Assembly (NCBI GenBank): GCA_009781475.1
Contig: WQYB01000004.1
Coordinates: forward strand, 1 to 64,000
Source of the DNA: Treponema sp.
GTDB taxonomy: Bacteria > Spirochaetota > Spirochaetia > Treponematales > Breznakiellaceae
Direction: 5' to 3'
Length of the DNA: 64,000 nucleotides
In this document: positions 1 through 64,000 of the stretch, piece after piece
Numbering within the stretch: the first letter of the stretch is position 1
Layout: every line of letters begins with the position of its first letter
Translations under genes and position numbers: made by a program
The notes under the pieces: generated by a model
The model's database searches: none
What the model was told of the DNA's origin: nothing
What the model saw: only the letters and a program-made list of their open reading frames with translations

Positions 1-44
1 AATCCTACAAAACATAATAACAGAAAAGCGAAAGATCTTTTCAT
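1..44 (-). CDS. 5' end of a CDS running off the window edge; hydrophobic signal-peptide-like N-terminus (MKRSFAFLLLCFVG...)
   Basis: Reverse complement reads GGAGGCCTT-ATG AAA AGA TCT TTC GCT TTT CTG TTA TTA TGT TTT GTA GGA; SD GGAGG precedes ATG. Confidence 0.6.
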   Translation of the reverse strand, partial: MKRSFAFLLLCFVG

Positions 45-59
45 AAGGCCTCCATAGCA

Positions 60-1727
60 TTATAAACAATGCTCAAGCCTTAGTGTTACGGTTGTACTAT
101 CGCAGACTTCTGACGGACCAAAGTATTGAATTGCGCCCGGAACAAGGAAGCTGGTTTTTTCTGCCCAAGTATCGCGGTTTTGCGCGAATGTTTTAAATGG
201 CTTGCCGTTTAATTCAACCAATGCTTTTTTTATAACTGGTTTTTTTGAGCCGTGTCTTTGTTCAAGGTTCATCATCATTGTAAGAGGAATACCGCCTGCA
301 ATCCATTGCGATGCTGGCGCGATTAGATTTTTCACGCTGGAAAGATAACCTGTAAGACCCGCCGCGATTAAAACAAATGCGCTGTAACCGAGGCTGTAGC
401 AATAGTCTGCATCAAAGTTGGAAGGAAAAGCGCAGCGGCCTTCGTATCCAAAAAAGTGAGCGAGCGCGCTGAACTTGCCGCTGTACTGTTTCTGTTCTTT
501 CATCGCGGCTAATTTTTTTTCTGCCATTCCGATAAGCAGTTTTTCTGTTTCGATTCTTGAAACCTGAACGTTGCCGTGCGGGTCTCGATCCATTAAAAAT
601 TGCTGTGCGATATCTGGAGGCAGCGATTGCATAATTCTGTATGATGGTTCTGATATTCTTGAAGACAGCCAATACAATTGATCGATAAAGTTCGTAATTG
701 CCGCAAACTCTTGTGCTTGCGCGGCGATGGTGTCGTTAAGTTCGCCGATTAATTTTTTTATATCGGGGATAAATTCTACAAGACCTTCGGGAATTAAAAC
801 GATTCCGAAGTTGTCGCCGTTTGACGCACGTTTTACAATCGATGCGCAAATTTGATCGACAATCTGATTAAGCGACATTGCTTTTTCTTCGATTTCTTCG
901 GAGATAAGGCAAACATTCGGCTGTGTTTGCAATGCACATTCAAGCGCGATGTGGCTTGCAGATCTTCCCATTAATTTAATGAAGTGCCAGTATTTTTTTG
1001 CGCTGTTTGTATCACGGCTAAGGTTGCCGATTAATTCTGAATATGTTTTACACGCTGTATCAAAACCGAATGATGTTTCGATATGTTCATTTTTTAAATC
1101 GCCGTCTATTGTTTTTGGGCAGCCAATTACCTGAATCGATGTGCCATTGTTTAAAAAATATTCAGCTAAAAGCGCTGCATTGGTGTTGGAATCATCTCCG
1201 CCGATTACAACGATTGCGTCAAGCCCAAGTTTTTTTGCAGTTTCAAGCGAGGCTGCAAATTGTTCGGGAGTTTCTATTTTTGTTCTGCCTGAACCGATAA
1301 TGTCAAAACCGCCTGTGTTACGGTAAGCGTCGATTATTTCATTTGTAAGAGTAATTGTTTTATTTTCGATTAAACCGCTCGGTCCGCCTTTAAAACCGTA
1401 TAGGGTAGAGGCGGGGTTTCCTTTTTTAAGACCGTCAAACAAACCTGCGATAACATTGTGTCCGCCGGGAGCCTGTCCGCCTGAAAGTATTACGCCGACT
1501 TTTATTTCACGATTGGAGTTTTCTATTTTTTTTTCGCCGTCTTTCGCGAATGTGATTATTGGCTTGCCATAAGTTTGTTTAAAAATATCACGCAGTTCGG
1601 CTAAATCAGAAATTGCTTCTGTGGGAATGCCTGTTTCTATATCTATATCATCAACTGAACCGCAAAGGCTTTGCGGAAGTTTGGGATTATAATTATAACG
1701 TTCTTTTTGCAAAATAGAGATGTTCAT
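60..1727 (-). CDS. pfp: Diphosphate (PPi)-dependent 6-phosphofructokinase, long form
   Basis: ORF 555 aa; [30 protein letters not shown] motifs typical of PPi-PFK. Confidence 0.93.
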
Positions 1728-1945
1728 AAATTACTCCTTAAGTTAGTGAATCTATTTGCTTTTGTGTCTATTTTTGCGCAGTTTTTTCTTGCGTTTGTGG
1801 GTCGCAATTTTCCGCAGTTTACGTTTTCTTCCGCAGGGCACTTAAATCTCCTATGTTGGCGCAAAACGCCTGGATAATGACGGTACAGACCGCTTTAATA
1901 AGTATGAAGAAATCGATAAAAATGATCAATAGTGATTGACACCCA

Positions 1946-1974
1946 TTGACATTATTTTAAGATTTTAATATATT
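1946..1974 (+). promoter_or_regulatory. Sigma70-type promoter for tRNA-Glu
   Basis: TTGACA (1946-1951), 17-nt spacer, TATATT (1969-1974), about 24 nt before the tRNA. Confidence 0.7.
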
Positions 1975-1997
1975 CGTTATTGATAAGATTGAGTTTT

Positions 1998-2069
1998 GTC
2001 TCCATCGTCTAGCGGTTAGGACACCGGGTTTTCATCCCGGCAACCGGGGTTCGATTCCCCGTGGAGATG
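1998..2069 (+). tRNA. tRNA-Glu (anticodon TTC)
   Basis: Cloverleaf by eye: acceptor GTCTCCA/TGGAGAT, anticodon stem CCGGG/CCCGG with loop TTTTCAT, T-loop GTTCGATTC; CCA not encoded. Confidence 0.93.
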
Positions 2070-2075
2070 TTTTGT

Positions 2076-2108
2076 AAAAAAAAGAGACTATTTTTAGTCT
2101 CTTTTTTT
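2076..2108 (+). terminator. Rho-independent terminator after tRNA-Glu
   Basis: AAAAGAGACTA-TTTT-TAGTCTCTTTTTTT hairpin followed by T-tract. Confidence 0.8.
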
Positions 2109-2156
2109 ATAAATTGAAACCCTTGTAAGAATGGATTGTTTATATTAGATAGAGTT

Positions 2157-2981
2157 ATGAAAAGTAAAAAAATTGTAAAAACAGCAGCATTATTAATTAT
2201 TGGATTTCTAACCCTCCAATCAGCATATTCACAAGTTAGAAACGACATGATTCGCATAAACGGCGGAACTTTTCTAATGGGCAGCCCCGAAGATGAAGGC
2301 GGCAGGCATCAAACTGATGAAGGACCTCAGCATCAGGTCACTGTTAGTTCATTTTTTATGTCGAAATTCCCTATAACACAGGCTGAATACGAAGCAATAA
2401 TGGGAGTAAATCCAAGTCAGCATAGAGGACAGGATTTGCCGGTTGACCGGGTCAGATGGATTGATGCAGTTGAATATTGTAACAGACGAAGCATCGCAGA
2501 AGGTTTAACGCCTGTTTATACGATTGATGGAGCAAATGTTACCTGGAACCGTGAAGCAAACGGATACAGGCTGCCAACAGAAGCAGAATGGGAATACGCC
2601 TGCAGAGCCGGAACAACAACGCCTTATTATTCAGGAGCTTCCATGGATGATGCAGGATGGCACAGAGATAATTCTTTTGTAACACTTGAAACAGGAGCCA
2701 GGCTTAGAACCACATATCCGGTCGGGCAAAAACTGCCGAATGCCTGGGGGCTTTATGATATGCACGGCAATGTGCTTGAATGGTGCTGGGATTGGATGTC
2801 TGCTTATACACCGGAACCAAAAAATAACCCCATAGGACCTGCGACAGGATCAAGACGAGTTTACCGCGGAGGCAGTTTCGACTTTCAGCCTGCTTGGTGT
2901 CGCAGCGCATACCGCTTCGGGCAGCATCAAAGATTTCAAATGTTTTACACGGGTTTTCGGGTAGCGCGTAATATTCATTAA
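2157..2981 (+). CDS. Secreted formylglycine-generating-enzyme (SUMF1/FGE-sulfatase) domain protein
   Basis: Signal peptide MKSKKIVKTAALLIIGFLTLQSAYS; MIRINGGTFLMGSPEDEGGR, PVDRVRWIDAVEYCN, RLPTEAEWEYACRAG, GNVLEWCWDW, RVYRGGSF. Start moved from track 2136 to 2157. Confidence 0.88.
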   Translation: MKSKKIVKTAALLIIGFLTLQSAYSQVRNDMIRINGGTFLMGSPEDEGGRHQTDEGPQHQVTVSSFFMSKFPITQAEYEAIMGVNPSQHRGQDLPVDRVRWIDAVEYCNRRSIAEGLTPVYTIDGANVTWNREANGYRLPTEAEWEYACRAGTTTPYYSGASMDDAGWHRDNSFVTLETGARLRTTYPVGQKLPNAWGLYDMHGNVLEWCWDWMSAYTPEPKNNPIGPATGSRRVYRGGSFDFQPAWCRSAYRFGQHQRFQMFYTGFRVARNIH

Positions 2982-5056
2982 AATAATTCTCCTTGTTTTG
3001 CCTCAATTTGATTTTTTGTTTCATTAGTCTCAGTCTCAGATTTATTCGATTTAATCGATTTGATCGATTTGATCGATTTGATCGATTTGATCGATTTGAT
3101 CGATTTGATCGATTTGATCGATTTGATCGATTTGATCGATTTGATCGATTTAATCATTGCCAAAAATTCATCTTCGCCGATAATTGGTATTTTAAGCTCA
3201 TTTGCTTTTTTGTTTTTTGATGAACCGGAAGAAATATCATTGTTAACAAGAAACGAAAGGTCTTTAACAACAGAAGATTTTATCTGCGCTCCTAATGCTT
3301 TTGCTTTTTCTTCCGCTTCGCCTCTTTTCATTGTTATTAGTTCGCCTGTAAAACAAAAAGACTTGCCGCGAAGAGGCAGAGATTCTGCAGACGGCGGCAG
3401 AGCAATTGAAATAAAACCTGTTTTCAAAACAGCATCCATTTCTTTTGTACATTCTTTTAAGCCGTCTGCGATAACAGCCGCTGTAATTTCACCTAACCCA
3501 TGAATTGAAGCCAAATCTGATACAGATGCCTGGCGTAATTTTTCAAGTGTGTCAAAACCTGCCAAAGATATTTTTTCCATTGTGGTTTCCGCGATTCCTT
3601 CAAAGTCAAACCCGGCGATAAAAACAGCGAGCGAAAGCTCGCGTTTTGTTTGAATGTGGCGGATTACTTTTGCGGCTGATAATTCTCCCATTCTTTCGTA
3701 TTCAGAAAGTGTTTTTGCCGTAAGTGAATATAATTCATGAATGTGTTTTACATTTTTTTCAAACAATTGACGAATAAGTTTTTCTCCAAGTTCGCGGATA
3801 TCAAGAACGGATACCCATTTTTCAAGTCTGTGTAAAAGACGTTTTGAACATTGAAGGTTAGGGCAGTAAAGCCTTGTTCCGCCGTCGGTTAATTTACTGT
3901 TACATACACCGCAGGTTGTTGGAAAAATTATTTCCTGTGTTTTTTCTGATGATGGAAAAGGAGCGAGCCCTTCGATCTTTGGGATTATTTCTCCGCGTTT
4001 TACAACAGAAACAGCGCAGCCAATTTTTAAACCCATCGAACGAATCATGTCCGGATTGTTAAGGTTTGCGCGTTTTACGGTAGTACCGGCGATGCGCACA
4101 GGGTCGATAATACCGATTGGCGTATATGTCGCACCTGATTCACTCCATTCAATCTCACGCAAGATACTGAAAGCTGCCTCCAAATCAAACTTAAAAGCGA
4201 TTTGTTTTTCCGGGCGGGTTTTTCTAAGGTCTGACATATCAATTTCATTGTATTTAATTACAAGTCCGTCTATATCAAAAGGTAGTTTACTTCTTTTTTT
4301 TGTGATTTTTTCGCGGTAATCAATAATTTCCTGCGTTTTAGTATATGATTTTGTTTCTGTTGTTAAAAATCCGCGCTGTTCAAGCCAAGTTAGTTTCTGT
4401 AATTCTTCAGTAAAAAAATAGTCGTTTTCTGTTGCTGCATCATAAGCCATAAAGGAAAGGTCTTCACAGCCTTCGCCGTCTTTGCGGCGCATAATACCAT
4501 TGGCGGCATTACGGCAATTTGCTTTAGTTGGATATTTATTTTTCCAAATATCTCCGGTCATTATTACTTCGCCTCTTATGCCGCCCGTAAATGAAATGTC
4601 CAGTTTGTGAACAACTCCTTTCATACGCCGCGCATTGGCAGTAATATCATCACCTGTAAAACCGTCTCCGCGAGTGACAGCTTTTAAAAGTAATCCGTTT
4701 TTATATTGTAATTCAAGGCTTGCACCGTCTAATTTATATTGAACGATAAATGTTTTTGTTAATCCGTTTGAATGTTTGTTTAAAAGTTTTTCCATCCATA
4801 TTGTAAATTCCTGCGGGTTTGCAGCTTTGTCCTGGCTTCCCATGGGGATAAGGTGTTTTGCTTTGGGGAAACCGTCGGTATCGTAACCTGTTCCAACTTT
4901 TTTTAATACATCATTTTGCGGGTCAAGTGATTTTAATTCATCCCAAAGAAGATCAAATTCTTCGTCAGAGATTTCAGCTTCTCCATCGTAATAAGAAGCC
5001 TGGTATTTTAAAATTAATTTTTCCAGCTCATTAATCCGCTCTTGTTTAGAACTCAT
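2978..5056 (-). CDS. ligA: NAD-dependent DNA ligase with C-terminal (IKS)n repeat tail
   Basis: KLDGAS active site, RGDGFTGDDIT, Cys4 zinc finger, HhH, BRCT (LPLRGKSFCFTGEL); C-terminal repeat tail ending QGELF. Confidence 0.93.
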   Translation of the reverse strand: MSSKQERINELEKLILKYQASYYDGEAEISDEEFDLLWDELKSLDPQNDVLKKVGTGYDTDGFPKAKHLIPMGSQDKAANPQEFTIWMEKLLNKHSNGLTKTFIVQYKLDGASLELQYKNGLLLKAVTRGDGFTGDDITANARRMKGVVHKLDISFTGGIRGEVIMTGDIWKNKYPTKANCRNAANGIMRRKDGEGCEDLSFMAYDAATENDYFFTEELQKLTWLEQRGFLTTETKSYTKTQEIIDYREKITKKRSKLPFDIDGLVIKYNEIDMSDLRKTRPEKQIAFKFDLEAAFSILREIEWSESGATYTPIGIIDPVRIAGTTVKRANLNNPDMIRSMGLKIGCAVSVVKRGEIIPKIEGLAPFPSSEKTQEIIFPTTCGVCNSKLTDGGTRLYCPNLQCSKRLLHRLEKWVSVLDIRELGEKLIRQLFEKNVKHIHELYSLTAKTLSEYERMGELSAAKVIRHIQTKRELSLAVFIAGFDFEGIAETTMEKISLAGFDTLEKLRQASVSDLASIHGLGEITAAVIADGLKECTKEMDAVLKTGFISIALPPSAESLPLRGKSFCFTGELITMKRGEAEEKAKALGAQIKSSVVKDLSFLVNNDISSGSSKNKKANELKIPIIGEDEFLAMIKSIKSIKSIKSIKSIKSIKSIKSIKSIKSIKSIKSNKSETETNETKNQIEAKQGELF
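3047..3154. repeat. Tandem repeat, 12 x 9 bp (CGATTTGAT; the first and last units are CGATTTAAT)
   Basis: Counted directly: ten perfect units 3056-3145 flanked by two single-mismatch units. Confidence 0.97.
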
Positions 5057-5098
5057 GAAATAATTATATATTAATAAAACAAGATATTATAGCATTTT

Positions 5099-5127
5099 TC
5101 GTGTTGGTTCGTGTGGTTCGTGGTAGA
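5099..5127. repeat. Intergenic short repeat, CCACGAACCACACGAACCAACACGA family
   Basis: Reverse complement of TCGTGTTGGTTCGTGTGGTTCGTGGTA; same family at 46033 and 49431. Confidence 0.8.
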
Positions 5128-5135
5128 AATTTACA

Positions 5136-5783
5136 TTAATACCAATTTTCCATTTCCTGGAATCTTTCGCGTACTGTTTGTAAAGAAGCAAGTTCGCGAT
5201 TTATCGTTCTGGCGTAATTTAAAGTTCCGTTTTCGATTCTGAAAGCCTCATCCTGCCAAAAAGTAACACGTTGTAAATCAATCCATCTAAAACGCCTTTC
5301 ATTGGCTTTTTCTGCCCAATGAAGCACATCATCCCAGTAAATTAAAGCAGTGCGATAACAGGTTTCGGCTATATCAAGACTTTCAAGGATTTGATCCCTG
5401 AAAGGAGCATTGTAAAAATAAGCATGACGTTTGTTCCATTTGTTGCCAAGAAACATATATTGTTCAATCAATTTAATATGCAGATGCATATTAAAAAGGT
5501 AGCGGTATTTTTCCCATTGTATTTCATTTTCAATATGTGCAAGAGCGTAAAGAGGGTTAGCAAAAGGAGCTGCTATGGCTCGTTCAAGCCAGTAGATATT
5601 TTCCATTGTATCATCAGGAGCCTGGTTAAGATGAACATGAAAGAGCCTGTAATATTGTTCTTTGTATGTTACGTAATAACTATTTACCGGAATTGCTACA
5701 GTAAAAAAAATGAGTATAGTAATTATTTTAATGGTTGTTTTCACTATACCTTTAATATCGGCATTTGAGAGACTACGCTCCAT
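5136..5783 (-). CDS. Conserved hypothetical protein with N-terminal TM/signal anchor
   Basis: 215-aa ORF downstream of and overlapping tmk; hydrophobic IVKTTIKIITILIFFTVAIPV. Confidence 0.7.
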   Translation of the reverse strand: MERSLSNADIKGIVKTTIKIITILIFFTVAIPVNSYYVTYKEQYYRLFHVHLNQAPDDTMENIYWLERAIAAPFANPLYALAHIENEIQWEKYRYLFNMHLHIKLIEQYMFLGNKWNKRHAYFYNAPFRDQILESLDIAETCYRTALIYWDDVLHWAEKANERRFRWIDLQRVTFWQDEAFRIENGTLNYARTINRELASLQTVRERFQEMENWY

Positions 5784-6394
5784 ATCTGATCGGCGATTTT
5801 CTCGACATTTTTAGAGGCATCTATGGTTAAAATTCCGGCTTTTTGATTTTGGTATATTTTTATTAAATTCCTGTATTTTTCCCGTACTTTTTCCTGGAAA
5901 TCAAGATATTCGTAAATTTCAAGCGAGGAGCGTTCTTTCATACGTTCAATAGCAATGTTGGGGTCAATATCAAGAAAAATGGTTAATTCCGGTATGCCGA
6001 ATCCTGAATTTAGAATCTGCGGTAATTCATCTCCGCATTCAATACCTTGATAAACAAGTGAAGAAAACACATATCTGTCACATATAACAAGCTCCCCTTT
6101 ATTAACTCGGCAAATTATGCCTTCCAACCCGTATAAATGCTCATTTCTATCCGCTGCAAAAAGCATGGCAAGTGTCTTAGAATCAATTGATATTTCTTTT
6201 TTTAAGGCTTGACGGATTATTTTGCCAATATGCCCTTCTGTAGGTTCAAAAGTTGAAAAAAACTTAATTTTTTTCTGCTGATTATGGTTTTTTATCCTAT
6301 TGGAGAGCATGGAAAGCTGAGTAGTTGTTCCGCTGCCGTCCCCGCCTTCAAAAACTATGAAATTTGGTATTGTTTTTATTCCATTAATTTCCAT
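5744..6394 (-). CDS. tmk: Thymidylate kinase
   Basis: FIVFEGGDGSGTTTQ P-loop, CDRYVFSSLVYQG. Confidence 0.92.
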   Translation of the reverse strand: MEINGIKTIPNFIVFEGGDGSGTTTQLSMLSNRIKNHNQQKKIKFFSTFEPTEGHIGKIIRQALKKEISIDSKTLAMLFAADRNEHLYGLEGIICRVNKGELVICDRYVFSSLVYQGIECGDELPQILNSGFGIPELTIFLDIDPNIAIERMKERSSLEIYEYLDFQEKVREKYRNLIKIYQNQKAGILTIDASKNVEKIADQIWSVVSQMPILKV

Positions 6395-6419
6395 TTTTAA
6401 AATCTACAGCTCCAATTCT

Positions 6420-6449
6420 GTGACATTTAGCCTGTAAAAGTATTATAAT
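6420..6449 (+). promoter_or_regulatory. Candidate promoter for the tamB-bamA-skp-mutS region
   Basis: GTGACA-18-TATAAT in the tmk/tamB divergent gap. Confidence 0.45.
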
Positions 6450-6480
6450 TATAGAAAGTAATTAATTACAAGGTACAAAT

Positions 6481-9400
6481 TTGTCAATCTTCACTGAAAA
6501 AGGCGGGAAAAAGACACTTTCTCGTATTTTTTACATAAAAGTTCTCATTTTTTGCGGTATTATTGGCTTAACTGCTATTGCTATGCAGCCAATACAGACT
6601 GCTTTAAGCCGGATTATACTTCAAATACGCACAAATTTTATTGAAAACCTTGAAGACATTACCGGCATGAAAATTCACTATTCATCGATTCGTCCTTCCT
6701 TTACAGGTTCAATTGATATTAGAAATCTACAATTTAAAAAAGGCGATGATCCTGTTTTTACAGTAGAACGTTTAAGGATTAGGTTTTCTTTTTTTGAATT
6801 AATAATAAGGAAAAATTTCCATATTCACACAGTTCAAATTGAAAAACCTGAATTTATTATTGATGCACAAAGAGACAAGGATACTTTTGATTTACTGTCA
6901 AAATTGTTTGAAGGCAGGGATTTTGAAGACACTGAAAAAACTACCATACAATTAATAGCTGAATTCCTTCCGCAAAAGATTGATTATCAGATTCGCCGCG
7001 GTTATTTTTTATTTTCAGATAAAGGCGCTGTATATCAAATTGCAGATTTAAATCTAAATATCCAGGAAGAAAACGGAGAAATATATCTTAACGGAAATTT
7101 CAGCGCTTTTTATGAAAATTCAGAAATCTTTAACAGTATAATTTCTGTAAAAACAGATGTCAGTTTCAGCGGTTTATGTATTGATAACCTTGAAGAAGGA
7201 AAAGCTGATATTAATTTTTCTGCAGTTACATTTTCACAACATGAACAAACAGGCAGAAATACAAGACAGCATGTTTTATTTACCGTTAACCCTTTTAACC
7301 TTGCTGTATCTTATGATGAAAGGGTTGTAAATATAAGTAAACCAATGGGAAACACATCCATTGAATATTATCTAAGGTATTTTTTCAATACCGGTATTAT
7401 AAATGCCAGGGTAAATATGGATGAATTTAAAATTGGAGACATTATTAATTTGTCCAGCCGTTTAAGCGATATTAATCATCTTTTGCATTTACAGCTAACT
7501 GGTAATTCATCTTTTCATTATAATACTGCAAATAATAAAATGGCTTATGATGTAGACATAAAAGGCGGAATTACTACTGAAGTTATGTTTGATTTGTTAC
7601 CTGATACATTTATTCTAAACGCTTTTGGCAATGAAGAAACTGTTTATGTAAGTGATTTTGTTTTAAGTTCTTCTGTTCAAACAGCAAAAGCAGGTTTTTT
7701 TCATGGGAAACTCGGGTTTAACGGCAATATAAAATTTAAACCTTTCATGCCTTCAGGAATAATTTTCCTTGAAAATTTTGGATTTACCGGTAATGAAAGT
7801 TTAAGTGCTGTTTTAAATGTTTCAAGCAGTATGGATAGAATTAAATTATTTACTGATGTAATAAATATAGCCGGTGCACAGTTTATTAATCTGGATGTAC
7901 TTTTTTATCTATCTGATATAGATATAGCAATAAACGCTTCATGTATGAATGACGAAAGAGGACAGTTATTTATAGACGCTGTTTATAACAGAAATCAAAA
8001 TCAATTTGAAGCATCGCTTTCTTTAATTGATATTTCATTTTATGAAATATCAGAAATAGTCCGTCCTTTTATAAACTATATAAGTACTCCGGTAATTGGT
8101 CAGGCTTTTTTAAAAGATTCATCGGTTAATGCTGATGTTTTCTTTTCAACTGATTTTAAAAATATTGTATATAATGCACCCAATATTATATATAAAACAG
8201 CCAATTATAACGGAGAAATTGCATTATCAGGAACAGATCGTCAATTTACATTAAGTGAAGGAATTATTTTTCTTGATGAAAGTAATCTTTATTTTTCGGC
8301 AAATATAAATTTTTCCAATCCAATGGATTTAAACTTTCTGCTTAATGCAAGTTATCACAATATAGCATGGCGTGTAACAGGTCAATTATTGGACAGAAGG
8401 ACATTAATTATTCATGATCCAAACGGTCTTCATGTTTATGGAAATGTATCGAGTACAGGGGCAATATCCGGTTACATTGAAACTATTGATTTTCCTGTTT
8501 TAATAAATGCTCAGACCGTATATCTTAGTTCATACAGCGCTTTACGCTACACCTCGCAGGATTTTTGGACGATAGATATAAATCATTTTTTGGCAATTTA
8601 CGACGGAGAAGAATCGCTGAGATTTTCCGGAATTGCAGATCATGATGGAGCCAGTTTCAGGAATATATTATACACAGATTCTCTTGGAATCCTTGCAGGA
8701 AGTCTTGATTTATCATGGGATAACGATTTTTCGTATGTCGAATTGATTGTAAATATGACAGACGGGCTTGAAGCAGGTGAAAATTACTATATGGAAGGTG
8801 TTTATAAAGATAATCAAATTAATGCTTATGCTGTTGTTACGGATTTGCAAGTTAGGAGATTTTTAAAAGAAAGCCGTCCATTGCTGGCTAACGGAGAAAT
8901 GATATTTTCATGGGATTCCATAAACTTATTTAATATAAATTTAAATATAACATCAATAAAATCAATTAATCAAAATGATCCTTTTTATGCATCTTTTAAT
9001 ATTAATGTTACAAATGATGAATTGTCTGTAAATCATCTTAATATTGAATATCCGGAGATGAAAATAATTTCGCCGGAAATATATATTAACATAAATGAAG
9101 GTATTTTAAAAACTAAAACCTCTTTTCATGGTTTTGCAATGGATAATAGGCTGGAGGGTTTAATTGATATAAATGGCAGTTTTAATAAAATAAACACATG
9201 GCTTGAAATTGAAAATGCCTTAAATTTATTGGACGGTATAATTACTTTTGAAAATTCAAGGTACGGACATCTTTATAATGCAAATATGGATTTTAATTTT
9301 TCTGTCAGGCAGGGAGAGATTTCAATTACAGGCGGTATTAAAGATTTCCTTAGATTTAAAATTGAAAATGACGGTAATTTTATACTTGGTTTATCTTCTC

Positions 9401-10935
9401 CTTTTCCGATACATGGAACTTTCACCGGTATATACAAAGACGGTATTGTAGACGCAAGCTGCGCCAATATCTATATTGACATGTACGAGTTTTGGAATTT
9501 GATGCCGGATATAAAAGATTTTATTGTTACTTCCGGTTTTTTAACAGGAAATATGGACTTCAAAGGTCCTATAGAGAATCCTGAGTTTTATGGAGTTTTA
9601 AGAGGGTCAAGTATAACCATTCAAGTTCCAAATTTTGTAAGTGAAAATATACGACCTATGCCATTTACAATAATTGCTGAAGGTAATCAGATGACCTTTG
9701 GTCCTATCATTGCAGCAGCAGGAAATGGCGGCGGTATTGTAAACGGTTTTTTTCTTTTTCAAAATTGGATTCCGGTTAATATAATTCTTGATATTAATAT
9801 CCCAAGGGAAAGTCCAGTTCCTTATGGATTTAATGTATCCGGTTTTTTGGCTGACGGAACAGCATCCGGCAAGTTATTAATTAACATAGATATTGATAAT
9901 TATATTGAACTTAAAGGAGATCTTTTCACTAATTATGCAGAAATAGGATTTAATACGGATGTAATTAATAATAATGAAAATGAATTAGTTTTAGACCCAT
10001 TTAATACATACATGGATTTAAATGTTACTACAGGCTCCATGGTAGAATTTACATGGCCTATTGTTAGCCCGATAATTAAGGCTAATGTAGAAATAGGTAC
10101 TTTAATTCATATTTTTACTGATACGCAGGCAGGACAATTTTCATTAAATAGTGATGTAAGGATTCGATCCGGTGAAATTAATTACTTTGGCAGAAGCTTT
10201 TTTATCAGGCAGGCAAATATCCTTTTTAGGGAAAATGAAACTCAATTTAACCCTCGTGTAACAGCAAGAGCGGAAATACGTGAACGTATTGATACAGGGA
10301 ATGTTACCATATCGATGATTATAGAAAACCAGCCATTACTTAGTTTTGAACCGGGTTTTGAGCCTCGTTTTGAATCAAATCCCAGTTTATCAATGCTTGA
10401 AATTTATTCGATTTTAGGTCAAACTTTTTCAAGAAACCCGGGGGAAGAGAATAATGATATGGCTACACGTTTCCTTATTACCTCCACATCGGATTTTTTA
10501 ACTCAAATAATTGCCAGCTCGGATGTATTTTCACAATTTGTGTTTTTTCGTCAAATTGAGCGCCAAATGAGGGATTTTTTAAGGTTAGATATGTTTAGCG
10601 TCAGAACCAGGTTTTTTCATAATGCTTTTATGTCAGGTTTTTCAGGATTTGGGCAAAATTCCATTGATAGTGAAACCGGTGTAGGTAACTATTTAGATAA
10701 TACAACTGTTTTTATAGGTAAATACATCGGACGAGATATGTTTATTCATGGTATGCTTAGGATGAGATACGATGAAAATAACACTACATTTGGTGGTATG
10801 GTTTTTGAACCGGATATCGGTATTGAGCTGCAAAGTCCTTTTGTAAATATAAGGTGGGATTTTTTCCCATATCGCCCGGAAAACTGGTGGTTAAGCGGGA
10901 ATTCAATTACTCTGAGCTGGAGTATGTCATTTTAG
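6481..10935 (+). CDS. tamB: TamB-like (DUF490) translocation/assembly module protein; TTG start
   Basis: 1484-aa beta-rich protein with N-terminal TM, C-terminal DUF490-like region, immediately upstream of bamA. Confidence 0.8.
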   Translation: MSIFTEKGGKKTLSRIFYIKVLIFCGIIGLTAIAMQPIQTALSRIILQIRTNFIENLEDITGMKIHYSSIRPSFTGSIDIRNLQFKKGDDPVFTVERLRIRFSFFELIIRKNFHIHTVQIEKPEFIIDAQRDKDTFDLLSKLFEGRDFEDTEKTTIQLIAEFLPQKIDYQIRRGYFLFSDKGAVYQIADLNLNIQEENGEIYLNGNFSAFYENSEIFNSIISVKTDVSFSGLCIDNLEEGKADINFSAVTFSQHEQTGRNTRQHVLFTVNPFNLAVSYDERVVNISKPMGNTSIEYYLRYFFNTGIINARVNMDEFKIGDIINLSSRLSDINHLLHLQLTGNSSFHYNTANNKMAYDVDIKGGITTEVMFDLLPDTFILNAFGNEETVYVSDFVLSSSVQTAKAGFFHGKLGFNGNIKFKPFMPSGIIFLENFGFTGNESLSAVLNVSSSMDRIKLFTDVINIAGAQFINLDVLFYLSDIDIAINASCMNDERGQLFIDAVYNRNQNQFEASLSLIDISFYEISEIVRPFINYISTPVIGQAFLKDSSVNADVFFSTDFKNIVYNAPNIIYKTANYNGEIALSGTDRQFTLSEGIIFLDESNLYFSANINFSNPMDLNFLLNASYHNIAWRVTGQLLDRRTLIIHDPNGLHVYGNVSSTGAISGYIETIDFPVLINAQTVYLSSYSALRYTSQDFWTIDINHFLAIYDGEESLRFSGIADHDGASFRNILYTDSLGILAGSLDLSWDNDFSYVELIVNMTDGLEAGENYYMEGVYKDNQINAYAVVTDLQVRRFLKESRPLLANGEMIFSWDSINLFNINLNITSIKSINQNDPFYASFNINVTNDELSVNHLNIEYPEMKIISPEIYININEGILKTKTSFHGFAMDNRLEGLIDINGSFNKINTWLEIENALNLLDGIITFENSRYGHLYNANMDFNFSVRQGEISITGGIKDFLRFKIENDGNFILGLSSPFPIHGTFTGIYKDGIVDASCANIYIDMYEFWNLMPDIKDFIVTSGFLTGNMDFKGPIENPEFYGVLRGSSITIQVPNFVSENIRPMPFTIIAEGNQMTFGPIIAAAGNGGGIVNGFFLFQNWIPVNIILDINIPRESPVPYGFNVSGFLADGTASGKLLINIDIDNYIELKGDLFTNYAEIGFNTDVINNNENELVLDPFNTYMDLNVTTGSMVEFTWPIVSPIIKANVEIGTLIHIFTDTQAGQFSLNSDVRIRSGEINYFGRSFFIRQANILFRENETQFNPRVTARAEIRERIDTGNVTISMIIENQPLLSFEPGFEPRFESNPSLSMLEIYSILGQTFSRNPGEENNDMATRFLITSTSDFLTQIIASSDVFSQFVFFRQIERQMRDFLRLDMFSVRTRFFHNAFMSGFSGFGQNSIDSETGVGNYLDNTTVFIGKYIGRDMFIHGMLRMRYDENNTTFGGMVFEPDIGIELQSPFVNIRWDFFPYRPENWWLSGNSITLSWSMSF

Positions 10936-10943
10936 GAGTTTTA

Positions 10944-13442
10944 ATGAAATTTAGAGTATTTGTTTTTTTATTTTTAATAACATCGATTTTGTGTTTTTCA
11001 CAAGATTTTCAAGATGATGAATGGTATCAAGGTAAACCAATAAGAGATATAATTTTTACCGGGCTTAGAAACGTAACACAAGCAGAACTTGAACCTTTGA
11101 TGAATCAATATAAGGGACGTAATTTTAATGATGATATTTTCTGGGAAATTCAAGGAAGGCTTTACGCTCTGGAATTTTTCGATCGGATAGAACCTTCTAC
11201 TGTGCGAGCCAATGCAGCAGGCAGCGAAGTAATCATAAGGTTTAATGTTGTGGAGCGGCCGTCAATAGACAGAATTATTTTTTCAGGAAATTCAGGACTT
11301 ACCAGAAGAGAATTAAATGATGTTATTATTTCAAGAATTAATGGAATTTTAAATCAATCAAGAGTTCGACTTGACATTGAAGCAATTACAAACAAATATA
11401 TTGAAAAAGGTTATCCGAATGTTAGCGTAACAGCAACTGAATCCCAGTCAGGTGAATCTTCAGTAACGCTTATTTTTACTATTGTTGAACGCGAACAAAT
11501 TTCTATTTCAAGAATTGAATTTCAGGGAAATTCAAGATTTTCCAATAATACATTAAGAGGTCAGCTTTCGTTAAAACAAAGGGGTATTATAAATGACGGA
11601 GCTTTTCAGGAATCAAAGCTCCTTGCCGACAGAGAATCGATAACAAAATATTATCATGATCGCGGGTTTATCGACGCACGGGTTGTTGATGTTACAAGGA
11701 CGTTTGAAACGGATTCAAAAAGAACAAATATGATTTTAACCTTCATGATAAGTGAAGGAACAGAATTTAAGTTCGGCGGTGTATCATTTGAAGGTAATAT
11801 AATATTTTCTACAGACCAGCTTTCAAGGCTTGTATCATCAAGAGTTGGAGATATTGTCAATATGACAAGGCTGGAAATGGATTTGCAGCGTGTCGCCGAT
11901 TTGTATTTTGAAAACGGATATATATACAATTCCTTTATCAGGACACCTGACAGAAATAACCAGACAAATGTTCTTTCTTTTCAAATTACAATTATAGAAA
12001 GAAGCAGAGCTTATATCGAAAATATAATTATCACAGGAAATTCAAAAACTAAAGATGAAGTTATTTTAAGAGAAATCCCAATGGAACCTGGTGATGTTTT
12101 TTCCAGAACCAAAATTCTTGATGCAATGCGAAACCTTTATAACCTTCAGTTTTTCTCAGTGGTCATTCCTGACTCTTTACAGGGAAGTGCTGAAAATCTA
12201 ATGGATTTGGTTTTCACATTTGAAGAGCAGCCAACCACTGATGTCCAATTTGGTTTTTCATTTACCGGAAATACTGATCCTGAATCTTTCCCAATATCAG
12301 GACTTTTAAAATGGAATGATCGAAACCTTGCAGGTTCTGGAAATCAATTGGGAATCGACATAAACTCATCTATAATAGATACAACTGCAATTTCAGTAAA
12401 TTATTTACATAGATGGGTATTTGGACTGCCTTTATCTTTGGGAGTTGATTTTACAACAAGTTTTTCAAAACGTTTTGCGACCATGAATAACAGTGCTCCA
12501 TGGTTTAACGGTGATGAAAGATACGCATTTCCTGACGGATTCAGCTCATATCAGGAATATATAGAAAATAGAAAAATCCCAACAAGGGATTATTTAATGA
12601 TGTATGAACAAATTTATTTATCATTAGGTCTTACTTCAGGTTATAGATGGTCTACTTCTAATGGTATTTTTGGATTAAACGGCGGAATGCGTTTTGGTAT
12701 AACAAGAAATTCTTATGATGATGAATTATACAGACCTTTTGATCCGGTATTAAGAGAAAGGAATAACCAGTGGACACCAAAGAATTCAGTATGGGCTGCA
12801 GTATCGCTTGATGATCGTGATATATTCTATGATCCAAGCACCGGTTATTACCTTTATAACAGAAATAGTTTTATGGGTGTCTTACCAAGTGAAAGAGAGC
12901 ATTATATCCGAAGCGATACAAAAGCTCAATATTATCTTACATTATTTGATAAACCGGTTACTGAAAACTGGAATTTTAAAAGCGTATTGGCATTCCATGT
13001 TGGGCTTTCAGCAATAATTGGACAACCTGGCAGATCTTTAAAAATTGAAGATGCTAATAAACTTGCTGTAGACGGTATGTTTATAGGAAGAGGCTGGAAT
13101 TCAGAATTTGCAAACAAAGGACTTCTTCTTTTGGATACATGGGTAGAAATGCGGTTTCCATTAATAAAAGGAATTCTAGCTTTCGATTTATTTTTTGAAG
13201 GTGCAGGTGTAGATACAGAAGAAGGTGATTATTTTAGTACTTTTTCAATAGAAAATATGAGATTTGGTTTTGGCGGAGGATTCAGATTTGCGATACCGCA
13301 GTTTCCGATTCGTATAAGTGTAGTAAAGCGATTTAAAGTTATTGACGGACAAATTGATTTACAGCGAGGAGCAATCTTTGCAGGTGATAGAGATTCTAAA
13401 GGCGGAGTTGACATTTCGATGTCTTTTGTAATGTCATATTAA
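10944..13442 (+). CDS. bamA: Outer membrane protein assembly factor BamA (Omp85)
   Basis: POTRA repeats (IIFSGNSGLTRRELND, IEFQGNSRFSNNTL, VSFEGNIIFSTDQL, IIITGNSKTKDEVI) and C-terminal barrel; signal peptide after ATG 10944 with SD AGGAG. Confidence 0.92.
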   Translation: MKFRVFVFLFLITSILCFSQDFQDDEWYQGKPIRDIIFTGLRNVTQAELEPLMNQYKGRNFNDDIFWEIQGRLYALEFFDRIEPSTVRANAAGSEVIIRFNVVERPSIDRIIFSGNSGLTRRELNDVIISRINGILNQSRVRLDIEAITNKYIEKGYPNVSVTATESQSGESSVTLIFTIVEREQISISRIEFQGNSRFSNNTLRGQLSLKQRGIINDGAFQESKLLADRESITKYYHDRGFIDARVVDVTRTFETDSKRTNMILTFMISEGTEFKFGGVSFEGNIIFSTDQLSRLVSSRVGDIVNMTRLEMDLQRVADLYFENGYIYNSFIRTPDRNNQTNVLSFQITIIERSRAYIENIIITGNSKTKDEVILREIPMEPGDVFSRTKILDAMRNLYNLQFFSVVIPDSLQGSAENLMDLVFTFEEQPTTDVQFGFSFTGNTDPESFPISGLLKWNDRNLAGSGNQLGIDINSSIIDTTAISVNYLHRWVFGLPLSLGVDFTTSFSKRFATMNNSAPWFNGDERYAFPDGFSSYQEYIENRKIPTRDYLMMYEQIYLSLGLTSGYRWSTSNGIFGLNGGMRFGITRNSYDDELYRPFDPVLRERNNQWTPKNSVWAAVSLDDRDIFYDPSTGYYLYNRNSFMGVLPSEREHYIRSDTKAQYYLTLFDKPVTENWNFKSVLAFHVGLSAIIGQPGRSLKIEDANKLAVDGMFIGRGWNSEFANKGLLLLDTWVEMRFPLIKGILAFDLFFEGAGVDTEEGDYFSTFSIENMRFGFGGGFRFAIPQFPIRISVVKRFKVIDGQIDLQRGAIFAGDRDSKGGVDISMSFVMSY

Positions 13443-13464
13443 ATAAAATATAATAGAGGTTTGT

Positions 13465-13992
13465 ATGAGTAAGCGTATTTTAATTTTTTTATTGTCGGGT
13501 TTTATTTGCCTTGGCGCTGTTTATGGTCAGCATATTTCCAGAATCGCAGTAGTTGATTTACCAAGAGTCTACACTGAATTTTTCAGGGAATCACAAGCTG
13601 TAAGACAATTTGAAGAACGCGCAGCCAGGGTTCAACGTGATATTGAAAGAATGCAGACAGATATTCGAAACCTTAATACAAGGCTTGCAGACGCTATAGC
13701 AAGAGACGATCAAAGAGAAATGATCAGACTGGAAACTGAAATTAATACAAGAACAGAAAATCTTAGAGTGTTTTTCCAGGCAAGAACTGCAGAACTTGAT
13801 GCCGAAAGAAGACGGCTTATGGAATCAGGTTCATTTTTAAATCAGGTACATGATGAAATACGTTATATTGCCGAAAGCGAAGGATTTACGCATGTTTTTG
13901 ATATAAAAAATACTCCGGGTCTTGTTTGGTATGCCAATTCAACTGATATTACTGACAGATTAATTAATAGTTTGCGTACAAGAAGAAGATAG
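13465..13992 (+). CDS. skp: OmpH/Skp-family periplasmic chaperone
   Basis: Signal peptide then coiled-coil Skp-like protein directly after bamA. Confidence 0.82.
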   Translation: MSKRILIFLLSGFICLGAVYGQHISRIAVVDLPRVYTEFFRESQAVRQFEERAARVQRDIERMQTDIRNLNTRLADAIARDDQREMIRLETEINTRTENLRVFFQARTAELDAERRRLMESGSFLNQVHDEIRYIAESEGFTHVFDIKNTPGLVWYANSTDITDRLINSLRTRRR

Positions 13993-14003
13993 AAAGTAAT
14001 ATT

Positions 14004-16583
14004 ATGGCGGATAGCTTCAGCAGTCCAATGCTTGAGCAATACAGGCGTATAAAAAACCAACAGGAAGGAAATGTATTATTTTTCCGGCTTGGAGATTTTT
14101 ATGAAATGTTTGCTCAAGATGCTATTGAAGTATCAGCCCTTTTAAATCTTACGCTTACAAGCCGCAATGGACTTCCAATGTGCGGTATTCCGTATCATGC
14201 TTCAAGATCATACATCGCAAGATTATTAAAACTTGGAAAAAAAGTCGCTATATGTGAACAATTGACAGCGCCTTCAAAGAGCAGCAAAATTGTTGAGCGG
14301 GATGTAGTGGAAATTATTACTCCCGGTACTACAGTTGATGAAGATTTTCTTGAAAAAGGAAGTTCAAATTATCTTTGCTGCCTTGCTGCAAGCTGTTTAC
14401 CTTCAAACGATATGGCAATAAACAGTGCAGCTTTACTTTCTTTTTCTTATATTGAAATTTCTACAGGTGATTTTTATTCAACAAGTTTTTCAATAAATGA
14501 TACAGAAGTGCTTCGGCAGGAGCTTGAACGCCTTCAAATTAAAGAAATGCTGATACAGGAATCACTTTTAGAAGAAGAAAAAAACATTGCCGCAGCTATT
14601 TTTGACAGAAGCTCCATTGTTTTAAACCGCTGGGCAGACTGGCTTTTTGATCCTGTTCAGGCAAAATCAAGACTGGAAAAACAATTTGGTCTTGCAAATT
14701 TAAAAAGTTTTGGACTTGATGAAAACAGCGCAGAAATAATATCAGCAGGAACGTTACTCGATTATCTTGATAATACATCAAAAAGCATGCTTTCGCATAT
14801 TAGAACTTTAAAAGTGTACCGTGAAAATGAATATATGGGTATTGATGAATCAAGCCAGAGAAATCTGGAATTACTAAAAAACCTAAGAGACGGTGATGTA
14901 CGTTTTTCGCTTTTGGAAGTTATGGATGAAACACGCTGTTCAATGGGAAAAAGGCTTTTAAAAAGACGTATTTTGCATCCGCTGCGCAATATTGAAAAAA
15001 TAAATAACCGCTTATCGCTTGTTGAAGACTTATACAGAGAACAGGGAAAATTAAGCAAACTGCGGGATATATTCGGAAAAACTCCGGATCTTGAACGTCT
15101 TTGTTCAAGATTAGCAATGGATAAAGCGCATGGCAGAGATATGCTTGCTATTAAAAACGCTATTATTTGTTTTAACGCGGTAATGGAACTTTACCGCCAA
15201 AGTAATCCTTATTTTGAAAATGATGATAATTCAGATAACAGTTCTTTTAATATATTACATGAATTATTTGAATTATTGGAGAAAGGAATAACAGATGAAC
15301 CTTCAATTTTACTTAATGAAGGTAATCTGATAAAAGACGGTTTTAATAATGAACTGGATAATCTGCGTTTATTAAAAGATAATAACAGGCAAATTCTGGA
15401 ACAATATCTTGAAGAAGAAAGACAAGAAACAGGAATAACAAGTTTAAAAATCCGCTACAACCGTCTTATTGGTTATTTTTTTGAAGTAAGTAAAACCAAT
15501 CTAGAAAAAGTTCCTAAACATTTTATTAGAAGACAGGGAATTGTAGGCGGAGAAAGATTTTCGACAGATCGTCTTGCAGAGCTTGAATCAGAAATAAACG
15601 GCGCTTCCGATAAAGTGGTAGAACTTGAAAAAACACTATTTTTGGAAATACGGGAAAAAGTTAAAAAAGAATTATTAATTTTATCACGAGCTGCAAGACG
15701 GCTTGCGGAAATTGACGCAAATCAATCTATGGCTAAAGCAGCATCCATAAGAGGATGGACACGCCCTGAATTAAGTGACGATAATAAATTTGAAATAATT
15801 GACGGGCGGCATCCTGTAGTAGAAGCGCATTTAAGCCGCGGAGATTATATTCCAAATAATATAATACTGGGTACTAACAAAGGTGAAATATCTTTTGCGA
15901 TGATTACAGGACCTAATATGGCAGGAAAATCCACATACCTGCGCTCTGCCGCTTTAATTTCAATAATGGCGCAAGCAGGCAGCTTTGTTCCTGCTGCAGA
16001 AGCGAAAATAGGTATTTGTGACCGTATCTATTGCAGGGTAGGAGCGTCTGATAATCTTGCAAAAGGTGAATCTACATTCCTTGTTGAAATGAATGAAACG
16101 GCTTTTATATTAAATACCGCTACTGAAAAAAGCCTTGTTATTATGGACGAAGTAGGAAGGGGAACCGGAACAAATGACGGTCTTTCAATAGCATGGGCGG
16201 TGAGCGAGGAATTATTAAACCGAATAGGCTGCAGATCGCTTTTTGCGACTCATTTTCATGAACTTTCACTTTTATCTCATCCAAAACTTGCGAACAGGTC
16301 GATGGAAGTTCTTGAAAAAGGCGAAAAAATCATTTTTTTACGTAAACTTAAAGAAGGTCCTGCCGCTGAATCTTATGGTATTCATGTTGCAAAATTAGCG
16401 GGACTTTCCAATACTGTGCTTCAAAGAGCGCAGCAAATAATGAATTTATTAAAAGAACGTGATAAAAATTTAAGTAATACTTTTCATAGTGAGAAAAATA
16501 TTCAGAATATTGAAAAAAATGATAATAAAGAAACAAAAAACAGAATAAAAAAAGAAAATACCGAACCTTCATTATTCGATTAA
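14004..16583 (+). CDS. mutS: DNA mismatch repair protein MutS
   Basis: FRLGDFYEMF, GPNMAGKSTYLR Walker A, VIMDEVGRGT; C-terminal clamp-like EPSLFD. Confidence 0.97.
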   Translation: MADSFSSPMLEQYRRIKNQQEGNVLFFRLGDFYEMFAQDAIEVSALLNLTLTSRNGLPMCGIPYHASRSYIARLLKLGKKVAICEQLTAPSKSSKIVERDVVEIITPGTTVDEDFLEKGSSNYLCCLAASCLPSNDMAINSAALLSFSYIEISTGDFYSTSFSINDTEVLRQELERLQIKEMLIQESLLEEEKNIAAAIFDRSSIVLNRWADWLFDPVQAKSRLEKQFGLANLKSFGLDENSAEIISAGTLLDYLDNTSKSMLSHIRTLKVYRENEYMGIDESSQRNLELLKNLRDGDVRFSLLEVMDETRCSMGKRLLKRRILHPLRNIEKINNRLSLVEDLYREQGKLSKLRDIFGKTPDLERLCSRLAMDKAHGRDMLAIKNAIICFNAVMELYRQSNPYFENDDNSDNSSFNILHELFELLEKGITDEPSILLNEGNLIKDGFNNELDNLRLLKDNNRQILEQYLEEERQETGITSLKIRYNRLIGYFFEVSKTNLEKVPKHFIRRQGIVGGERFSTDRLAELESEINGASDKVVELEKTLFLEIREKVKKELLILSRAARRLAEIDANQSMAKAASIRGWTRPELSDDNKFEIIDGRHPVVEAHLSRGDYIPNNIILGTNKGEISFAMITGPNMAGKSTYLRSAALISIMAQAGSFVPAAEAKIGICDRIYCRVGASDNLAKGESTFLVEMNETAFILNTATEKSLVIMDEVGRGTGTNDGLSIAWAVSEELLNRIGCRSLFATHFHELSLLSHPKLANRSMEVLEKGEKIIFLRKLKEGPAAESYGIHVAKLAGLSNTVLQRAQQIMNLLKERDKNLSNTFHSEKNIQNIEKNDNKETKNRIKKENTEPSLFD

Positions 16584-16606
16584 AATTATTTTTAATTTTT
16601 TTATTT

Positions 16607-16641
16607 TTCAGTCATGCGCTGCGATATATTCACGCCATATA
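16607..16641 (+). promoter_or_regulatory. Leader motif TTCAGTCATGCGCTG-N11-CGCCATATA shared with recA
   Basis: Same two blocks with N10 at 29362-29395. Confidence 0.5.
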
Positions 16642-16646
16642 TATAT

Positions 16647-17357
16647 ATGAAAATCTTAAAAAATATTTTTTTGGGGATAAAAAACATTCTTTTTCCTGAT
16701 GAATGTGTTATATGTTATGAAAATTTGACAGATTTAAATGAAATTCGTACTGGTATGTGTCTTAGATGCCTTTTATCAATAAAATATGAAAAGGAAAACA
16801 GGTGTTATATTTGCGGAAAACCGTTAATTTCGGAGAATGAAATATGCCTTCAATGCAGGACAAATGAAAACCGCATTTATGAACGTATTTGGATGATTTT
16901 TCCATACACCGGTAAATACCGTAATCTTCTTGCAGGGTATAAATTCAAAAAAAATCTTATGATAATAAATATTTTTTTATTAATAATAAAAGAGGTTATA
17001 GAAAATGAAGTTGTTTTAAAAGATGCTGTAATTGTACCTGTTCCTCCAAGACCGGGAAAAATCAAAAACACAGGATGGGATCAGATAGAATATCTTGTAA
17101 GACAGATAGAAAAACAATCAAATATTAAAGTGAACCGCTGTTTAAAACGAATTAAATCCAAAACTCAAAAGCAGTTAAACAGAAATGAACGTAAAAAAAA
17201 TTTGGAAGGTCGTATTTTAATTAATGGAAAAGCGCCGGAAACAGCGCTTGTAATTGATGATGTAATAACTACAGGTTCTACAATGGAAGTCTGTGCTTTG
17301 GCTCTTAAAAAGGCAGGAACAAAAAAAGTATATGGATTATGCCTTTTCTATGATTAA
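16647..17357 (+). CDS. comF: ComF-family phosphoribosyltransferase
   Basis: Two CxxC zinc-binding pairs (CVIC, CLRC, CYICGK, CLQC), C-terminal PRTase ALVIDDVITTGSTM; start moved from 16614 to ATG 16647. Confidence 0.85.
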   Translation: MKILKNIFLGIKNILFPDECVICYENLTDLNEIRTGMCLRCLLSIKYEKENRCYICGKPLISENEICLQCRTNENRIYERIWMIFPYTGKYRNLLAGYKFKKNLMIINIFLLIIKEVIENEVVLKDAVIVPVPPRPGKIKNTGWDQIEYLVRQIEKQSNIKVNRCLKRIKSKTQKQLNRNERKKNLEGRILINGKAPETALVIDDVITTGSTMEVCALALKKAGTKKVYGLCLFYD

Positions 17358-17377
17358 AATTGTAAGTATAATAAATT

Positions 17378-18715
17378 ATGCACTACGATCTGATAATAAA
17401 AAACGGAACAATAGTAACTCCCAAAAAATACTTTAAGGGAGATATAACAGTTAAAAACGGTAAAATAGAAAAATGCGGTTTTTCTGAAAAATCCAGTACA
17501 GCGGATGAAATTTTTGATGCAAATGGTTTACATGTTCTTCCAGGTATTATAGATGCGCATGTTCATTTCCGTGATCCGGGACTTACGGAAAAAGAAGACT
17601 TTGAAACAGGAAGTATAGCCGCGGCAATGGGCGGCATTACTATGATTGCGGATATGCCGAATGTTATTCCGCCTACTTCAACGGTAGAACGTTTTAAAGA
17701 AAAAATAAATATCGCATCAGAAAAATCATATATCGATTTTGCTTTATATGCTCTTTTAAATAATGAAAATATTGGCAGGATAAAAGATTTTAAAAAAACG
17801 GGAGCTTTAGGTTTTAAAATATTTCTTGGAACTTCTACAGGAGAAATCGCTTCTCCTTCGTTGGTTAATTTGTTGCTGCACATGGAAGAATGTCATGAAA
17901 ATGACATGAGAATTGGCTTCCATTGCGAAACAAGTGAAATAAACGATTATTACACAAAAATGTTTAAAAACATTGAAATAAACGAAACAGAAAAAGGACT
18001 TTTACTTTCTGCGGCAAGACCTGTTTTTTCTGAAGTACTTGCAATACAAACAGCGCTTTGTTATGCACAATATACAAAAGCAAAAATACACATTCACCAT
18101 ATTACATCCGCCGACGGCGCTTTACTTGCCGCCGAAGCAAAACAAAAAGGTATTGATATAACAGCAGAAACCTGTCCTCATTATCTTTTTTTGGATGCAA
18201 ATGATCATAAACAAAAGGTTTATCCTCCTTTAAGGGATAAAAATCATAAAAAAGAATTATGGAAAGCGATAGATAAAAAAATAATAGATATGGTGGCAAG
18301 TGATCATGCTCCGCATACAGAATGTGAAAAATCGCTTCCAATTTGGGATTCACCGGCAGGTCTTTGCGGTGTAGAAACTTCAGTACCGCTTATGTTAAAC
18401 GAAATTAATAATGGAAACCTAACATTGGAAAAATATGTAAACCTGGCAAGCGAAGCTCCTGCGAAAATTTGGGGTGTATATCCAAGAAAAGGAAATCTAA
18501 ACCCCGGTGCAGATGCTGATATAACTATTGTTGACATGAAAAAGAAAAAAATAATTTCTGTAAATGAACTTCATTCAAAAAGTAAAACAAGCCCATACGA
18601 TGGAATGAAAGTAAAAGGAATGCCTGTTGCGACAATTGTAAGAGGTAGCTTTGTTATGAAAGACGGCTGTCTTACCGGTAAAAAAGGGTACGGAGTTTTA
18701 ATAAAACCTGAATAA
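17378..18715 (+). CDS. pyrC: Dihydroorotase
   Basis: GIIDAHVHFRDPGLTEKEDF, DMPNVIPPT, CPHYLFL, SDHAPHT. Confidence 0.93.
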   Translation: MHYDLIIKNGTIVTPKKYFKGDITVKNGKIEKCGFSEKSSTADEIFDANGLHVLPGIIDAHVHFRDPGLTEKEDFETGSIAAAMGGITMIADMPNVIPPTSTVERFKEKINIASEKSYIDFALYALLNNENIGRIKDFKKTGALGFKIFLGTSTGEIASPSLVNLLLHMEECHENDMRIGFHCETSEINDYYTKMFKNIEINETEKGLLLSAARPVFSEVLAIQTALCYAQYTKAKIHIHHITSADGALLAAEAKQKGIDITAETCPHYLFLDANDHKQKVYPPLRDKNHKKELWKAIDKKIIDMVASDHAPHTECEKSLPIWDSPAGLCGVETSVPLMLNEINNGNLTLEKYVNLASEAPAKIWGVYPRKGNLNPGADADITIVDMKKKKIISVNELHSKSKTSPYDGMKVKGMPVATIVRGSFVMKDGCLTGKKGYGVLIKPE

Positions 18716-18721
18716 TTGCGA

Positions 18722-20086
18722 TTATCCGGGAATTTTAACCGACATTAACATACGGTTTAATACAGCCAATGGATCTTCGTACATTTCAAATCTAAAACGT
18801 ACTTCGTAATTTTTATCGGAGACAACACGTATTGTTTTATTTATACAGTCTCTTACTTCATTTGAACCTATGTCCGGGAAATATTTGGGTTTACGCGGAA
18901 TAAATGTTAGCTGGCTTCCATTCCTTCGGATTTCTCCCAAGTTACCGGGAAGCGGAACAAGGAAGATAAGATAATCATCTGCTTTTCCGCCGCCAACTGA
19001 TAATTTATAACCGGATTTAAGCGAATGAATATTCCGCTTTCCAATTCCGGTATTTTGTTCATCTACAAAAAGATTTAAAATTAAAGGACCTGAAGGATTT
19101 ATTACAACAGGTTTATTTTTATCTATTGCTGTAGGACGATCGTCATAAGGTGTTGTGCGTCTGTTTTGTGATGAAGCGTATTTTGCCAGATCTTTGGAAT
19201 GATCTACAAATTTTTCACCTTGTGAAGCTCTGCCTGCTCCAGCCGAAGCTCCCGCAGCACGATTAAAATTCGATCCTTTTTTGCGGGTTGCAGCAAATAT
19301 TATAAGTCCTAAGAGTAATAAAATAAGCAGAATTAATCCAATGATCAGCGGCAGTGAAAGCTGAGAATCACTAGTCTCTGTTAATTGACCCTGAGTATAC
19401 TGGTTTTGATTATTGGTAGTTGCTCCTGTTGAATCTGATGATGTGGAATCTTGCTGGTCACCGGTTGTTGTATCATCAGTTTGTTGTGATGTTGTATCGG
19501 TTACAGTACCAGTTTGATCTTGTTCTGTAGTTGTTGCAGTAGTACCGCTTCCTGCAGGAGGACGTCCTGAAACCGGAACATTTGTTAACGGCTGTCCTGC
19601 TGTTACCTGAATAAAATCAATTGTAGCATCTCTTGATTCAAGCCGCCCTCTGGCTTCGCTGACAAGAGTACTTGTATTATTTGAACCGATTGAAACAAGA
19701 ATTATTTTTTTTGAACGTGCAGGCAGGGTAGATAAGTATTGTTCAGCGAAAGTTAAAGCACTGCCTATATTTTGCCCGCTTTCAATCGGATACTGTAAAA
19801 GTATTCTGCCGATAATTGTTTCAACATCACCAACGCCGGAGATACGCCTTGCAACATCAAGTCTTGAAGTTCCTGAAAAAGTAATTAAATGGAATGTATC
19901 GCCAACCCTTAAAAACTCAGAAAGAAAAGCTCCGGTTAAATAATTATTAACATTATCATAAGAAGAGCTCATACCTGACGATGTATCCAAAAGTAAAACC
20001 AAATCGATAGGGGAACTTTGTCCGTATACGATAAACCCAGCGCATATAATCAATATTAATGCCAGAATAGTCCTTTTCATAATCAC
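18722..20086 (-). CDS. Secreted/membrane von Willebrand factor A domain protein
   Basis: Signal peptide, DLVLLLDTSSGMSSS MIDAS-like motif, Thr/Gln/Asp-rich linker, TM helix. Confidence 0.82.
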   Translation of the reverse strand: MIMKRTILALILIICAGFIVYGQSSPIDLVLLLDTSSGMSSSYDNVNNYLTGAFLSEFLRVGDTFHLITFSGTSRLDVARRISGVGDVETIIGRILLQYPIESGQNIGSALTFAEQYLSTLPARSKKIILVSIGSNNTSTLVSEARGRLESRDATIDFIQVTAGQPLTNVPVSGRPPAGSGTTATTTEQDQTGTVTDTTSQQTDDTTTGDQQDSTSSDSTGATTNNQNQYTQGQLTETSDSQLSLPLIIGLILLILLLLGLIIFAATRKKGSNFNRAAGASAGAGRASQGEKFVDHSKDLAKYASSQNRRTTPYDDRPTAIDKNKPVVINPSGPLILNLFVDEQNTGIGKRNIHSLKSGYKLSVGGGKADDYLIFLVPLPGNLGEIRRNGSQLTFIPRKPKYFPDIGSNEVRDCINKTIRVVSDKNYEVRFRFEMYEDPLAVLNRMLMSVKIPG

Positions 20087-20098
20087 CCCTTAAAACAC

Positions 20099-22867
20099 TC
20101 AGATTTCAGCTTGCGTTATTTTTTCTACCAAATAAGAGTTCCTTTCTTCATTTATGGCGAACTCAAATTTTTCGCCTTCAGATTTATTAAGTATAGCATT
20201 TCCGAACGGAGAAAGATAGGAAATAATATTATTATTTGGGTCAGATTCCCATGGTCCAAGAATGGTAAATACCTCTTGTCTGCCTATTGTTTCATTATTT
20301 AGGAATACCTTTGTTCCAAATGAAACCTTGGAAGTATTAACTGATTTTGGATCAAATAACTGAGCTCTTTCGATATCCTCTTTTAACTTGGCTACCTGCG
20401 AATTAAGCTGTTCCTGCTTTTCTTTTGCTGCCTTGTATTCGGCATTTTCTCTTAGATCGCCCAAAGAAAGAGCATATTCTATTTCCTTTGAGTTTGCAGG
20501 GACCTCTACATCCATGATATGTGAAAGTTGTTTCTTTTTTTCTTCGAACATTGCCATGGTAACCATTAATCCTCTTGAAACCTTTTTTTCAACATCGCCA
20601 AGGAACTTAAAGCCAGGATATTTATCAAGAATTCTGGATCGCAGATTCAGTTTATCCTGGGGATCAAGGTCTTTTACGCCGTTTATAAATGTAAATATTC
20701 TGATAATCGCTTCTTCATCGGAATTATCGATAAACGTTGTTATTTCACCGTCTTTAAAAAGAACATTGTGTACAAGTTTATTAATTTTACGGTTTTCAAC
20801 AGTATCCTTATGATTTTTAATATCACGGAAAGTAATATCCAGAATATGAATAAGGGTTATGATTTGTTTTTCTATGTTTATATTTGCAGCTTTAAACCAG
20901 CTTTTTTCCCTTGCGTTTTTAAACAGCCATACAACAGCTTCCCGGCTGTCACGATATTGATCAAAACAATCACCGCAAAGAATTGCCAGTTTATCTTCAA
21001 AACCGCCTTCTTCCAGTTGTTCTGTAATTAACGGTAACTGAGAATAAGGGAATAATTTGATGTAAACATCCGGCCATTCTGATATATGCGCTTTGATGTT
21101 GCTCAAAAGTTCAGTTTTTAATTTTGAATCTTTCATATTTTTAAACATCAAAGGAACATCTTTAATGTTCGAAAAAACATCCTGAAAACTAACAGTTAGA
21201 GATGATTTTAAATGAGTGTAATTTTTATTGGAAGAAAGCTCATTAATAAGCAGATAACTTGCCGCTGCATATTCGGCGTTTTGATTAATGGATTCTGTAC
21301 TTTTACGTGAATCCGAAGCGGAAGCAGAAACTGAAGATAAAAAGTTTGTAAAATATGAAAACATTTCTGTAAAGTATTCAGAATCCGGATCTGCTTTTTT
21401 ATTGCCGGTATAATCCCTGAAAGCAGAAATTTTATCATAAAAGTTTTTCTGAGCGGCAAATTCACTGTAAAGTTTTTCCGTAACACTGACCTGGCTGTCA
21501 CGCACAATAAAGACATCACTATTATCAGGATCTATTCCAAAGTCGGGATTTGATTTTAAAATATCACGCGCTCTTGAACTCCATGTTGACCATTCACTTA
21601 CAGTAAGCAAAGCAGGAGAAAGCTCTGCTTTTATTTTTTTCATATCACAGGCATTGCCGAAACTTTTAATAATTGTTTTTAATGTCCAGATTATATTATC
21701 ATCTTTGTCTTTGATTTTTTCCCTGATTTCGTCTCTTTTTTTTGTAGCTTTTAAAACCCAGATATGTTCTTTAGAAAGAGTCTGAAGAGCGTCAACTGCC
21801 ATTTTTAATGACATTGAATGCCCCCGTTTTTTCATAAAATCAATTTTTATTTCGTCACCTGCAATACCTGCAATACGTCCTACACCCCATGTTCTGTGAT
21901 AAACGAAATTTCCTTTATCAAATGATATATGCTTTTCAAAGTCGGCAATTGCCTGATGTACAGCACGGTAATTCTCGGAAAGGTTTGAAATTCTTATATA
22001 TTCATCAAGCTGGCTGTGTGCTGCGTATTTCTTTTTGTAACATTCGATTATTTCCCTTCTTGCATGAACATCCTTTTCATCATATTCAAGGATGATTTTT
22101 AAAATTTTAATTGCGGTATCGACATTTATGTTTTTATACTTTGCGTAAAGTTCGTTGAGAAGCGACACTGCTTTATCATCACTTACGGCTTTTGCAATTT
22201 TTTTCTGAATGTGAAGAAAGAAGTCAATGTCTTCAACGTTTATATTTACAAGTTTTTCCCATATTTCACGGATATTTGCAAAGTTCGCCTTGTTAATATA
22301 GCGGTGAAGAGCTTTTTTATAATAATCAATTGTTTCTTCTTTATTATTTTGTTTTTCATAATGTTCAGCAATGGATTTTACAATGTCAGCTTCTTCAAAA
22401 TCAACTTTTACAAGTCTTTCCCAAACATCAAATATTTTATCATCTTCGTTATCATTTTTATAACAATCAGCAAGAGTGCGAAGAGCGTATTTTGATTCAC
22501 CGTAATCCAGAATTCTTTCGCATAAGTATTTTACAATGTTCCATTTATGGTTATCTAAAAAGATAGAAACAAGATTTATTATCGCCGAATCATCAATTAT
22601 CTGACGAGATAAAGCGATCATTCCGGAAAGGTAAAGGGCGATTATGCTGTTTCTTGTGTTTGTTAGATGATCGTCACATGTTTTTTTAAGATCATCCAAA
22701 ACTTTTTCTTCACGGGCTTTTTTAAGGATTACATCAAGGTCTTTAAACTGGTTAGTTGAATAATTACCGAGACTTGCTCTTGTCCATTTTTCTTCGTTAA
22801 GAGTTTCATGTAAATTCTTCAGAAGTGTCTGGGCGTTTTCTGATTGTGTTACTGCAGTTTCACTCAT
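20099..22867 (-). CDS. greA: Transcript cleavage factor GreA with very long N-terminal helical extension
   Basis: C-terminal SLGDLRENAEYKAAKEKQ coiled-coil tip and GreA C-terminal domain; about 770-aa N-terminal extension in the same ORF. Confidence 0.88.
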   Translation of the reverse strand: MSETAVTQSENAQTLLKNLHETLNEEKWTRASLGNYSTNQFKDLDVILKKAREEKVLDDLKKTCDDHLTNTRNSIIALYLSGMIALSRQIIDDSAIINLVSIFLDNHKWNIVKYLCERILDYGESKYALRTLADCYKNDNEDDKIFDVWERLVKVDFEEADIVKSIAEHYEKQNNKEETIDYYKKALHRYINKANFANIREIWEKLVNINVEDIDFFLHIQKKIAKAVSDDKAVSLLNELYAKYKNINVDTAIKILKIILEYDEKDVHARREIIECYKKKYAAHSQLDEYIRISNLSENYRAVHQAIADFEKHISFDKGNFVYHRTWGVGRIAGIAGDEIKIDFMKKRGHSMSLKMAVDALQTLSKEHIWVLKATKKRDEIREKIKDKDDNIIWTLKTIIKSFGNACDMKKIKAELSPALLTVSEWSTWSSRARDILKSNPDFGIDPDNSDVFIVRDSQVSVTEKLYSEFAAQKNFYDKISAFRDYTGNKKADPDSEYFTEMFSYFTNFLSSVSASASDSRKSTESINQNAEYAAASYLLINELSSNKNYTHLKSSLTVSFQDVFSNIKDVPLMFKNMKDSKLKTELLSNIKAHISEWPDVYIKLFPYSQLPLITEQLEEGGFEDKLAILCGDCFDQYRDSREAVVWLFKNAREKSWFKAANINIEKQIITLIHILDITFRDIKNHKDTVENRKINKLVHNVLFKDGEITTFIDNSDEEAIIRIFTFINGVKDLDPQDKLNLRSRILDKYPGFKFLGDVEKKVSRGLMVTMAMFEEKKKQLSHIMDVEVPANSKEIEYALSLGDLRENAEYKAAKEKQEQLNSQVAKLKEDIERAQLFDPKSVNTSKVSFGTKVFLNNETIGRQEVFTILGPWESDPNNNIISYLSPFGNAILNKSEGEKFEFAINEERNSYLVEKITQAEI

Positions 22868-22887
22868 AATTTTAACTCCTCATCAAT

Positions 22888-23850
22888 CTAACCGGCATAC
22901 ATATTATAAATGTCCGGATCGGTAACTTTTATTTTTAATAAGGTTTCTTCTATCAGCGAAGAATCCTCACGGTTAATTTCATAATAATCAATCAGCCAAA
23001 AATAATGATTTAAAAGTTTTGGTTTTAAATCATCCTGTTTTGCAGGATTTGATTCATACTCGGCTTCCAGTGAAAAAATCGACTGTTTAAGTCTGCCGGC
23101 TTCCATTTGTTTTAACTCTCGTTTAACGGAAAAAACTCCCCATAAATACCCATATACCGGTATCCAATAGGAAATTTGCCCCTCTTTATAACCCAATTCA
23201 CGGACTTTATCACGAAGTTTCAAAATTAAAGCCGATTCCAAAAACCTTATATCAATCTTTGAAGGATCGATAAAAAATGCTTCTCTAAAAAGTGCTTTGG
23301 CAGTTTTAACCTGGGATAATAAAGCGTTTACATCCGCTACTTCCGCAAGTATTTCGGCATCTTCTTTTCTGATACGCAAAGCCTGTTCAAGATAATCAAG
23401 GGCTTCATCGTAATTGCCAAGTCCTTTGCAGCAGCGTCCTGTAAAAAGCAATAAACCATAATCATTCTGATTAGACGGATTACTTAATAATCCTTCAAAA
23501 AAAAACAACGCTTTGGAATAAACATAAAATCTTATAGCATATTGGCATTGTTCAAAATCAGATTCAGAATTTTTATTTAAATGATCCAAGAAAACATGAT
23601 ACTGCTTAAATTGTGATATAATAAGCGAGCCTTTTTCGAAAGGGTTTTCTATCTCATCAATCCTCCTGGTATTTTCAAGCCACCAATTAACGCATTTAAG
23701 CGCATGCTTGATTTCTTCATTTTCAAAGTCTTGTTCTAAAGCCTGTTCCAAAAGCAAACAAGCGGTTATTACATCCGAGGCTTTCAGTTTTTCATAGGCT
23801 TTCTTTATAAGCTCTACGCTACCTTGGAGCGAAACCTGTTCATTTTCCAT
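22888..23850 (-). CDS. Tetratricopeptide-repeat protein
   Basis: TPR-like helices (GLGNYDEALDYLEQALRIRKEDAEILAEVADVN); upstream of greA in the same orientation. Confidence 0.72.
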   Translation of the reverse strand: MENEQVSLQGSVELIKKAYEKLKASDVITACLLLEQALEQDFENEEIKHALKCVNWWLENTRRIDEIENPFEKGSLIISQFKQYHVFLDHLNKNSESDFEQCQYAIRFYVYSKALFFFEGLLSNPSNQNDYGLLLFTGRCCKGLGNYDEALDYLEQALRIRKEDAEILAEVADVNALLSQVKTAKALFREAFFIDPSKIDIRFLESALILKLRDKVRELGYKEGQISYWIPVYGYLWGVFSVKRELKQMEAGRLKQSIFSLEAEYESNPAKQDDLKPKLLNHYFWLIDYYEINREDSSLIEETLLKIKVTDPDIYNMYAG

Positions 23851-23884
23851 TATTTCTTATATTAGTATACCATTTTTTGACAGT

Positions 23885-23913
23885 TTGACAATAGTACCCT
23901 CGGCATGTATGAT
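23885..23913 (+). promoter_or_regulatory. Promoter for rpe
   Basis: TTGACA (23885-23890), 17 nt, TATGAT (23908-23913). Confidence 0.65.
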
Positions 23914-23940
23914 ATCAATATATTTATTAAGGTAAAAGAA

Positions 23941-24591
23941 TTGAATAAAATCATTATATCTCCGTCAATTTTATCAGCTGATTTCTCGGATTTTGGAAGC
24001 GCTGTATCTCAGATCGATGCTTCAGGAGCCGGATGGGTCCACATGGATGTTATGGATGGTTCATTTGTACCGAATATTACATTTGGTCATCATCTTGTGC
24101 GGGCTCTTAGAGGCAGAACTAAATCAATTATCGATGTTCATCTAATGGTAGTTCAGCCGGGACGTTTCATAAAAAAATTCGCTGATTGCGGAGCCGATAT
24201 AATCACATTTCATTATGAATCTGAGGTACATTCGCAAAAATTTTTAACAGAAATCCGAGATTTGGGTATAAAAGCCGGTATTGCCATTGCGCCATCTACG
24301 CCTTATATGGTTCTTGAAGATATACTTCCGTATATTGATTTGGCTTTAATTATGACTGTAAATCCCGGTTTTGGCGGGCAGGCTCTAATTCCGGAATGTC
24401 TTAAAAAAGTAGAAAAATTGAAAGAAATCAGAGAAAAAGCCGGGTTAAATTTCCGAATTTCTGTTGACGGCGGAATTAATGAACAAACAGCTGAACAAGC
24501 CAAAAAAGCGGGTGCTGATACACTGGTAATAGGTTCAGCCTTTTTTTCTCATCAAGATAAAAAATCATTAATTTCCAAACTCCAAAACTAG
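23941..24591 (+). CDS. rpe: Ribulose-phosphate 3-epimerase; proposed TTG start
   Basis: ISPSILSADF, HMDVMDGSFVPNITFG, DVHLMV, MTVNPGFGGQ, VDGGI; track ATG at 23905 overlaps the -10 element. Confidence 0.92.
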   Translation: MNKIIISPSILSADFSDFGSAVSQIDASGAGWVHMDVMDGSFVPNITFGHHLVRALRGRTKSIIDVHLMVVQPGRFIKKFADCGADIITFHYESEVHSQKFLTEIRDLGIKAGIAIAPSTPYMVLEDILPYIDLALIMTVNPGFGGQALIPECLKKVEKLKEIREKAGLNFRISVDGGINEQTAEQAKKAGADTLVIGSAFFSHQDKKSLISKLQN

Positions 24592-24630
24592 GTAAAATTA
24601 TTGGCATTTTAATAAGGAATTCATTATAAT

Positions 24631-25548
24631 ATGGTTATGAGGCAAATAAATTACATATTTTGGCCTATTTTATTGGTTTTTTTACTGTTCCCTGCTGTTT
24701 TTTCTCTTGGTCAAGGACATGAGCAGGATCAATATATCCGGAGATTTCAAAACGGCGCTCAATTTTATAATATTTCACGTTTTGAAGAAGCAGCTGTGGA
24801 ATTCCGCAGAGCTCAGGAAATTTCTCAAACCTTAAACGAAAGAGCAGGGGCGCTGTATTGGGTTATTTTAAGTCAGCTTGCATATTCTGATTTTGGTTCT
24901 GCCATAAGAGATATGGATGAACTTGAAAGAATAGCTCCGAACTCTACATACGCAAGGGATATGATTTATCATCGTGCAAGGGTTTATCATATGCAGGGAT
25001 ATTATGAAGACGCTATCTTTTTATTTAACCGTTATAATTCTTTAACAACCGATGCCGACCGTGAATCGGCAGATCGAAGAGCAGCGGCTTTTTTCTGGAT
25101 GGGTGAATGTCTTTATTCGTTAAATCAATTTGATGAAGCGGAAAAGTTTTATGCCTGGGTTATTGGAAGATATCCGGAAAGCCCTAAAATAGAAGCTGCC
25201 GCCTACCGGTTGGATCTGATAAAACACAAAAAAATTGAAGCAGAACTTCTAGCCCTTTTGCAATGGAGTCATGAAGAGTCTTTAAGAACAAGTGAAGAGC
25301 ACCAAAGAATAATAAGAACTTATGAACATACACTTAATTTATTTCAAAGAAGGATGGCGGATAATATTCAATCAGGCAATTTATTACAGGAATTAAATGA
25401 ACAGCCGGATATTTTTGATATTATTGGTTTTGATGAGCCGTCAAACTTTGATTCAAGGAGCGGGCTTGTTGACAGAGCCATACAGCTGGAAAACGAATTA
25501 CAAGCTATTATCAGGCAGCTTGAACCTCAATTAGGAGGAACATGGTGA
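24631..25548 (+). CDS. Secreted TPR protein
   Basis: Signal peptide; FNISRFEEAAVEFRRAQEI, YSLNQFDEAEKFYAWVIGRYPESP repeats. Confidence 0.75.
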   Translation: MVMRQINYIFWPILLVFLLFPAVFSLGQGHEQDQYIRRFQNGAQFYNISRFEEAAVEFRRAQEISQTLNERAGALYWVILSQLAYSDFGSAIRDMDELERIAPNSTYARDMIYHRARVYHMQGYYEDAIFLFNRYNSLTTDADRESADRRAAAFFWMGECLYSLNQFDEAEKFYAWVIGRYPESPKIEAAAYRLDLIKHKKIEAELLALLQWSHEESLRTSEEHQRIIRTYEHTLNLFQRRMADNIQSGNLLQELNEQPDIFDIIGFDEPSNFDSRSGLVDRAIQLENELQAIIRQLEPQLGGTW

Positions 25549-26513
25549 ACTTAAAAAAAATATTTTTTTATCTTTTAATTTTCTTTTTAATAAACATTTC
25601 TGTATTTGCTGCTGACATTAAAGTAGGAAATATACGTCTTGTTTTAAATGAACGGACAGGCGCTTATGTTTTGTATTATCTTGACGGCAGGCGTTATGAG
25701 CAATTATTTAACCGAAGTCAATCAACAAGTTATACTTCGATTTATATTGACGGTAATGTTTCCCGCCTTGGAAGCAGGCCTTTTCGCACTAGATATGAAA
25801 ATAGAAACGGAATTCCTTCAATTATATTTGAATCTCCGAATTTAAGGGTTACTAAAAGTTTTACATTTATAATGACAGGTAATTCTCAGCAAATAAACGG
25901 GGTAATGGTAACATATAATGTTCTTAATATAGGGAATACAAATACCATAGTTGGTTTGCGTATGCTTCTTGATACTAGTTTGGGTGAAGGAAGAGGAAGA
26001 ATACCGTTTATATCAAACAGCCGTAATATTACAGATGAAACACTTATAAGAGATGCTTCAGGTGAAAGGTATTGGATTTCCCGCGGACCAAAAGTTTCGT
26101 TAATGGGAAGTATTAGAAATCCATTGGATAATACGGAAAAAGCGCCTGATTTTATTTATTTTGCAAACTGGAAAAGATTAAATGAAGCTCCATGGATGCT
26201 CGATTATTCAGAAGGACGTGCTTTTGGAAATGATTCTGCTGTTTGTTACTTTTATGAACCTGCTTTACTAAGTCCTGGCAGCGATTTTTCCTATTCATTT
26301 TTTCTAACTGCTGAAGATGCTGATTGGTATAATATACCGGTTCAAAATGTTATAGAAACGTTATCCGTTAATCCGGTTGAAAGTGAAAGACTGGATATGA
26401 ATATTTTAATTGAGCTGCAGGAAACATTAAGAAGATTTATTTCAGGACAAATAAACCTTACTGAACAGGAATTATTTGAAATCGAAAGAACAATTGAAAG
26501 ATACAGGCAGTAA
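25542..26513 (+). CDS. Conserved secreted hypothetical protein
   Basis: Signal peptide MVNLKKIFFYLLIFFLINISVFAAD; translationally overlaps upstream TPR gene. Confidence 0.7.
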   Translation: MVNLKKIFFYLLIFFLINISVFAADIKVGNIRLVLNERTGAYVLYYLDGRRYEQLFNRSQSTSYTSIYIDGNVSRLGSRPFRTRYENRNGIPSIIFESPNLRVTKSFTFIMTGNSQQINGVMVTYNVLNIGNTNTIVGLRMLLDTSLGEGRGRIPFISNSRNITDETLIRDASGERYWISRGPKVSLMGSIRNPLDNTEKAPDFIYFANWKRLNEAPWMLDYSEGRAFGNDSAVCYFYEPALLSPGSDFSYSFFLTAEDADWYNIPVQNVIETLSVNPVESERLDMNILIELQETLRRFISGQINLTEQELFEIERTIERYRQ

Positions 26514-26521
26514 TATCAAAT

Positions 26522-27637
26522 ATGAAAGCCGATCCTATTTTAAACAAGGCAGCTTTACTTGCAAAAAAACGTTTTTATGAAGAAGCGCTGAAAATATTAA
26601 AAGAGGAAGAAGACAGGTACTACGGTTCATTTAAATATTATTATCTTTATGCTGTTATATCTTTATATTCAGGAAGTTTTGCTGAAGCTCATGAATATTT
26701 TAATTTAGCAAGAAAAATTAAAATTAAAGATCCGCAAACGATGCTGGGACAGGCTGTTCTTTATCTTAGGCGCATGAATACAGGGCAGGCTGTTGAGTAT
26801 TATTTAAATGTTCAGGAAATGGAGCCGAAAAACAGAATAGCTAAAAAAGCATTAGCTGTTATACGCAAATATTCCGCGTCTGAAGCATTGTCTGACTGGC
26901 TTTCTTTTGACAGATTAAAAAAACTATTTCCTGCGATTCCCTCTGCCGGTATAGAAACAAAAAAGGCTGTTAATACAATTATTGTTTTATCTTTAGTATT
27001 GCTTGTCAGTTACGGAGTTCTGACAATTATAAATATTTTACCGAATCCTTTCAGAAACAGAAACCAAAGACCGGCAGCTGATTTTATACTGACACCGCAG
27101 GAGAGGGGTAATCCCGTTCAGGTTGACGGTTTTTACAGATATATTCTAACCCGTGATGAAGCTGTTAGTTTATATGATAATGCACTTAATCTTTTTACAT
27201 CTTACCGTGATGAAGCTGCAAAAATAAATATAAACCGTATTTTAGAATCAAACGCTTCGGAAGGATTAAAAAACAGGGCTCGTCATATTCTGGATAACAT
27301 GGAAGTTCCGGGTTTTGATAATTTTAACAGAAGAGATAATCCTTCATATTCGGATGTAAAAGATGAAACAATTATTTACAGAGATGTACATGTTATCTGG
27401 AGAGGCATGGCTACAAATGTTGAAATTACAAATGAATATACACGTTTTGATTTTCTGGTAGGTTATGATACAAGAAGAACATTGGAAGGTATAGTACCAG
27501 TTATTTTTTACAGCCCTGTTGCAATTAATATAGAGCGGCCTTTAGAAGTATTGGGCAGGATAAGACTTATGCCGACATATTCTGAAATAATGCTGGAAGG
27601 TGTTGCGATACATCAATCCGGCAGACTGGAAAATTAA
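26522..27637 (+). CDS. TPR protein with central TM segment
   Basis: N-terminal TPRs, TM AVNTIIVLSLVLLVSYGVLTII. Confidence 0.7.
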   Translation: MKADPILNKAALLAKKRFYEEALKILKEEEDRYYGSFKYYYLYAVISLYSGSFAEAHEYFNLARKIKIKDPQTMLGQAVLYLRRMNTGQAVEYYLNVQEMEPKNRIAKKALAVIRKYSASEALSDWLSFDRLKKLFPAIPSAGIETKKAVNTIIVLSLVLLVSYGVLTIINILPNPFRNRNQRPAADFILTPQERGNPVQVDGFYRYILTRDEAVSLYDNALNLFTSYRDEAAKININRILESNASEGLKNRARHILDNMEVPGFDNFNRRDNPSYSDVKDETIIYRDVHVIWRGMATNVEITNEYTRFDFLVGYDTRRTLEGIVPVIFYSPVAINIERPLEVLGRIRLMPTYSEIMLEGVAIHQSGRLEN

Positions 27638-27646
27638 AGAGAACTC

Positions 27647-28123
27647 TTATTGCAATAGTGACTGACACTCTTTAGTATTCAATAAAATCGTAACAGGACC
27701 ATCATTTGTGTAGTTAACTTTCATACTTGCCTGGAATTCGCCGCTTTCGCAAACAAGGTCGTGTTTTACAATTGCTTTTTTAAAATATTCATAGAGTTGA
27801 TTTGCTTTTTGAGGCGGAGCTGCTTCATCAAATGACGGGCGTCTTCCTTTTCTGGCATCGCCAAGTAAGGTAAATTGCGAAATCGCAAGTACTCCTGCAG
27901 ATTTGTCAGTTTCATATAAATCTTTTAATGATAGATTCATTTTTCCATTATTATCTTTAAAAATTCTAAGATAGGCGATTTTTTCGGCAAGCCAATCTGC
28001 ATCAGATTCATTATCATCATGAGCTATACCAAGATATACTAAAAGTCCCGATTTAATTTCACCTTTTACAACGCCGTCTACACTTACACTGGCGTTTAGT
28101 ACTCTTTGAACAACAGCTTTCAT
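27647..28123 (-). CDS. dtd: D-aminoacyl-tRNA deacylase
   Basis: MKAVVQRVLNASVSVDG, SQFTLLGDARKGRRPSF, NDGPVT. Confidence 0.95.
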   Translation of the reverse strand: MKAVVQRVLNASVSVDGVVKGEIKSGLLVYLGIAHDDNESDADWLAEKIAYLRIFKDNNGKMNLSLKDLYETDKSAGVLAISQFTLLGDARKGRRPSFDEAAPPQKANQLYEYFKKAIVKHDLVCESGEFQASMKVNYTNDGPVTILLNTKECQSLLQ

Positions 28124-28142
28124 AAAATAAACCTCATAAAAA

Positions 28143-28168
28143 CTCTGTGTCTCCGTGCCTCCGTGTGA
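28143..28168. repeat. Intergenic short repeat, CTCCGTGTCTCCGTGCCTCCGTGTGA family
   Basis: CTCTGTGTCTCCGTGCCTCCGTGTGA, 1 mismatch to the copy at 53373-53400. Confidence 0.8.
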
Positions 28169-28185
28169 GGTCTTTTTTATTAATT

Positions 28186-29265
28186 TTATTTTAAATATAA
28201 ACTTGCATCAAATGCGCGAAGAAGTTTACTCATCGATTCATTATTTATAATTGCTTTTATTATCTGCGAAGCAAGCTCTGCAGAAGGTACAATTTCAAGA
28301 CCGGGAATTCTTTCTTTATAATTTGAACAGGAAACAGTATCGGCTACAATCAATTTATTTAATAAACCTTCATTGGAAAGAGATTCAAGTTTGTCTACAG
28401 CGGGAGCTGAAAAAACAGAATGAACGGAAATAATGTTAATTTCTTTTGGTTTTAACTGAGAAAGAGCGCGGACAAGTTTTTCAACAGAGCCGGCTGTATC
28501 GATCATATCATCTACAACCCATAAAACTTTTCCTTCTACGGGTTCTGCAGAAAGGATGTTAATCGATTCTACTGTGTTTGGTTTGGAATAATCGCGCTGT
28601 TTGTGAGCGACAACCAAAGGCGCTCCGAATGAATTGGCAAAAACGCGAGCTAGTTTTTCTCCGCCTGCATCAACAGAACAAAATGCCCAATTGGCTCTTA
28701 CATCATTTTCCAATCGATCCAGTGTTTTTATATAGTTATCACAAAGATATTTTTTTAAAAGGGTTAATGCAGGAATATCATCGATTGCGCATACAGAAGG
28801 GTCTAGCATTGTTTTTGATTTGTCTGAATGCAATTGAAATGTAACAATATGGCGGGCTCCCAGACCTGAAAGTGTTTTAAGATGAACCCATAAACCGACA
28901 GAACTTCTTCTTGTTGTACGATCAGATCGTGAACAGGAAATAAAAGGTTCAAAGATGATAATTCGTTTTGCCTGGCATCTTATCAATGCGTCTATAGCGT
29001 GGTAAAGTTCGACTTTAGCTTCTTCAACATTTATGCCGGCATCATTTCTGGCACTTGAAGAAAAGATGATTACATCCTTGCCTCTTATTGATGAATTAAC
29101 AGAAACTTCCAATTCACCGTCTGCAAAACAATCGGTATTTAAAAGATCGATACCGTTTATTTGATCTGCGATTTTTGAAAAACTTAGATATTTGGATAAA
29201 TATTGAATTACTTGGGATGTATAATTGCGCATCGAACGGGTAGCGCATACGACAAATGGATTCAT
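28186..29265 (-). CDS. prs: Ribose-phosphate pyrophosphokinase
   Basis: FADGELEVSVNSSIRGKDVIIF, RSDRTTR, WVVDDMIDTAGSVEK PRPP loop. Confidence 0.88.
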   Translation of the reverse strand: MNPFVVCATRSMRNYTSQVIQYLSKYLSFSKIADQINGIDLLNTDCFADGELEVSVNSSIRGKDVIIFSSSARNDAGINVEEAKVELYHAIDALIRCQAKRIIIFEPFISCSRSDRTTRRSSVGLWVHLKTLSGLGARHIVTFQLHSDKSKTMLDPSVCAIDDIPALTLLKKYLCDNYIKTLDRLENDVRANWAFCSVDAGGEKLARVFANSFGAPLVVAHKQRDYSKPNTVESINILSAEPVEGKVLWVVDDMIDTAGSVEKLVRALSQLKPKEINIISVHSVFSAPAVDKLESLSNEGLLNKLIVADTVSCSNYKERIPGLEIVPSAELASQIIKAIINNESMSKLLRAFDASLYLK

Positions 29266-29296
29266 GTATAGTATTTTGTCAGTTTTTCAGCGTTAA

Positions 29297-29353
29297 TACT
29301 ACTTTACAAATATGTAGTAGTCTATAGACAAAATTAATAAAATATGATAAAAT
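29297..29353 (+). promoter_or_regulatory. recA promoter with upstream inverted repeat
   Basis: ACTACT-N12-AGTAGT (29298-29321), then TAGACA (29325-29330)-17-TAAAAT (29348-29353). Confidence 0.55.
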
Positions 29354-29412
29354 TTTGTTAATTCAGTCATGCGCTGTACACCTGCGCGCCATATAAGAGG
29401 GAGGAGATTATT

Positions 29413-30543
29413 ATGGCAAAATCAAATGAATCAGAAAAATCAAGGGTCAGTCCTTTAGCTTCAAGCGAAGAGAGAACTAAAGCCCTGGAAGCGGCCCGGC
29501 TTCAAATTGAAAAACAGTTTGGCGCGGGATCATTAATTAAACTGGGAACGTCAGACGGCGCTGCCGGTATCGAGGTAGTACCTTCAGGTTCAATTCTTTT
29601 GGATGAAGCGCTTGGCATCGGCGGGTATCCGCGAGGGCGCATTATCGAGATTTACGGTCCTGAATCATCGGGGAAAACCACTTTAGCGCTTCATGCGATA
29701 GCAGAAGCTCAAAAACTGGGCGGAAATGCAGCGTTTATCGATGCAGAACATGCCCTTGATCCTGTTTACGCAAAAAATCTTGGGGTTAACATCGATGAAC
29801 TTTGGGTCAGCCAGCCGGATAACGGCGAGCAGGCGATGGAAATTACAGAAAGCCTTGTCCGATCCGGCGCTGTTGATGTAATCGTAGTAGACTCTGTTGC
29901 AGCCCTAACCCCTCAATCAGAAATTGAAGGAGAAATGGGAGATGCTCAAATGGGAGCTCAAGCCCGTCTTATGAGTCAGGCTCTGCGTAAACTTACGGCA
30001 ACGATTGGTAAGTCAAGGACAATTTTGATTTTTATCAACCAAATCAGAATGAAAATCGGCGTATTTTTCGGCAACCCTGAAACTACAACAGGCGGAAATG
30101 CACTTAAATTTTATTCGTCTGTACGTCTTGAAGTGCGTAAAACAGAAACAATCGAAGTCAGTAAGGACACAGATGCAATCGGCAACAGGGTGCGCGTAAA
30201 AGTTGTAAAAAACAAGGTTGCGCCTCCTTTCAGAAAAACCGAAATTGAACTTATGTTCGGCAAGGGAATTTCAGCAACAGGAAGTATTCTTGACTGCGCT
30301 GTCAAATACGAAATTATTAAAAAAAGCGGTGCTTGGTATTCATACAAAGAAGACAAAATTGGGCAAGGCAGGGACAATGCCCGCGAATACCTGGAACAGC
30401 ATCCCGATTTTTTAAAAGAGCTTGAAGTTACACTGCGTCAGAAGATTTTTCCGGGAAGGGAATTTCCGCAAGCTAAGGGAGCAGGTGATAAAACCTCCAA
30501 AGGTGCAAAAACCGCAAAAGAGGAAGTAAAAACAGAAGAATAG
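29413..30543 (+). CDS. recA: Recombinase RecA
   Basis: [56 protein letters not shown]. Confidence 0.98.
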
Positions 30544-30554
30544 GTTCACTATCA

Positions 30555-30600
30555 AAAGGCAGAGTGTTCCGGTTTTTTTAGCGGTGCGCTCTGTCTTTTA
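30555..30600 (+). terminator. Probable terminator after recA
   Basis: AAAAGGCAGAG ... CTCTGTCTTTT inverted repeat ending in T-run. Confidence 0.55.
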
Positions 30601-30678
30601 GATTTCCTGTACTGTGTGTAATTATATTGAAATTAACGGCGATTTTGATTATTATTAACCATAGTATAGGAGTAAATT

Positions 30679-31795
30679 ATGTTGCTTTCAGAATTGGGTG
30701 CGCCCATTGAAGATTTATTTAAAAAAATAAATGATACCTGGAGGCGGCTTTGAAGACGCTTCATTTGCACAGCGTATAATCGAACTTGAAGAGAAAACTG
30801 CGCAGCCGGGTTTTTGGAATGATCAAGAAACAGTAGAAAAAACAGTCTCGGCTTTAAAAAGTCTTAAAAATAGATACGAACCCTGGAAATCACTTCGTGA
30901 TGAAATGATAGATCTGCAAACTCTTTTTGAACTTGCTTCCGAAGCAAAAGATGAAAGTGAAAGCTCAGGCATTGAAAATATATTAAACAATTTAATTACC
31001 CGATACGAAAAATTAAACATCATCGAATTGATGTCAGGTGAAATGGATAAAAATGCGTGCTTTTTTACAGTTCATTCGGGAGCCGGCGGAACCGAAGCAT
31101 GTGACTGGTCGCAGATGCTTTACCGTATGTACCTTCGATGGGCTGAACAAAAAGGTTTTACCGTAGAAGAAGTTGACAGGCAGGAAGCGGAAGGCGGAAT
31201 TAAATCTGCCACTTGCCGAATCGAAGGTGATTACGCTTACGGTTATTTAAAAGGCGAATCCGGTATTCACCGGCTTGTCAGAATAAGCCCTTTTGATTCA
31301 AATGCACGAAGGCATACATCGTTTGCTTCTGTTTATTTATTTCCGGTTATTGATGATACAATCGAAGTAGAAATAAAACCTGAAGATTTACGAGTAGATA
31401 CTTACAGGGCAGGCGGAGCCGGAGGGCAGCATGTCAACAAAACTGACAGTGCTGTACGGTTTACTCATCTTCCTACCGGCATTGTAGTTGCTTGTCAAAA
31501 TGAACGCAGTCAGATTAAAAACCGCGCAATCGCAATGAGCATTTTAAAAGCGCGGCTTTACGAACACTACAGGCAGGAAAAAGAAAAAGAAAATGCAAAG
31601 TTCTCTCAGGAAAAAAAAGATATTTCCTGGGGTAACCAGATAAGATCGTATGTGTTTCAGCCATATACGATGGTAAAAGATTACCGGACAAAGGTTGAAA
31701 AAGGAAATATCCAGGCAGTAATGGATGGTGATATCGATCCATTTATTGAAGAATACCTGAAGTTTTCCTGGCGTTCAAATCAGGAGTATAATTGA
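30679..31795 (+). CDS. prfB: Peptide chain release factor 2, with +1 programmed frameshift at CTT TGA (30748-30753)
   Basis: Zero-frame ATG 30679 MLLSELGAPIEDLFKKINDTWRRL-TGA; +1 shift continues EDASFAQRIIELEEKTAQPGFWND...; GGAGG 3 nt before CTT; GGQHVNK motif. Confidence 0.95.
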
Positions 31796-33270
31796 AAATA
31801 AAAATATTAATTTTATTGATATTTTTCGCAAGTTTAAGCGTTCAGTTATACGCAATGGGATTTATTGATTCATCTGAAACCGAGATCTTAACGCAGAATA
31901 ATGAATGGATTTTATGTATTACCGATTTTGATACAAGTTCACTGCCTGCGGAAAAAATAAATATTTCAAGCGTTGTTACAAGAAAAATGGTAGAAAAAAT
32001 AAATACAGTAAGTTTTCGCACCCGTGTTTTGCAGGAATATAATTATTACGTAAATTACACATGGTATCAGCAGCGTTTAAATGCTTCAAGATCTCTTTCT
32101 GTAAAATTAAATGAAAGATCGAATCAAGTGTATATTGGAGAATCTAACTGGAGGTATCGGCAAAATATAACAAGATTGGATGCAGACATAGAAAGATTAA
32201 GATCTGTTTTGCAGGAAATTGAAGATAATACTCCTTTAATTAATAAAGAGCCTGAGTTTAATCTAACCCCTTCTAATCTTAATTTAATATTTCCGCAATC
32301 ACCGGCTGCAGGAACAGAGTTTAGATTTTGTAACGAGCAAAAAGCTGATGCTTTTCTTAGCGGTTCAATTTCTGATTTTCACGGAAGATATTATTTAACA
32401 ATAAAACTTTATACTGTTTATACAAGATCGTATGTCTGGGAAGATAATATAATATTTTCTTTAGACGATCTTGATAATGCGTTAGACGAAATAACAAGAC
32501 GCCTGCTTTCCGTGCTTTCGGGAAACCGTCCCGCTACTTTAGTGATAAGAGCGCAGCCGGATGATACGCTGGTTTTAATTAACAGAACTTTTGCTGCAAG
32601 AGGAGAAAGCGAAACGCTGGAATATCCGCCGGGAGTAATTACAGTATCAGCGTCTGCCGCGAATCATGAAAGTCTTACATTCGAAACAGAACTTTTTGAC
32701 GGTGAACATGTTGAATTTAATATATATTTAAACCCTGTTGAATATGCACAAATAGAAATATTTTCAAACAAAGAAGGAAGCGTATATCATGGAGCATTAT
32801 ATGTGGGTGAAGCTCCGTTAACATTACGTTTACCTGTAAACCAAATAGAATATTTAGAACTTGAAACGATTGATCAATGGAAAAGCAGTATTATTTTTCA
32901 AACACCTGACAATTCTGATGTCTCTCAATCTATTTTTTTACAGGCAACAATTCCGCTGCAAAGCGGCAGGGTTGACAGAGACAGACAGTGGTTTTATTGG
33001 GTATGGGGCGGAACATGGATTACAGGTATTGGAGCATGGCTTGCATATAATACTTTTGTAAGTGCGGATACCGGTATTAGAATTAATTATGCTCAAACAG
33101 GTACGTATGATGAAAATTTATACAATTATAATATGAACATGTCAGATTTATACACAGGTATGCTTGTTGCAGTAGGTGTAGTTTCTGTATACGGTCTTTA
33201 TCGTTTAGTCAGATATATTCATACATCAAATAAAGGTTCAACACCTATAATAAAAACCGGCGGTAATTAA
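31792..33270 (+). CDS. Lipoprotein/envelope hypothetical protein with PEGA-like segment and C-terminal TM helices
   Basis: N-terminal signal sequence; ATLVIRAQPDDTLVLINRTFAARGESETLEYPPGVITVSASA; TTGA overlap with prfB stop. Confidence 0.65.
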   Translation: MKIKILILLIFFASLSVQLYAMGFIDSSETEILTQNNEWILCITDFDTSSLPAEKINISSVVTRKMVEKINTVSFRTRVLQEYNYYVNYTWYQQRLNASRSLSVKLNERSNQVYIGESNWRYRQNITRLDADIERLRSVLQEIEDNTPLINKEPEFNLTPSNLNLIFPQSPAAGTEFRFCNEQKADAFLSGSISDFHGRYYLTIKLYTVYTRSYVWEDNIIFSLDDLDNALDEITRRLLSVLSGNRPATLVIRAQPDDTLVLINRTFAARGESETLEYPPGVITVSASAANHESLTFETELFDGEHVEFNIYLNPVEYAQIEIFSNKEGSVYHGALYVGEAPLTLRLPVNQIEYLELETIDQWKSSIIFQTPDNSDVSQSIFLQATIPLQSGRVDRDRQWFYWVWGGTWITGIGAWLAYNTFVSADTGIRINYAQTGTYDENLYNYNMNMSDLYTGMLVAVGVVSVYGLYRLVRYIHTSNKGSTPIIKTGGN

Positions 33271-34143
33271 ATGAAATTCGGCGAAAAAATAAAAAACTTT
33301 TTTTCAGGAAAAAATAATCAGGATGAAGGATTATTCGACGATTTATGCGATTTACTGATAGAAGGAGATTTCGGACCTGCTCACGCTTATAAAATAACAG
33401 ATGTTCTCAAAGATCGCTGTAAAAAAGAAGGATTTGATAATTTACTTCAAAAACTCTGTCTCCTTCTGGAAGAAGAACTTAAAAAAGCTGACAAAAATGA
33501 AAGTTTTATTTTAAAGGATGAAGAGTTTACTGCCATATTAATATTGGGAGTAAATGGCGTTGGAAAAACTACAACCGCGGCAAAACTTTCATATATGTAT
33601 AATTATCAATATAATAAAAAAACAATTCTTGCAGCTGCGGATACATTCAGAGCAGCCGCAATTGACCAGTTAAAAATACACGGAGAAAAATTAAATACAA
33701 GGGTAATTGCACATAAACAGGGCGGAGATCCTGCGGCTGTTGTTTATGACGCTTTGGAAGCGGCTCTTTCAAGTTCTATAGATGCTGTAATTGCAGATAC
33801 AGCAGGAAGAATGCATACAAAATCCGCATTGGTAGAAGAACTGCGTAAAATAGACAGAGTAGTAGAATCAAAAGCAGGCAGCGCAAGATATTTAAAATAT
33901 CTTGTTTTGGATGCAACTACTGGAAGAAACGCATTTACGCAAGCTGAAGTTTTTCATTCTGCAGTTGAATTGGACGGAGTAATTCTAACAAAATATGATT
34001 CAACAGCAAAAGGCGGAGTGGTTTTTTCTTTGGCATCTGAATTACAGCTGCCTGTAATATATTTATGTACCGGAGAAAAATATACAGACATAGAGTTATT
34101 TGATCCTAAATTATTCGTAAGGAGATTTACCGGAATTGAATAA
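33271..34143 (+). CDS. ftsY: Signal recognition particle receptor FtsY
   Basis: GVNGVGKTTTAAKL, DTFRAAAIDQL, DTAGRMHT, TKYDSTAKGG. Confidence 0.94.
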   Translation: MKFGEKIKNFFSGKNNQDEGLFDDLCDLLIEGDFGPAHAYKITDVLKDRCKKEGFDNLLQKLCLLLEEELKKADKNESFILKDEEFTAILILGVNGVGKTTTAAKLSYMYNYQYNKKTILAAADTFRAAAIDQLKIHGEKLNTRVIAHKQGGDPAAVVYDALEAALSSSIDAVIADTAGRMHTKSALVEELRKIDRVVESKAGSARYLKYLVLDATTGRNAFTQAEVFHSAVELDGVILTKYDSTAKGGVVFSLASELQLPVIYLCTGEKYTDIELFDPKLFVRRFTGIE

Positions 34144-35290
34144 AAAAAAGATTGTTTTTATTATTTTTCTCGTATTACTTTTATTTGCAGGAATAATTGC
34201 TTTGACACAGGAGTTGGATTTTTTATTTGATTTTGAATTTCCCGAAGATAATATAAATATTTCTCAAGAATGGATAAAACAGCCTTCACGATGGTTCCGT
34301 TCAAATATCGGAGGAATGGCGCTTGAAGAGATTCATACCCGGTTTATAGCATTACGAAATGAATATGCTCTATCAATTGAATTTATTCAACATGATAATT
34401 TACCGGAATTTCTTTCTTCATATTATGAAAATAATTTTCTGATAGAAATCCGCACTCTTTTTAAAAACAGGAATCCTATCCGTACTCAATGGCTGTTTAG
34501 AGATATTGAAAAAAACACTCGTGTAAATGCTGTTTTTGTTCAATCAGCAGCTAATAATGAAAGCCAAACAGGAAACAGAACAGGATTTGTAGAAATATTT
34601 GATGAAAAAATGATTTTAATTTGTGAATACAGGTTTTATGATGACGGCGGAATCAATAAAATAGATTATGAATATAATGAAGAATTATTAATAAGCGCTT
34701 CTGTTCAAAAGTGGGATGACGGTGAAAATTATCAAATATTGTTTACAGATTATTACAGGTATAACCTTTCTTTATCACTTAGATCGATAGAAAGAATATT
34801 TTATACAGATATGCTGGCAGGGCTTAATGATCCTGTTCTTATTTCTTTTCCAAGATATGTTATACAGGATAATAACAGCGGATTATTTGTTACAGAAAGA
34901 CTTAATTTGTATCCTGAGTTTTTTGAAGTTGTTTCTATAGTTGAAAGTTCAAGAATAATATATGATACAGATTCAAGGGGAAGAGTATTAGTTCAAACTT
35001 ATTTTAATGAATCCGGTATAATTGAATGGGTTATTCGCAATACATGGCAGGATAACCGTATTATTTCCACAGTAAAAATTGAAGGAGATATAACTCAATT
35101 GGCAGAATATGAGTATAACGCAGCAGGTGACAGGATATTGGAAAGAAATTATACAAATGGTGTTCTTGAAAGACTTGTGCGAGCCGAAGGAAATACAGAA
35201 ATAGAAGAACTATTTATGAATAATACTGTAGTACTTAGGGCTATTTGGGAAGACGGCGTAAAAGTCTCTGAAGTAAGGGTAAGAAATTGA
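34136..35290 (+). CDS. Hypothetical membrane-anchored protein
   Basis: 384-aa ORF between ftsY and lol-like genes with N-terminal TM. Confidence 0.65.
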   Translation: MNKKKIVFIIFLVLLLFAGIIALTQELDFLFDFEFPEDNINISQEWIKQPSRWFRSNIGGMALEEIHTRFIALRNEYALSIEFIQHDNLPEFLSSYYENNFLIEIRTLFKNRNPIRTQWLFRDIEKNTRVNAVFVQSAANNESQTGNRTGFVEIFDEKMILICEYRFYDDGGINKIDYEYNEELLISASVQKWDDGENYQILFTDYYRYNLSLSLRSIERIFYTDMLAGLNDPVLISFPRYVIQDNNSGLFVTERLNLYPEFFEVVSIVESSRIIYDTDSRGRVLVQTYFNESGIIEWVIRNTWQDNRIISTVKIEGDITQLAEYEYNAAGDRILERNYTNGVLERLVRAEGNTEIEELFMNNTVVLRAIWEDGVKVSEVRVRN

Positions 35291-36585
35291 TTAAATCCTG
35301 GATATTATTTGTTGCATCAAGATATATTTTCAAAGGGAGATCAAGTTCACCGATTTTGGCTGTTTTAGGAATAGCCGTTGGTGTTCTTGCATTGATTGTT
35401 ATTATTTCTGTAATGAATGGATTTCAATTGGGATTTATCGAAAGTATTCTGGAAGTATCTTCGTATCATCTTAGATTGGACAACTTTAATGAAGATGATA
35501 CTGAAATGCTGCGGGAGTTAATGCTTTCGCTGCCGGGTGTTAAATCTGTAGTTCCATTCAGAGAATTTCAATCACTTGCAAGAGGGAGACGAGCAAACCA
35601 GCAAGCTGTATTGGTTAGAGGTTTAAACGAGAATACTCTTGAAATTGACAAAACGATGGGAGAAAAACTTGATTTTGAAGCAGGTTTTTTTGATTTATCC
35701 AGTCCTGATAATGTATTACTTGGGGCGGAACTTGCAAGAAGATTAAATAATAGTATAGGAGATGAAATTACATTATATTCGATAACAGGTATTTTATCCT
35801 CTGAAGATGAAGGAGGATATAAAAATTTTATAATAACAGGAATATTCAGGACAGGATATTATGAGTATGACTGCAGCTGGGCATTTATTAATTTAGATAG
35901 TATAAGTTTTTTGGATGATGATAGTGATTTAAAACTTGGAATTAAACTAACAAATCGTTTTCATGACAGAAACATAAAAGGACAGGCAGAAAAACTGTTT
36001 ATTAATAATAATATTTCTGATGAAATAAAATTGTCAAGCTGGAGAGATTATAACCGTTCTTTTTTCGGAGCGCTGCGGACAGAAAAACTTTTTATGTTTG
36101 TTCTTGTAGGTTTAATTTTTATTGTGGTTGGGTTAAATATTTTTCAAGCACAAAGGAGATCTGTTTTACAAAGACGAGAAGAAATAGGTTTATTACGGGC
36201 AGTCGGAGGTAAACAAAATTCTGTTCGTCTTGTTTTTATATTGGATGGAGCAATTATTGGTTTTACAGGTGCAAGTCTTGGAGTTATAGGCGGATTATTT
36301 ATTGCATTTAATATCCAAAAGTTTTTTTCTTTCGTAGAAACAACTGTAAATATATTTATCGGCATTATTAATAAAATAGCCTTATTTTTCGGAGCAGGTA
36401 TGACAGAAAACTTCGCTGTTTTTTCACCGGCAGTATTTTACATTAAAGAGATACCTTACCGGATAATTCCTTTAGAAATAGTTATGATTTTTATGTTTGG
36501 TTTTCTGTCAGCACTGGTTGCTGCTGCAATTGCTTCAGAAAAAGCTATTAAAATAAAACCTGCAGAGGTGCTTCGTTATGAATAA
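35287..36585 (+). CDS. LolC/E-type ABC transporter permease (FtsX/MacB-like)
   Basis: RYIFKGRSSSPILAVLGIAVGVLALIVIISVMNGFQ; RREEIGLLRAVGGK. Confidence 0.87.
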   Translation: MIKSWILFVASRYIFKGRSSSPILAVLGIAVGVLALIVIISVMNGFQLGFIESILEVSSYHLRLDNFNEDDTEMLRELMLSLPGVKSVVPFREFQSLARGRRANQQAVLVRGLNENTLEIDKTMGEKLDFEAGFFDLSSPDNVLLGAELARRLNNSIGDEITLYSITGILSSEDEGGYKNFIITGIFRTGYYEYDCSWAFINLDSISFLDDDSDLKLGIKLTNRFHDRNIKGQAEKLFINNNISDEIKLSSWRDYNRSFFGALRTEKLFMFVLVGLIFIVVGLNIFQAQRRSVLQRREEIGLLRAVGGKQNSVRLVFILDGAIIGFTGASLGVIGGLFIAFNIQKFFSFVETTVNIFIGIINKIALFFGAGMTENFAVFSPAVFYIKEIPYRIIPLEIVMIFMFGFLSALVAAAIASEKAIKIKPAEVLRYE

Positions 36586-37258
36586 TATTAAAATTGTAAA
36601 TATAGTTAAAAACTATATTTCCGGCAATGAAACGCTTCATATTTTAAAAGGAATTAATTTTGAAATAGAAGAAGGGAAAACAGCAGCTATAAGCGGACAG
36701 AGCGGAAGCGGAAAAAGTACGCTTTTAAACATTATAGGCGGGCTGGATCGCTGTGATGATGGGAATGTATTTATTGGCAGAGACGAAATAACAACGCTTA
36801 ATGAAAAAGATATTTCAGTTTATAGATCTAAGAAAATCGGTTTTATTTTTCAATTTCATTATTTATTAAAAGATTTTACAGCTTTGGAAAATATTATGCT
36901 TCCGGCTTTTATAGCAGGATTAAAGAAAAAAGATGCAATTGAAAGAGCTAAAACACTATTATCTGATTTTAAACTTGAAGACAGGACAAATCATTTTCCT
37001 TCACAGCTTTCCGGAGGAGAGAGGCAAAGAGTAGCTGTTGCGCGATCAATGGTTAATGATCCGGCTTTAATTCTTGCAGATGAACCTACAGGAAACCTTG
37101 ATCCTCAAAACAGTGAAATAGTATCTGAACTTTTGTATGAAGGAGCGCGAAAATGGAATAAAACATTAATAGTTGTAACACATGATAAAAAAGTTGCCGC
37201 AAACGCTTCTGTAAAGATGATACTGGAAAACGGAATATTAAAAGAGGAAATACATTGA
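36578..37258 (+). CDS. lolD: LolD-type ABC transporter ATP-binding protein
   Basis: Walker [10 protein letters not shown], signature [23 protein letters not shown]. Confidence 0.9.
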
Positions 37259-38529
37259 TTAATACTGCTTCTTTTTTTATTGCTATAAGATACTTATGGG
37301 GAAGAGCCCGTGAAGGCGTACGTTATTTACGCGGAGCAGCAGCAGGTATAGCAGTAAGTCTTATTCCGATTATTGTAACATTAATTGTAGCGGATGGAAT
37401 GATAAAAGGCATAACTGACAGGTATTTAGAATTGGGAACAGGACACTTACAAGTTTTTGATCTGAATGCATTTGAAAATATTGATGAAATTTTAGAAAGT
37501 GTTAAAGAAATGGATGGAATTAGGGGAGTGTGGCTTGAACAAAGAGGAATGGGAATACTTTCCGGCAGGAATGGAAGAACAGGAGTTACAGTCCGTTCGA
37601 TAGACCCTTCTTTTTGGGACGATCAAAAAAGCACTCAGCTTTTAAAAATTATAGACGGAGTTCATAAACCGCACTCAGATCGCGATGTAGTGTTAGGTGA
37701 AACATTAGCGGAAAATATCGGCGCTCAAGTGGGAGATACTGTAAGGCTGATGACAGTGCGTACAAATGAAGAAGGCAGAATGCTGCCGAGAATGACATCT
37801 TTTACGGTAAATGGAATTATTTCCTGCGGTTATAATGAACTTGACGCATTATGGTGTATAACAACTTACGATGGAGGAAATCGTATTTTATCTTCAGATC
37901 AATCATCGTCTAGTTTTATTGTAAAAATAGACGATCCTTACAGGAAAGCAGATTTTTATGCATGGGAATTATCAAAAAAATTAGGAAATGATTTTGGTAT
38001 TTTTTCAGTATATACATGGAAAAATCTTTTACATTCACAATACAGTTCATACGAAACAACAAGGCAGCTTTTATTGTTTATAATGGCTTTAATAGTAATA
38101 GTTGCCGCAGTTAACGTATCTTCGGCTACAAGTATGCTTGTTTTAGAGCGCCAAAGAGACATTGCAGTGCTTAAGGTTTCAGGTGCAAGTGTTTTAAACG
38201 TAAGTGCAATATTTTTATGGGGAAGTTTTTTAACAGGACTTGCAGGGAGTTTAATAGGAATAACAATTGGACTTATTATAGGAATTAATATTAATACTTT
38301 AATTCGTTCACTTGAAAATCTACTTAGTTTTTTTTCCAATTTATTTAATGGAAATGATATTAAAATACTCGACCCTGGTTTTTATCTTGAAACAATTCCA
38401 ATTATTATCGATTGGCAAGCCGTTTTTATGATAGGTTTTTTCGCAATATTGTGTTCTGTAATAGCTTCTTTGATTCCGGCATACAAAGCAGGAAAGCTAA
38501 AACCAATGGAATTAATAAGAAAGACTTAA
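37255..38529 (+). CDS. Second LolC/E-type ABC permease
   Basis: FtsX-like ERQRDIAVLKVSGAS; overlaps lolD by 4 nt. Confidence 0.87.
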   Translation: MINTASFFIAIRYLWGRAREGVRYLRGAAAGIAVSLIPIIVTLIVADGMIKGITDRYLELGTGHLQVFDLNAFENIDEILESVKEMDGIRGVWLEQRGMGILSGRNGRTGVTVRSIDPSFWDDQKSTQLLKIIDGVHKPHSDRDVVLGETLAENIGAQVGDTVRLMTVRTNEEGRMLPRMTSFTVNGIISCGYNELDALWCITTYDGGNRILSSDQSSSSFIVKIDDPYRKADFYAWELSKKLGNDFGIFSVYTWKNLLHSQYSSYETTRQLLLFIMALIVIVAAVNVSSATSMLVLERQRDIAVLKVSGASVLNVSAIFLWGSFLTGLAGSLIGITIGLIIGININTLIRSLENLLSFFSNLFNGNDIKILDPGFYLETIPIIIDWQAVFMIGFFAILCSVIASLIPAYKAGKLKPMELIRKT

Positions 38530-38583
38530 AATATTTACCTGAATAAAAAATCTTCATTCCAATATTAGTAAGGAGGATAATTT

Positions 38584-40785
38584 ATGGAATTAATAAAAAA
38601 AATAAACGATGCGATTAAATTTACAGATATATACAAAGCTAATTCAGACGATATTTTTATACGTGAAATAGAATGTGTCAATTTTCAATTGGAAACGATC
38701 TTATGTCCTATCGACGATAATGATAAAATTGCAGGACGTGTCTCACATGGATTTGCAGGATTTTCATCTCAATACGGAGGGCTTTATACATATTATTTTA
38801 ACGAACTTTTATTCCTTAACGCTTTAGATAAAAGCAGAGCGGAATTAAGTCCTGAAACAATTATGCAAGCTGAATCAATTGCAGAATTCTGGAAGTTGGA
38901 AAATACTGCAAAAAAAGTAAACGATGCGTTTATCGCTCAATATGGATTTGAACCTGCGCATAGTTACAAAGCACCGGGGTTGGCTAATTGTGATGTACGG
39001 ATTGCCGGAACTAACGTGGACTTTGCCAAACTAATAAGGCTTGGCTTGGATGGTTTGGACGAAGAAATCAAGCGTATGTTAGGTGAAAATGGTAAATCAT
39101 CTTTTTATAAAGCATTACATATGTGGATAGATACTTTGCGCAGTGTGTGTGAGCGATACAGGAAACAAGCAGAAGAAAAAAACACAATACACTTTAACCG
39201 TATGGCTGATGTTTTAAAAAATATACAGCATGAAGCGCCAAAAACTTTCCAGGAAGGTCTTCAATTATTTTGGATATACGCATCATGTTCTGATATGATG
39301 AATTACGGAAGGCTGGATGATGTGTTAGGTGAATTATTTGTCTGTGATATAGATAATGGTATTATCACAGAAGAAGATGCTGTGCAGCTTGTATTGGGAT
39401 TGTACAAACATTTAAAAACAATTAATAAAATGCATGATTGCAGGATTATCATCGGCGGAAAAGGTAGGAAGCATACCGAAGAAGCCGACCGCCTTGCCAT
39501 TGTTTTTATGGAAGCATCCAGACGGTTTAAAGAAACAGTACCGCAATTAACACTGCGTTACTACAAAGGTATGTCGCAAGCCGTATTTCAAAAAGCAATG
39601 GAAGTAAACGGTGAAGGCTGCACATTTCCAATAATTTATTCTGATGAAACTAATATTGCGGCAGTAGAAAAAGTATACGGAGTCCCGGCAGAAGAAGCGC
39701 AGCAGTATGTTCCTTTTGGCTGCGGTGAATATGTCTTGGTTGGTATGAGTACTGGTACTCCTAACAATGGAATAAATCTTTTAAAAGCGCTGGAAATGAC
39801 ACTTCATAATGGTATTGATAAGTTCCATAATGTATTTTGCGGACTTAAAACAGGTGATATATCATCGTTTAATACATTTGATATTTTATACGAGGCTTAT
39901 TTAAAACAACTTAAAGAACCTGTTGAATATGCAGCTGTTCATAAAATGTTAAATTACAGTATCGCAGGTCAGCAAGCGCCATACTTGCACCTTAGTTTGC
40001 TTATGGATGATTGTTTGAAGCGAGGGAAGCCATTGCTTTCAGGCGGTGTACGGTATTTAAATGCATCCAGCGAAGTTTTTGGGATAATCAGCGCTTCAGA
40101 TAGTTTTACCGCTATAAAAAAATATGTATATGATGAAAAACTTTTTTCTTTATCTAAAGTTGTTGAAATGCTGGATGTGAATTTCGAAGGGTACGAAAAA
40201 GAACGTTTAATGTTTTTAAACGCTCCCAAATACGGTAACGACGATACAGAAGCTGATGCGATGGCTGTCCGTGTTTTTAATGATATATCAGATATGACAA
40301 TAGCTGCGGGAAAAAAGGCAGGACTCAATCGTTATGCGATGGTAAGTGTGAATAATTCTATGAGCGCAGAATGGGGGTTTTATTGTGAGGCTTCAGCTTG
40401 CGGGCGCAAACGAGGTACGGCTCTTTCGAACGGTAACGGTCCGTCTTTAGGCGCAGATAAAAACGGCATAACGGCTTTACTAAACTCAATGGCAAAGTTT
40501 GATGCTAGTAAACATGTAGGTGTAATAAATAACATCCGGCTGACTAAACGTTTGTTTACAGAATCATTGGCGCAGATTAAAGTTTTGCTTACCACTTTTT
40601 ATGAAAATAACGGAGTACAAACCAACATTTGTGTTATAAGTAAAAATGATTTGGAAAACGCAATGCTGGAACCGGAAAAATACCAGAATCTTATTGTACG
40701 CATCGGTGGTTTCAGCGCAAGATTTGTAACACTTAATCCTTTTGTGCAGCGTGAAATTATAGACCGGACAACGTATGACGAATAA
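38584..40785 (+). CDS. Glycyl radical enzyme, non-PFL type, substrate unknown
   Basis: Active-site-like FGCGEYV (Cys codon 39721-39723) and C-terminal glycyl radical loop IVRIGGFSARFV; SD AAGGAGG. Confidence 0.88.
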   Translation: MELIKKINDAIKFTDIYKANSDDIFIREIECVNFQLETILCPIDDNDKIAGRVSHGFAGFSSQYGGLYTYYFNELLFLNALDKSRAELSPETIMQAESIAEFWKLENTAKKVNDAFIAQYGFEPAHSYKAPGLANCDVRIAGTNVDFAKLIRLGLDGLDEEIKRMLGENGKSSFYKALHMWIDTLRSVCERYRKQAEEKNTIHFNRMADVLKNIQHEAPKTFQEGLQLFWIYASCSDMMNYGRLDDVLGELFVCDIDNGIITEEDAVQLVLGLYKHLKTINKMHDCRIIIGGKGRKHTEEADRLAIVFMEASRRFKETVPQLTLRYYKGMSQAVFQKAMEVNGEGCTFPIIYSDETNIAAVEKVYGVPAEEAQQYVPFGCGEYVLVGMSTGTPNNGINLLKALEMTLHNGIDKFHNVFCGLKTGDISSFNTFDILYEAYLKQLKEPVEYAAVHKMLNYSIAGQQAPYLHLSLLMDDCLKRGKPLLSGGVRYLNASSEVFGIISASDSFTAIKKYVYDEKLFSLSKVVEMLDVNFEGYEKERLMFLNAPKYGNDDTEADAMAVRVFNDISDMTIAAGKKAGLNRYAMVSVNNSMSAEWGFYCEASACGRKRGTALSNGNGPSLGADKNGITALLNSMAKFDASKHVGVINNIRLTKRLFTESLAQIKVLLTTFYENNGVQTNICVISKNDLENAMLEPEKYQNLIVRIGGFSARFVTLNPFVQREIIDRTTYDE

Positions 40786-41518
40786 CTCAGAAAAAGAAGG
40801 TTTTGTTTTTGATATTCAGCGATTTTCTACTCATGATGGACCGGGAATCCGTACAACTATTTTTCTTAAAGGCTGTAATATGCGCTGCCCTTGGTGTCAT
40901 AATCCGGAAAGTTTTGCCGCCGCCGAAGGAGGCGAACAATTAAAAACAGTTGATGAAATTATGACAGAGATAATTAAAGATAAAAAATACTATCATTCAT
41001 CCGGCGGCGGTATTACTTTTTCAGGCGGCGAGCCTACAATGCAGTTCCCTTTCCTTTTAAACTTATTAAATGCCTGTAAAGAAAATGACATTCAAACAGC
41101 ATTGGAAACAAACGGTCTTTTTCCTGTTACTTATCTGCATGAACTTTTTAAAAAAGTAGATATATTTCTTTTTGACATTAAACATACTGATGATAAAGAA
41201 CATCTTTTCTGGACAGGTGTTTCAAATACAGAAATATTAGAAAACCTTTCAAAACTTTGTAAGAATAACAGTAAAGTAATACTTCGATGTCCTATAATTC
41301 CAGATATTAACAATAATGATACTCATTTTCAAGCTCTAGCAATATTAAAGAAGAAAAATCAAAATATTAAATCGATTGATTTAATGCCTTATCATAACAT
41401 TGGGTCTGATAAATGGGAAAAATATGGATTGGTTTACAAATTTAAAGAATTACCTTCTGCAAGCGCCGAACAAAAAAACATGTGGCAAAAACGGTTAGAC
41501 TATTTTTTATCTATTTAA
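40775..41518 (+). CDS. Glycyl radical enzyme activating enzyme (radical SAM), short PFL-AE-like form
   Basis: KGCNMRCPWCHNP CX3CX2C; GGGITFSGGEP; no Cys-rich ferredoxin-like insert; overlaps the GRE gene. Confidence 0.92.
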   Translation: MTNNSEKEGFVFDIQRFSTHDGPGIRTTIFLKGCNMRCPWCHNPESFAAAEGGEQLKTVDEIMTEIIKDKKYYHSSGGGITFSGGEPTMQFPFLLNLLNACKENDIQTALETNGLFPVTYLHELFKKVDIFLFDIKHTDDKEHLFWTGVSNTEILENLSKLCKNNSKVILRCPIIPDINNNDTHFQALAILKKKNQNIKSIDLMPYHNIGSDKWEKYGLVYKFKELPSASAEQKNMWQKRLDYFLSI

Positions 41519-41544
41519 ATAAATATTTATAAATAAATATTTTT

Positions 41545-44500
41545 CTAACAGTAATCTTCCCAGGATTTTATTTCAATTTCAGCTCCGTTGTGCAATGTTT
41601 CAAGAGCATCGATAAATTCTTTTGCAACTTTTATATTTGTAAACAATGGAATATCAAAGTCAATTGCCATACGGCGGATTGTATAATCATTTTTTAATTC
41701 AAGTTCGGCATTGTTCTTTGGAATATTTATGATTAAATCTATACCGCGGTTTTTTATTAAAGTTGCAATGTTCGGCTCTTTTTTTTCTAAAGGCCAGGCT
41801 AAGGCTGTAACAGGAAGTTTTTCGTCTGATAAAAATTTGGCAGTTCCGCGTGATGCATAAAGCTGGTGACCCATGTTAACAAGTTTGCGCGCAGAATCCA
41901 AAAAGTCAAGTTTGTCTACCATTGGTCCTGTAGATAATAAAACATTCGCGTTTGCTTTCGGAATTTTGTATCCGACAGAAAGAAGAGCTTTTAAAAGCGC
42001 ATCAGAAATACTTGAACCTATACATCCAACTTCGCCTGTACTTGCCATTTCAACACCGCTTACAGGGTCTGCTCCATGTAATCTTGAAAAACTAAATTGA
42101 GCAGCTTTTACACCGACACAACCTAGCTCTAAAGTTGAAACCATTGATTTTTCTACAGGAACATCCAACATGGCTTTAACTGCAAGTTCTATCATGTTGA
42201 CACGGCTTACCTTTGAACAGAACGGGAAACTTCGGCTTGAACGTAAATTACATTCTATTACACGAACTTTTCCTCTTTGAGCCAAGAATTGAATATTAAA
42301 AGGTCCAGTAATATCAAGAGCTTTTGCAATTTTTTCGGTTATCTGTTTTATTTTACGAAGTGTTTCAATGTATAATCTTTGTGCAGGAAGAACAACGGTT
42401 GCATCACCGGAATGAACACCTGCATTTTCGATATGTTCTGTAATAGCGTGAAAAAGTATTTCGCCTTTACGCGCGACAGCGTCAATTTCGATCTCTCTTG
42501 CGTTTTCTGCAAACTTGGAAATAACAACAGGGTGTTCAGGGGAAACATCAGTTGCAAGATTAAGAAATTTTTCAAGACTAGTATCATCCCAGGCAACATT
42601 CATAGCTGCTCCCGATAATACATAACTTGGTCGTATCAGAACAGGGAAACCAACTGTTTTGGCGAATTCTTTTGCGGTTTTAAGGTCTGTAAGTTCTTTC
42701 CATTCGGGCTGTTTTATTTCGAGCTTATCCAAAAGAGCAGAAAATTTATTGCGATCTTCTGCCATGTCGATTGACTGAGGTGTTGTTCCGTATATGTGAG
42801 CGCCTGCATCAAAAAGTTTTGTAGCAAGATTATTCGGAGTTTGGCCGCCCATCGATACAATAATACCGTTTGGATTTTCTCTTTCATAAATATCCAAAAC
42901 ACGCTCAAGAGTTAATTCTTCAAAATATAACCTGTCGCACATATCATAATCTGTAGAAACAGTTTCCGGGTTACAGTTTACCATTATCGAATTACGTCCA
43001 AGATTTCTTGATGTTTGAACGGCATTAACGCAGCACCAGTCAAACTCAACGCTCGAACCAATTCTGTAAACGCCGGAACCTAAAACCATTACGCCTTGTC
43101 CTGATGAACTTACATCATCAAGATTAACTCCTATTTTCGGAGAATTGGCATTGCTGTATGTCATGTATAGGTAATTATTTTTTGCCTGATATTCTGCGGC
43201 AAGAGTATCTATTTGTTTTATCGCAGGCAGGATTCGGTATTCTTTTCTGATTGAACGGACTTCCATTTCTGATAAATTAACAAACGAACCTATTTGAGTA
43301 TCAGAAAAACCAAGCTGTTTTGCTTTTGCAAGTAATTCTGAAGGTATACTAATTTTAGTATTGGAAGTTGATGAACTTTTAAGATTTTTCATCTCTTGTT
43401 CTGTTTTCCAAATGTTATAAAGTTTGCTTAAAAACCACTTGTCAATTTTTGTTTGTTTGTAAACTTTATCAACAGTCCAGCCTTCGTTAAATGCACGGTA
43501 GATAACATAAATACGCCTGTCTGTAGGTCTTGAAAGTGCGTCACGAAGTCTTGCTTCCATTGAAGCAGTGTTTGAAGGCAAAGAAAAACTAGCGCCGCAC
43601 AGGCTGTCATCGCCGCAAATACCCGGCGCTCCAATACCTGTCATACGCAGCGCTTTTTGAATTGCCTCTTCAAATGTTCTGGCTATGGACATAGCTTCGC
43701 CGACTGATTTCATTTCAGAGCCGATACGAACGTCAACATTTTTAAACTTGGTAAGATCCCATCTTGGAACTTTAACAACAAGATAATCAAGAGCTGGTTC
43801 AAAACAGCATTTAGTTACTTTATTAATACGGTTTTCAATTTCCATCATTGAATAACCAAGAGCTATTTTAGCTGCGATAAAAGCTAAAGGATAACCTGTC
43901 GCTTTTGATGCGAGCGCGGAACTTCGTGAAAGACGCGCGTTAACTTCGATAATGCGGTAATCTTCAGAGAAAGGGTCGAGAGCAAACTGGATATTACATT
44001 CACCAACAATTCCAAGGTGACGTATAACGTCGATGCCGACTCTTCGGAGTTTTCCAAGTTCGGAATCTGATAAAGTTTGCGCAGGGGATACTACAATACT
44101 TTCACCTGTGTGTATTCCCAATGGGTCAAAGTTTTCCATGCTGGCGACAGTTATGCAGTTATCGCTTGAATCTCTTACAATTTCAAACTCTATTTCTTTC
44201 CATCCGCCTAGCCATTCTTCAATCAAAATTTGCGCAGGAGTATCAATTTCATTCTTTCTTGCAAATACCATTGCGCATCTTTTTAAAAGGTCAGCCTCAT
44301 TGCGGCAAATGCCGGAGCCCGCTCCTCCAAGTGTAAACGCTACACGCGCCATAACAGGAAAGCCGATTTCGTTGGCGGCTTTTAACGCAGCTTGTGAATC
44401 AGTTACTGCAAAGCTGCGGGCAGTAAGAGCACCGATTTCATCAAGGCGGTTTTTAAAAAGCTGGCGATCTTCTGTATCTTCTATCGATTTTACCGGGGTT

Positions 44501-44865
44501 CCTAAAACACGTACGTTATTTTTTGCAAGAGTTCCTTCTTTTTCCAATGCAACACCGCAATTAAGAGCGGTTTGTCCGCCGAAAGAAAGAAGAAGTGCAT
44601 CCGGTTTATCTTTTTCGATAACTTTACGCACATATTCGGGTGTGACAGGAAGAAAATATGTAGAGTCTGCCATTCCTTCGCTTGTTTGAATCGTTGCAAT
44701 GTTCGGATTAATTAATATTGTTTTAATACCTTCTTCACGTAATGCTTTTATTGCCTGAGATCCTGAATAATCAAACTCTCCTGCCTGACCGATTTTTAAT
44801 CCGCCAGAGCCAAGTATTAAAACTTTATTCGGCAGTTGTTTGCCGGATTTTGTATTAGGTGTCAT
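41545..44865 (-). CDS. carB: Carbamoyl-phosphate synthase large subunit
   Basis: KVLILGSGGLKIGQAGEFDYSGSQA, duplicated ATP-grasp halves, EVNARLSRSSALASKATGYPLA. Confidence 0.97.
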   Translation of the reverse strand: MTPNTKSGKQLPNKVLILGSGGLKIGQAGEFDYSGSQAIKALREEGIKTILINPNIATIQTSEGMADSTYFLPVTPEYVRKVIEKDKPDALLLSFGGQTALNCGVALEKEGTLAKNNVRVLGTPVKSIEDTEDRQLFKNRLDEIGALTARSFAVTDSQAALKAANEIGFPVMARVAFTLGGAGSGICRNEADLLKRCAMVFARKNEIDTPAQILIEEWLGGWKEIEFEIVRDSSDNCITVASMENFDPLGIHTGESIVVSPAQTLSDSELGKLRRVGIDVIRHLGIVGECNIQFALDPFSEDYRIIEVNARLSRSSALASKATGYPLAFIAAKIALGYSMMEIENRINKVTKCCFEPALDYLVVKVPRWDLTKFKNVDVRIGSEMKSVGEAMSIARTFEEAIQKALRMTGIGAPGICGDDSLCGASFSLPSNTASMEARLRDALSRPTDRRIYVIYRAFNEGWTVDKVYKQTKIDKWFLSKLYNIWKTEQEMKNLKSSSTSNTKISIPSELLAKAKQLGFSDTQIGSFVNLSEMEVRSIRKEYRILPAIKQIDTLAAEYQAKNNYLYMTYSNANSPKIGVNLDDVSSSGQGVMVLGSGVYRIGSSVEFDWCCVNAVQTSRNLGRNSIMVNCNPETVSTDYDMCDRLYFEELTLERVLDIYERENPNGIIVSMGGQTPNNLATKLFDAGAHIYGTTPQSIDMAEDRNKFSALLDKLEIKQPEWKELTDLKTAKEFAKTVGFPVLIRPSYVLSGAAMNVAWDDTSLEKFLNLATDVSPEHPVVISKFAENAREIEIDAVARKGEILFHAITEHIENAGVHSGDATVVLPAQRLYIETLRKIKQITEKIAKALDITGPFNIQFLAQRGKVRVIECNLRSSRSFPFCSKVSRVNMIELAVKAMLDVPVEKSMVSTLELGCVGVKAAQFSFSRLHGADPVSGVEMASTGEVGCIGSSISDALLKALLSVGYKIPKANANVLLSTGPMVDKLDFLDSARKLVNMGHQLYASRGTAKFLSDEKLPVTALAWPLEKKEPNIATLIKNRGIDLIINIPKNNAELELKNDYTIRRMAIDFDIPLFTNIKVAKEFIDALETLHNGAEIEIKSWEDYC

Positions 44866-46013
44866 TTTTTACTTTCCTTTATGTCAGAGATAAAGTTATC
44901 AAAAACAAATTCGGTATCACGGGAGCCGGGACAACCTTCGGGGTAGAATTGCACCGCTTTAAATGGTTTATTTTCGCATCTAATTCCTTCTACAGTGCCG
45001 TCATTAGCGTTTGTAAACCATTGTTTCCAGTTTGGCGGCAGCGTTTCTGCTCTTACAGCATACCCGTGATTTTGAGATGTAACATAACAGCGGTTTTTGC
45101 CTTCGTCAGCATTAGTGTTTTCGTAACTTGGCTGGTTTTGACCTCTGTGTCCGAAATGTAATTTATATGTGTCAGCTCCTGCTGCAAGAGCCATAATTAA
45201 GTTTCCTAATCCAACACCAAGTACAGGTTTATTGGAAGAAAGTGCAGTTCGAACTGTATCTATTAATTTTTTATATTCTTTTGGATCTCCGGGTCCGTTT
45301 GAAATTAAAAGTCCGTCATAATTAATTTTTTCAATATCAAGATTACATGGTATTCTTATAACTTCCAGCCCGCGATTTAAAAAACAGCGGATAATATTCG
45401 CTTTAACACCGCAGTCAATAAGCGCTATTTTTAAACCTGTATTATTTTTAGAAGGAGTATATGTTTTTATTTCATCTGAAAATCCGGATTCATTTGTAAG
45501 TTTTATTTTACTAAAAGAAATATCATCAAAGCTCTGTTTATCTTTTTTTTCGATTAAAATTTTCCCGCGCATAGTGCCGCGATCCCTTAAACGAATTGCT
45601 AAAGCACGTGTATCTATTCCGTAAATTCCCGGAATATTGCATTTTTCAAGCCATGCTGATAAAGAAAGTTTCATGGAATAGTGACTGGGTTCTTCGCATA
45701 AATCAGAAACAATAAGACCGTTTGCCTGAGCTTTTTCAGATTCAAGTAAAACAGGAATTCCATGTTCATCAAAAAAAGGCGCGCCGTTTTTATTAACAGG
45801 CACGCCAATGTTACCGGCAATAGGCCAGGTAGAAACAAAAATTTGTCCCTTGCATCCGGGATCGGTTAAAGATTGAATAAGCCCCGACATACCTGTATTG
45901 AAAATAACTTCGCCGGCAGCGCTTTTACATTTGCCGAAAGCCCATCCAAGGAATTCACTTCCGTCTTCCAAAACAAGTTTTGCCTGTCGCTGCGCTAAAT
46001 CAAAATTACTCAT
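44862..46013 (-). CDS. carA: Carbamoyl-phosphate synthase small subunit with degenerate glutaminase site
   Basis: KLVLEDGSEFLGWAFG, GEVIFNTGMSG; GATase signature reads GVGLGN and FYPE. Start at ATG 46013 (SD AGGAG), not the track's GTG 46037. Confidence 0.93.
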   Translation of the reverse strand: MSNFDLAQRQAKLVLEDGSEFLGWAFGKCKSAAGEVIFNTGMSGLIQSLTDPGCKGQIFVSTWPIAGNIGVPVNKNGAPFFDEHGIPVLLESEKAQANGLIVSDLCEEPSHYSMKLSLSAWLEKCNIPGIYGIDTRALAIRLRDRGTMRGKILIEKKDKQSFDDISFSKIKLTNESGFSDEIKTYTPSKNNTGLKIALIDCGVKANIIRCFLNRGLEVIRIPCNLDIEKINYDGLLISNGPGDPKEYKKLIDTVRTALSSNKPVLGVGLGNLIMALAAGADTYKLHFGHRGQNQPSYENTNADEGKNRCYVTSQNHGYAVRAETLPPNWKQWFTNANDGTVEGIRCENKPFKAVQFYPEGCPGSRDTEFVFDNFISDIKESKK

Positions 46014-46032
46014 TCTAACTCCTATATTTTTT

Positions 46033-46050
46033 ACCACGAACCATCACGAA
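46033..46050. repeat. Intergenic short repeat, CCACGAACCAC family
   Basis: ACCACGAACCATCACGAA between carA and icd. Confidence 0.7.
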
Positions 46051-46057
46051 ATAATAA

Positions 46058-47254
46058 TTATAAACGTGAAGCGATCTCATCAATAAAATCCCAAGAATCT
46101 AATATTTTTGCAGGCGGCGGATCAGATAATTTTGCTAAATCGCCTGTCATTATTCCATCATCAATTGTTGAAAGCACAGCTTTTTCCAAACGTTGTGCGA
46201 AATCGCCAAGGTCGCCAAGATTGTCAAGCTCTGCGCGTTTGGATAGTGCGCCGCTCCATGCAAAAATTAACGCTGCAGGATTTGTGCTTGTTTTTTCACC
46301 TTTCTGCCAGCGGTAGTAGTGCTGCTGCACAGTGCCGTGAGCCGCTTCATATTCAAAAACTCCTGAAGGAGAAACAAGCACGCTTGTCATCATCGCAAGA
46401 CTTCCTGCTGCGCTTGCAATCATATCGCTTTGAACATCACCGTCGTAATTTTTGCATGCCCATAAAAAGCCGCCTTTGCTTTTTACTACACGCGCTACAG
46501 CATCATCTATCAATGTGTAAAAATAATCGATGCCTGCAGCGGCGCATTTTTCTTTAAACTCATTTTCATAAATTTCTTCGAATATCGTTTTAAAACGTCC
46601 GTCGTAAATCTTGGAAATTGTATCTTTTGTTGAAAACCATAATGGGATTTTTTCGTTTATGGCATAAAGGAAACAGGCTCGTGCAAAACTTTTAATTGAT
46701 TCATCAAGATTGTGCATTCCCTGAACAATTCCGCTGCTTTTGAAATTTGCTATTTCCATCCGGCGTTCCGTTCCATCAGCTTTTGTATATACTAACTCAA
46801 CTTTACCGGGACCTTCTATTTCCATTTCAGCCGCTTTATAAACATCGCCGTAAGCATGACGACCAATAACGATAGGAGATTTCCATGTTATAACAGAAGG
46901 TTTTATCCGATTCACGGAAATAGGTTTTCGGAATACAGTACCGTCAAGTATTGCTCTTATTGTAGCATTAGGGCTTGGAAGTAAATATTTTAAATTATAT
47001 TCTTTTTGCCTTGCAGTATTAGCTGTTATGGTGGCGCACTTTACACCCACACCGTATTTTTTAATAGCTTGCGCCGATTGAACTGTAACTTCGTCATTAG
47101 TATTATCGCGGTTAGAAAGCCCAAGATCGTAATATTCGGTTTTTAAATCGATAAAAGGAATAAGCAGTTTTTCTTTAATTATTTCCCATAAGACTCTTGT
47201 CATTTCATCGCCGTCTATTTCGACAAGCGGCGTTTTCATGTTGATTTTCAGCAT
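46058..47254 (-). CDS. icd: NADP-dependent isocitrate dehydrogenase
   Basis: [69 protein letters not shown]. Confidence 0.94.
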
Positions 47255-47293
47255 AAAAACAGTATAACAATTTTGAAAAATTTAGTAAATGGG

Positions 47294-49405
47294 TTAATTC
47301 TTAATTAATTTAAGCCTGAGGGTATTCAATAAAACAGATAAAGAGCTTAAACTCATAGCCGCAGCGGCAAACATGGGGTTTAAAAGAGGTCCTCCGAAAA
47401 GATATAAAAATCCTGCCGCTACAGGAATGCCGAGTATATTGTATCCGAAAGCCCAAAATAGATTTTGTTTTATTATACGAAGGCTTTTTTTGCTTAAATT
47501 TATCACAGCAGGAACATCCATAGGATCGTTTCGCATCAGAATAATATCGGCTGCTTCGATAGCTACATCAGTTCCGCTGCCGATTGCTATGCCGATGTCC
47601 GCCTGTGCCAGTGCCGGAGCATCATTAATGCCGTCTCCAACCATAGCAACTTTTTTATTGCCGGTTTGAAGATTTTTAATTATTGTTAATTTATCTTGCG
47701 GCAATACTTCTGATATTACCCGTTTAATTCCGGCTTCTTTTGCAATAGCATCTGAAGTTTTCCTGTTGTCACCCGTTACCATTACAATGTCTATTCCGGA
47801 TCTGTAGATTTTTTCTATTGCAGATTTTGTGTTTGTTTTAATTACATCTGCCAGGGCGATAATTCCTGCAATCTTTCCGTAGAGAGCTACAAAAATCGGC
47901 GTTTTTCCTTCCAGTGCAAGTCTGTCTGAAACATCATCCAATTTTCCAAGTACGATATTTCTTTTTTGCATTAATCTTTTATTTCCGATTAGTACCGAAA
48001 CAATATTATTTGAAGATATTATTGGCAGAACGGCATTTGCTTCAATTCCAAATCCCGGTATTGCTTTAAAATCTTTTATATTAATTTCTGAAAGACTTTG
48101 ACCTAAACCCTGTTTCTCAGCTTCTCGTACAATTGACTGTCCTAAAGGATGTTCGCTGCCTTTTTCTGCGGCTGCGGCAATCTTTAAAAAGTTTTCATTA
48201 ATTTCTTTTGAATCCTTCCAGTTGCCGACTCCCCATTCGCTGTTTCCAATTATAATATCAGATACTTCGGGTTTACCTTCTGTAATTGTTCCGGTTTTAT
48301 CGAACACAATTACTTGAGTTTTTCCAGCAGTCTCCAATGATTGTCCGCTTTTAATTAAAATGCCGTTTTCTGCTCCTTTGCCTGTTGCAACTATTACAGC
48401 GGTAGGAGTTGCAAGTCCAAGCGCACAAGGACATGAAATGACTAATATACAGATAAATATTGTAAGTGAAAATTCAAGCGCACTTTGATTTTCAGGAAGA
48501 TTGATAAGCCCTGATGAGGCAGCAGCAAACCATGCGATGCCTGCCAGAAAAGCAATCAATAAAACAACCGGAACAAAATAACTTGATACAACATCTGCTA
48601 ATTTTGCTATCGGTGCTTTTGAATTTAAAGATTCTTCAACAAGTTTTATTATTTGTGCCAATGCTGTTTGTTTTCCCGTTTTTTCCGCACTTACTTTAAT
48701 TACTCCGTTACAGTTAAGAGTACCGCAGAAAACAAGATCGCCTGGTTTTTTATCAACGGGGATACTTTCTCCTGTCAGCATTGATTCGTCAATGGACGTA
48801 TAACCTTCTGTTATAACTCCGTCTACAGGAATTTTCATGCCGGGTTTTATGTAAATAATGTTTCCAGGTACAACTTTTTCAACAGGTACTTCTTTTCCTT
48901 TGCCGTCTGCGATAATTATGGCAGTTTTGGGAACAAGCGATAAAAGATTTTTTATTGAATTACCGGTACGTTTTTTTGATGAAGATTCCAAACTTTTTCC
49001 AAGAAGTATTAAAGTGATTATTACAGCGGCTGTTTCATAATAAAGAGAATGAGCTGCCATTTTGTTTCCGGTAATTATTTGAAATGTATTATATAAACTG
49101 TAAATAATGGCGGCGCAAGTGCCTATTGCTATAAGAGAATCCATAACAGGTTTTCTCTGAAATAATTTTTTAAAACCTGAGGTATAAAAAAAACCGCCTG
49201 CTATTACAACAGGTATAGTAAGTATTAATTGTATTAAAGCGTATATTAATGGAGCCTGATTTGGTGAAATAATTTCAGGAAAGGGTAGTATTACAGGAAT
49301 CATTGGAGCCATTGCAATATATAAAAGCACTGCGCTAAAACAACCTGCAACTATGAGTCTTTTATTTAAATCTTTTTCTTTAACTACCGTACAGCAAGAT
49401 GACAT
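47294..49405 (-). CDS. copA: Cu+-type P1B ATPase lacking a CxxC metal-binding domain
   Basis: LTGESIPVDK, SCPCALGLATPTA, DKTGTITEGKP, YNILGIPVAAG, MSLSSLSVLLNTLRL. Confidence 0.9.
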   Translation of the reverse strand: MSSCCTVVKEKDLNKRLIVAGCFSAVLLYIAMAPMIPVILPFPEIISPNQAPLIYALIQLILTIPVVIAGGFFYTSGFKKLFQRKPVMDSLIAIGTCAAIIYSLYNTFQIITGNKMAAHSLYYETAAVIITLILLGKSLESSSKKRTGNSIKNLLSLVPKTAIIIADGKGKEVPVEKVVPGNIIYIKPGMKIPVDGVITEGYTSIDESMLTGESIPVDKKPGDLVFCGTLNCNGVIKVSAEKTGKQTALAQIIKLVEESLNSKAPIAKLADVVSSYFVPVVLLIAFLAGIAWFAAASSGLINLPENQSALEFSLTIFICILVISCPCALGLATPTAVIVATGKGAENGILIKSGQSLETAGKTQVIVFDKTGTITEGKPEVSDIIIGNSEWGVGNWKDSKEINENFLKIAAAAEKGSEHPLGQSIVREAEKQGLGQSLSEINIKDFKAIPGFGIEANAVLPIISSNNIVSVLIGNKRLMQKRNIVLGKLDDVSDRLALEGKTPIFVALYGKIAGIIALADVIKTNTKSAIEKIYRSGIDIVMVTGDNRKTSDAIAKEAGIKRVISEVLPQDKLTIIKNLQTGNKKVAMVGDGINDAPALAQADIGIAIGSGTDVAIEAADIILMRNDPMDVPAVINLSKKSLRIIKQNLFWAFGYNILGIPVAAGFLYLFGGPLLNPMFAAAAMSLSSLSVLLNTLRLKLIKN

Positions 49406-49430
49406 TTTGTTTCCTTTTTTTTTTATTTTT

Positions 49431-49458
49431 AACCACGAACCACACGAACCAACACGAA
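49431..49458. repeat. Intergenic short repeat, CCACGAACCACACGAACCAACACGAA
   Basis: AACCACGAACCACACGAACCAACACGAA between hisS and copA; nearly identical to reverse complement of 5099-5127. Confidence 0.85.
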
Positions 49459-49464
49459 AATTAA

Positions 49465-50805
49465 TTATTTTTTTGTGAAGCTCCTCGGTAAAATACTTAA
49501 AACCTCATTTAGTGTTAGTTCTTTGTTTTGCCGCGTAGCAATTTCGCGTAATGTAATATTGTCTTTAAGCGGATTAACACCCGGTATTATCACATAAGGT
49601 ATTCCTTTTTTTTCTGCCAGCATAAACTGTTTTACTAGCTGTTTTTCCGCGTTTCCTGCCGCATCTAAAAAAACTTCGCAGGTTATACCTTCCTGCCGTA
49701 ATTTTGCAGCCAGCGCCTGATACTGCCCTGATTTTTCAATATCTATACAAGTTATGGCTGCAGAGCATTTGTTTGATGGCGGCAGTTTATTTAAACTTTC
49801 CAAAGCGGCTAAAAGTCTGTCTAACCCGATTGAAGAACCTACGCCGCTTATTGAAGCATCTATTGAAGTATTTTTGGAATATAAACCTGCAAGGTTATCG
49901 TACCTTCCGCCTGAACAAATTGAGCCGATTTCCGGCATATCATTTAAAAATGTTTCAAAAACTACACCTGTGTAGTAATCAAGCCCTCGTGTTATCGAAG
50001 GAGCTAAAACAAACGGCTCCTTATTTGATGAAGGAACAACGTCGATCATAAATTGATATAACATGGAAAGACGCTGTGATTCTGCGCAAACACCGCCTGA
50101 TAATTTTGTTATGCAATCAAGGACTTCATTAAAACTTCCCTTTGCTCCGATAAACTCAAGGATTTTTTGAGCGTTTACATCTCCTGATATTCCGCAAAGG
50201 TTTTTGTATGTTTCATCTTTACCGATTTTTGAAAGTTTATCCACGGTGCGTAGAATATCTACAGATTTTTCAATTTGTCCAATGTGTGAAAGAAACCTGT
50301 TAAAAAGACCGCGATGGTTTACATGGATATTAATATCTAATCCTAAATTTTGAAGAGCACTATGTATTAAAAATAAAATTTCAAAATCAGATGCCGGACT
50401 ATTACTGCCAATTATATCAAAATCGCATTGAGTAAATTCACGGTAGCGGCCGCGCTGGGTATTTTCGCCTCTCCAAACTTTTCCTATATGATACCTTTTA
50501 AAAGGAAATGTAAGTTCATTTTGATGTAATGCAATAAAACGCGCAAACGGAACAGTAAGATCAAATCTAAGAGCTACATCCCTTTCCCCATTATCTTTAA
50601 AACGGTATATTTGTTTTTCAGTTTCTCCGCCGCCTTTGCCTAAAAGTATTTCAGCATATTCCATAGCAGGAGTGTCGATTGGAACAAATCCAAAGGATTT
50701 AAATGTATTTTCTATATTTTCGATCAAAGAGCGCCTTACAATTTCTGCGTTTGGAAGAAAATCTCTAAAACCTTTTAAGAGCCTTGGTTCAATGTAGTCA
50801 GCCAT
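49465..50805 (-). CDS. hisS: Histidyl-tRNA synthetase
   Basis: LLKGFRDFLP, WRGENTQRGRYREFTQCDFDIIG, GGRYDNL. Confidence 0.95.
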   Translation of the reverse strand: MADYIEPRLLKGFRDFLPNAEIVRRSLIENIENTFKSFGFVPIDTPAMEYAEILLGKGGGETEKQIYRFKDNGERDVALRFDLTVPFARFIALHQNELTFPFKRYHIGKVWRGENTQRGRYREFTQCDFDIIGSNSPASDFEILFLIHSALQNLGLDINIHVNHRGLFNRFLSHIGQIEKSVDILRTVDKLSKIGKDETYKNLCGISGDVNAQKILEFIGAKGSFNEVLDCITKLSGGVCAESQRLSMLYQFMIDVVPSSNKEPFVLAPSITRGLDYYTGVVFETFLNDMPEIGSICSGGRYDNLAGLYSKNTSIDASISGVGSSIGLDRLLAALESLNKLPPSNKCSAAITCIDIEKSGQYQALAAKLRQEGITCEVFLDAAGNAEKQLVKQFMLAEKKGIPYVIIPGVNPLKDNITLREIATRQNKELTLNEVLSILPRSFTKK

Positions 50806-50869
50806 GTTGTAACTATAAATTAAATATGAAACATGAACAAGAGAGTTTAATCAATATAAGAATTTTCTA

Positions 50870-50952
50870 CCACAGAGGACACGGAGTTTCACGGAGTTTT
50901 TAGTACGAAAGCTCTTCCTTTCCCCTCCGTGTTTCTCCGTGTACTCCGTGGT
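50870..50952. repeat. Long imperfect inverted repeat built from CTCCGTG/CACGGAG motifs
   Basis: Left CCACAGAGGACACGGAGTTTCACGGAG, right CTCCGTGTTTCTCCGTGTACTCCGTGG; about 22/27 paired positions, ~29-nt loop. Confidence 0.85.
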
Positions 50953-50963
50953 TAAATTTTGAG

Positions 50964-52682
50964 TTATACGTAAAGATAGCGTTTAATTTTCATTGTTGGG
51001 GTTTTTTCAAAAGGTTCGTACTTAATTTCTATCCTGCTAAGTTTTGAAAAAGCCGCCAGTTTTTTATTTACCCATGTGCGAAGGTCTTCCATTGCATGTT
51101 CAATAACGACGCAGGCGCTTTTGGCAGCTTCGCTCAGTCTTACTAAAGCGATAAGCTCGCCTTTTTGACCTGAATATACAAGAGATTCTTCTACAAGCTG
51201 GGAAGAACCTAAAAGCCTTTCAATTTCTTCTGGATATATATTTTCACCGGAAGGACCTAAAATTAATGCTTTAAGCCTTCCTCTTATATGAAGCTGTCCT
51301 TTTTTATCAAAATTGCCGAGGTCTCCTGTGCGAAGCCAGCCGTCTGTTGTAATTGTTTCAGCAGTTTTTTCGGTATCATTATAATAACCGAGCATTATAT
51401 TGGGTCCTGTTACCTGAATTTCACCTTCAGTTGATTCAGAGTTAGTTAGGCACTTTGCTATTCTAAGTTTTACGCCTTTTGGAGGAACAATACCGGATTT
51501 TAATGTAAAACACTTTGGCGCATTACCTGCTACCAAAGGAGCGGCTTCTGTAAGACCATAACCAATTGTGTATGGAAACTTAGCGTGGTAAAGAAATTTT
51601 TCTACATCTGGAGCCAAAGGAGCGCCGCCAATACCAAAAAATCTGATGCGCCCGCCTAAAGCCTTTTTTAATTTTTTCCCTGCAACCCTTATCGCCAAAG
51701 AACGTGTTAAAGGAAATTTGTATAATTTGTTTTTTAAAAGTTTTGGAGCAATACCATTGTTGTAAACTTTTTCTATTAGAAGGGGAACAGAAGTCATTAC
51801 AGTCGGGCGTATAAGCTCAAGAGCGGGAAGTAATACAGAAGGTGACGGAGGACGATCAAGGTATGCTATGCTGGCTCCGCAAATTACAGGCGCTATAAGA
51901 CCTAAGCCGCATTCATAAGAGTGAGCAAGAGGTAATACTGAAAGCAATTTGTCTTTCGGAGAAATTGTAATAAAGGAAAAAGATGATCTTGCACTGAAAA
52001 TAATATTCTTGCTGGAGAGCATAACTCCTTTGCTGTTTCCCTGTGTTCCGCTTGTGTAAATAATACTGGCAAGATCGTTTGGATTATCCTGCAAAGGCAG
52101 CGGAAGATTATTTATTGTGTCCAAAGGAAAAAGTTTTTTCTCGCCGTCAATCGAAACTGATATTTCTGTATTGGAATTTGCCATACTATCAATATAAATT
52201 AAAGGTATTTTTGAAAATACCGGAAGCAGCTTTTCATTTAAAAAATCGTCGGTTTGTACGGATTCATCTTCAACATTAGCAATTTTTTCCGCCATACTAC
52301 GGCTGATACATACAGCCCTAACGCCGGAATGTTCGATTAAATATTGAATTTGCTCATTGGAAAAACCGGTAAGTAAAGGGACAGAAACAGCGCCTGCGAT
52401 TGCAATTCCGAAATAGGCAAGCGGCCATTCCGGGCTATTTTCCGAAAAAAGCATGACTCTATCGCCTTTTTGCACCCCTAGCTTTGTTAAAACCGATGCA
52501 ATTTGAGCAGAACTGTAACCCATTTGTTTATATGTTACGGATCTGTCAATTTTACCGTCAATTATCATGGAAAAAGCAGTATTATCTTTATATTTCTCAG
52601 ATACTGAAAGGCACATTTGAGCGAGTGTAGCATTTGCTACAGGATCATCATCAAAGGCTTTTTTAATACTTTTTTTATTCAT
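50964..52682 (-). CDS. AMP-dependent synthetase/long-chain acyl-CoA ligase family protein
   Basis: IIYTSGTQGNSKGVMLS, YGLTEAAPLV, WLRTGDLGNFDKKG, GRLKALIL. Confidence 0.9.
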   Translation of the reverse strand: MNKKSIKKAFDDDPVANATLAQMCLSVSEKYKDNTAFSMIIDGKIDRSVTYKQMGYSSAQIASVLTKLGVQKGDRVMLFSENSPEWPLAYFGIAIAGAVSVPLLTGFSNEQIQYLIEHSGVRAVCISRSMAEKIANVEDESVQTDDFLNEKLLPVFSKIPLIYIDSMANSNTEISVSIDGEKKLFPLDTINNLPLPLQDNPNDLASIIYTSGTQGNSKGVMLSSKNIIFSARSSFSFITISPKDKLLSVLPLAHSYECGLGLIAPVICGASIAYLDRPPSPSVLLPALELIRPTVMTSVPLLIEKVYNNGIAPKLLKNKLYKFPLTRSLAIRVAGKKLKKALGGRIRFFGIGGAPLAPDVEKFLYHAKFPYTIGYGLTEAAPLVAGNAPKCFTLKSGIVPPKGVKLRIAKCLTNSESTEGEIQVTGPNIMLGYYNDTEKTAETITTDGWLRTGDLGNFDKKGQLHIRGRLKALILGPSGENIYPEEIERLLGSSQLVEESLVYSGQKGELIALVRLSEAAKSACVVIEHAMEDLRTWVNKKLAAFSKLSRIEIKYEPFEKTPTMKIKRYLYV

Positions 52683-52762
52683 ACTATTTTAGAGTAGTAC
52701 TAATATGTAAAAGTTGCAAGGAAAATCTTCATTATTTTATGTAAAAATGGTATGATAATACT

Positions 52763-53359
52763 ATGTTTAACAGTATTAGGGGTATTGTAAGCTCAAAAAA
52801 CATTGATTCTCTGTTTCTTCTTTGCGGTGACATTGAATGGGATATATCGATGCCTGCAAATGATATTCAGGAAATGTCATTAAACAGTGAGTGCAGGATT
52901 TTTACCTGGTTATATCACCGTGATGACCAAATGAAAATTTTTGGTTTTTCAAATGAAATACGGCGTAATACTTTTTTGGAATTGTTAAAGGTTGAAGGTA
53001 TTGGACCAAAAGGCGCTGTAAAAATAATGAGCGGAATAACCCAGACTGATTTGGAACATGCTCTTGAAAACGGCGATTTAAATCGACTTGAAGCAGTACC
53101 CGGTCTTGGTAAAAAAACCGCTCAAAAGATGCTTTTATCATTGAAAGGAAAATTGATTCAATCTGCGGAAAGTACAGTAGTTTCATCGCCTTATAATGAT
53201 CTTGTTGAAGCGCTTGTAGGTATGGGATATGACAAAAAATCCGCAACAGAAGCATTAGTAAAAGCCGCAGCATCTTTAGATGCCGATACAAATATGTCTA
53301 ATAGTGAAAAGGAAAAAGAATTATTCAAAGATGCAATTATATATTTAAGTGGCGCTTAA
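52763..53359 (+). CDS. ruvA: Holliday junction DNA helicase subunit RuvA
   Basis: MFNSIRGIVSSK, VEGIGPKGAVKIMSG, VPGLGKKTAQKMLLSLKGKL. Confidence 0.93.
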   Translation: MFNSIRGIVSSKNIDSLFLLCGDIEWDISMPANDIQEMSLNSECRIFTWLYHRDDQMKIFGFSNEIRRNTFLELLKVEGIGPKGAVKIMSGITQTDLEHALENGDLNRLEAVPGLGKKTAQKMLLSLKGKLIQSAESTVVSSPYNDLVEALVGMGYDKKSATEALVKAAASLDADTNMSNSEKEKELFKDAIIYLSGA

Positions 53360-53372
53360 TGAAAAAATTAAA

Positions 53373-53400
53373 ACTCCGTGTCTCCGTGCCTCCGTGTGAA
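53373..53400. repeat. Intergenic short repeat, CTCCGTGTCTCCGTGCCTCCGTGTGA family
   Basis: ACTCCGTGTCTCCGTGCCTCCGTGTGAA between ruvA and ruvB. Confidence 0.85.
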
Positions 53401-53417
53401 ATATTTGGAGATTATTT

Positions 53418-54443
53418 ATGAAAAATAAAAATGACAGCCTTGTGCGTCCTGAACAACAAAACGGAGAAGACGATAAAGACATCAGCCTGCGCCCGAAATA
53501 CATGTCCGAATTTATCGGACAAAAAGGGATGAAGGAAAACCTTTCCATTTTTATTTCTACCGCCAAGCAGCGAGGTGAAAGTCTTGATCATCTTTTTTTA
53601 ATTGGACCTCCGGGATTGGGAAAAACAACTTTGGCGCAGGTTGTTGCCAACGAACTTAATACTGGTTTTGTTCAAACTTCCGCACCTGCTCTTGATAAAC
53701 CAAAAGATTTAGTAGGGCTTTTAACAAATTTAAAAGAGCGTGATGTTTTTTTTATTGATGAAATACACAGATTAAAACCGGCAATTGAGGAATTGCTATA
53801 TATCGCTATGGAAGATTACGGAATCGATTGGGTTGTAGGGCAGGGACCTATGGCAAGAACCTTAAGGATTGCCATTAAACCATTCACACTTGTCGGCGCT
53901 ACTACAAAAGCGGGAGTTGTTTCGAGTCCTCTTATAAGCCGTTTTGGAATACCGTTTAGATTTTCATTTTATGAACAAAATGACATGGAAGCGATTGTAA
54001 AACGTTCAGCAGGTATTTTAAATGTAAAAATTAATAATGATGCAGCATCTCTTTTGGCAAAATCTTCAAGAGGAACACCGCGTGTTGTAAACAGATTATT
54101 GCGGCGTATGCGTGATTTTGCTCAGTACGCTAAAGAACCTTCGATAACACTGGCTGTAGTCAGTGACGGTTTATCACGTCTTGAAATCGATGAACTTGGA
54201 CTTGAAAAACAAGACAGGGAAATTTTAAACATCATAATAGAACGTTATAAGGGTGGACCTGTAGGCGCTGAAACTCTGGCTATTTCCATAGGTGAATCTA
54301 TTGAAACACTTGAAGATTATTATGAACCGTATTTAATACAAGCAGGTCTTTTACAGCGTACTCCACGCGGTAGAATGGTAACAAGTTTGGCGTATGGACA
54401 TTTGGGACTTAAACCTGTAAATACTGATACTTTATTTAATTGA
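53418..54443 (+). CDS. ruvB: Holliday junction DNA helicase subunit RuvB
   Basis: [53 protein letters not shown]. Confidence 0.96.
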
Positions 54444-54451
54444 AAACATAA

Positions 54452-54492
54452 AACGCGGATTAACGCGAATTAAACAGATTAACGCGGATTAA
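54452..54492. repeat. Intergenic short repeat, ACGCGGATTAACGCGAATTAA family
   Basis: AACGCGGATTAACGCGAATTAAACAGATTAACGCGGATTAA. Confidence 0.75.
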
Positions 54493-54509
54493 TAAATAAG
54501 GAGAAATAA

Positions 54510-55595
54510 ATCAAAACGAACGACTTTTATTTTAATCTTCCTGAAAACTTAATCGCGCAGTTTCCTTCCAAAGAAAGAGGGCAGAGCAGGCTTTTACTTT
54601 TAAATCGTATAACAGGCGAAAGAATTCACAGTAATACCGATCAATTACCTGATATTCTATGTGAAAAAAAGTTTTTAAGCCCGTCAGGTGAAAAACCATT
54701 ATTAGTTTTTAATGATACAAAGGTGCGAAAAGCCCGCCTTACCGGAAAATCAATTGAAACAGGAACAATGGTAGAATTTTTGTTACTTGAATATGACAAA
54801 ACTTGCAATGAATGGAAAACAATTGTACAACATGCAAAACGTCGGAAACCCGGCAGCCGTTATGAATTTTTTGATAAAAATAAAAATATTATTGCAGAAG
54901 CTGTAATAACAAAAGCGCAGGATGAATTTAGATACATACAAATAAAAAATAAAATCGATAATAAACCAATCGACGATGATTTTTTTGATAAATACGGTCA
55001 TGTTCCGCTGCCGCCTTATATAAAAAGAAAAGACGAAAGTATTGACAGTGAAAGGTATCAGACAATTTATGCAGACAAAACAGGATCTGCTGCAGCGCCA
55101 ACGGCTGGACTGCATTTTACACAAGAAATTTTAGACAAACTTGATTTATTCGGCATAGAAAGAGTTTTTATAACACTACATGTAGGTTTAGGAACTTTTT
55201 TACCTGTTCGTACTGAAAACATAATAGAGCATAAAATGCACAAAGAAACATTTTTTATAAATGAGATGACTGCTAAAAAAATAGAAAACGCAAAAGAGGC
55301 GGGACGTAAAATAATAGCAATTGGAACTACAAGTGTACGCACTTTGGAAAGCGCATGGGATAATAATATTAAAAAAATCGTACAAAAAGAAGGGGATACT
55401 TCGATTTTTATTTACCCCGGTTATAAGTTTAAGTTGGTAGATGTTATATTTACAAATTTTCACACGCCGGAATCTACACTTTTAATGCTTGTATCCGCCT
55501 TTGCAAATAAGGATATAATTCTGGAATGTTATACCGAAGCAGTAAAAGAGCAATATAGATTTTTTAGCTACGGTGATGCAATGCTGATTTATTAA
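54510..55595 (+). CDS. queA: S-adenosylmethionine:tRNA ribosyltransferase-isomerase; apparent ATC start codon
   Basis: ATC AAA ACG AAC GAC TTT TAT TTT AAT CTT CCT GAA = (M)KTNDFYFNLPENLIAQFPSKERGQSRLLLL; SD AAGGAG 6 nt upstream; TAPTAGLHFTQEIL, HVGLGTFLPV. Confidence 0.9.
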   Translation: MKTNDFYFNLPENLIAQFPSKERGQSRLLLLNRITGERIHSNTDQLPDILCEKKFLSPSGEKPLLVFNDTKVRKARLTGKSIETGTMVEFLLLEYDKTCNEWKTIVQHAKRRKPGSRYEFFDKNKNIIAEAVITKAQDEFRYIQIKNKIDNKPIDDDFFDKYGHVPLPPYIKRKDESIDSERYQTIYADKTGSAAAPTAGLHFTQEILDKLDLFGIERVFITLHVGLGTFLPVRTENIIEHKMHKETFFINEMTAKKIENAKEAGRKIIAIGTTSVRTLESAWDNNIKKIVQKEGDTSIFIYPGYKFKLVDVIFTNFHTPESTLLMLVSAFANKDIILECYTEAVKEQYRFFSYGDAMLIY

Positions 55596-56889
55596 CAGGA
55601 AACAATGTTTGCGCAGCTTCAAAAGGAATTCTGTCTGTTGTTTCCCATTTAAAATAATCATAACTTGTAGTAAAAGCGGCAATAAAGATACGAAAATACC
55701 CGATTGTATATATTGGATTAAAAAATAAAACAGCCAATTTTTCGGATAACGGAATCTTTATATTACGCCAATCAACGATAAGCGGCAAAAGAGTGAAGGC
55801 AAAAAGAGAGCCGTATATAAATAAAAATGAAATTACCGCAAGGCGCAAAGCCGGCACAAGACTTACAGCATTACCGAAAAGTGAAAAACAGATAGCGGCA
55901 ATACCGAATATCATCACCGCCGCAGAAACGCCGAGTAGCGCATAAGCGGGATATGTACTGTATAAAAAATCGTAGTTTTTGCGCAATTTTACTTTTCCTG
56001 AAAATGTTTTTTTAACGATTTTTTTATGGTAACGCCGCTGGCATTGAGTATAACCTTTGATCCAGCGCATCCTGCGTTTAAAAGCAGTTTTTGCATCGGT
56101 TGCTTCTTCTGTATAAACCCTTGCATAAGAATAATAAAATGTTGTCCAGCCTTTTAAAATAGCATCGGCTGTCATTTCATAGTCCTCAGTAAGACCGCGG
56201 TAAGGCCAGCCGTTATTTTCTTTTATTACATCTGTACGCACCATCATACCGGTTCCGATTATTGTGATAGTCATATCTAAAATATTACGGGCGCGGTTTC
56301 CAAGTTCGTCTACCTGTGTCCATGTAAGAGCAGTACAGTTTGAAATAATTGATCTAGAATCACAGCGGCGGCTTAGCCAATTTTTTACAAGTTTTTTACC
56401 GCAGATGATCTGTTTGCCGCTGCCAAGAGCATTATTCATTTCTTCCACCAGATCGGGTGATGCAAGATTGTCAGCATCTACTATCAAAAATGCTTCGTAC
56501 TTATCCGGAGTATCGGTTAGTATTTTTTTTAGAATACCGTCAAGAGCATCACCCTTACAGGTTTGACCGCTTATTATAGTCACATAGGTGCGTTCATAGG
56601 AAGCGGCGATTTTTATTGTGGGATCGGCATGGTCTGCAACAACGATATGGACATCGAAAAACTCGGGATTATAAGTTTGAGCGGCAAGAGAATCAAGACA
56701 ATGGCTAATAACAGCACTTTCATTTCTGGCAGGAACAATGACGGCGATTTTATTCATTTTTGGATTATTAAGTCTTTTTTGCTTTCTGAAGGCGGCAAAA
56801 TAATAGCTGATACGCGGTAAAAATAATGTAAGGGCTGCAATACAAAACCAAAGATAGATTTTCAAAGCCAATTCTGTTGCGTATTCCAT
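55564..56889 (-). CDS. Membrane glycosyltransferase, GT2 family
   Basis: IAVIVPARNESAVISHCLDSLAAQ, LIVDADNLASPDL, GLTEDYEMTADAILKGW, RRMRWIKGYTQCQ; C-terminal TM helices. Confidence 0.88.
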   Translation of the reverse strand: MEYATELALKIYLWFCIAALTLFLPRISYYFAAFRKQKRLNNPKMNKIAVIVPARNESAVISHCLDSLAAQTYNPEFFDVHIVVADHADPTIKIAASYERTYVTIISGQTCKGDALDGILKKILTDTPDKYEAFLIVDADNLASPDLVEEMNNALGSGKQIICGKKLVKNWLSRRCDSRSIISNCTALTWTQVDELGNRARNILDMTITIIGTGMMVRTDVIKENNGWPYRGLTEDYEMTADAILKGWTTFYYSYARVYTEEATDAKTAFKRRMRWIKGYTQCQRRYHKKIVKKTFSGKVKLRKNYDFLYSTYPAYALLGVSAAVMIFGIAAICFSLFGNAVSLVPALRLAVISFLFIYGSLFAFTLLPLIVDWRNIKIPLSEKLAVLFFNPIYTIGYFRIFIAAFTTSYDYFKWETTDRIPFEAAQTLFPVNKSALHHRS

Positions 56890-56961
56890 ATTATTTAATG
56901 AGTATACATGTAAGTTAATATAATGTTAAGAGTTTAATGTTTTTTTTTGATAAAAAAAAGC

Positions 56962-56992
56962 TCTTGCGCAAGAATTAAAAAAATGGTAATAT
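56962..56992 (+). promoter_or_regulatory. Palindrome TCTTGCGCAAGA overlapping a candidate -35 (TTGCGC-17-TAATAT)
   Basis: 12-bp perfect palindrome 56962-56973; TAATAT at 56987-56992; divergent intergenic region. Confidence 0.5.
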
Positions 56993-57018
56993 GATAAAAA
57001 AATGGAGGTTAATTAATT

Positions 57019-57441
57019 ATGACAGAAAAAATGATTGAACTTGGTTTTAAGGAACCGGAAAAGAAAAAAAGGCTTTTTAGCATTCGTCACTGGGCTCGTA
57101 ACAATTTAAAAGATGACAATATATACTCTGTAGAAGAAAACGTAGATAACATTAATTTATCGGAAGGAAGTTATTTACATATAATAGCAAGAAACGGAGG
57201 CTCTTTTATTTTGGAAGAAGGAGCCACTTTAGTAGCTCCTAATCTTGAAAAATGTAACTCTATAATATTAAAAGCGGGAGCAAAAGCATGGCTTCCTAAT
57301 CTTCAAAAAACTGAAGAAGGATGGTTTGCCGGCGGCGATATAAATAGAAATGGCATGGTTCTTGTTGAAAAAGGTGCGTTAATATATGCTCCCCGTGCAA
57401 TATTTAAGCAACAAGCAGGAGACGGAGAGTTCCTTACATAA
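57019..57441 (+). CDS. Small conserved hypothetical protein, possible beta-helix-like fold
   Basis: 140-aa ORF with SD GGAGG; repeating GGSFILEEGATLVAPNL / SIILKAGAKAWLPNL / GMVLVEKGALIYAPRA. Confidence 0.7.
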   Translation: MTEKMIELGFKEPEKKKRLFSIRHWARNNLKDDNIYSVEENVDNINLSEGSYLHIIARNGGSFILEEGATLVAPNLEKCNSIILKAGAKAWLPNLQKTEEGWFAGGDINRNGMVLVEKGALIYAPRAIFKQQAGDGEFLT

Positions 57442-57444
57442 GGT

Positions 57445-57477
57445 AATCTCTAAAAACTAAAATAGTTTTTAGAGATT
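57445..57477. terminator. Intergenic hairpin, probable bidirectional terminator
   Basis: 15-bp perfect stem AATCTCTAAAAACTA-AAA-TAGTTTTTAGAGATT between convergent genes; weak T-tract. Confidence 0.6.
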
Positions 57478-57504
57478 GATGTAATTATATCATTTTGAGA
57501 ATAT

Positions 57505-58605
57505 TTAATAGAAAGCATTTAATAAAACTTCCGCAACAGCTTTAGCGCCTGAAATATCATTACAGCTTTTTTCATTGTAAGAAAACTTTTTTAAAAGTTC
57601 ATAATCGTTTTTGAAAAGCCGGTCTAAAATACAGGATAACTCTTTGGGAGAGCCGCATTTTAAACCATATTCATTTTCAACTATATATTGATAATTTTTT
57701 TCTTCCTGTCCGGGTATGTGCCCTGTAATTATAACAGGAACGCACATTTTTACAGCTTCTAAAATCATATTGGGACCGGCTTTTGCGATTAAAATATCAG
57801 CGTTAGAAAGCCTTGAATCCATATCATGAACATAACCTAACACAGAAACATTTTTTTTGTTTAATAGTTTTTTGTCCAGGTATTCCTTTAGTTTTTTGTT
57901 GCTTCCTGTTACAACAGTTAAATTTACATCATATTTTAAAGCTGCAAGTATAAATTTCAATGTTACTTTATCGCGTTTTAAGCTGGGGCTTACCATTAAA
58001 ACATCAGGAACTGAAATATTTGTTTTCGGTTTTTTATTTATTTTGTTAAATTTTTCATTTATGGGAAAACCGGAATGAAATAATCTTTCTTTTTTAAAAC
58101 CCTTTTTTAAAAGCGCATTATACATTTTGATTGTAGGCACAAAGGTTATCTTGCATTTTTTATCATGCCAAAGGTGTGAATGTTTAACCAGGTCTATAAT
58201 GCAAGTGTAAAGCGGAGTATTTAATTTCATTCTTTTTAAACAATTAGTAATACTTCCGACAAAACATGGATGCACCGATAAGATTATATCCGGCTTATAA
58301 TCATTAATTAATATGCTGAAACGTTTAAATATAGCCTGATAAAGAATAAAATTTGAAAAACCTCTGAAAAACGATGTAAATTCAAAAAACAATTTCCAGA
58401 AAAATCTATATCGAGTTGTAAAAGAAATATAACCTTTTTCATCACCGTCGTAACCGGGAAAAAACTCCATAGAATCAAATGCTAAAACATCCGTATTGAG
58501 GTTTAACTCTGAAAGAGCATTTTTTATTGCATCTGAGCTGCTTTTGTGCCCTCCGCCTTTTCCGGATGTTAAGATTAGGATTTTATTTTTGGTATTCGTT
58601 TTCAT
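57505..58605 (-). CDS. MGDG-synthase/UgtP-like processive diacylglycerol glycosyltransferase (GT28-like)
   Basis: ILILTSGKGGGHKSSSDAIKNAL, DIILSVHPCF, ADILIAKAGPNMILEAVKMCVPVIITGHIPGQEEKN. Confidence 0.85.
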   Translation of the reverse strand: MKTNTKNKILILTSGKGGGHKSSSDAIKNALSELNLNTDVLAFDSMEFFPGYDGDEKGYISFTTRYRFFWKLFFEFTSFFRGFSNFILYQAIFKRFSILINDYKPDIILSVHPCFVGSITNCLKRMKLNTPLYTCIIDLVKHSHLWHDKKCKITFVPTIKMYNALLKKGFKKERLFHSGFPINEKFNKINKKPKTNISVPDVLMVSPSLKRDKVTLKFILAALKYDVNLTVVTGSNKKLKEYLDKKLLNKKNVSVLGYVHDMDSRLSNADILIAKAGPNMILEAVKMCVPVIITGHIPGQEEKNYQYIVENEYGLKCGSPKELSCILDRLFKNDYELLKKFSYNEKSCNDISGAKAVAEVLLNAFY

Positions 58606-58615
58606 TCCTTAAGTT

Positions 58616-59044
58616 TTAGAAAAAATTATGAAGAGCGGTACTGAGTACTGCAATTAATATACCAATGTAAAAAATCCAGAATACTGTCATGAATATGGAT
58701 AATGCCAAGCCGATGCTGCCCGTAATTACACCTGCTAATGCAATATGAAATTTATCATGACTTTCATTTAAAACAGTTCGTGCCTTTTTACCTGTTGATA
58801 TAGCAATAGCGCCTAAAATAATGCCTACAATGAGCCAGCTTGTAACAAGACTTATTATACCCATAACAAGGGAGGCTACAGCTCTGGATTCAGAATCTGC
58901 GATTTCAGGTGATGGTTTAAAAACCAGATTATTGTCATTAGACTCTTGAACTATTGAATTTTGCTGCGGTTCAGCTTTATTACCGCAAGAGGAGCAAAAA
59001 GCAGCGTCATTTTGAAATTCTTTGCCGCATTTAGAACAATACAT
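58616..59044 (-). CDS. Zinc-ribbon membrane protein with DUF4190-like TM region
   Basis: MYCSKCGKEFQNDAAFCSSCGNKAE then two TM helices. Confidence 0.82.
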   Translation of the reverse strand: MYCSKCGKEFQNDAAFCSSCGNKAEPQQNSIVQESNDNNLVFKPSPEIADSESRAVASLVMGIISLVTSWLIVGIILGAIAISTGKKARTVLNESHDKFHIALAGVITGSIGLALSIFMTVFWIFYIGILIAVLSTALHNFF

Positions 59045-59045
59045 A

Positions 59046-60047
59046 TTAATTAACCTCCGTAATTTTTACATTATTATATTTTTGCAAGAAATTTGCAATA
59101 GCTTTATCGTAGTCAGCTTCTTGTGAAGATCTGACATGGGAATGTCTGCCTTCCGGGAAAAACTTAAGTTCTTTGTATTTTGAAACACATGAATTAAAAA
59201 GTTCCTCACTTTTAGATTTAATACAAAAAATATCTTTTGCACTCCAAATGAATAAAAACGGGATTTCAATATCTTTCATATATTTTTTTGGAGTTTCTTC
59301 AAAAAGCCTGACTCTGGCAAGAATAAATGCAAGGAAAAAAACCAAATAAAGCATAGGAAAAGGGCGTTTTTTACGCAATTTAAAATTTTCTTTGAATATT
59401 TCGTAAAAACTTAAAAATATTCCGTCAGTAACTATTCTTTTTACTAAATCGCTGCCTTCATTTTTCAGTTTGATATAAGCAAAGACTGCCGCAGCTCCTC
59501 CGATGCAAATTCCGTGAAGCGTAAAATCGGTTATGGAATATTTTTTGTTAATAAGTTTTATCCATGAAACTAAATCGCCGCTTTCCTTTATACCCGAAGT
59601 TATATATTTTCCGTCACTAAGACCATGCGCCCTGACATCGATTACCAAAATATTGTAACCGTTTTTTTTATAAACATCTGCAAAATAATAAGAGTACAAA
59701 AGCGATTCAGTTCTTCCTTGCAGGATTACAGCGCATTTGTCAAAACCGAAATTTATATATTCGCCGTATAAATTAAGTCCGTCATTTATTATATGCAGCT
59801 CTTCTGTTTTATCCTTGAATTGCAATGCCCAATTAATTCCTTCAGAAAACATATACATTTGCTGTTCATCTTTTGTATTGGTACATTCTCTTGTTCTTTT
59901 CTTCTTTGGGTTGCGGTACATTGTGTTGCAAAAAATTATAATAGGAATTAAAAAGAACATAATAATACCGCTTACAGCCCCAAAAGAGGCTGCGGCAATA
60001 GCGGTAATTACCCAGGGGTTTTCCAATGCGAGAATTGATGAAATCAT
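59046..60047 (-). CDS. Membrane-anchored alpha/beta hydrolase
   Basis: N-terminal TM; DVRAHGLSDGKYITSG, LHGICIGGAAAV nucleophile-elbow region (GICIGG, Cys not Ser), C-terminal GRHSH. Confidence 0.75.
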   Translation of the reverse strand: MISSILALENPWVITAIAAASFGAVSGIIMFFLIPIIIFCNTMYRNPKKKRTRECTNTKDEQQMYMFSEGINWALQFKDKTEELHIINDGLNLYGEYINFGFDKCAVILQGRTESLLYSYYFADVYKKNGYNILVIDVRAHGLSDGKYITSGIKESGDLVSWIKLINKKYSITDFTLHGICIGGAAAVFAYIKLKNEGSDLVKRIVTDGIFLSFYEIFKENFKLRKKRPFPMLYLVFFLAFILARVRLFEETPKKYMKDIEIPFLFIWSAKDIFCIKSKSEELFNSCVSKYKELKFFPEGRHSHVRSSQEADYDKAIANFLQKYNNVKITEVN

Positions 60048-60991
60048 AATTTGCTTACTATGTCATTTATGATTTCTTTTTCAAACTTCAAGTCTGTTAT
60101 TTCTGTTCCGAAATAGTATGCGCCAAGAAGCCCGGGACCTACGTTTATACCGCACATAGGATATACGTTGCAAATAATTACTTCTTTTGGTTTTATTTTT
60201 TCAATAATTTTGGAAGCCAGGATTTCAGCCTGTTTTTTTCTTGCTGAATGAGCGACAAAAATAATCTGTTCGTTTGCAGATTTAATTGTTTTTTCAATAT
60301 ATTCAACTGTAGCTTTGTATGCCTTTTCGTAGCCGCTTACCTTTGTTAAAACTGTAACCATGCCGTCAGGACCAAAATCTCCCATAGGTTTTATCCCTGC
60401 TACAGTACCGAAAAATGCCTTAGCGTGAGAAATTCTTCCTTTAGATGCGACCCAAAATAAATCGTCAATGGGACCCATTTGATGAAGTGTCATTTTAATC
60501 TTTTCCAGCTTTTGTGCATTTTGCTCCAGTGATAAACCTTCCGCGCGGAACTGACAAGCCTTTACAGTTAAAAGTCCCAGAGCTACCGAATATTTTCTGG
60601 AATCTACAATAAATATTTTTCGTTCGGGGTATTTTTCCAATAAAGCTTTTTGTGCGCATGTCATTACATTGTATGTTGCGCTGAGGCTGCTTGATATGCA
60701 TAGAGCCAAAACGTCTTTTCCTTGCTGCAAAAAAGATTCAAAATATGAAGTAACATCATCAACACTGAGCGCGGCAGTTTTGTATCCGTTTTTATTTGAT
60801 TTTAATGACGAATAAAAATTGTCAAGCTCTTCATCGCTTAAATCAAGCCTGCCTTCGACATCATCTGCTTCCGGGGTACATAAATAACCTTTAAGGTAAC
60901 CGTCAACTTCAAAGCGAGTCCTAAGTTCTGGTGACAAATCGCAGGCTATATCAGCAAAAACTGCATAGCTGTACTGTTTTTCTTCATTCAT
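60044..60991 (-). CDS. DegV family (fatty-acid-binding) protein
   Basis: YAVFADIACDLSPEL, ALCISSSLSATYNV, DSRKYSVALGLL; start at ATG 60991 with SD AGGAGG; overlaps hydrolase start by 4 nt. Confidence 0.88.
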   Translation of the reverse strand: MNEEKQYSYAVFADIACDLSPELRTRFEVDGYLKGYLCTPEADDVEGRLDLSDEELDNFYSSLKSNKNGYKTAALSVDDVTSYFESFLQQGKDVLALCISSSLSATYNVMTCAQKALLEKYPERKIFIVDSRKYSVALGLLTVKACQFRAEGLSLEQNAQKLEKIKMTLHQMGPIDDLFWVASKGRISHAKAFFGTVAGIKPMGDFGPDGMVTVLTKVSGYEKAYKATVEYIEKTIKSANEQIIFVAHSARKKQAEILASKIIEKIKPKEVIICNVYPMCGINVGPGLLGAYYFGTEITDLKFEKEIINDIVSKL

Positions 60992-60999
60992 AATTCCTC

Positions 61000-61977
61000 C
61001 TAAATTTTTAAAGTAACTCTGTTTGCAAAGTCCAGGCAATTATTGTTTATTATACTATATCCGCCTTGTCCAAGACATGATTTTGCATACTTTTCAATAT
61101 CTTCCGCATTTCTAATAAATCTTTTTTCGCTTCTTTTCATCGTGCGTACTTCAGGGATTTTAGCGCCGCAAAAATCCTTCAAAGAAATAGAATTAACAAT
61201 TACATTTTCTCCTGCTCTGTTTACAGTATAGCCAAATTGAATAACTTCGTCTGCATTAATATATACGCCGTAATGGTGGTGAGAACCTGCATTAATGCGG
61301 ATAATGTCGCCTTTTTTAGGCGAGATAAAATCATATTTATTGGAAAACTTCTGCGCTTTTTCTCTTTTTAATTTATAAAAAAGCATTAAATATTTATTGC
61401 TTATTTCAGCATTTATTTCTTTTAATTTTTCTTTTGTAAGTTCTGTATCTGAATAATCCGATAAATCTATGCTGTTTCCGATCATTACGTGAACTCTCTT
61501 AAAAAGTCCGTAATTAAAATCGTTAACAACCGGAATTATCTTTACTCCTGTTTTTACTGCAATCATTATATATCCTTCAGAAAATTTTGAAGGTTCGTAT
61601 GTAAACTTAAAACCGCCTTCGGGAAACATCAAAATGGGTCTGCCCTTTGCGGTTATTCTTTTGCTTTTTTGAATAAAATCTAGGCTGCGCCCGTCTCTTT
61701 CAATAAAAATGCCTCCGGCTATTCTTATTAATAGTTTTAATAATTTACGTTTTTTATTGTACCAATCAATAACCAAAAAGTGTAATCTTTCAAAGAAAAA
61801 TATAAGAGCGATAACAATACCGTCCATAAAAGATCGATGGTTAGAAATAATTAAAGCGCTGCCGTTTGTCCGTTTAATTTTTTTATTATTGTCCTCATAA
61901 TAAGTTTTTGTTTTAAATATAAAAAGCTGAAAAAGTAAAAGCTGTATAAGTCCGAAGTAATATATAATTATACTCAT
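61000..61977 (-). CDS. PlsC-like acyltransferase fused to C-terminal LRAT/NlpC-P60-like domain
   Basis: NHRSFMDG, FIERDGRS, FPEGG acyltransferase motifs; C-terminal KKGDIIRI...HHHYGVYINADEVIQFG...GGYSIINNNCLDFAN. Start ATG 61977 overlaps upstream stop (ATGA). Confidence 0.82.
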   Translation of the reverse strand: MSIIIYYFGLIQLLLFQLFIFKTKTYYEDNNKKIKRTNGSALIISNHRSFMDGIVIALIFFFERLHFLVIDWYNKKRKLLKLLIRIAGGIFIERDGRSLDFIQKSKRITAKGRPILMFPEGGFKFTYEPSKFSEGYIMIAVKTGVKIIPVVNDFNYGLFKRVHVMIGNSIDLSDYSDTELTKEKLKEINAEISNKYLMLFYKLKREKAQKFSNKYDFISPKKGDIIRINAGSHHHYGVYINADEVIQFGYTVNRAGENVIVNSISLKDFCGAKIPEVRTMKRSEKRFIRNAEDIEKYAKSCLGQGGYSIINNNCLDFANRVTLKI

Positions 61978-63947
61978 AACATCTCTTTTATATAATTGTA
62001 AAAGCACTGCGGAGTGCGTAAGTTTTGGTTTTTTTCCAGATTGATTTGAATGTTAAATATACTTTCAATTTCACATATCAATGTAAAATAGTCAAGACTG
62101 GTTGCGCCTAAATCAATAAAGAAATCTGAACCAGTTTGTACTTCTGTATCAGTATTTGCTGCAGATTTAAACACTTGTTTAATTAATAACATCGCAGCAT
62201 CGTCTGTTTTGTCATCTTGTTTATAACAGATGTCTTTAAGATTTCTGCTATTCAATAAAATAACTTCGCCTTCAGTGATTTTTCGTTTTAATAACTCGCG
62301 CGAAACTTTAATCGCATTTGGGTTTGCAATTAACTGTCGGGTTACAAAAATCTCTTTTACATTCTGTCCGTAGGTGATTTGCGCTAAAGACTTTTTTAAT
62401 ATTTCTATTTCATTGGAAATTATTGTGTCCGGCAGCTTTTCGTTATATTCCAAAACGATTGAAAGTTTTCCATCCAGTTCTAAAACGCATAGTTTGTTTG
62501 CATTTTTAACTTTTAATTCATTTTGAATTGTATCAGGATGTATATTTTCGCCGTTTTCACTGATAAAAAGATCGCTTTTCCGTCCTACAATGTAATGCCG
62601 TCTGTTTATTGTTTTTATTATATCATTAGTTTTTATACAGTAAAAACCGCATTGATTTTCTTTAAGTGTGATAATTTTTTTACAAATAGAACTGCCGGAT
62701 ACAACTAAAGTTCCGTCTTCGTTATAAGTGTAATCGGCGCTTATAAAAGGATTCCCTATTGAGCCGTCTGTTCGTTTTTTTATTCTCTTTGAAAGATTTG
62801 CTCCTGTAATAGCAGTTTCTGTAGTACCGTAACCGTTAAAAAGCGGATAACCGATGCAGTTAATGATTTTTAAAGCATCGCTTTCTATATAAGCACCGCC
62901 TGAAATCATAAACACAGGAGATAATCCGAACGATGCGGCAAGTACTTCTTTAAAAAGTTTTTTTGAAATCCAAACACCTAATGACGGAAAAATATTTTGC
63001 AAGGCAAAAGCAAGTTTTATACCTCTTTGAAATTTCTTTTTTCGTACTTCGCTTTCCTGCGAAATCCCATTCATTATTCCTTTGTGTAATTTGTGGAAAA
63101 GGATCGGAGGGGCAAAAATATGCGTTACCTTGTGCCTATTTATTGTTCCCCTTATAGTGTCCGGGGAATTGTCTTTGAGAAAAACCATTGTACGTCCGAA
63201 AAAAGCAAACCAAAAATAACTTACCATAATTCCAAAGATGTGAAAAAGCGGTAAAATCATAACAACCTTAATTCTTTTTTTGTAGTCATTCATAAGCCAA
63301 TTATTGGTTTTTATAATATCTTTTGTATTTAATATTTGATTTACAACAGCCTCACCGTCAAATACGCATATCTTTGCTTCAAGACCTGTAAGAGTAGAAG
63401 ATAAAGCAAATTCATTATCCCAAAATTCATCTGAAATTTGCATATTTTTATTTTCATAAGTGTCAATATTTATAACAGTAAAATCAATATAGTCATTTGA
63501 AGATGTTATTACCAGATTAACATTAAGGATTTTTAGGAGTTTTATTCTTAGATCCGCAGGGTAAAACGAATTAACAAGATACGGTTTGTTGCCGCTCATT
63601 AAAATTGCCCAAAACGAAATTAAAAAATTTGGCGTATTAACAAGGTCAATAGCAATATATTCACCGGATGTATCAGGATATGTTTGTTTTATAAATGCTG
63701 CAAATGATCGTATCTGTAAATCTAACGTTTTGTAGGTTACTGCATCAATTTCTAAATTGACAAGCCTTTCGTATGCAAAAAGGTTTTCATGTGAAAATAT
63801 TATTTTATATATATCTTTGAATGTTTTATCTGATTTCATTACAGCGTTCAGGTTCTTTTTAATAGTTTTTTTATAATTTTCCATAAAATCTGATAACCCT
63901 TTAATATGCTCCGATAATAAAATCAGATTCATGCTGCTTGCCTTCAA
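61974..63947 (-). CDS. Acyl-AMP ligase (FAAL/FACL-like) with C-terminal acyl carrier protein domain
   Basis: ANL-like fold (LFNGYGTTETAITG, IVGRKSDLFISENGENIHPD); ACP motif DLGATSLDYF (Ser codon 62097-62099). Confidence 0.85.
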   Translation of the reverse strand: MKASSMNLILLSEHIKGLSDFMENYKKTIKKNLNAVMKSDKTFKDIYKIIFSHENLFAYERLVNLEIDAVTYKTLDLQIRSFAAFIKQTYPDTSGEYIAIDLVNTPNFLISFWAILMSGNKPYLVNSFYPADLRIKLLKILNVNLVITSSNDYIDFTVINIDTYENKNMQISDEFWDNEFALSSTLTGLEAKICVFDGEAVVNQILNTKDIIKTNNWLMNDYKKRIKVVMILPLFHIFGIMVSYFWFAFFGRTMVFLKDNSPDTIRGTINRHKVTHIFAPPILFHKLHKGIMNGISQESEVRKKKFQRGIKLAFALQNIFPSLGVWISKKLFKEVLAASFGLSPVFMISGGAYIESDALKIINCIGYPLFNGYGTTETAITGANLSKRIKKRTDGSIGNPFISADYTYNEDGTLVVSGSSICKKIITLKENQCGFYCIKTNDIIKTINRRHYIVGRKSDLFISENGENIHPDTIQNELKVKNANKLCVLELDGKLSIVLEYNEKLPDTIISNEIEILKKSLAQITYGQNVKEIFVTRQLIANPNAIKVSRELLKRKITEGEVILLNSRNLKDICYKQDDKTDDAAMLLIKQVFKSAANTDTEVQTGSDFFIDLGATSLDYFTLICEIESIFNIQINLEKNQNLRTPQCFYNYIKEML

Positions 63948-64000
63948 TAAATGAAAACTCTATATTACTATTTTTTTCAAAATGCACATGAATACTTTTT

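Follow-up and report, generated by a model that had tools for sequence, protein, structure and literature searches.

A candidate fatty-acid salvage and lipid-acylation operon common to a gut Treponema and gut Firmicutes

In a Treponema genome we identify nine genes on the minus strand of one contig that, with a detached tenth gene, would form a laterally acquired operon that salvages fatty acids, acylates lipids and has a glycosylation arm. We give this reading an even chance of being right. The support at the level of sequence comes from gene order, domain content, conserved catalytic residues, co-occurrence of the genes and their presence in two phyla. No paper was found that describes this combination of genes, in line with the first-pass annotation, which had not recognized it as a named system.

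Results

Gene layout

The first 64,000 nucleotides of contig WQYB01000004.1 (the window) were the starting point. Six nearly gapless minus-strand genes had been noted there, and the open reading frames were confirmed at 57505-58605, 58616-59044, 59046-60047, 60044-61039, 61000-62007 and 61974-63947, with ATGA overlaps joining the ligase-ACP gene to the PlsC-LRAT gene (61974-61977) and the DegV (FakB) gene to the hydrolase gene (60044-60047). The six genes are nevertheless not the complete set: the window also holds the 3' end of fakA, and the three 5' genes (FakA, MFS_2 and a DXD glycosyltransferase) extend or lie beyond its edge on the same strand, overlapping or spaced by 4-16 nt. Because orthologues of the ligase-ACP protein start at ATG 63884 and the fakA stop codon lies at 63901, this start is better than TTG 63947; ATG 61977 was preferred over GTG 62007 for PlsC-LRAT and ATG 60991 over TTG 61039 for FakB. 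With orthologue-supported starts, the junctions from ligase-ACP to GT28 measure -4, 8, -4, 1 and 10 nt. The features are as follows.

Contig 66996-67766 (outside the window), minus strand: DXD-type glycosyltransferase, first gene of the operon
Contig 65483-67006 (outside the window), minus strand: MFS_2 transporter (PF13347)
Contig 63901-65478 (63901-64000 in the window), minus strand: fakA, 525 aa (DAK2, FakA-like_M, FakA-like_C)
61974-63884, minus strand: LigACP, AMP-forming acyl ligase with a C-terminal acyl carrier protein domain, 636 aa
61000-61977, minus strand: PlsC acyltransferase with an LRAT/PLAAT-like domain, 325 aa (Acyltransferase 2e-20, LRAT 4e-12, both above cut-off)
60044-60991, minus strand: FakB, DegV family fatty-acid-binding subunit, 315 aa (DegV E 5e-46, above cut-off)
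59046-60047, minus strand: alpha/beta hydrolase with an N-terminal hydrophobic segment and a Cys nucleophile, HGICIG (Hydrolase_4 8e-12, above cut-off)
58616-59044, minus strand: zinc-ribbon and DUF4190-like membrane protein (both Pfam matches below cut-off)
57505-58605, minus strand: GT28 glycosyltransferase, MGDG_synth/UgtP-like (MGDG_synth 7e-14, Glyco_tran_28_C 4e-10, above cut-off)
57445-57477: 15-bp hairpin between the operon and a convergent gene (-15.9 kcal/mol, z -5.5; none of 200 shuffles reached this stability)
55564-56889, minus strand: membrane GT2 glycosyltransferase (homologues at 69-71% identity in the Oscillospiraceae MAGs L034 and L035)

The near-gapless, same-strand arrangement bears out the operon first proposed. 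Because the gene order recurs in another phylum, and a core of the genes recurs in many Clostridia, chance clustering was rejected. Promoter and terminator scans returned matches no more frequent than in shuffles; the hairpin after GT28 alone stood out, on direct folding, and is likely a bidirectional terminator. In L034 the GT2 homologue lies 24 nt beyond GT28, and in L035 one pentapeptide gene stands between the two. The window GT2 is thus probably the former last (tenth) gene of the operon, now cut off by an unrelated plus-strand open reading frame.

Fatty acid kinase and ligase-ACP

FakA matches Dak2 (E 1e-26), FakA-like_M (2e-21) and FakA-like_C (7e-12, the single match in this assembly), contains the motifs DSDTGTNM, YCTEF and HIHT, and finds PDB relatives in 7w7h (E 1e-47) and the FakA structure 8vip (E 2e-31). 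Its scores against curated models fall under the cut-offs (FakA_VfrB, 205/975 bits; YloV, 325/396 bits). The neighbouring gene had been annotated as DegV. The family assignment holds, and since a FakA gene lies upstream in the same operon, the protein is most likely FakB; it matches PDB DegV/FakB chains down to E 2e-23 and the FakB1 model at E 4e-26 (92/350 bits, below the equivalog cut-off). The pair resembles FakA/FakB of Bacillota in having a kinase with DAK2, middle and C-terminal domains beside a DegV-family partner, and in its PDB relatives. It differs in scoring below the FakA, YloV and FakB1 cut-offs, in being embedded in an acylation operon and in its host, where no PlsX was found. 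PlsX was likewise not found in two same-genus genomes, and we count this against our preferred explanation.

LigACP is above the Pfam cut-offs for AMP-binding (8e-26) and PP-binding (3e-4), and its profile matched AMP ligases and ACPs in the PDB. The phosphopantetheine serine, S596, is invariant (16 of 16 aligned proteins). Motif A5, the A7 Asp and the A10 Lys are retained, whereas this clade has a degenerate P-loop (SSTLTGLEAKI vs STSGTTLxxKI in others), so adenylation is not assured.

Acyltransferase, hydrolase and accessory proteins

The PlsC-LRAT protein carries an NHxxxxD-type motif (NHRSFMD) and the LRAT His in HYG and Cys in NNC, all kept in five orthologues. This Cys and His are invariant in 15 of 15 sequences, as expected of a permuted NlpC/P60-type domain. 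The domain profile matches PLAAT3 (4dot, E 2e-10), and in these respects it resembles the PLAAT/LRAT phospholipase A and acyltransferases. It differs from them in its fusion to PlsC and in the second active-site His of the HHC triad, which is replaced by Gln (14/15) or Glu (1/15); the third polar residue of LRAT may be dispensable (PMC3142127). In Clostridia, LRAT is usually encoded by its own gene downstream of PlsC genes, and by this comparison the PlsC-LRAT fusion is a derived state. At another locus, L065, LRAT is instead fused to a PPTase (ACPS E 3e-13), which points to ACP as the partner of the LRAT domain. Two independent fusions, the one with PlsC being that of the termite-type clade, would thus tie this domain to acyl transfer.

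The protein first annotated as a hydrolase does belong to the alpha/beta hydrolase fold family, with C181, D272 and H302 invariant in 17 of 17 sequences. Its best PDB match, 5g59, is an esterase with Ser at the nucleophile position. A plain Ser lipase, serine esterase or monoglyceride lipase (GxSxG) is not supported, given the Cys nucleophile found in all 17 relatives. AlphaFold models of PlsC-LRAT and the hydrolase (three sequences each) were uninformative (pLDDT 38-39). MFS_2 matched no solved transporter by sequence or profile search, and lysolipid transport is therefore proposed by analogy only. The zinc-ribbon gene, present in two copies in L034 and missing from the corresponding place in L035, is an optional member. 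GT28 shares MGDG_synth and GT28 C-terminal domains with UgtP and MGDG synthase but is a distant relative, far below the curated cut-offs: its best NCBIfam matches are diglucosyl-diacylglycerol synthases (E 2e-30), with scores of ~105 against cut-offs of 500-557.

Distribution and transfer

Both Oscillospiraceae MAGs, at least one of them from a termite gut, carry the same operon in the same order, at 64-74% protein identity and between unrelated flanks. A four-gene core is present in three related spirochaetes (G016, G1177 and G006); FakA is missing from the same-genus copies of it, and FakB, MFS_2, GT28 and a window-type GT2 were not seen in those operons. More distant LigACP relatives recur in Clostridia, where 26 loci have as neighbours PlsC (25), FakB (21), FakA (19), the Cys hydrolase (19), PlsX (11), LRAT (10), MFS_2 (8) and PPTase (4). 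The co-occurrence on which the first-pass annotation had staked its reading is therefore found in other genomes, and in both phyla.

RuvB encoded on the operon's contig is 79-95% identical to its counterparts in same-genus genomes, on which ground mis-binning of the contig was rejected. In the comparison between phyla, this RuvB is 79-83% identical to that of same-genus spirochaetes and 55% to that of the Firmicute. Since the operon departs from these relationships, it crossed phyla. Few spirochaetes carry the system, which is commoner among Clostridia, so the spirochaete probably acquired it; neither the ligase tree nor the four-gene tree resolves the direction. In a search for an empty insertion site in eight same-genus genomes, ruvAB-queA was shared and genes from the operon's far side were not found there.

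Discussion

The first-pass proposal, in which an activated fatty acid is placed on a lipid that is also glycosylated, fits the domains. Its glycosylation arm, however, lies outside the wider core: the glycosyltransferases are confined to the termite-type clade and absent from the 26 clostridial loci, which may mean that glycosylation serves a purpose of its own. In the route we propose, FakB would bind a free fatty acid and FakA phosphorylate it to acyl-phosphate, and the ligase would make acyl-AMP and load its own C-terminal ACP once this is phosphopantetheinylated. MFS_2 may import or flip a lysolipid, as LplT does for Aas, and PlsC would pass the acyl chain from ACP to this lysolipid or another glycerolipid acceptor. 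The LRAT domain could then swap acyl chains between lipids through a Cys thioester, in the manner of PLAAT enzymes, the Cys alpha/beta hydrolase could release or transfer acyl groups, and GT28, the DXD glycosyltransferase and GT2 could add sugars. The FakAB, ligase-ACP and PlsC steps are the best supported, and the others are weaker. The product would likely be a glycosylated glycerolipid carrying scavenged acyl chains.

The same enzymes could simply feed exogenous fatty acids into bulk phospholipid through FakAB, an acyl-ACP synthetase and PlsC, with no dedicated product and the glycosyltransferases as unrelated passengers. A FakA-FakB-PlsX cluster with PlsC at 11 of the 26 clostridial loci, the lack of window-type glycosyltransferases in that core and the single FakA of the host all speak for this. 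We nevertheless regard it as unlikely: a ligase with its own ACP, sometimes with a local PPTase, is superfluous for bulk synthesis, LRAT and the Cys hydrolase are foreign to it, and GT28 and GT2 move with the operon between phyla. Less probable still is that the acyl target is not a glycerolipid but a surface glycan or protein. The logic of ligase, ACP and acyltransferase recalls the D-alanylation of teichoic acids, the DXD glycosyltransferase is the first operon gene in 6 of 6 close relatives, and at three clostridial loci the Cys hydrolase has a polysaccharide deacetylase as its neighbour; against this, PlsC and PLAAT-like domains work on lipids, and no polymerase was found within the operon.

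A different role is suggested by the related spirochaetes. In G016 and G1177, members of the same family, the four-gene core adjoins aryl-polyene-type KS, KR, ApeP, AMP ligase-ApeI and O-methyltransferase genes and DUF3261/LolA/MMPL exporters, with an aromatic lyase at the G016 locus and two small ACPs at the G1177 locus; G006 has the exporter part of such genes. Ligase-ACP, PlsC-LRAT and the Cys hydrolase might accordingly be a lipid-anchor module that joins an unusual acyl chain made elsewhere, aryl-polyene or otherwise specialized, to a glycolipid. In aryl-polyene clusters anchoring depends on an acyltransferase together with a glycosyltransferase/acyltransferase, and like the window operon these clusters encode an acyl-ACP synthetase, a lysophospholipid acyltransferase and a glycosyltransferase (PMC8253772). 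The window operon differs in lacking genes for a ketosynthase, a reductase, a dehydratase and exporters. Aryl-polyene genes were not found in the window, the contig parts read, 1.26 Mb (~38%) of the assembly or the surroundings in L034 and L035, and none were recognized in the clostridial neighbourhoods. FakA and FakB, moreover, imply that the substrate is an ordinary free fatty acid, and the aryl-polyene loci of G016 and G1177 have their own ligase, the latter also its own ACPs. We therefore consider an anchoring role improbable, to much the same degree as bulk salvage, and retain salvage with dedicated lipid acylation as the preferred reading.

A close described parallel is LplT-Aas of Escherichia coli, which groups genes for an MFS transporter, for acyl-ACP synthetase activity and for a PlsC-type acyltransferase and has acyl-ACP as the acyl donor (PMC11416262), the donor that we also propose here. 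In function, the window operon would resemble LplT-Aas combined with FakAB. LplT-Aas, however, has PlsC and the synthetase on one polypeptide and LplT as its transporter, whereas the window operon has MFS_2, encodes the synthetase apart from the acyltransferase, carries the ACP as part of the synthetase and contains FakAB, LRAT, the Cys hydrolase and glycosyltransferases in addition. Matches to curated Aas-type models (NF005959, NF006386) are weak, the Aas model scoring 40/886 bits.

LplT-Aas lysolipid remodelling is known from Gram-negatives only, yet some Gram-positives import lysolipids and acylate them through an undescribed route (PMC11416262). We tentatively suggest, with less confidence than we attach to the preferred reading, that gut Clostridia possess a new system for lipid remodelling with acyl-ACP, a Gram-positive functional counterpart of LplT-Aas made up of FakAB, MFS_2, the ligase-ACP and PlsC together with a PLAAT-like transacylase and an alpha/beta acyltransferase of the Cys type. 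This system would have passed into spirochaetes of the gut and been linked there with pathways for glycolipids or aryl polyenes. The genes offer a concrete candidate, open to testing, for Gram-positive lysolipid uptake and acylation. They connect fatty acid kinase, studied mainly as a feed for bulk phospholipid, with an acyl-ACP ligase dedicated to the operon, and they provide a clear example of an entire lipid operon common to spirochaetes and gut Firmicutes.

Operon organization

The six genes that the first-pass annotation had taken as a candidate lipid operon (ligase-ACP, PlsC-LRAT, DegV, hydrolase, zinc ribbon and MGDG-like glycosyltransferase) and their overlaps were confirmed at the locus. 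The contig comprises 83,646 bases, of which the window covers 1-64,000, and the operon extends upstream past the window edge by three further genes on the same strand, followed by a divergent AsmA-like gene.

Features at the two ends of the operon (contig positions)
66996-67766, minus strand: DXD-type glycosyltransferase, outside the window; junction to MFS_2, -11 nt
65483-67006, minus strand: MFS_2 transporter, outside the window; junction to FakA, 4 nt
63901-65478, minus strand: complete FakA, mostly outside the window; junction to the next gene, 16 nt
stop at 57505, minus strand: GT28, last operon gene
57445-57477: 15-bp hairpin (z -5.5) between GT28 and the convergent ORF
57019-57441, plus strand: convergent ORF of 140 aa between GT28 and GT2
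55564-56889: membrane GT2, beyond the convergent ORF

The 140-aa ORF gave no match in Pfam or NCBIfam; its position is that of a pentapeptide-repeat gene in L035, one of two Oscillospiraceae loci with a close form of the operon. In both of these Firmicute relatives (L034, L035), a GT2 homologue stands directly after GT28 or one gene later, and the membrane GT2 was thus probably once part of the operon. Outer-membrane genes are also present on this contig, in keeping with a host that is probably a Treponematales-type spirochaete. The NAD-dependent DNA ligase at 2978-5056 (minus strand) carries a long low-complexity SIK repeat close to its C terminus.

Predicted proteins

The acyl ligase LigACP contains AMP-binding and PP-binding domains. 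Across 16 aligned proteins, neither the phosphopantetheine serine nor the A10 lysine varies; the P-loop is degenerate in the window protein. PlsC-LRAT has a strong Acyltransferase match, and its LRAT profile hits PLAAT3 (E 2e-10), with the His and Cys invariant and the second His replaced by Gln. The Cys nucleophile, Asp and His of the hydrolase are invariant in 17 sequences, and its closest solved structures are ordinary esterases. The DegV protein is FakB-like, and its partner FakA is encoded in the operon as the single FakA-like_C match of the whole host assembly; no such match was found in the same-genus genomes G016 and G006. GT28 is a distant UgtP/MGDG-type enzyme.

Relatives and inheritance

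The close operon form in the two Oscillospiraceae MAGs has the same gene order, and the common proteins are 64-74% identical to ours, the zinc ribbon excepted. The flanks of L034 and L035 are unrelated (an SLH-domain protein and catalase; flagellar genes), and the prefix of L035, Emb289, denotes the termite Embiratermes neotenicus (PMC7024585). A four-gene core (DXD glycosyltransferase, LigACP, PlsC-LRAT and Cys hydrolase) is present in G016, G006 and the same-family spirochaete G1177.

Vertical inheritance does not account for the identities of RuvB and the operon proteins. For the RuvB encoded on this contig, identity is 79% to G016 and 83% to G006, but 55% to Firmicute G344, whereas the operon proteins show the reverse or are level: 70-73% to Firmicutes versus 66-69% to spirochaetes for GTsug, 71-73% versus 66-69% for PlsC-LRAT, 71-74% versus 63-66% for the hydrolase and ~67% to both for LigACP. 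A four-gene tree, unrooted and giving no direction, splits the window, L034 and L035 from G016, G006 and G1177 with 100/100 support.

A related ligase occurs in only 5 of 244 genomes of the spirochaete order, two of them encoding distant proteins of ~1,100 residues. Distant ligase-ACP relatives of ~1,100 aa lie without operon partners at L114:7832-11119 and L115:7545-10841 (same-genus G022 and G013).

Next to the core, G016 and G1177 carry aryl-polyene-type genes (KS, KR, ApeP, AMP ligase-ApeI, O-methyltransferase, DUF3261, LolA and MMPL), with an aromatic amino acid lyase gene in the former and two small ACPs in the latter; in G006, the DUF3261-LolA-MMPL part adjoins the core. Among such genes of these three spirochaetes (L036, L113, L127, L125, L037) is one that joins an AMP ligase to an ApeI-like dehydratase. 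In E. coli aryl-polyene clusters, the polyene is proposed to be lipid-anchored via an acyltransferase and a glycosyltransferase/acyltransferase (PMC8253772). No aryl-polyene-type genes were found in the 1.26 Mb of host assembly searched.

A wider clostridial system

Searches with a ligase-ACP profile, at E-value limits that differed between samples, added 18 genomes with a relative from the sample of the Firmicute's order (394), another 12 from that of its class (391) and one more from that of its phylum (399). Gene neighbourhoods were examined for most of them. PlsC lies within ~10 kb in 25 of 26 clostridial loci, a set that omits five weaker ligase matches lacking partners (L069, L071-L073 and similar). 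The counts are not independent, since several of the loci are closely related and part of the contigs are truncated. The other partners are FakB (21/26), FakA (19/26), Cys hydrolase (19/26), a DPMS-like GT2 (12/26), PlsX (11/26), LRAT (10/26), MFS_2 (8/26) and PPTase (4/26).

The clostridial type closest to L057 carries LRAT as a gene of its own, 3' of two PlsC genes, and the window PlsC-LRAT is therefore a fusion of neighbours. LRAT is also fused to a 4'-phosphopantetheinyl transferase (L065:10103-11104, L063:15916-16902); the L065 protein is a second, independent LRAT fusion and points to the ACP. GT28, the DXD glycosyltransferase and the window-type GT2 had no match in the 26 loci, and glycosylation is thus an addition of the termite-type clade. 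At L110, L111 (16461-18986) and L112, an 841-aa protein in which a xylose-isomerase-like TIM barrel (AP_endonuc_2) is fused to a complete AMP-binding ligase adjoins the clostridial core.

Proposed function

The domains favour a pathway in which FakAB would salvage fatty acids, LigACP would activate the acyl chain on its dedicated ACP and PlsC would acylate a lipid, with acyl exchange by LRAT and release or transfer of acyl groups by the Cys hydrolase. In the LplT-Aas system known from Gram-negatives the transporter is LplT, whereas MFS_2 takes that place here; MFSD2A exemplifies MFS proteins able to move lysolipids (PMC11416262). By analogy, this suggests that MFS_2 may stand in for LplT and import lysolipids.

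All parts of the operon belong to known families. We found no description of their combination and spread in the open-licence papers searched, which is weak evidence of absence. PlsX (PF02504) was not found in the host (G000) or in G016 and G006, three genomes of this spirochaete genus with assemblies 70-93% complete. For the host this concerns the route by which acyl-phosphate would join the pathway, and for the genus it bears on how phospholipid synthesis begins in these spirochaetes.
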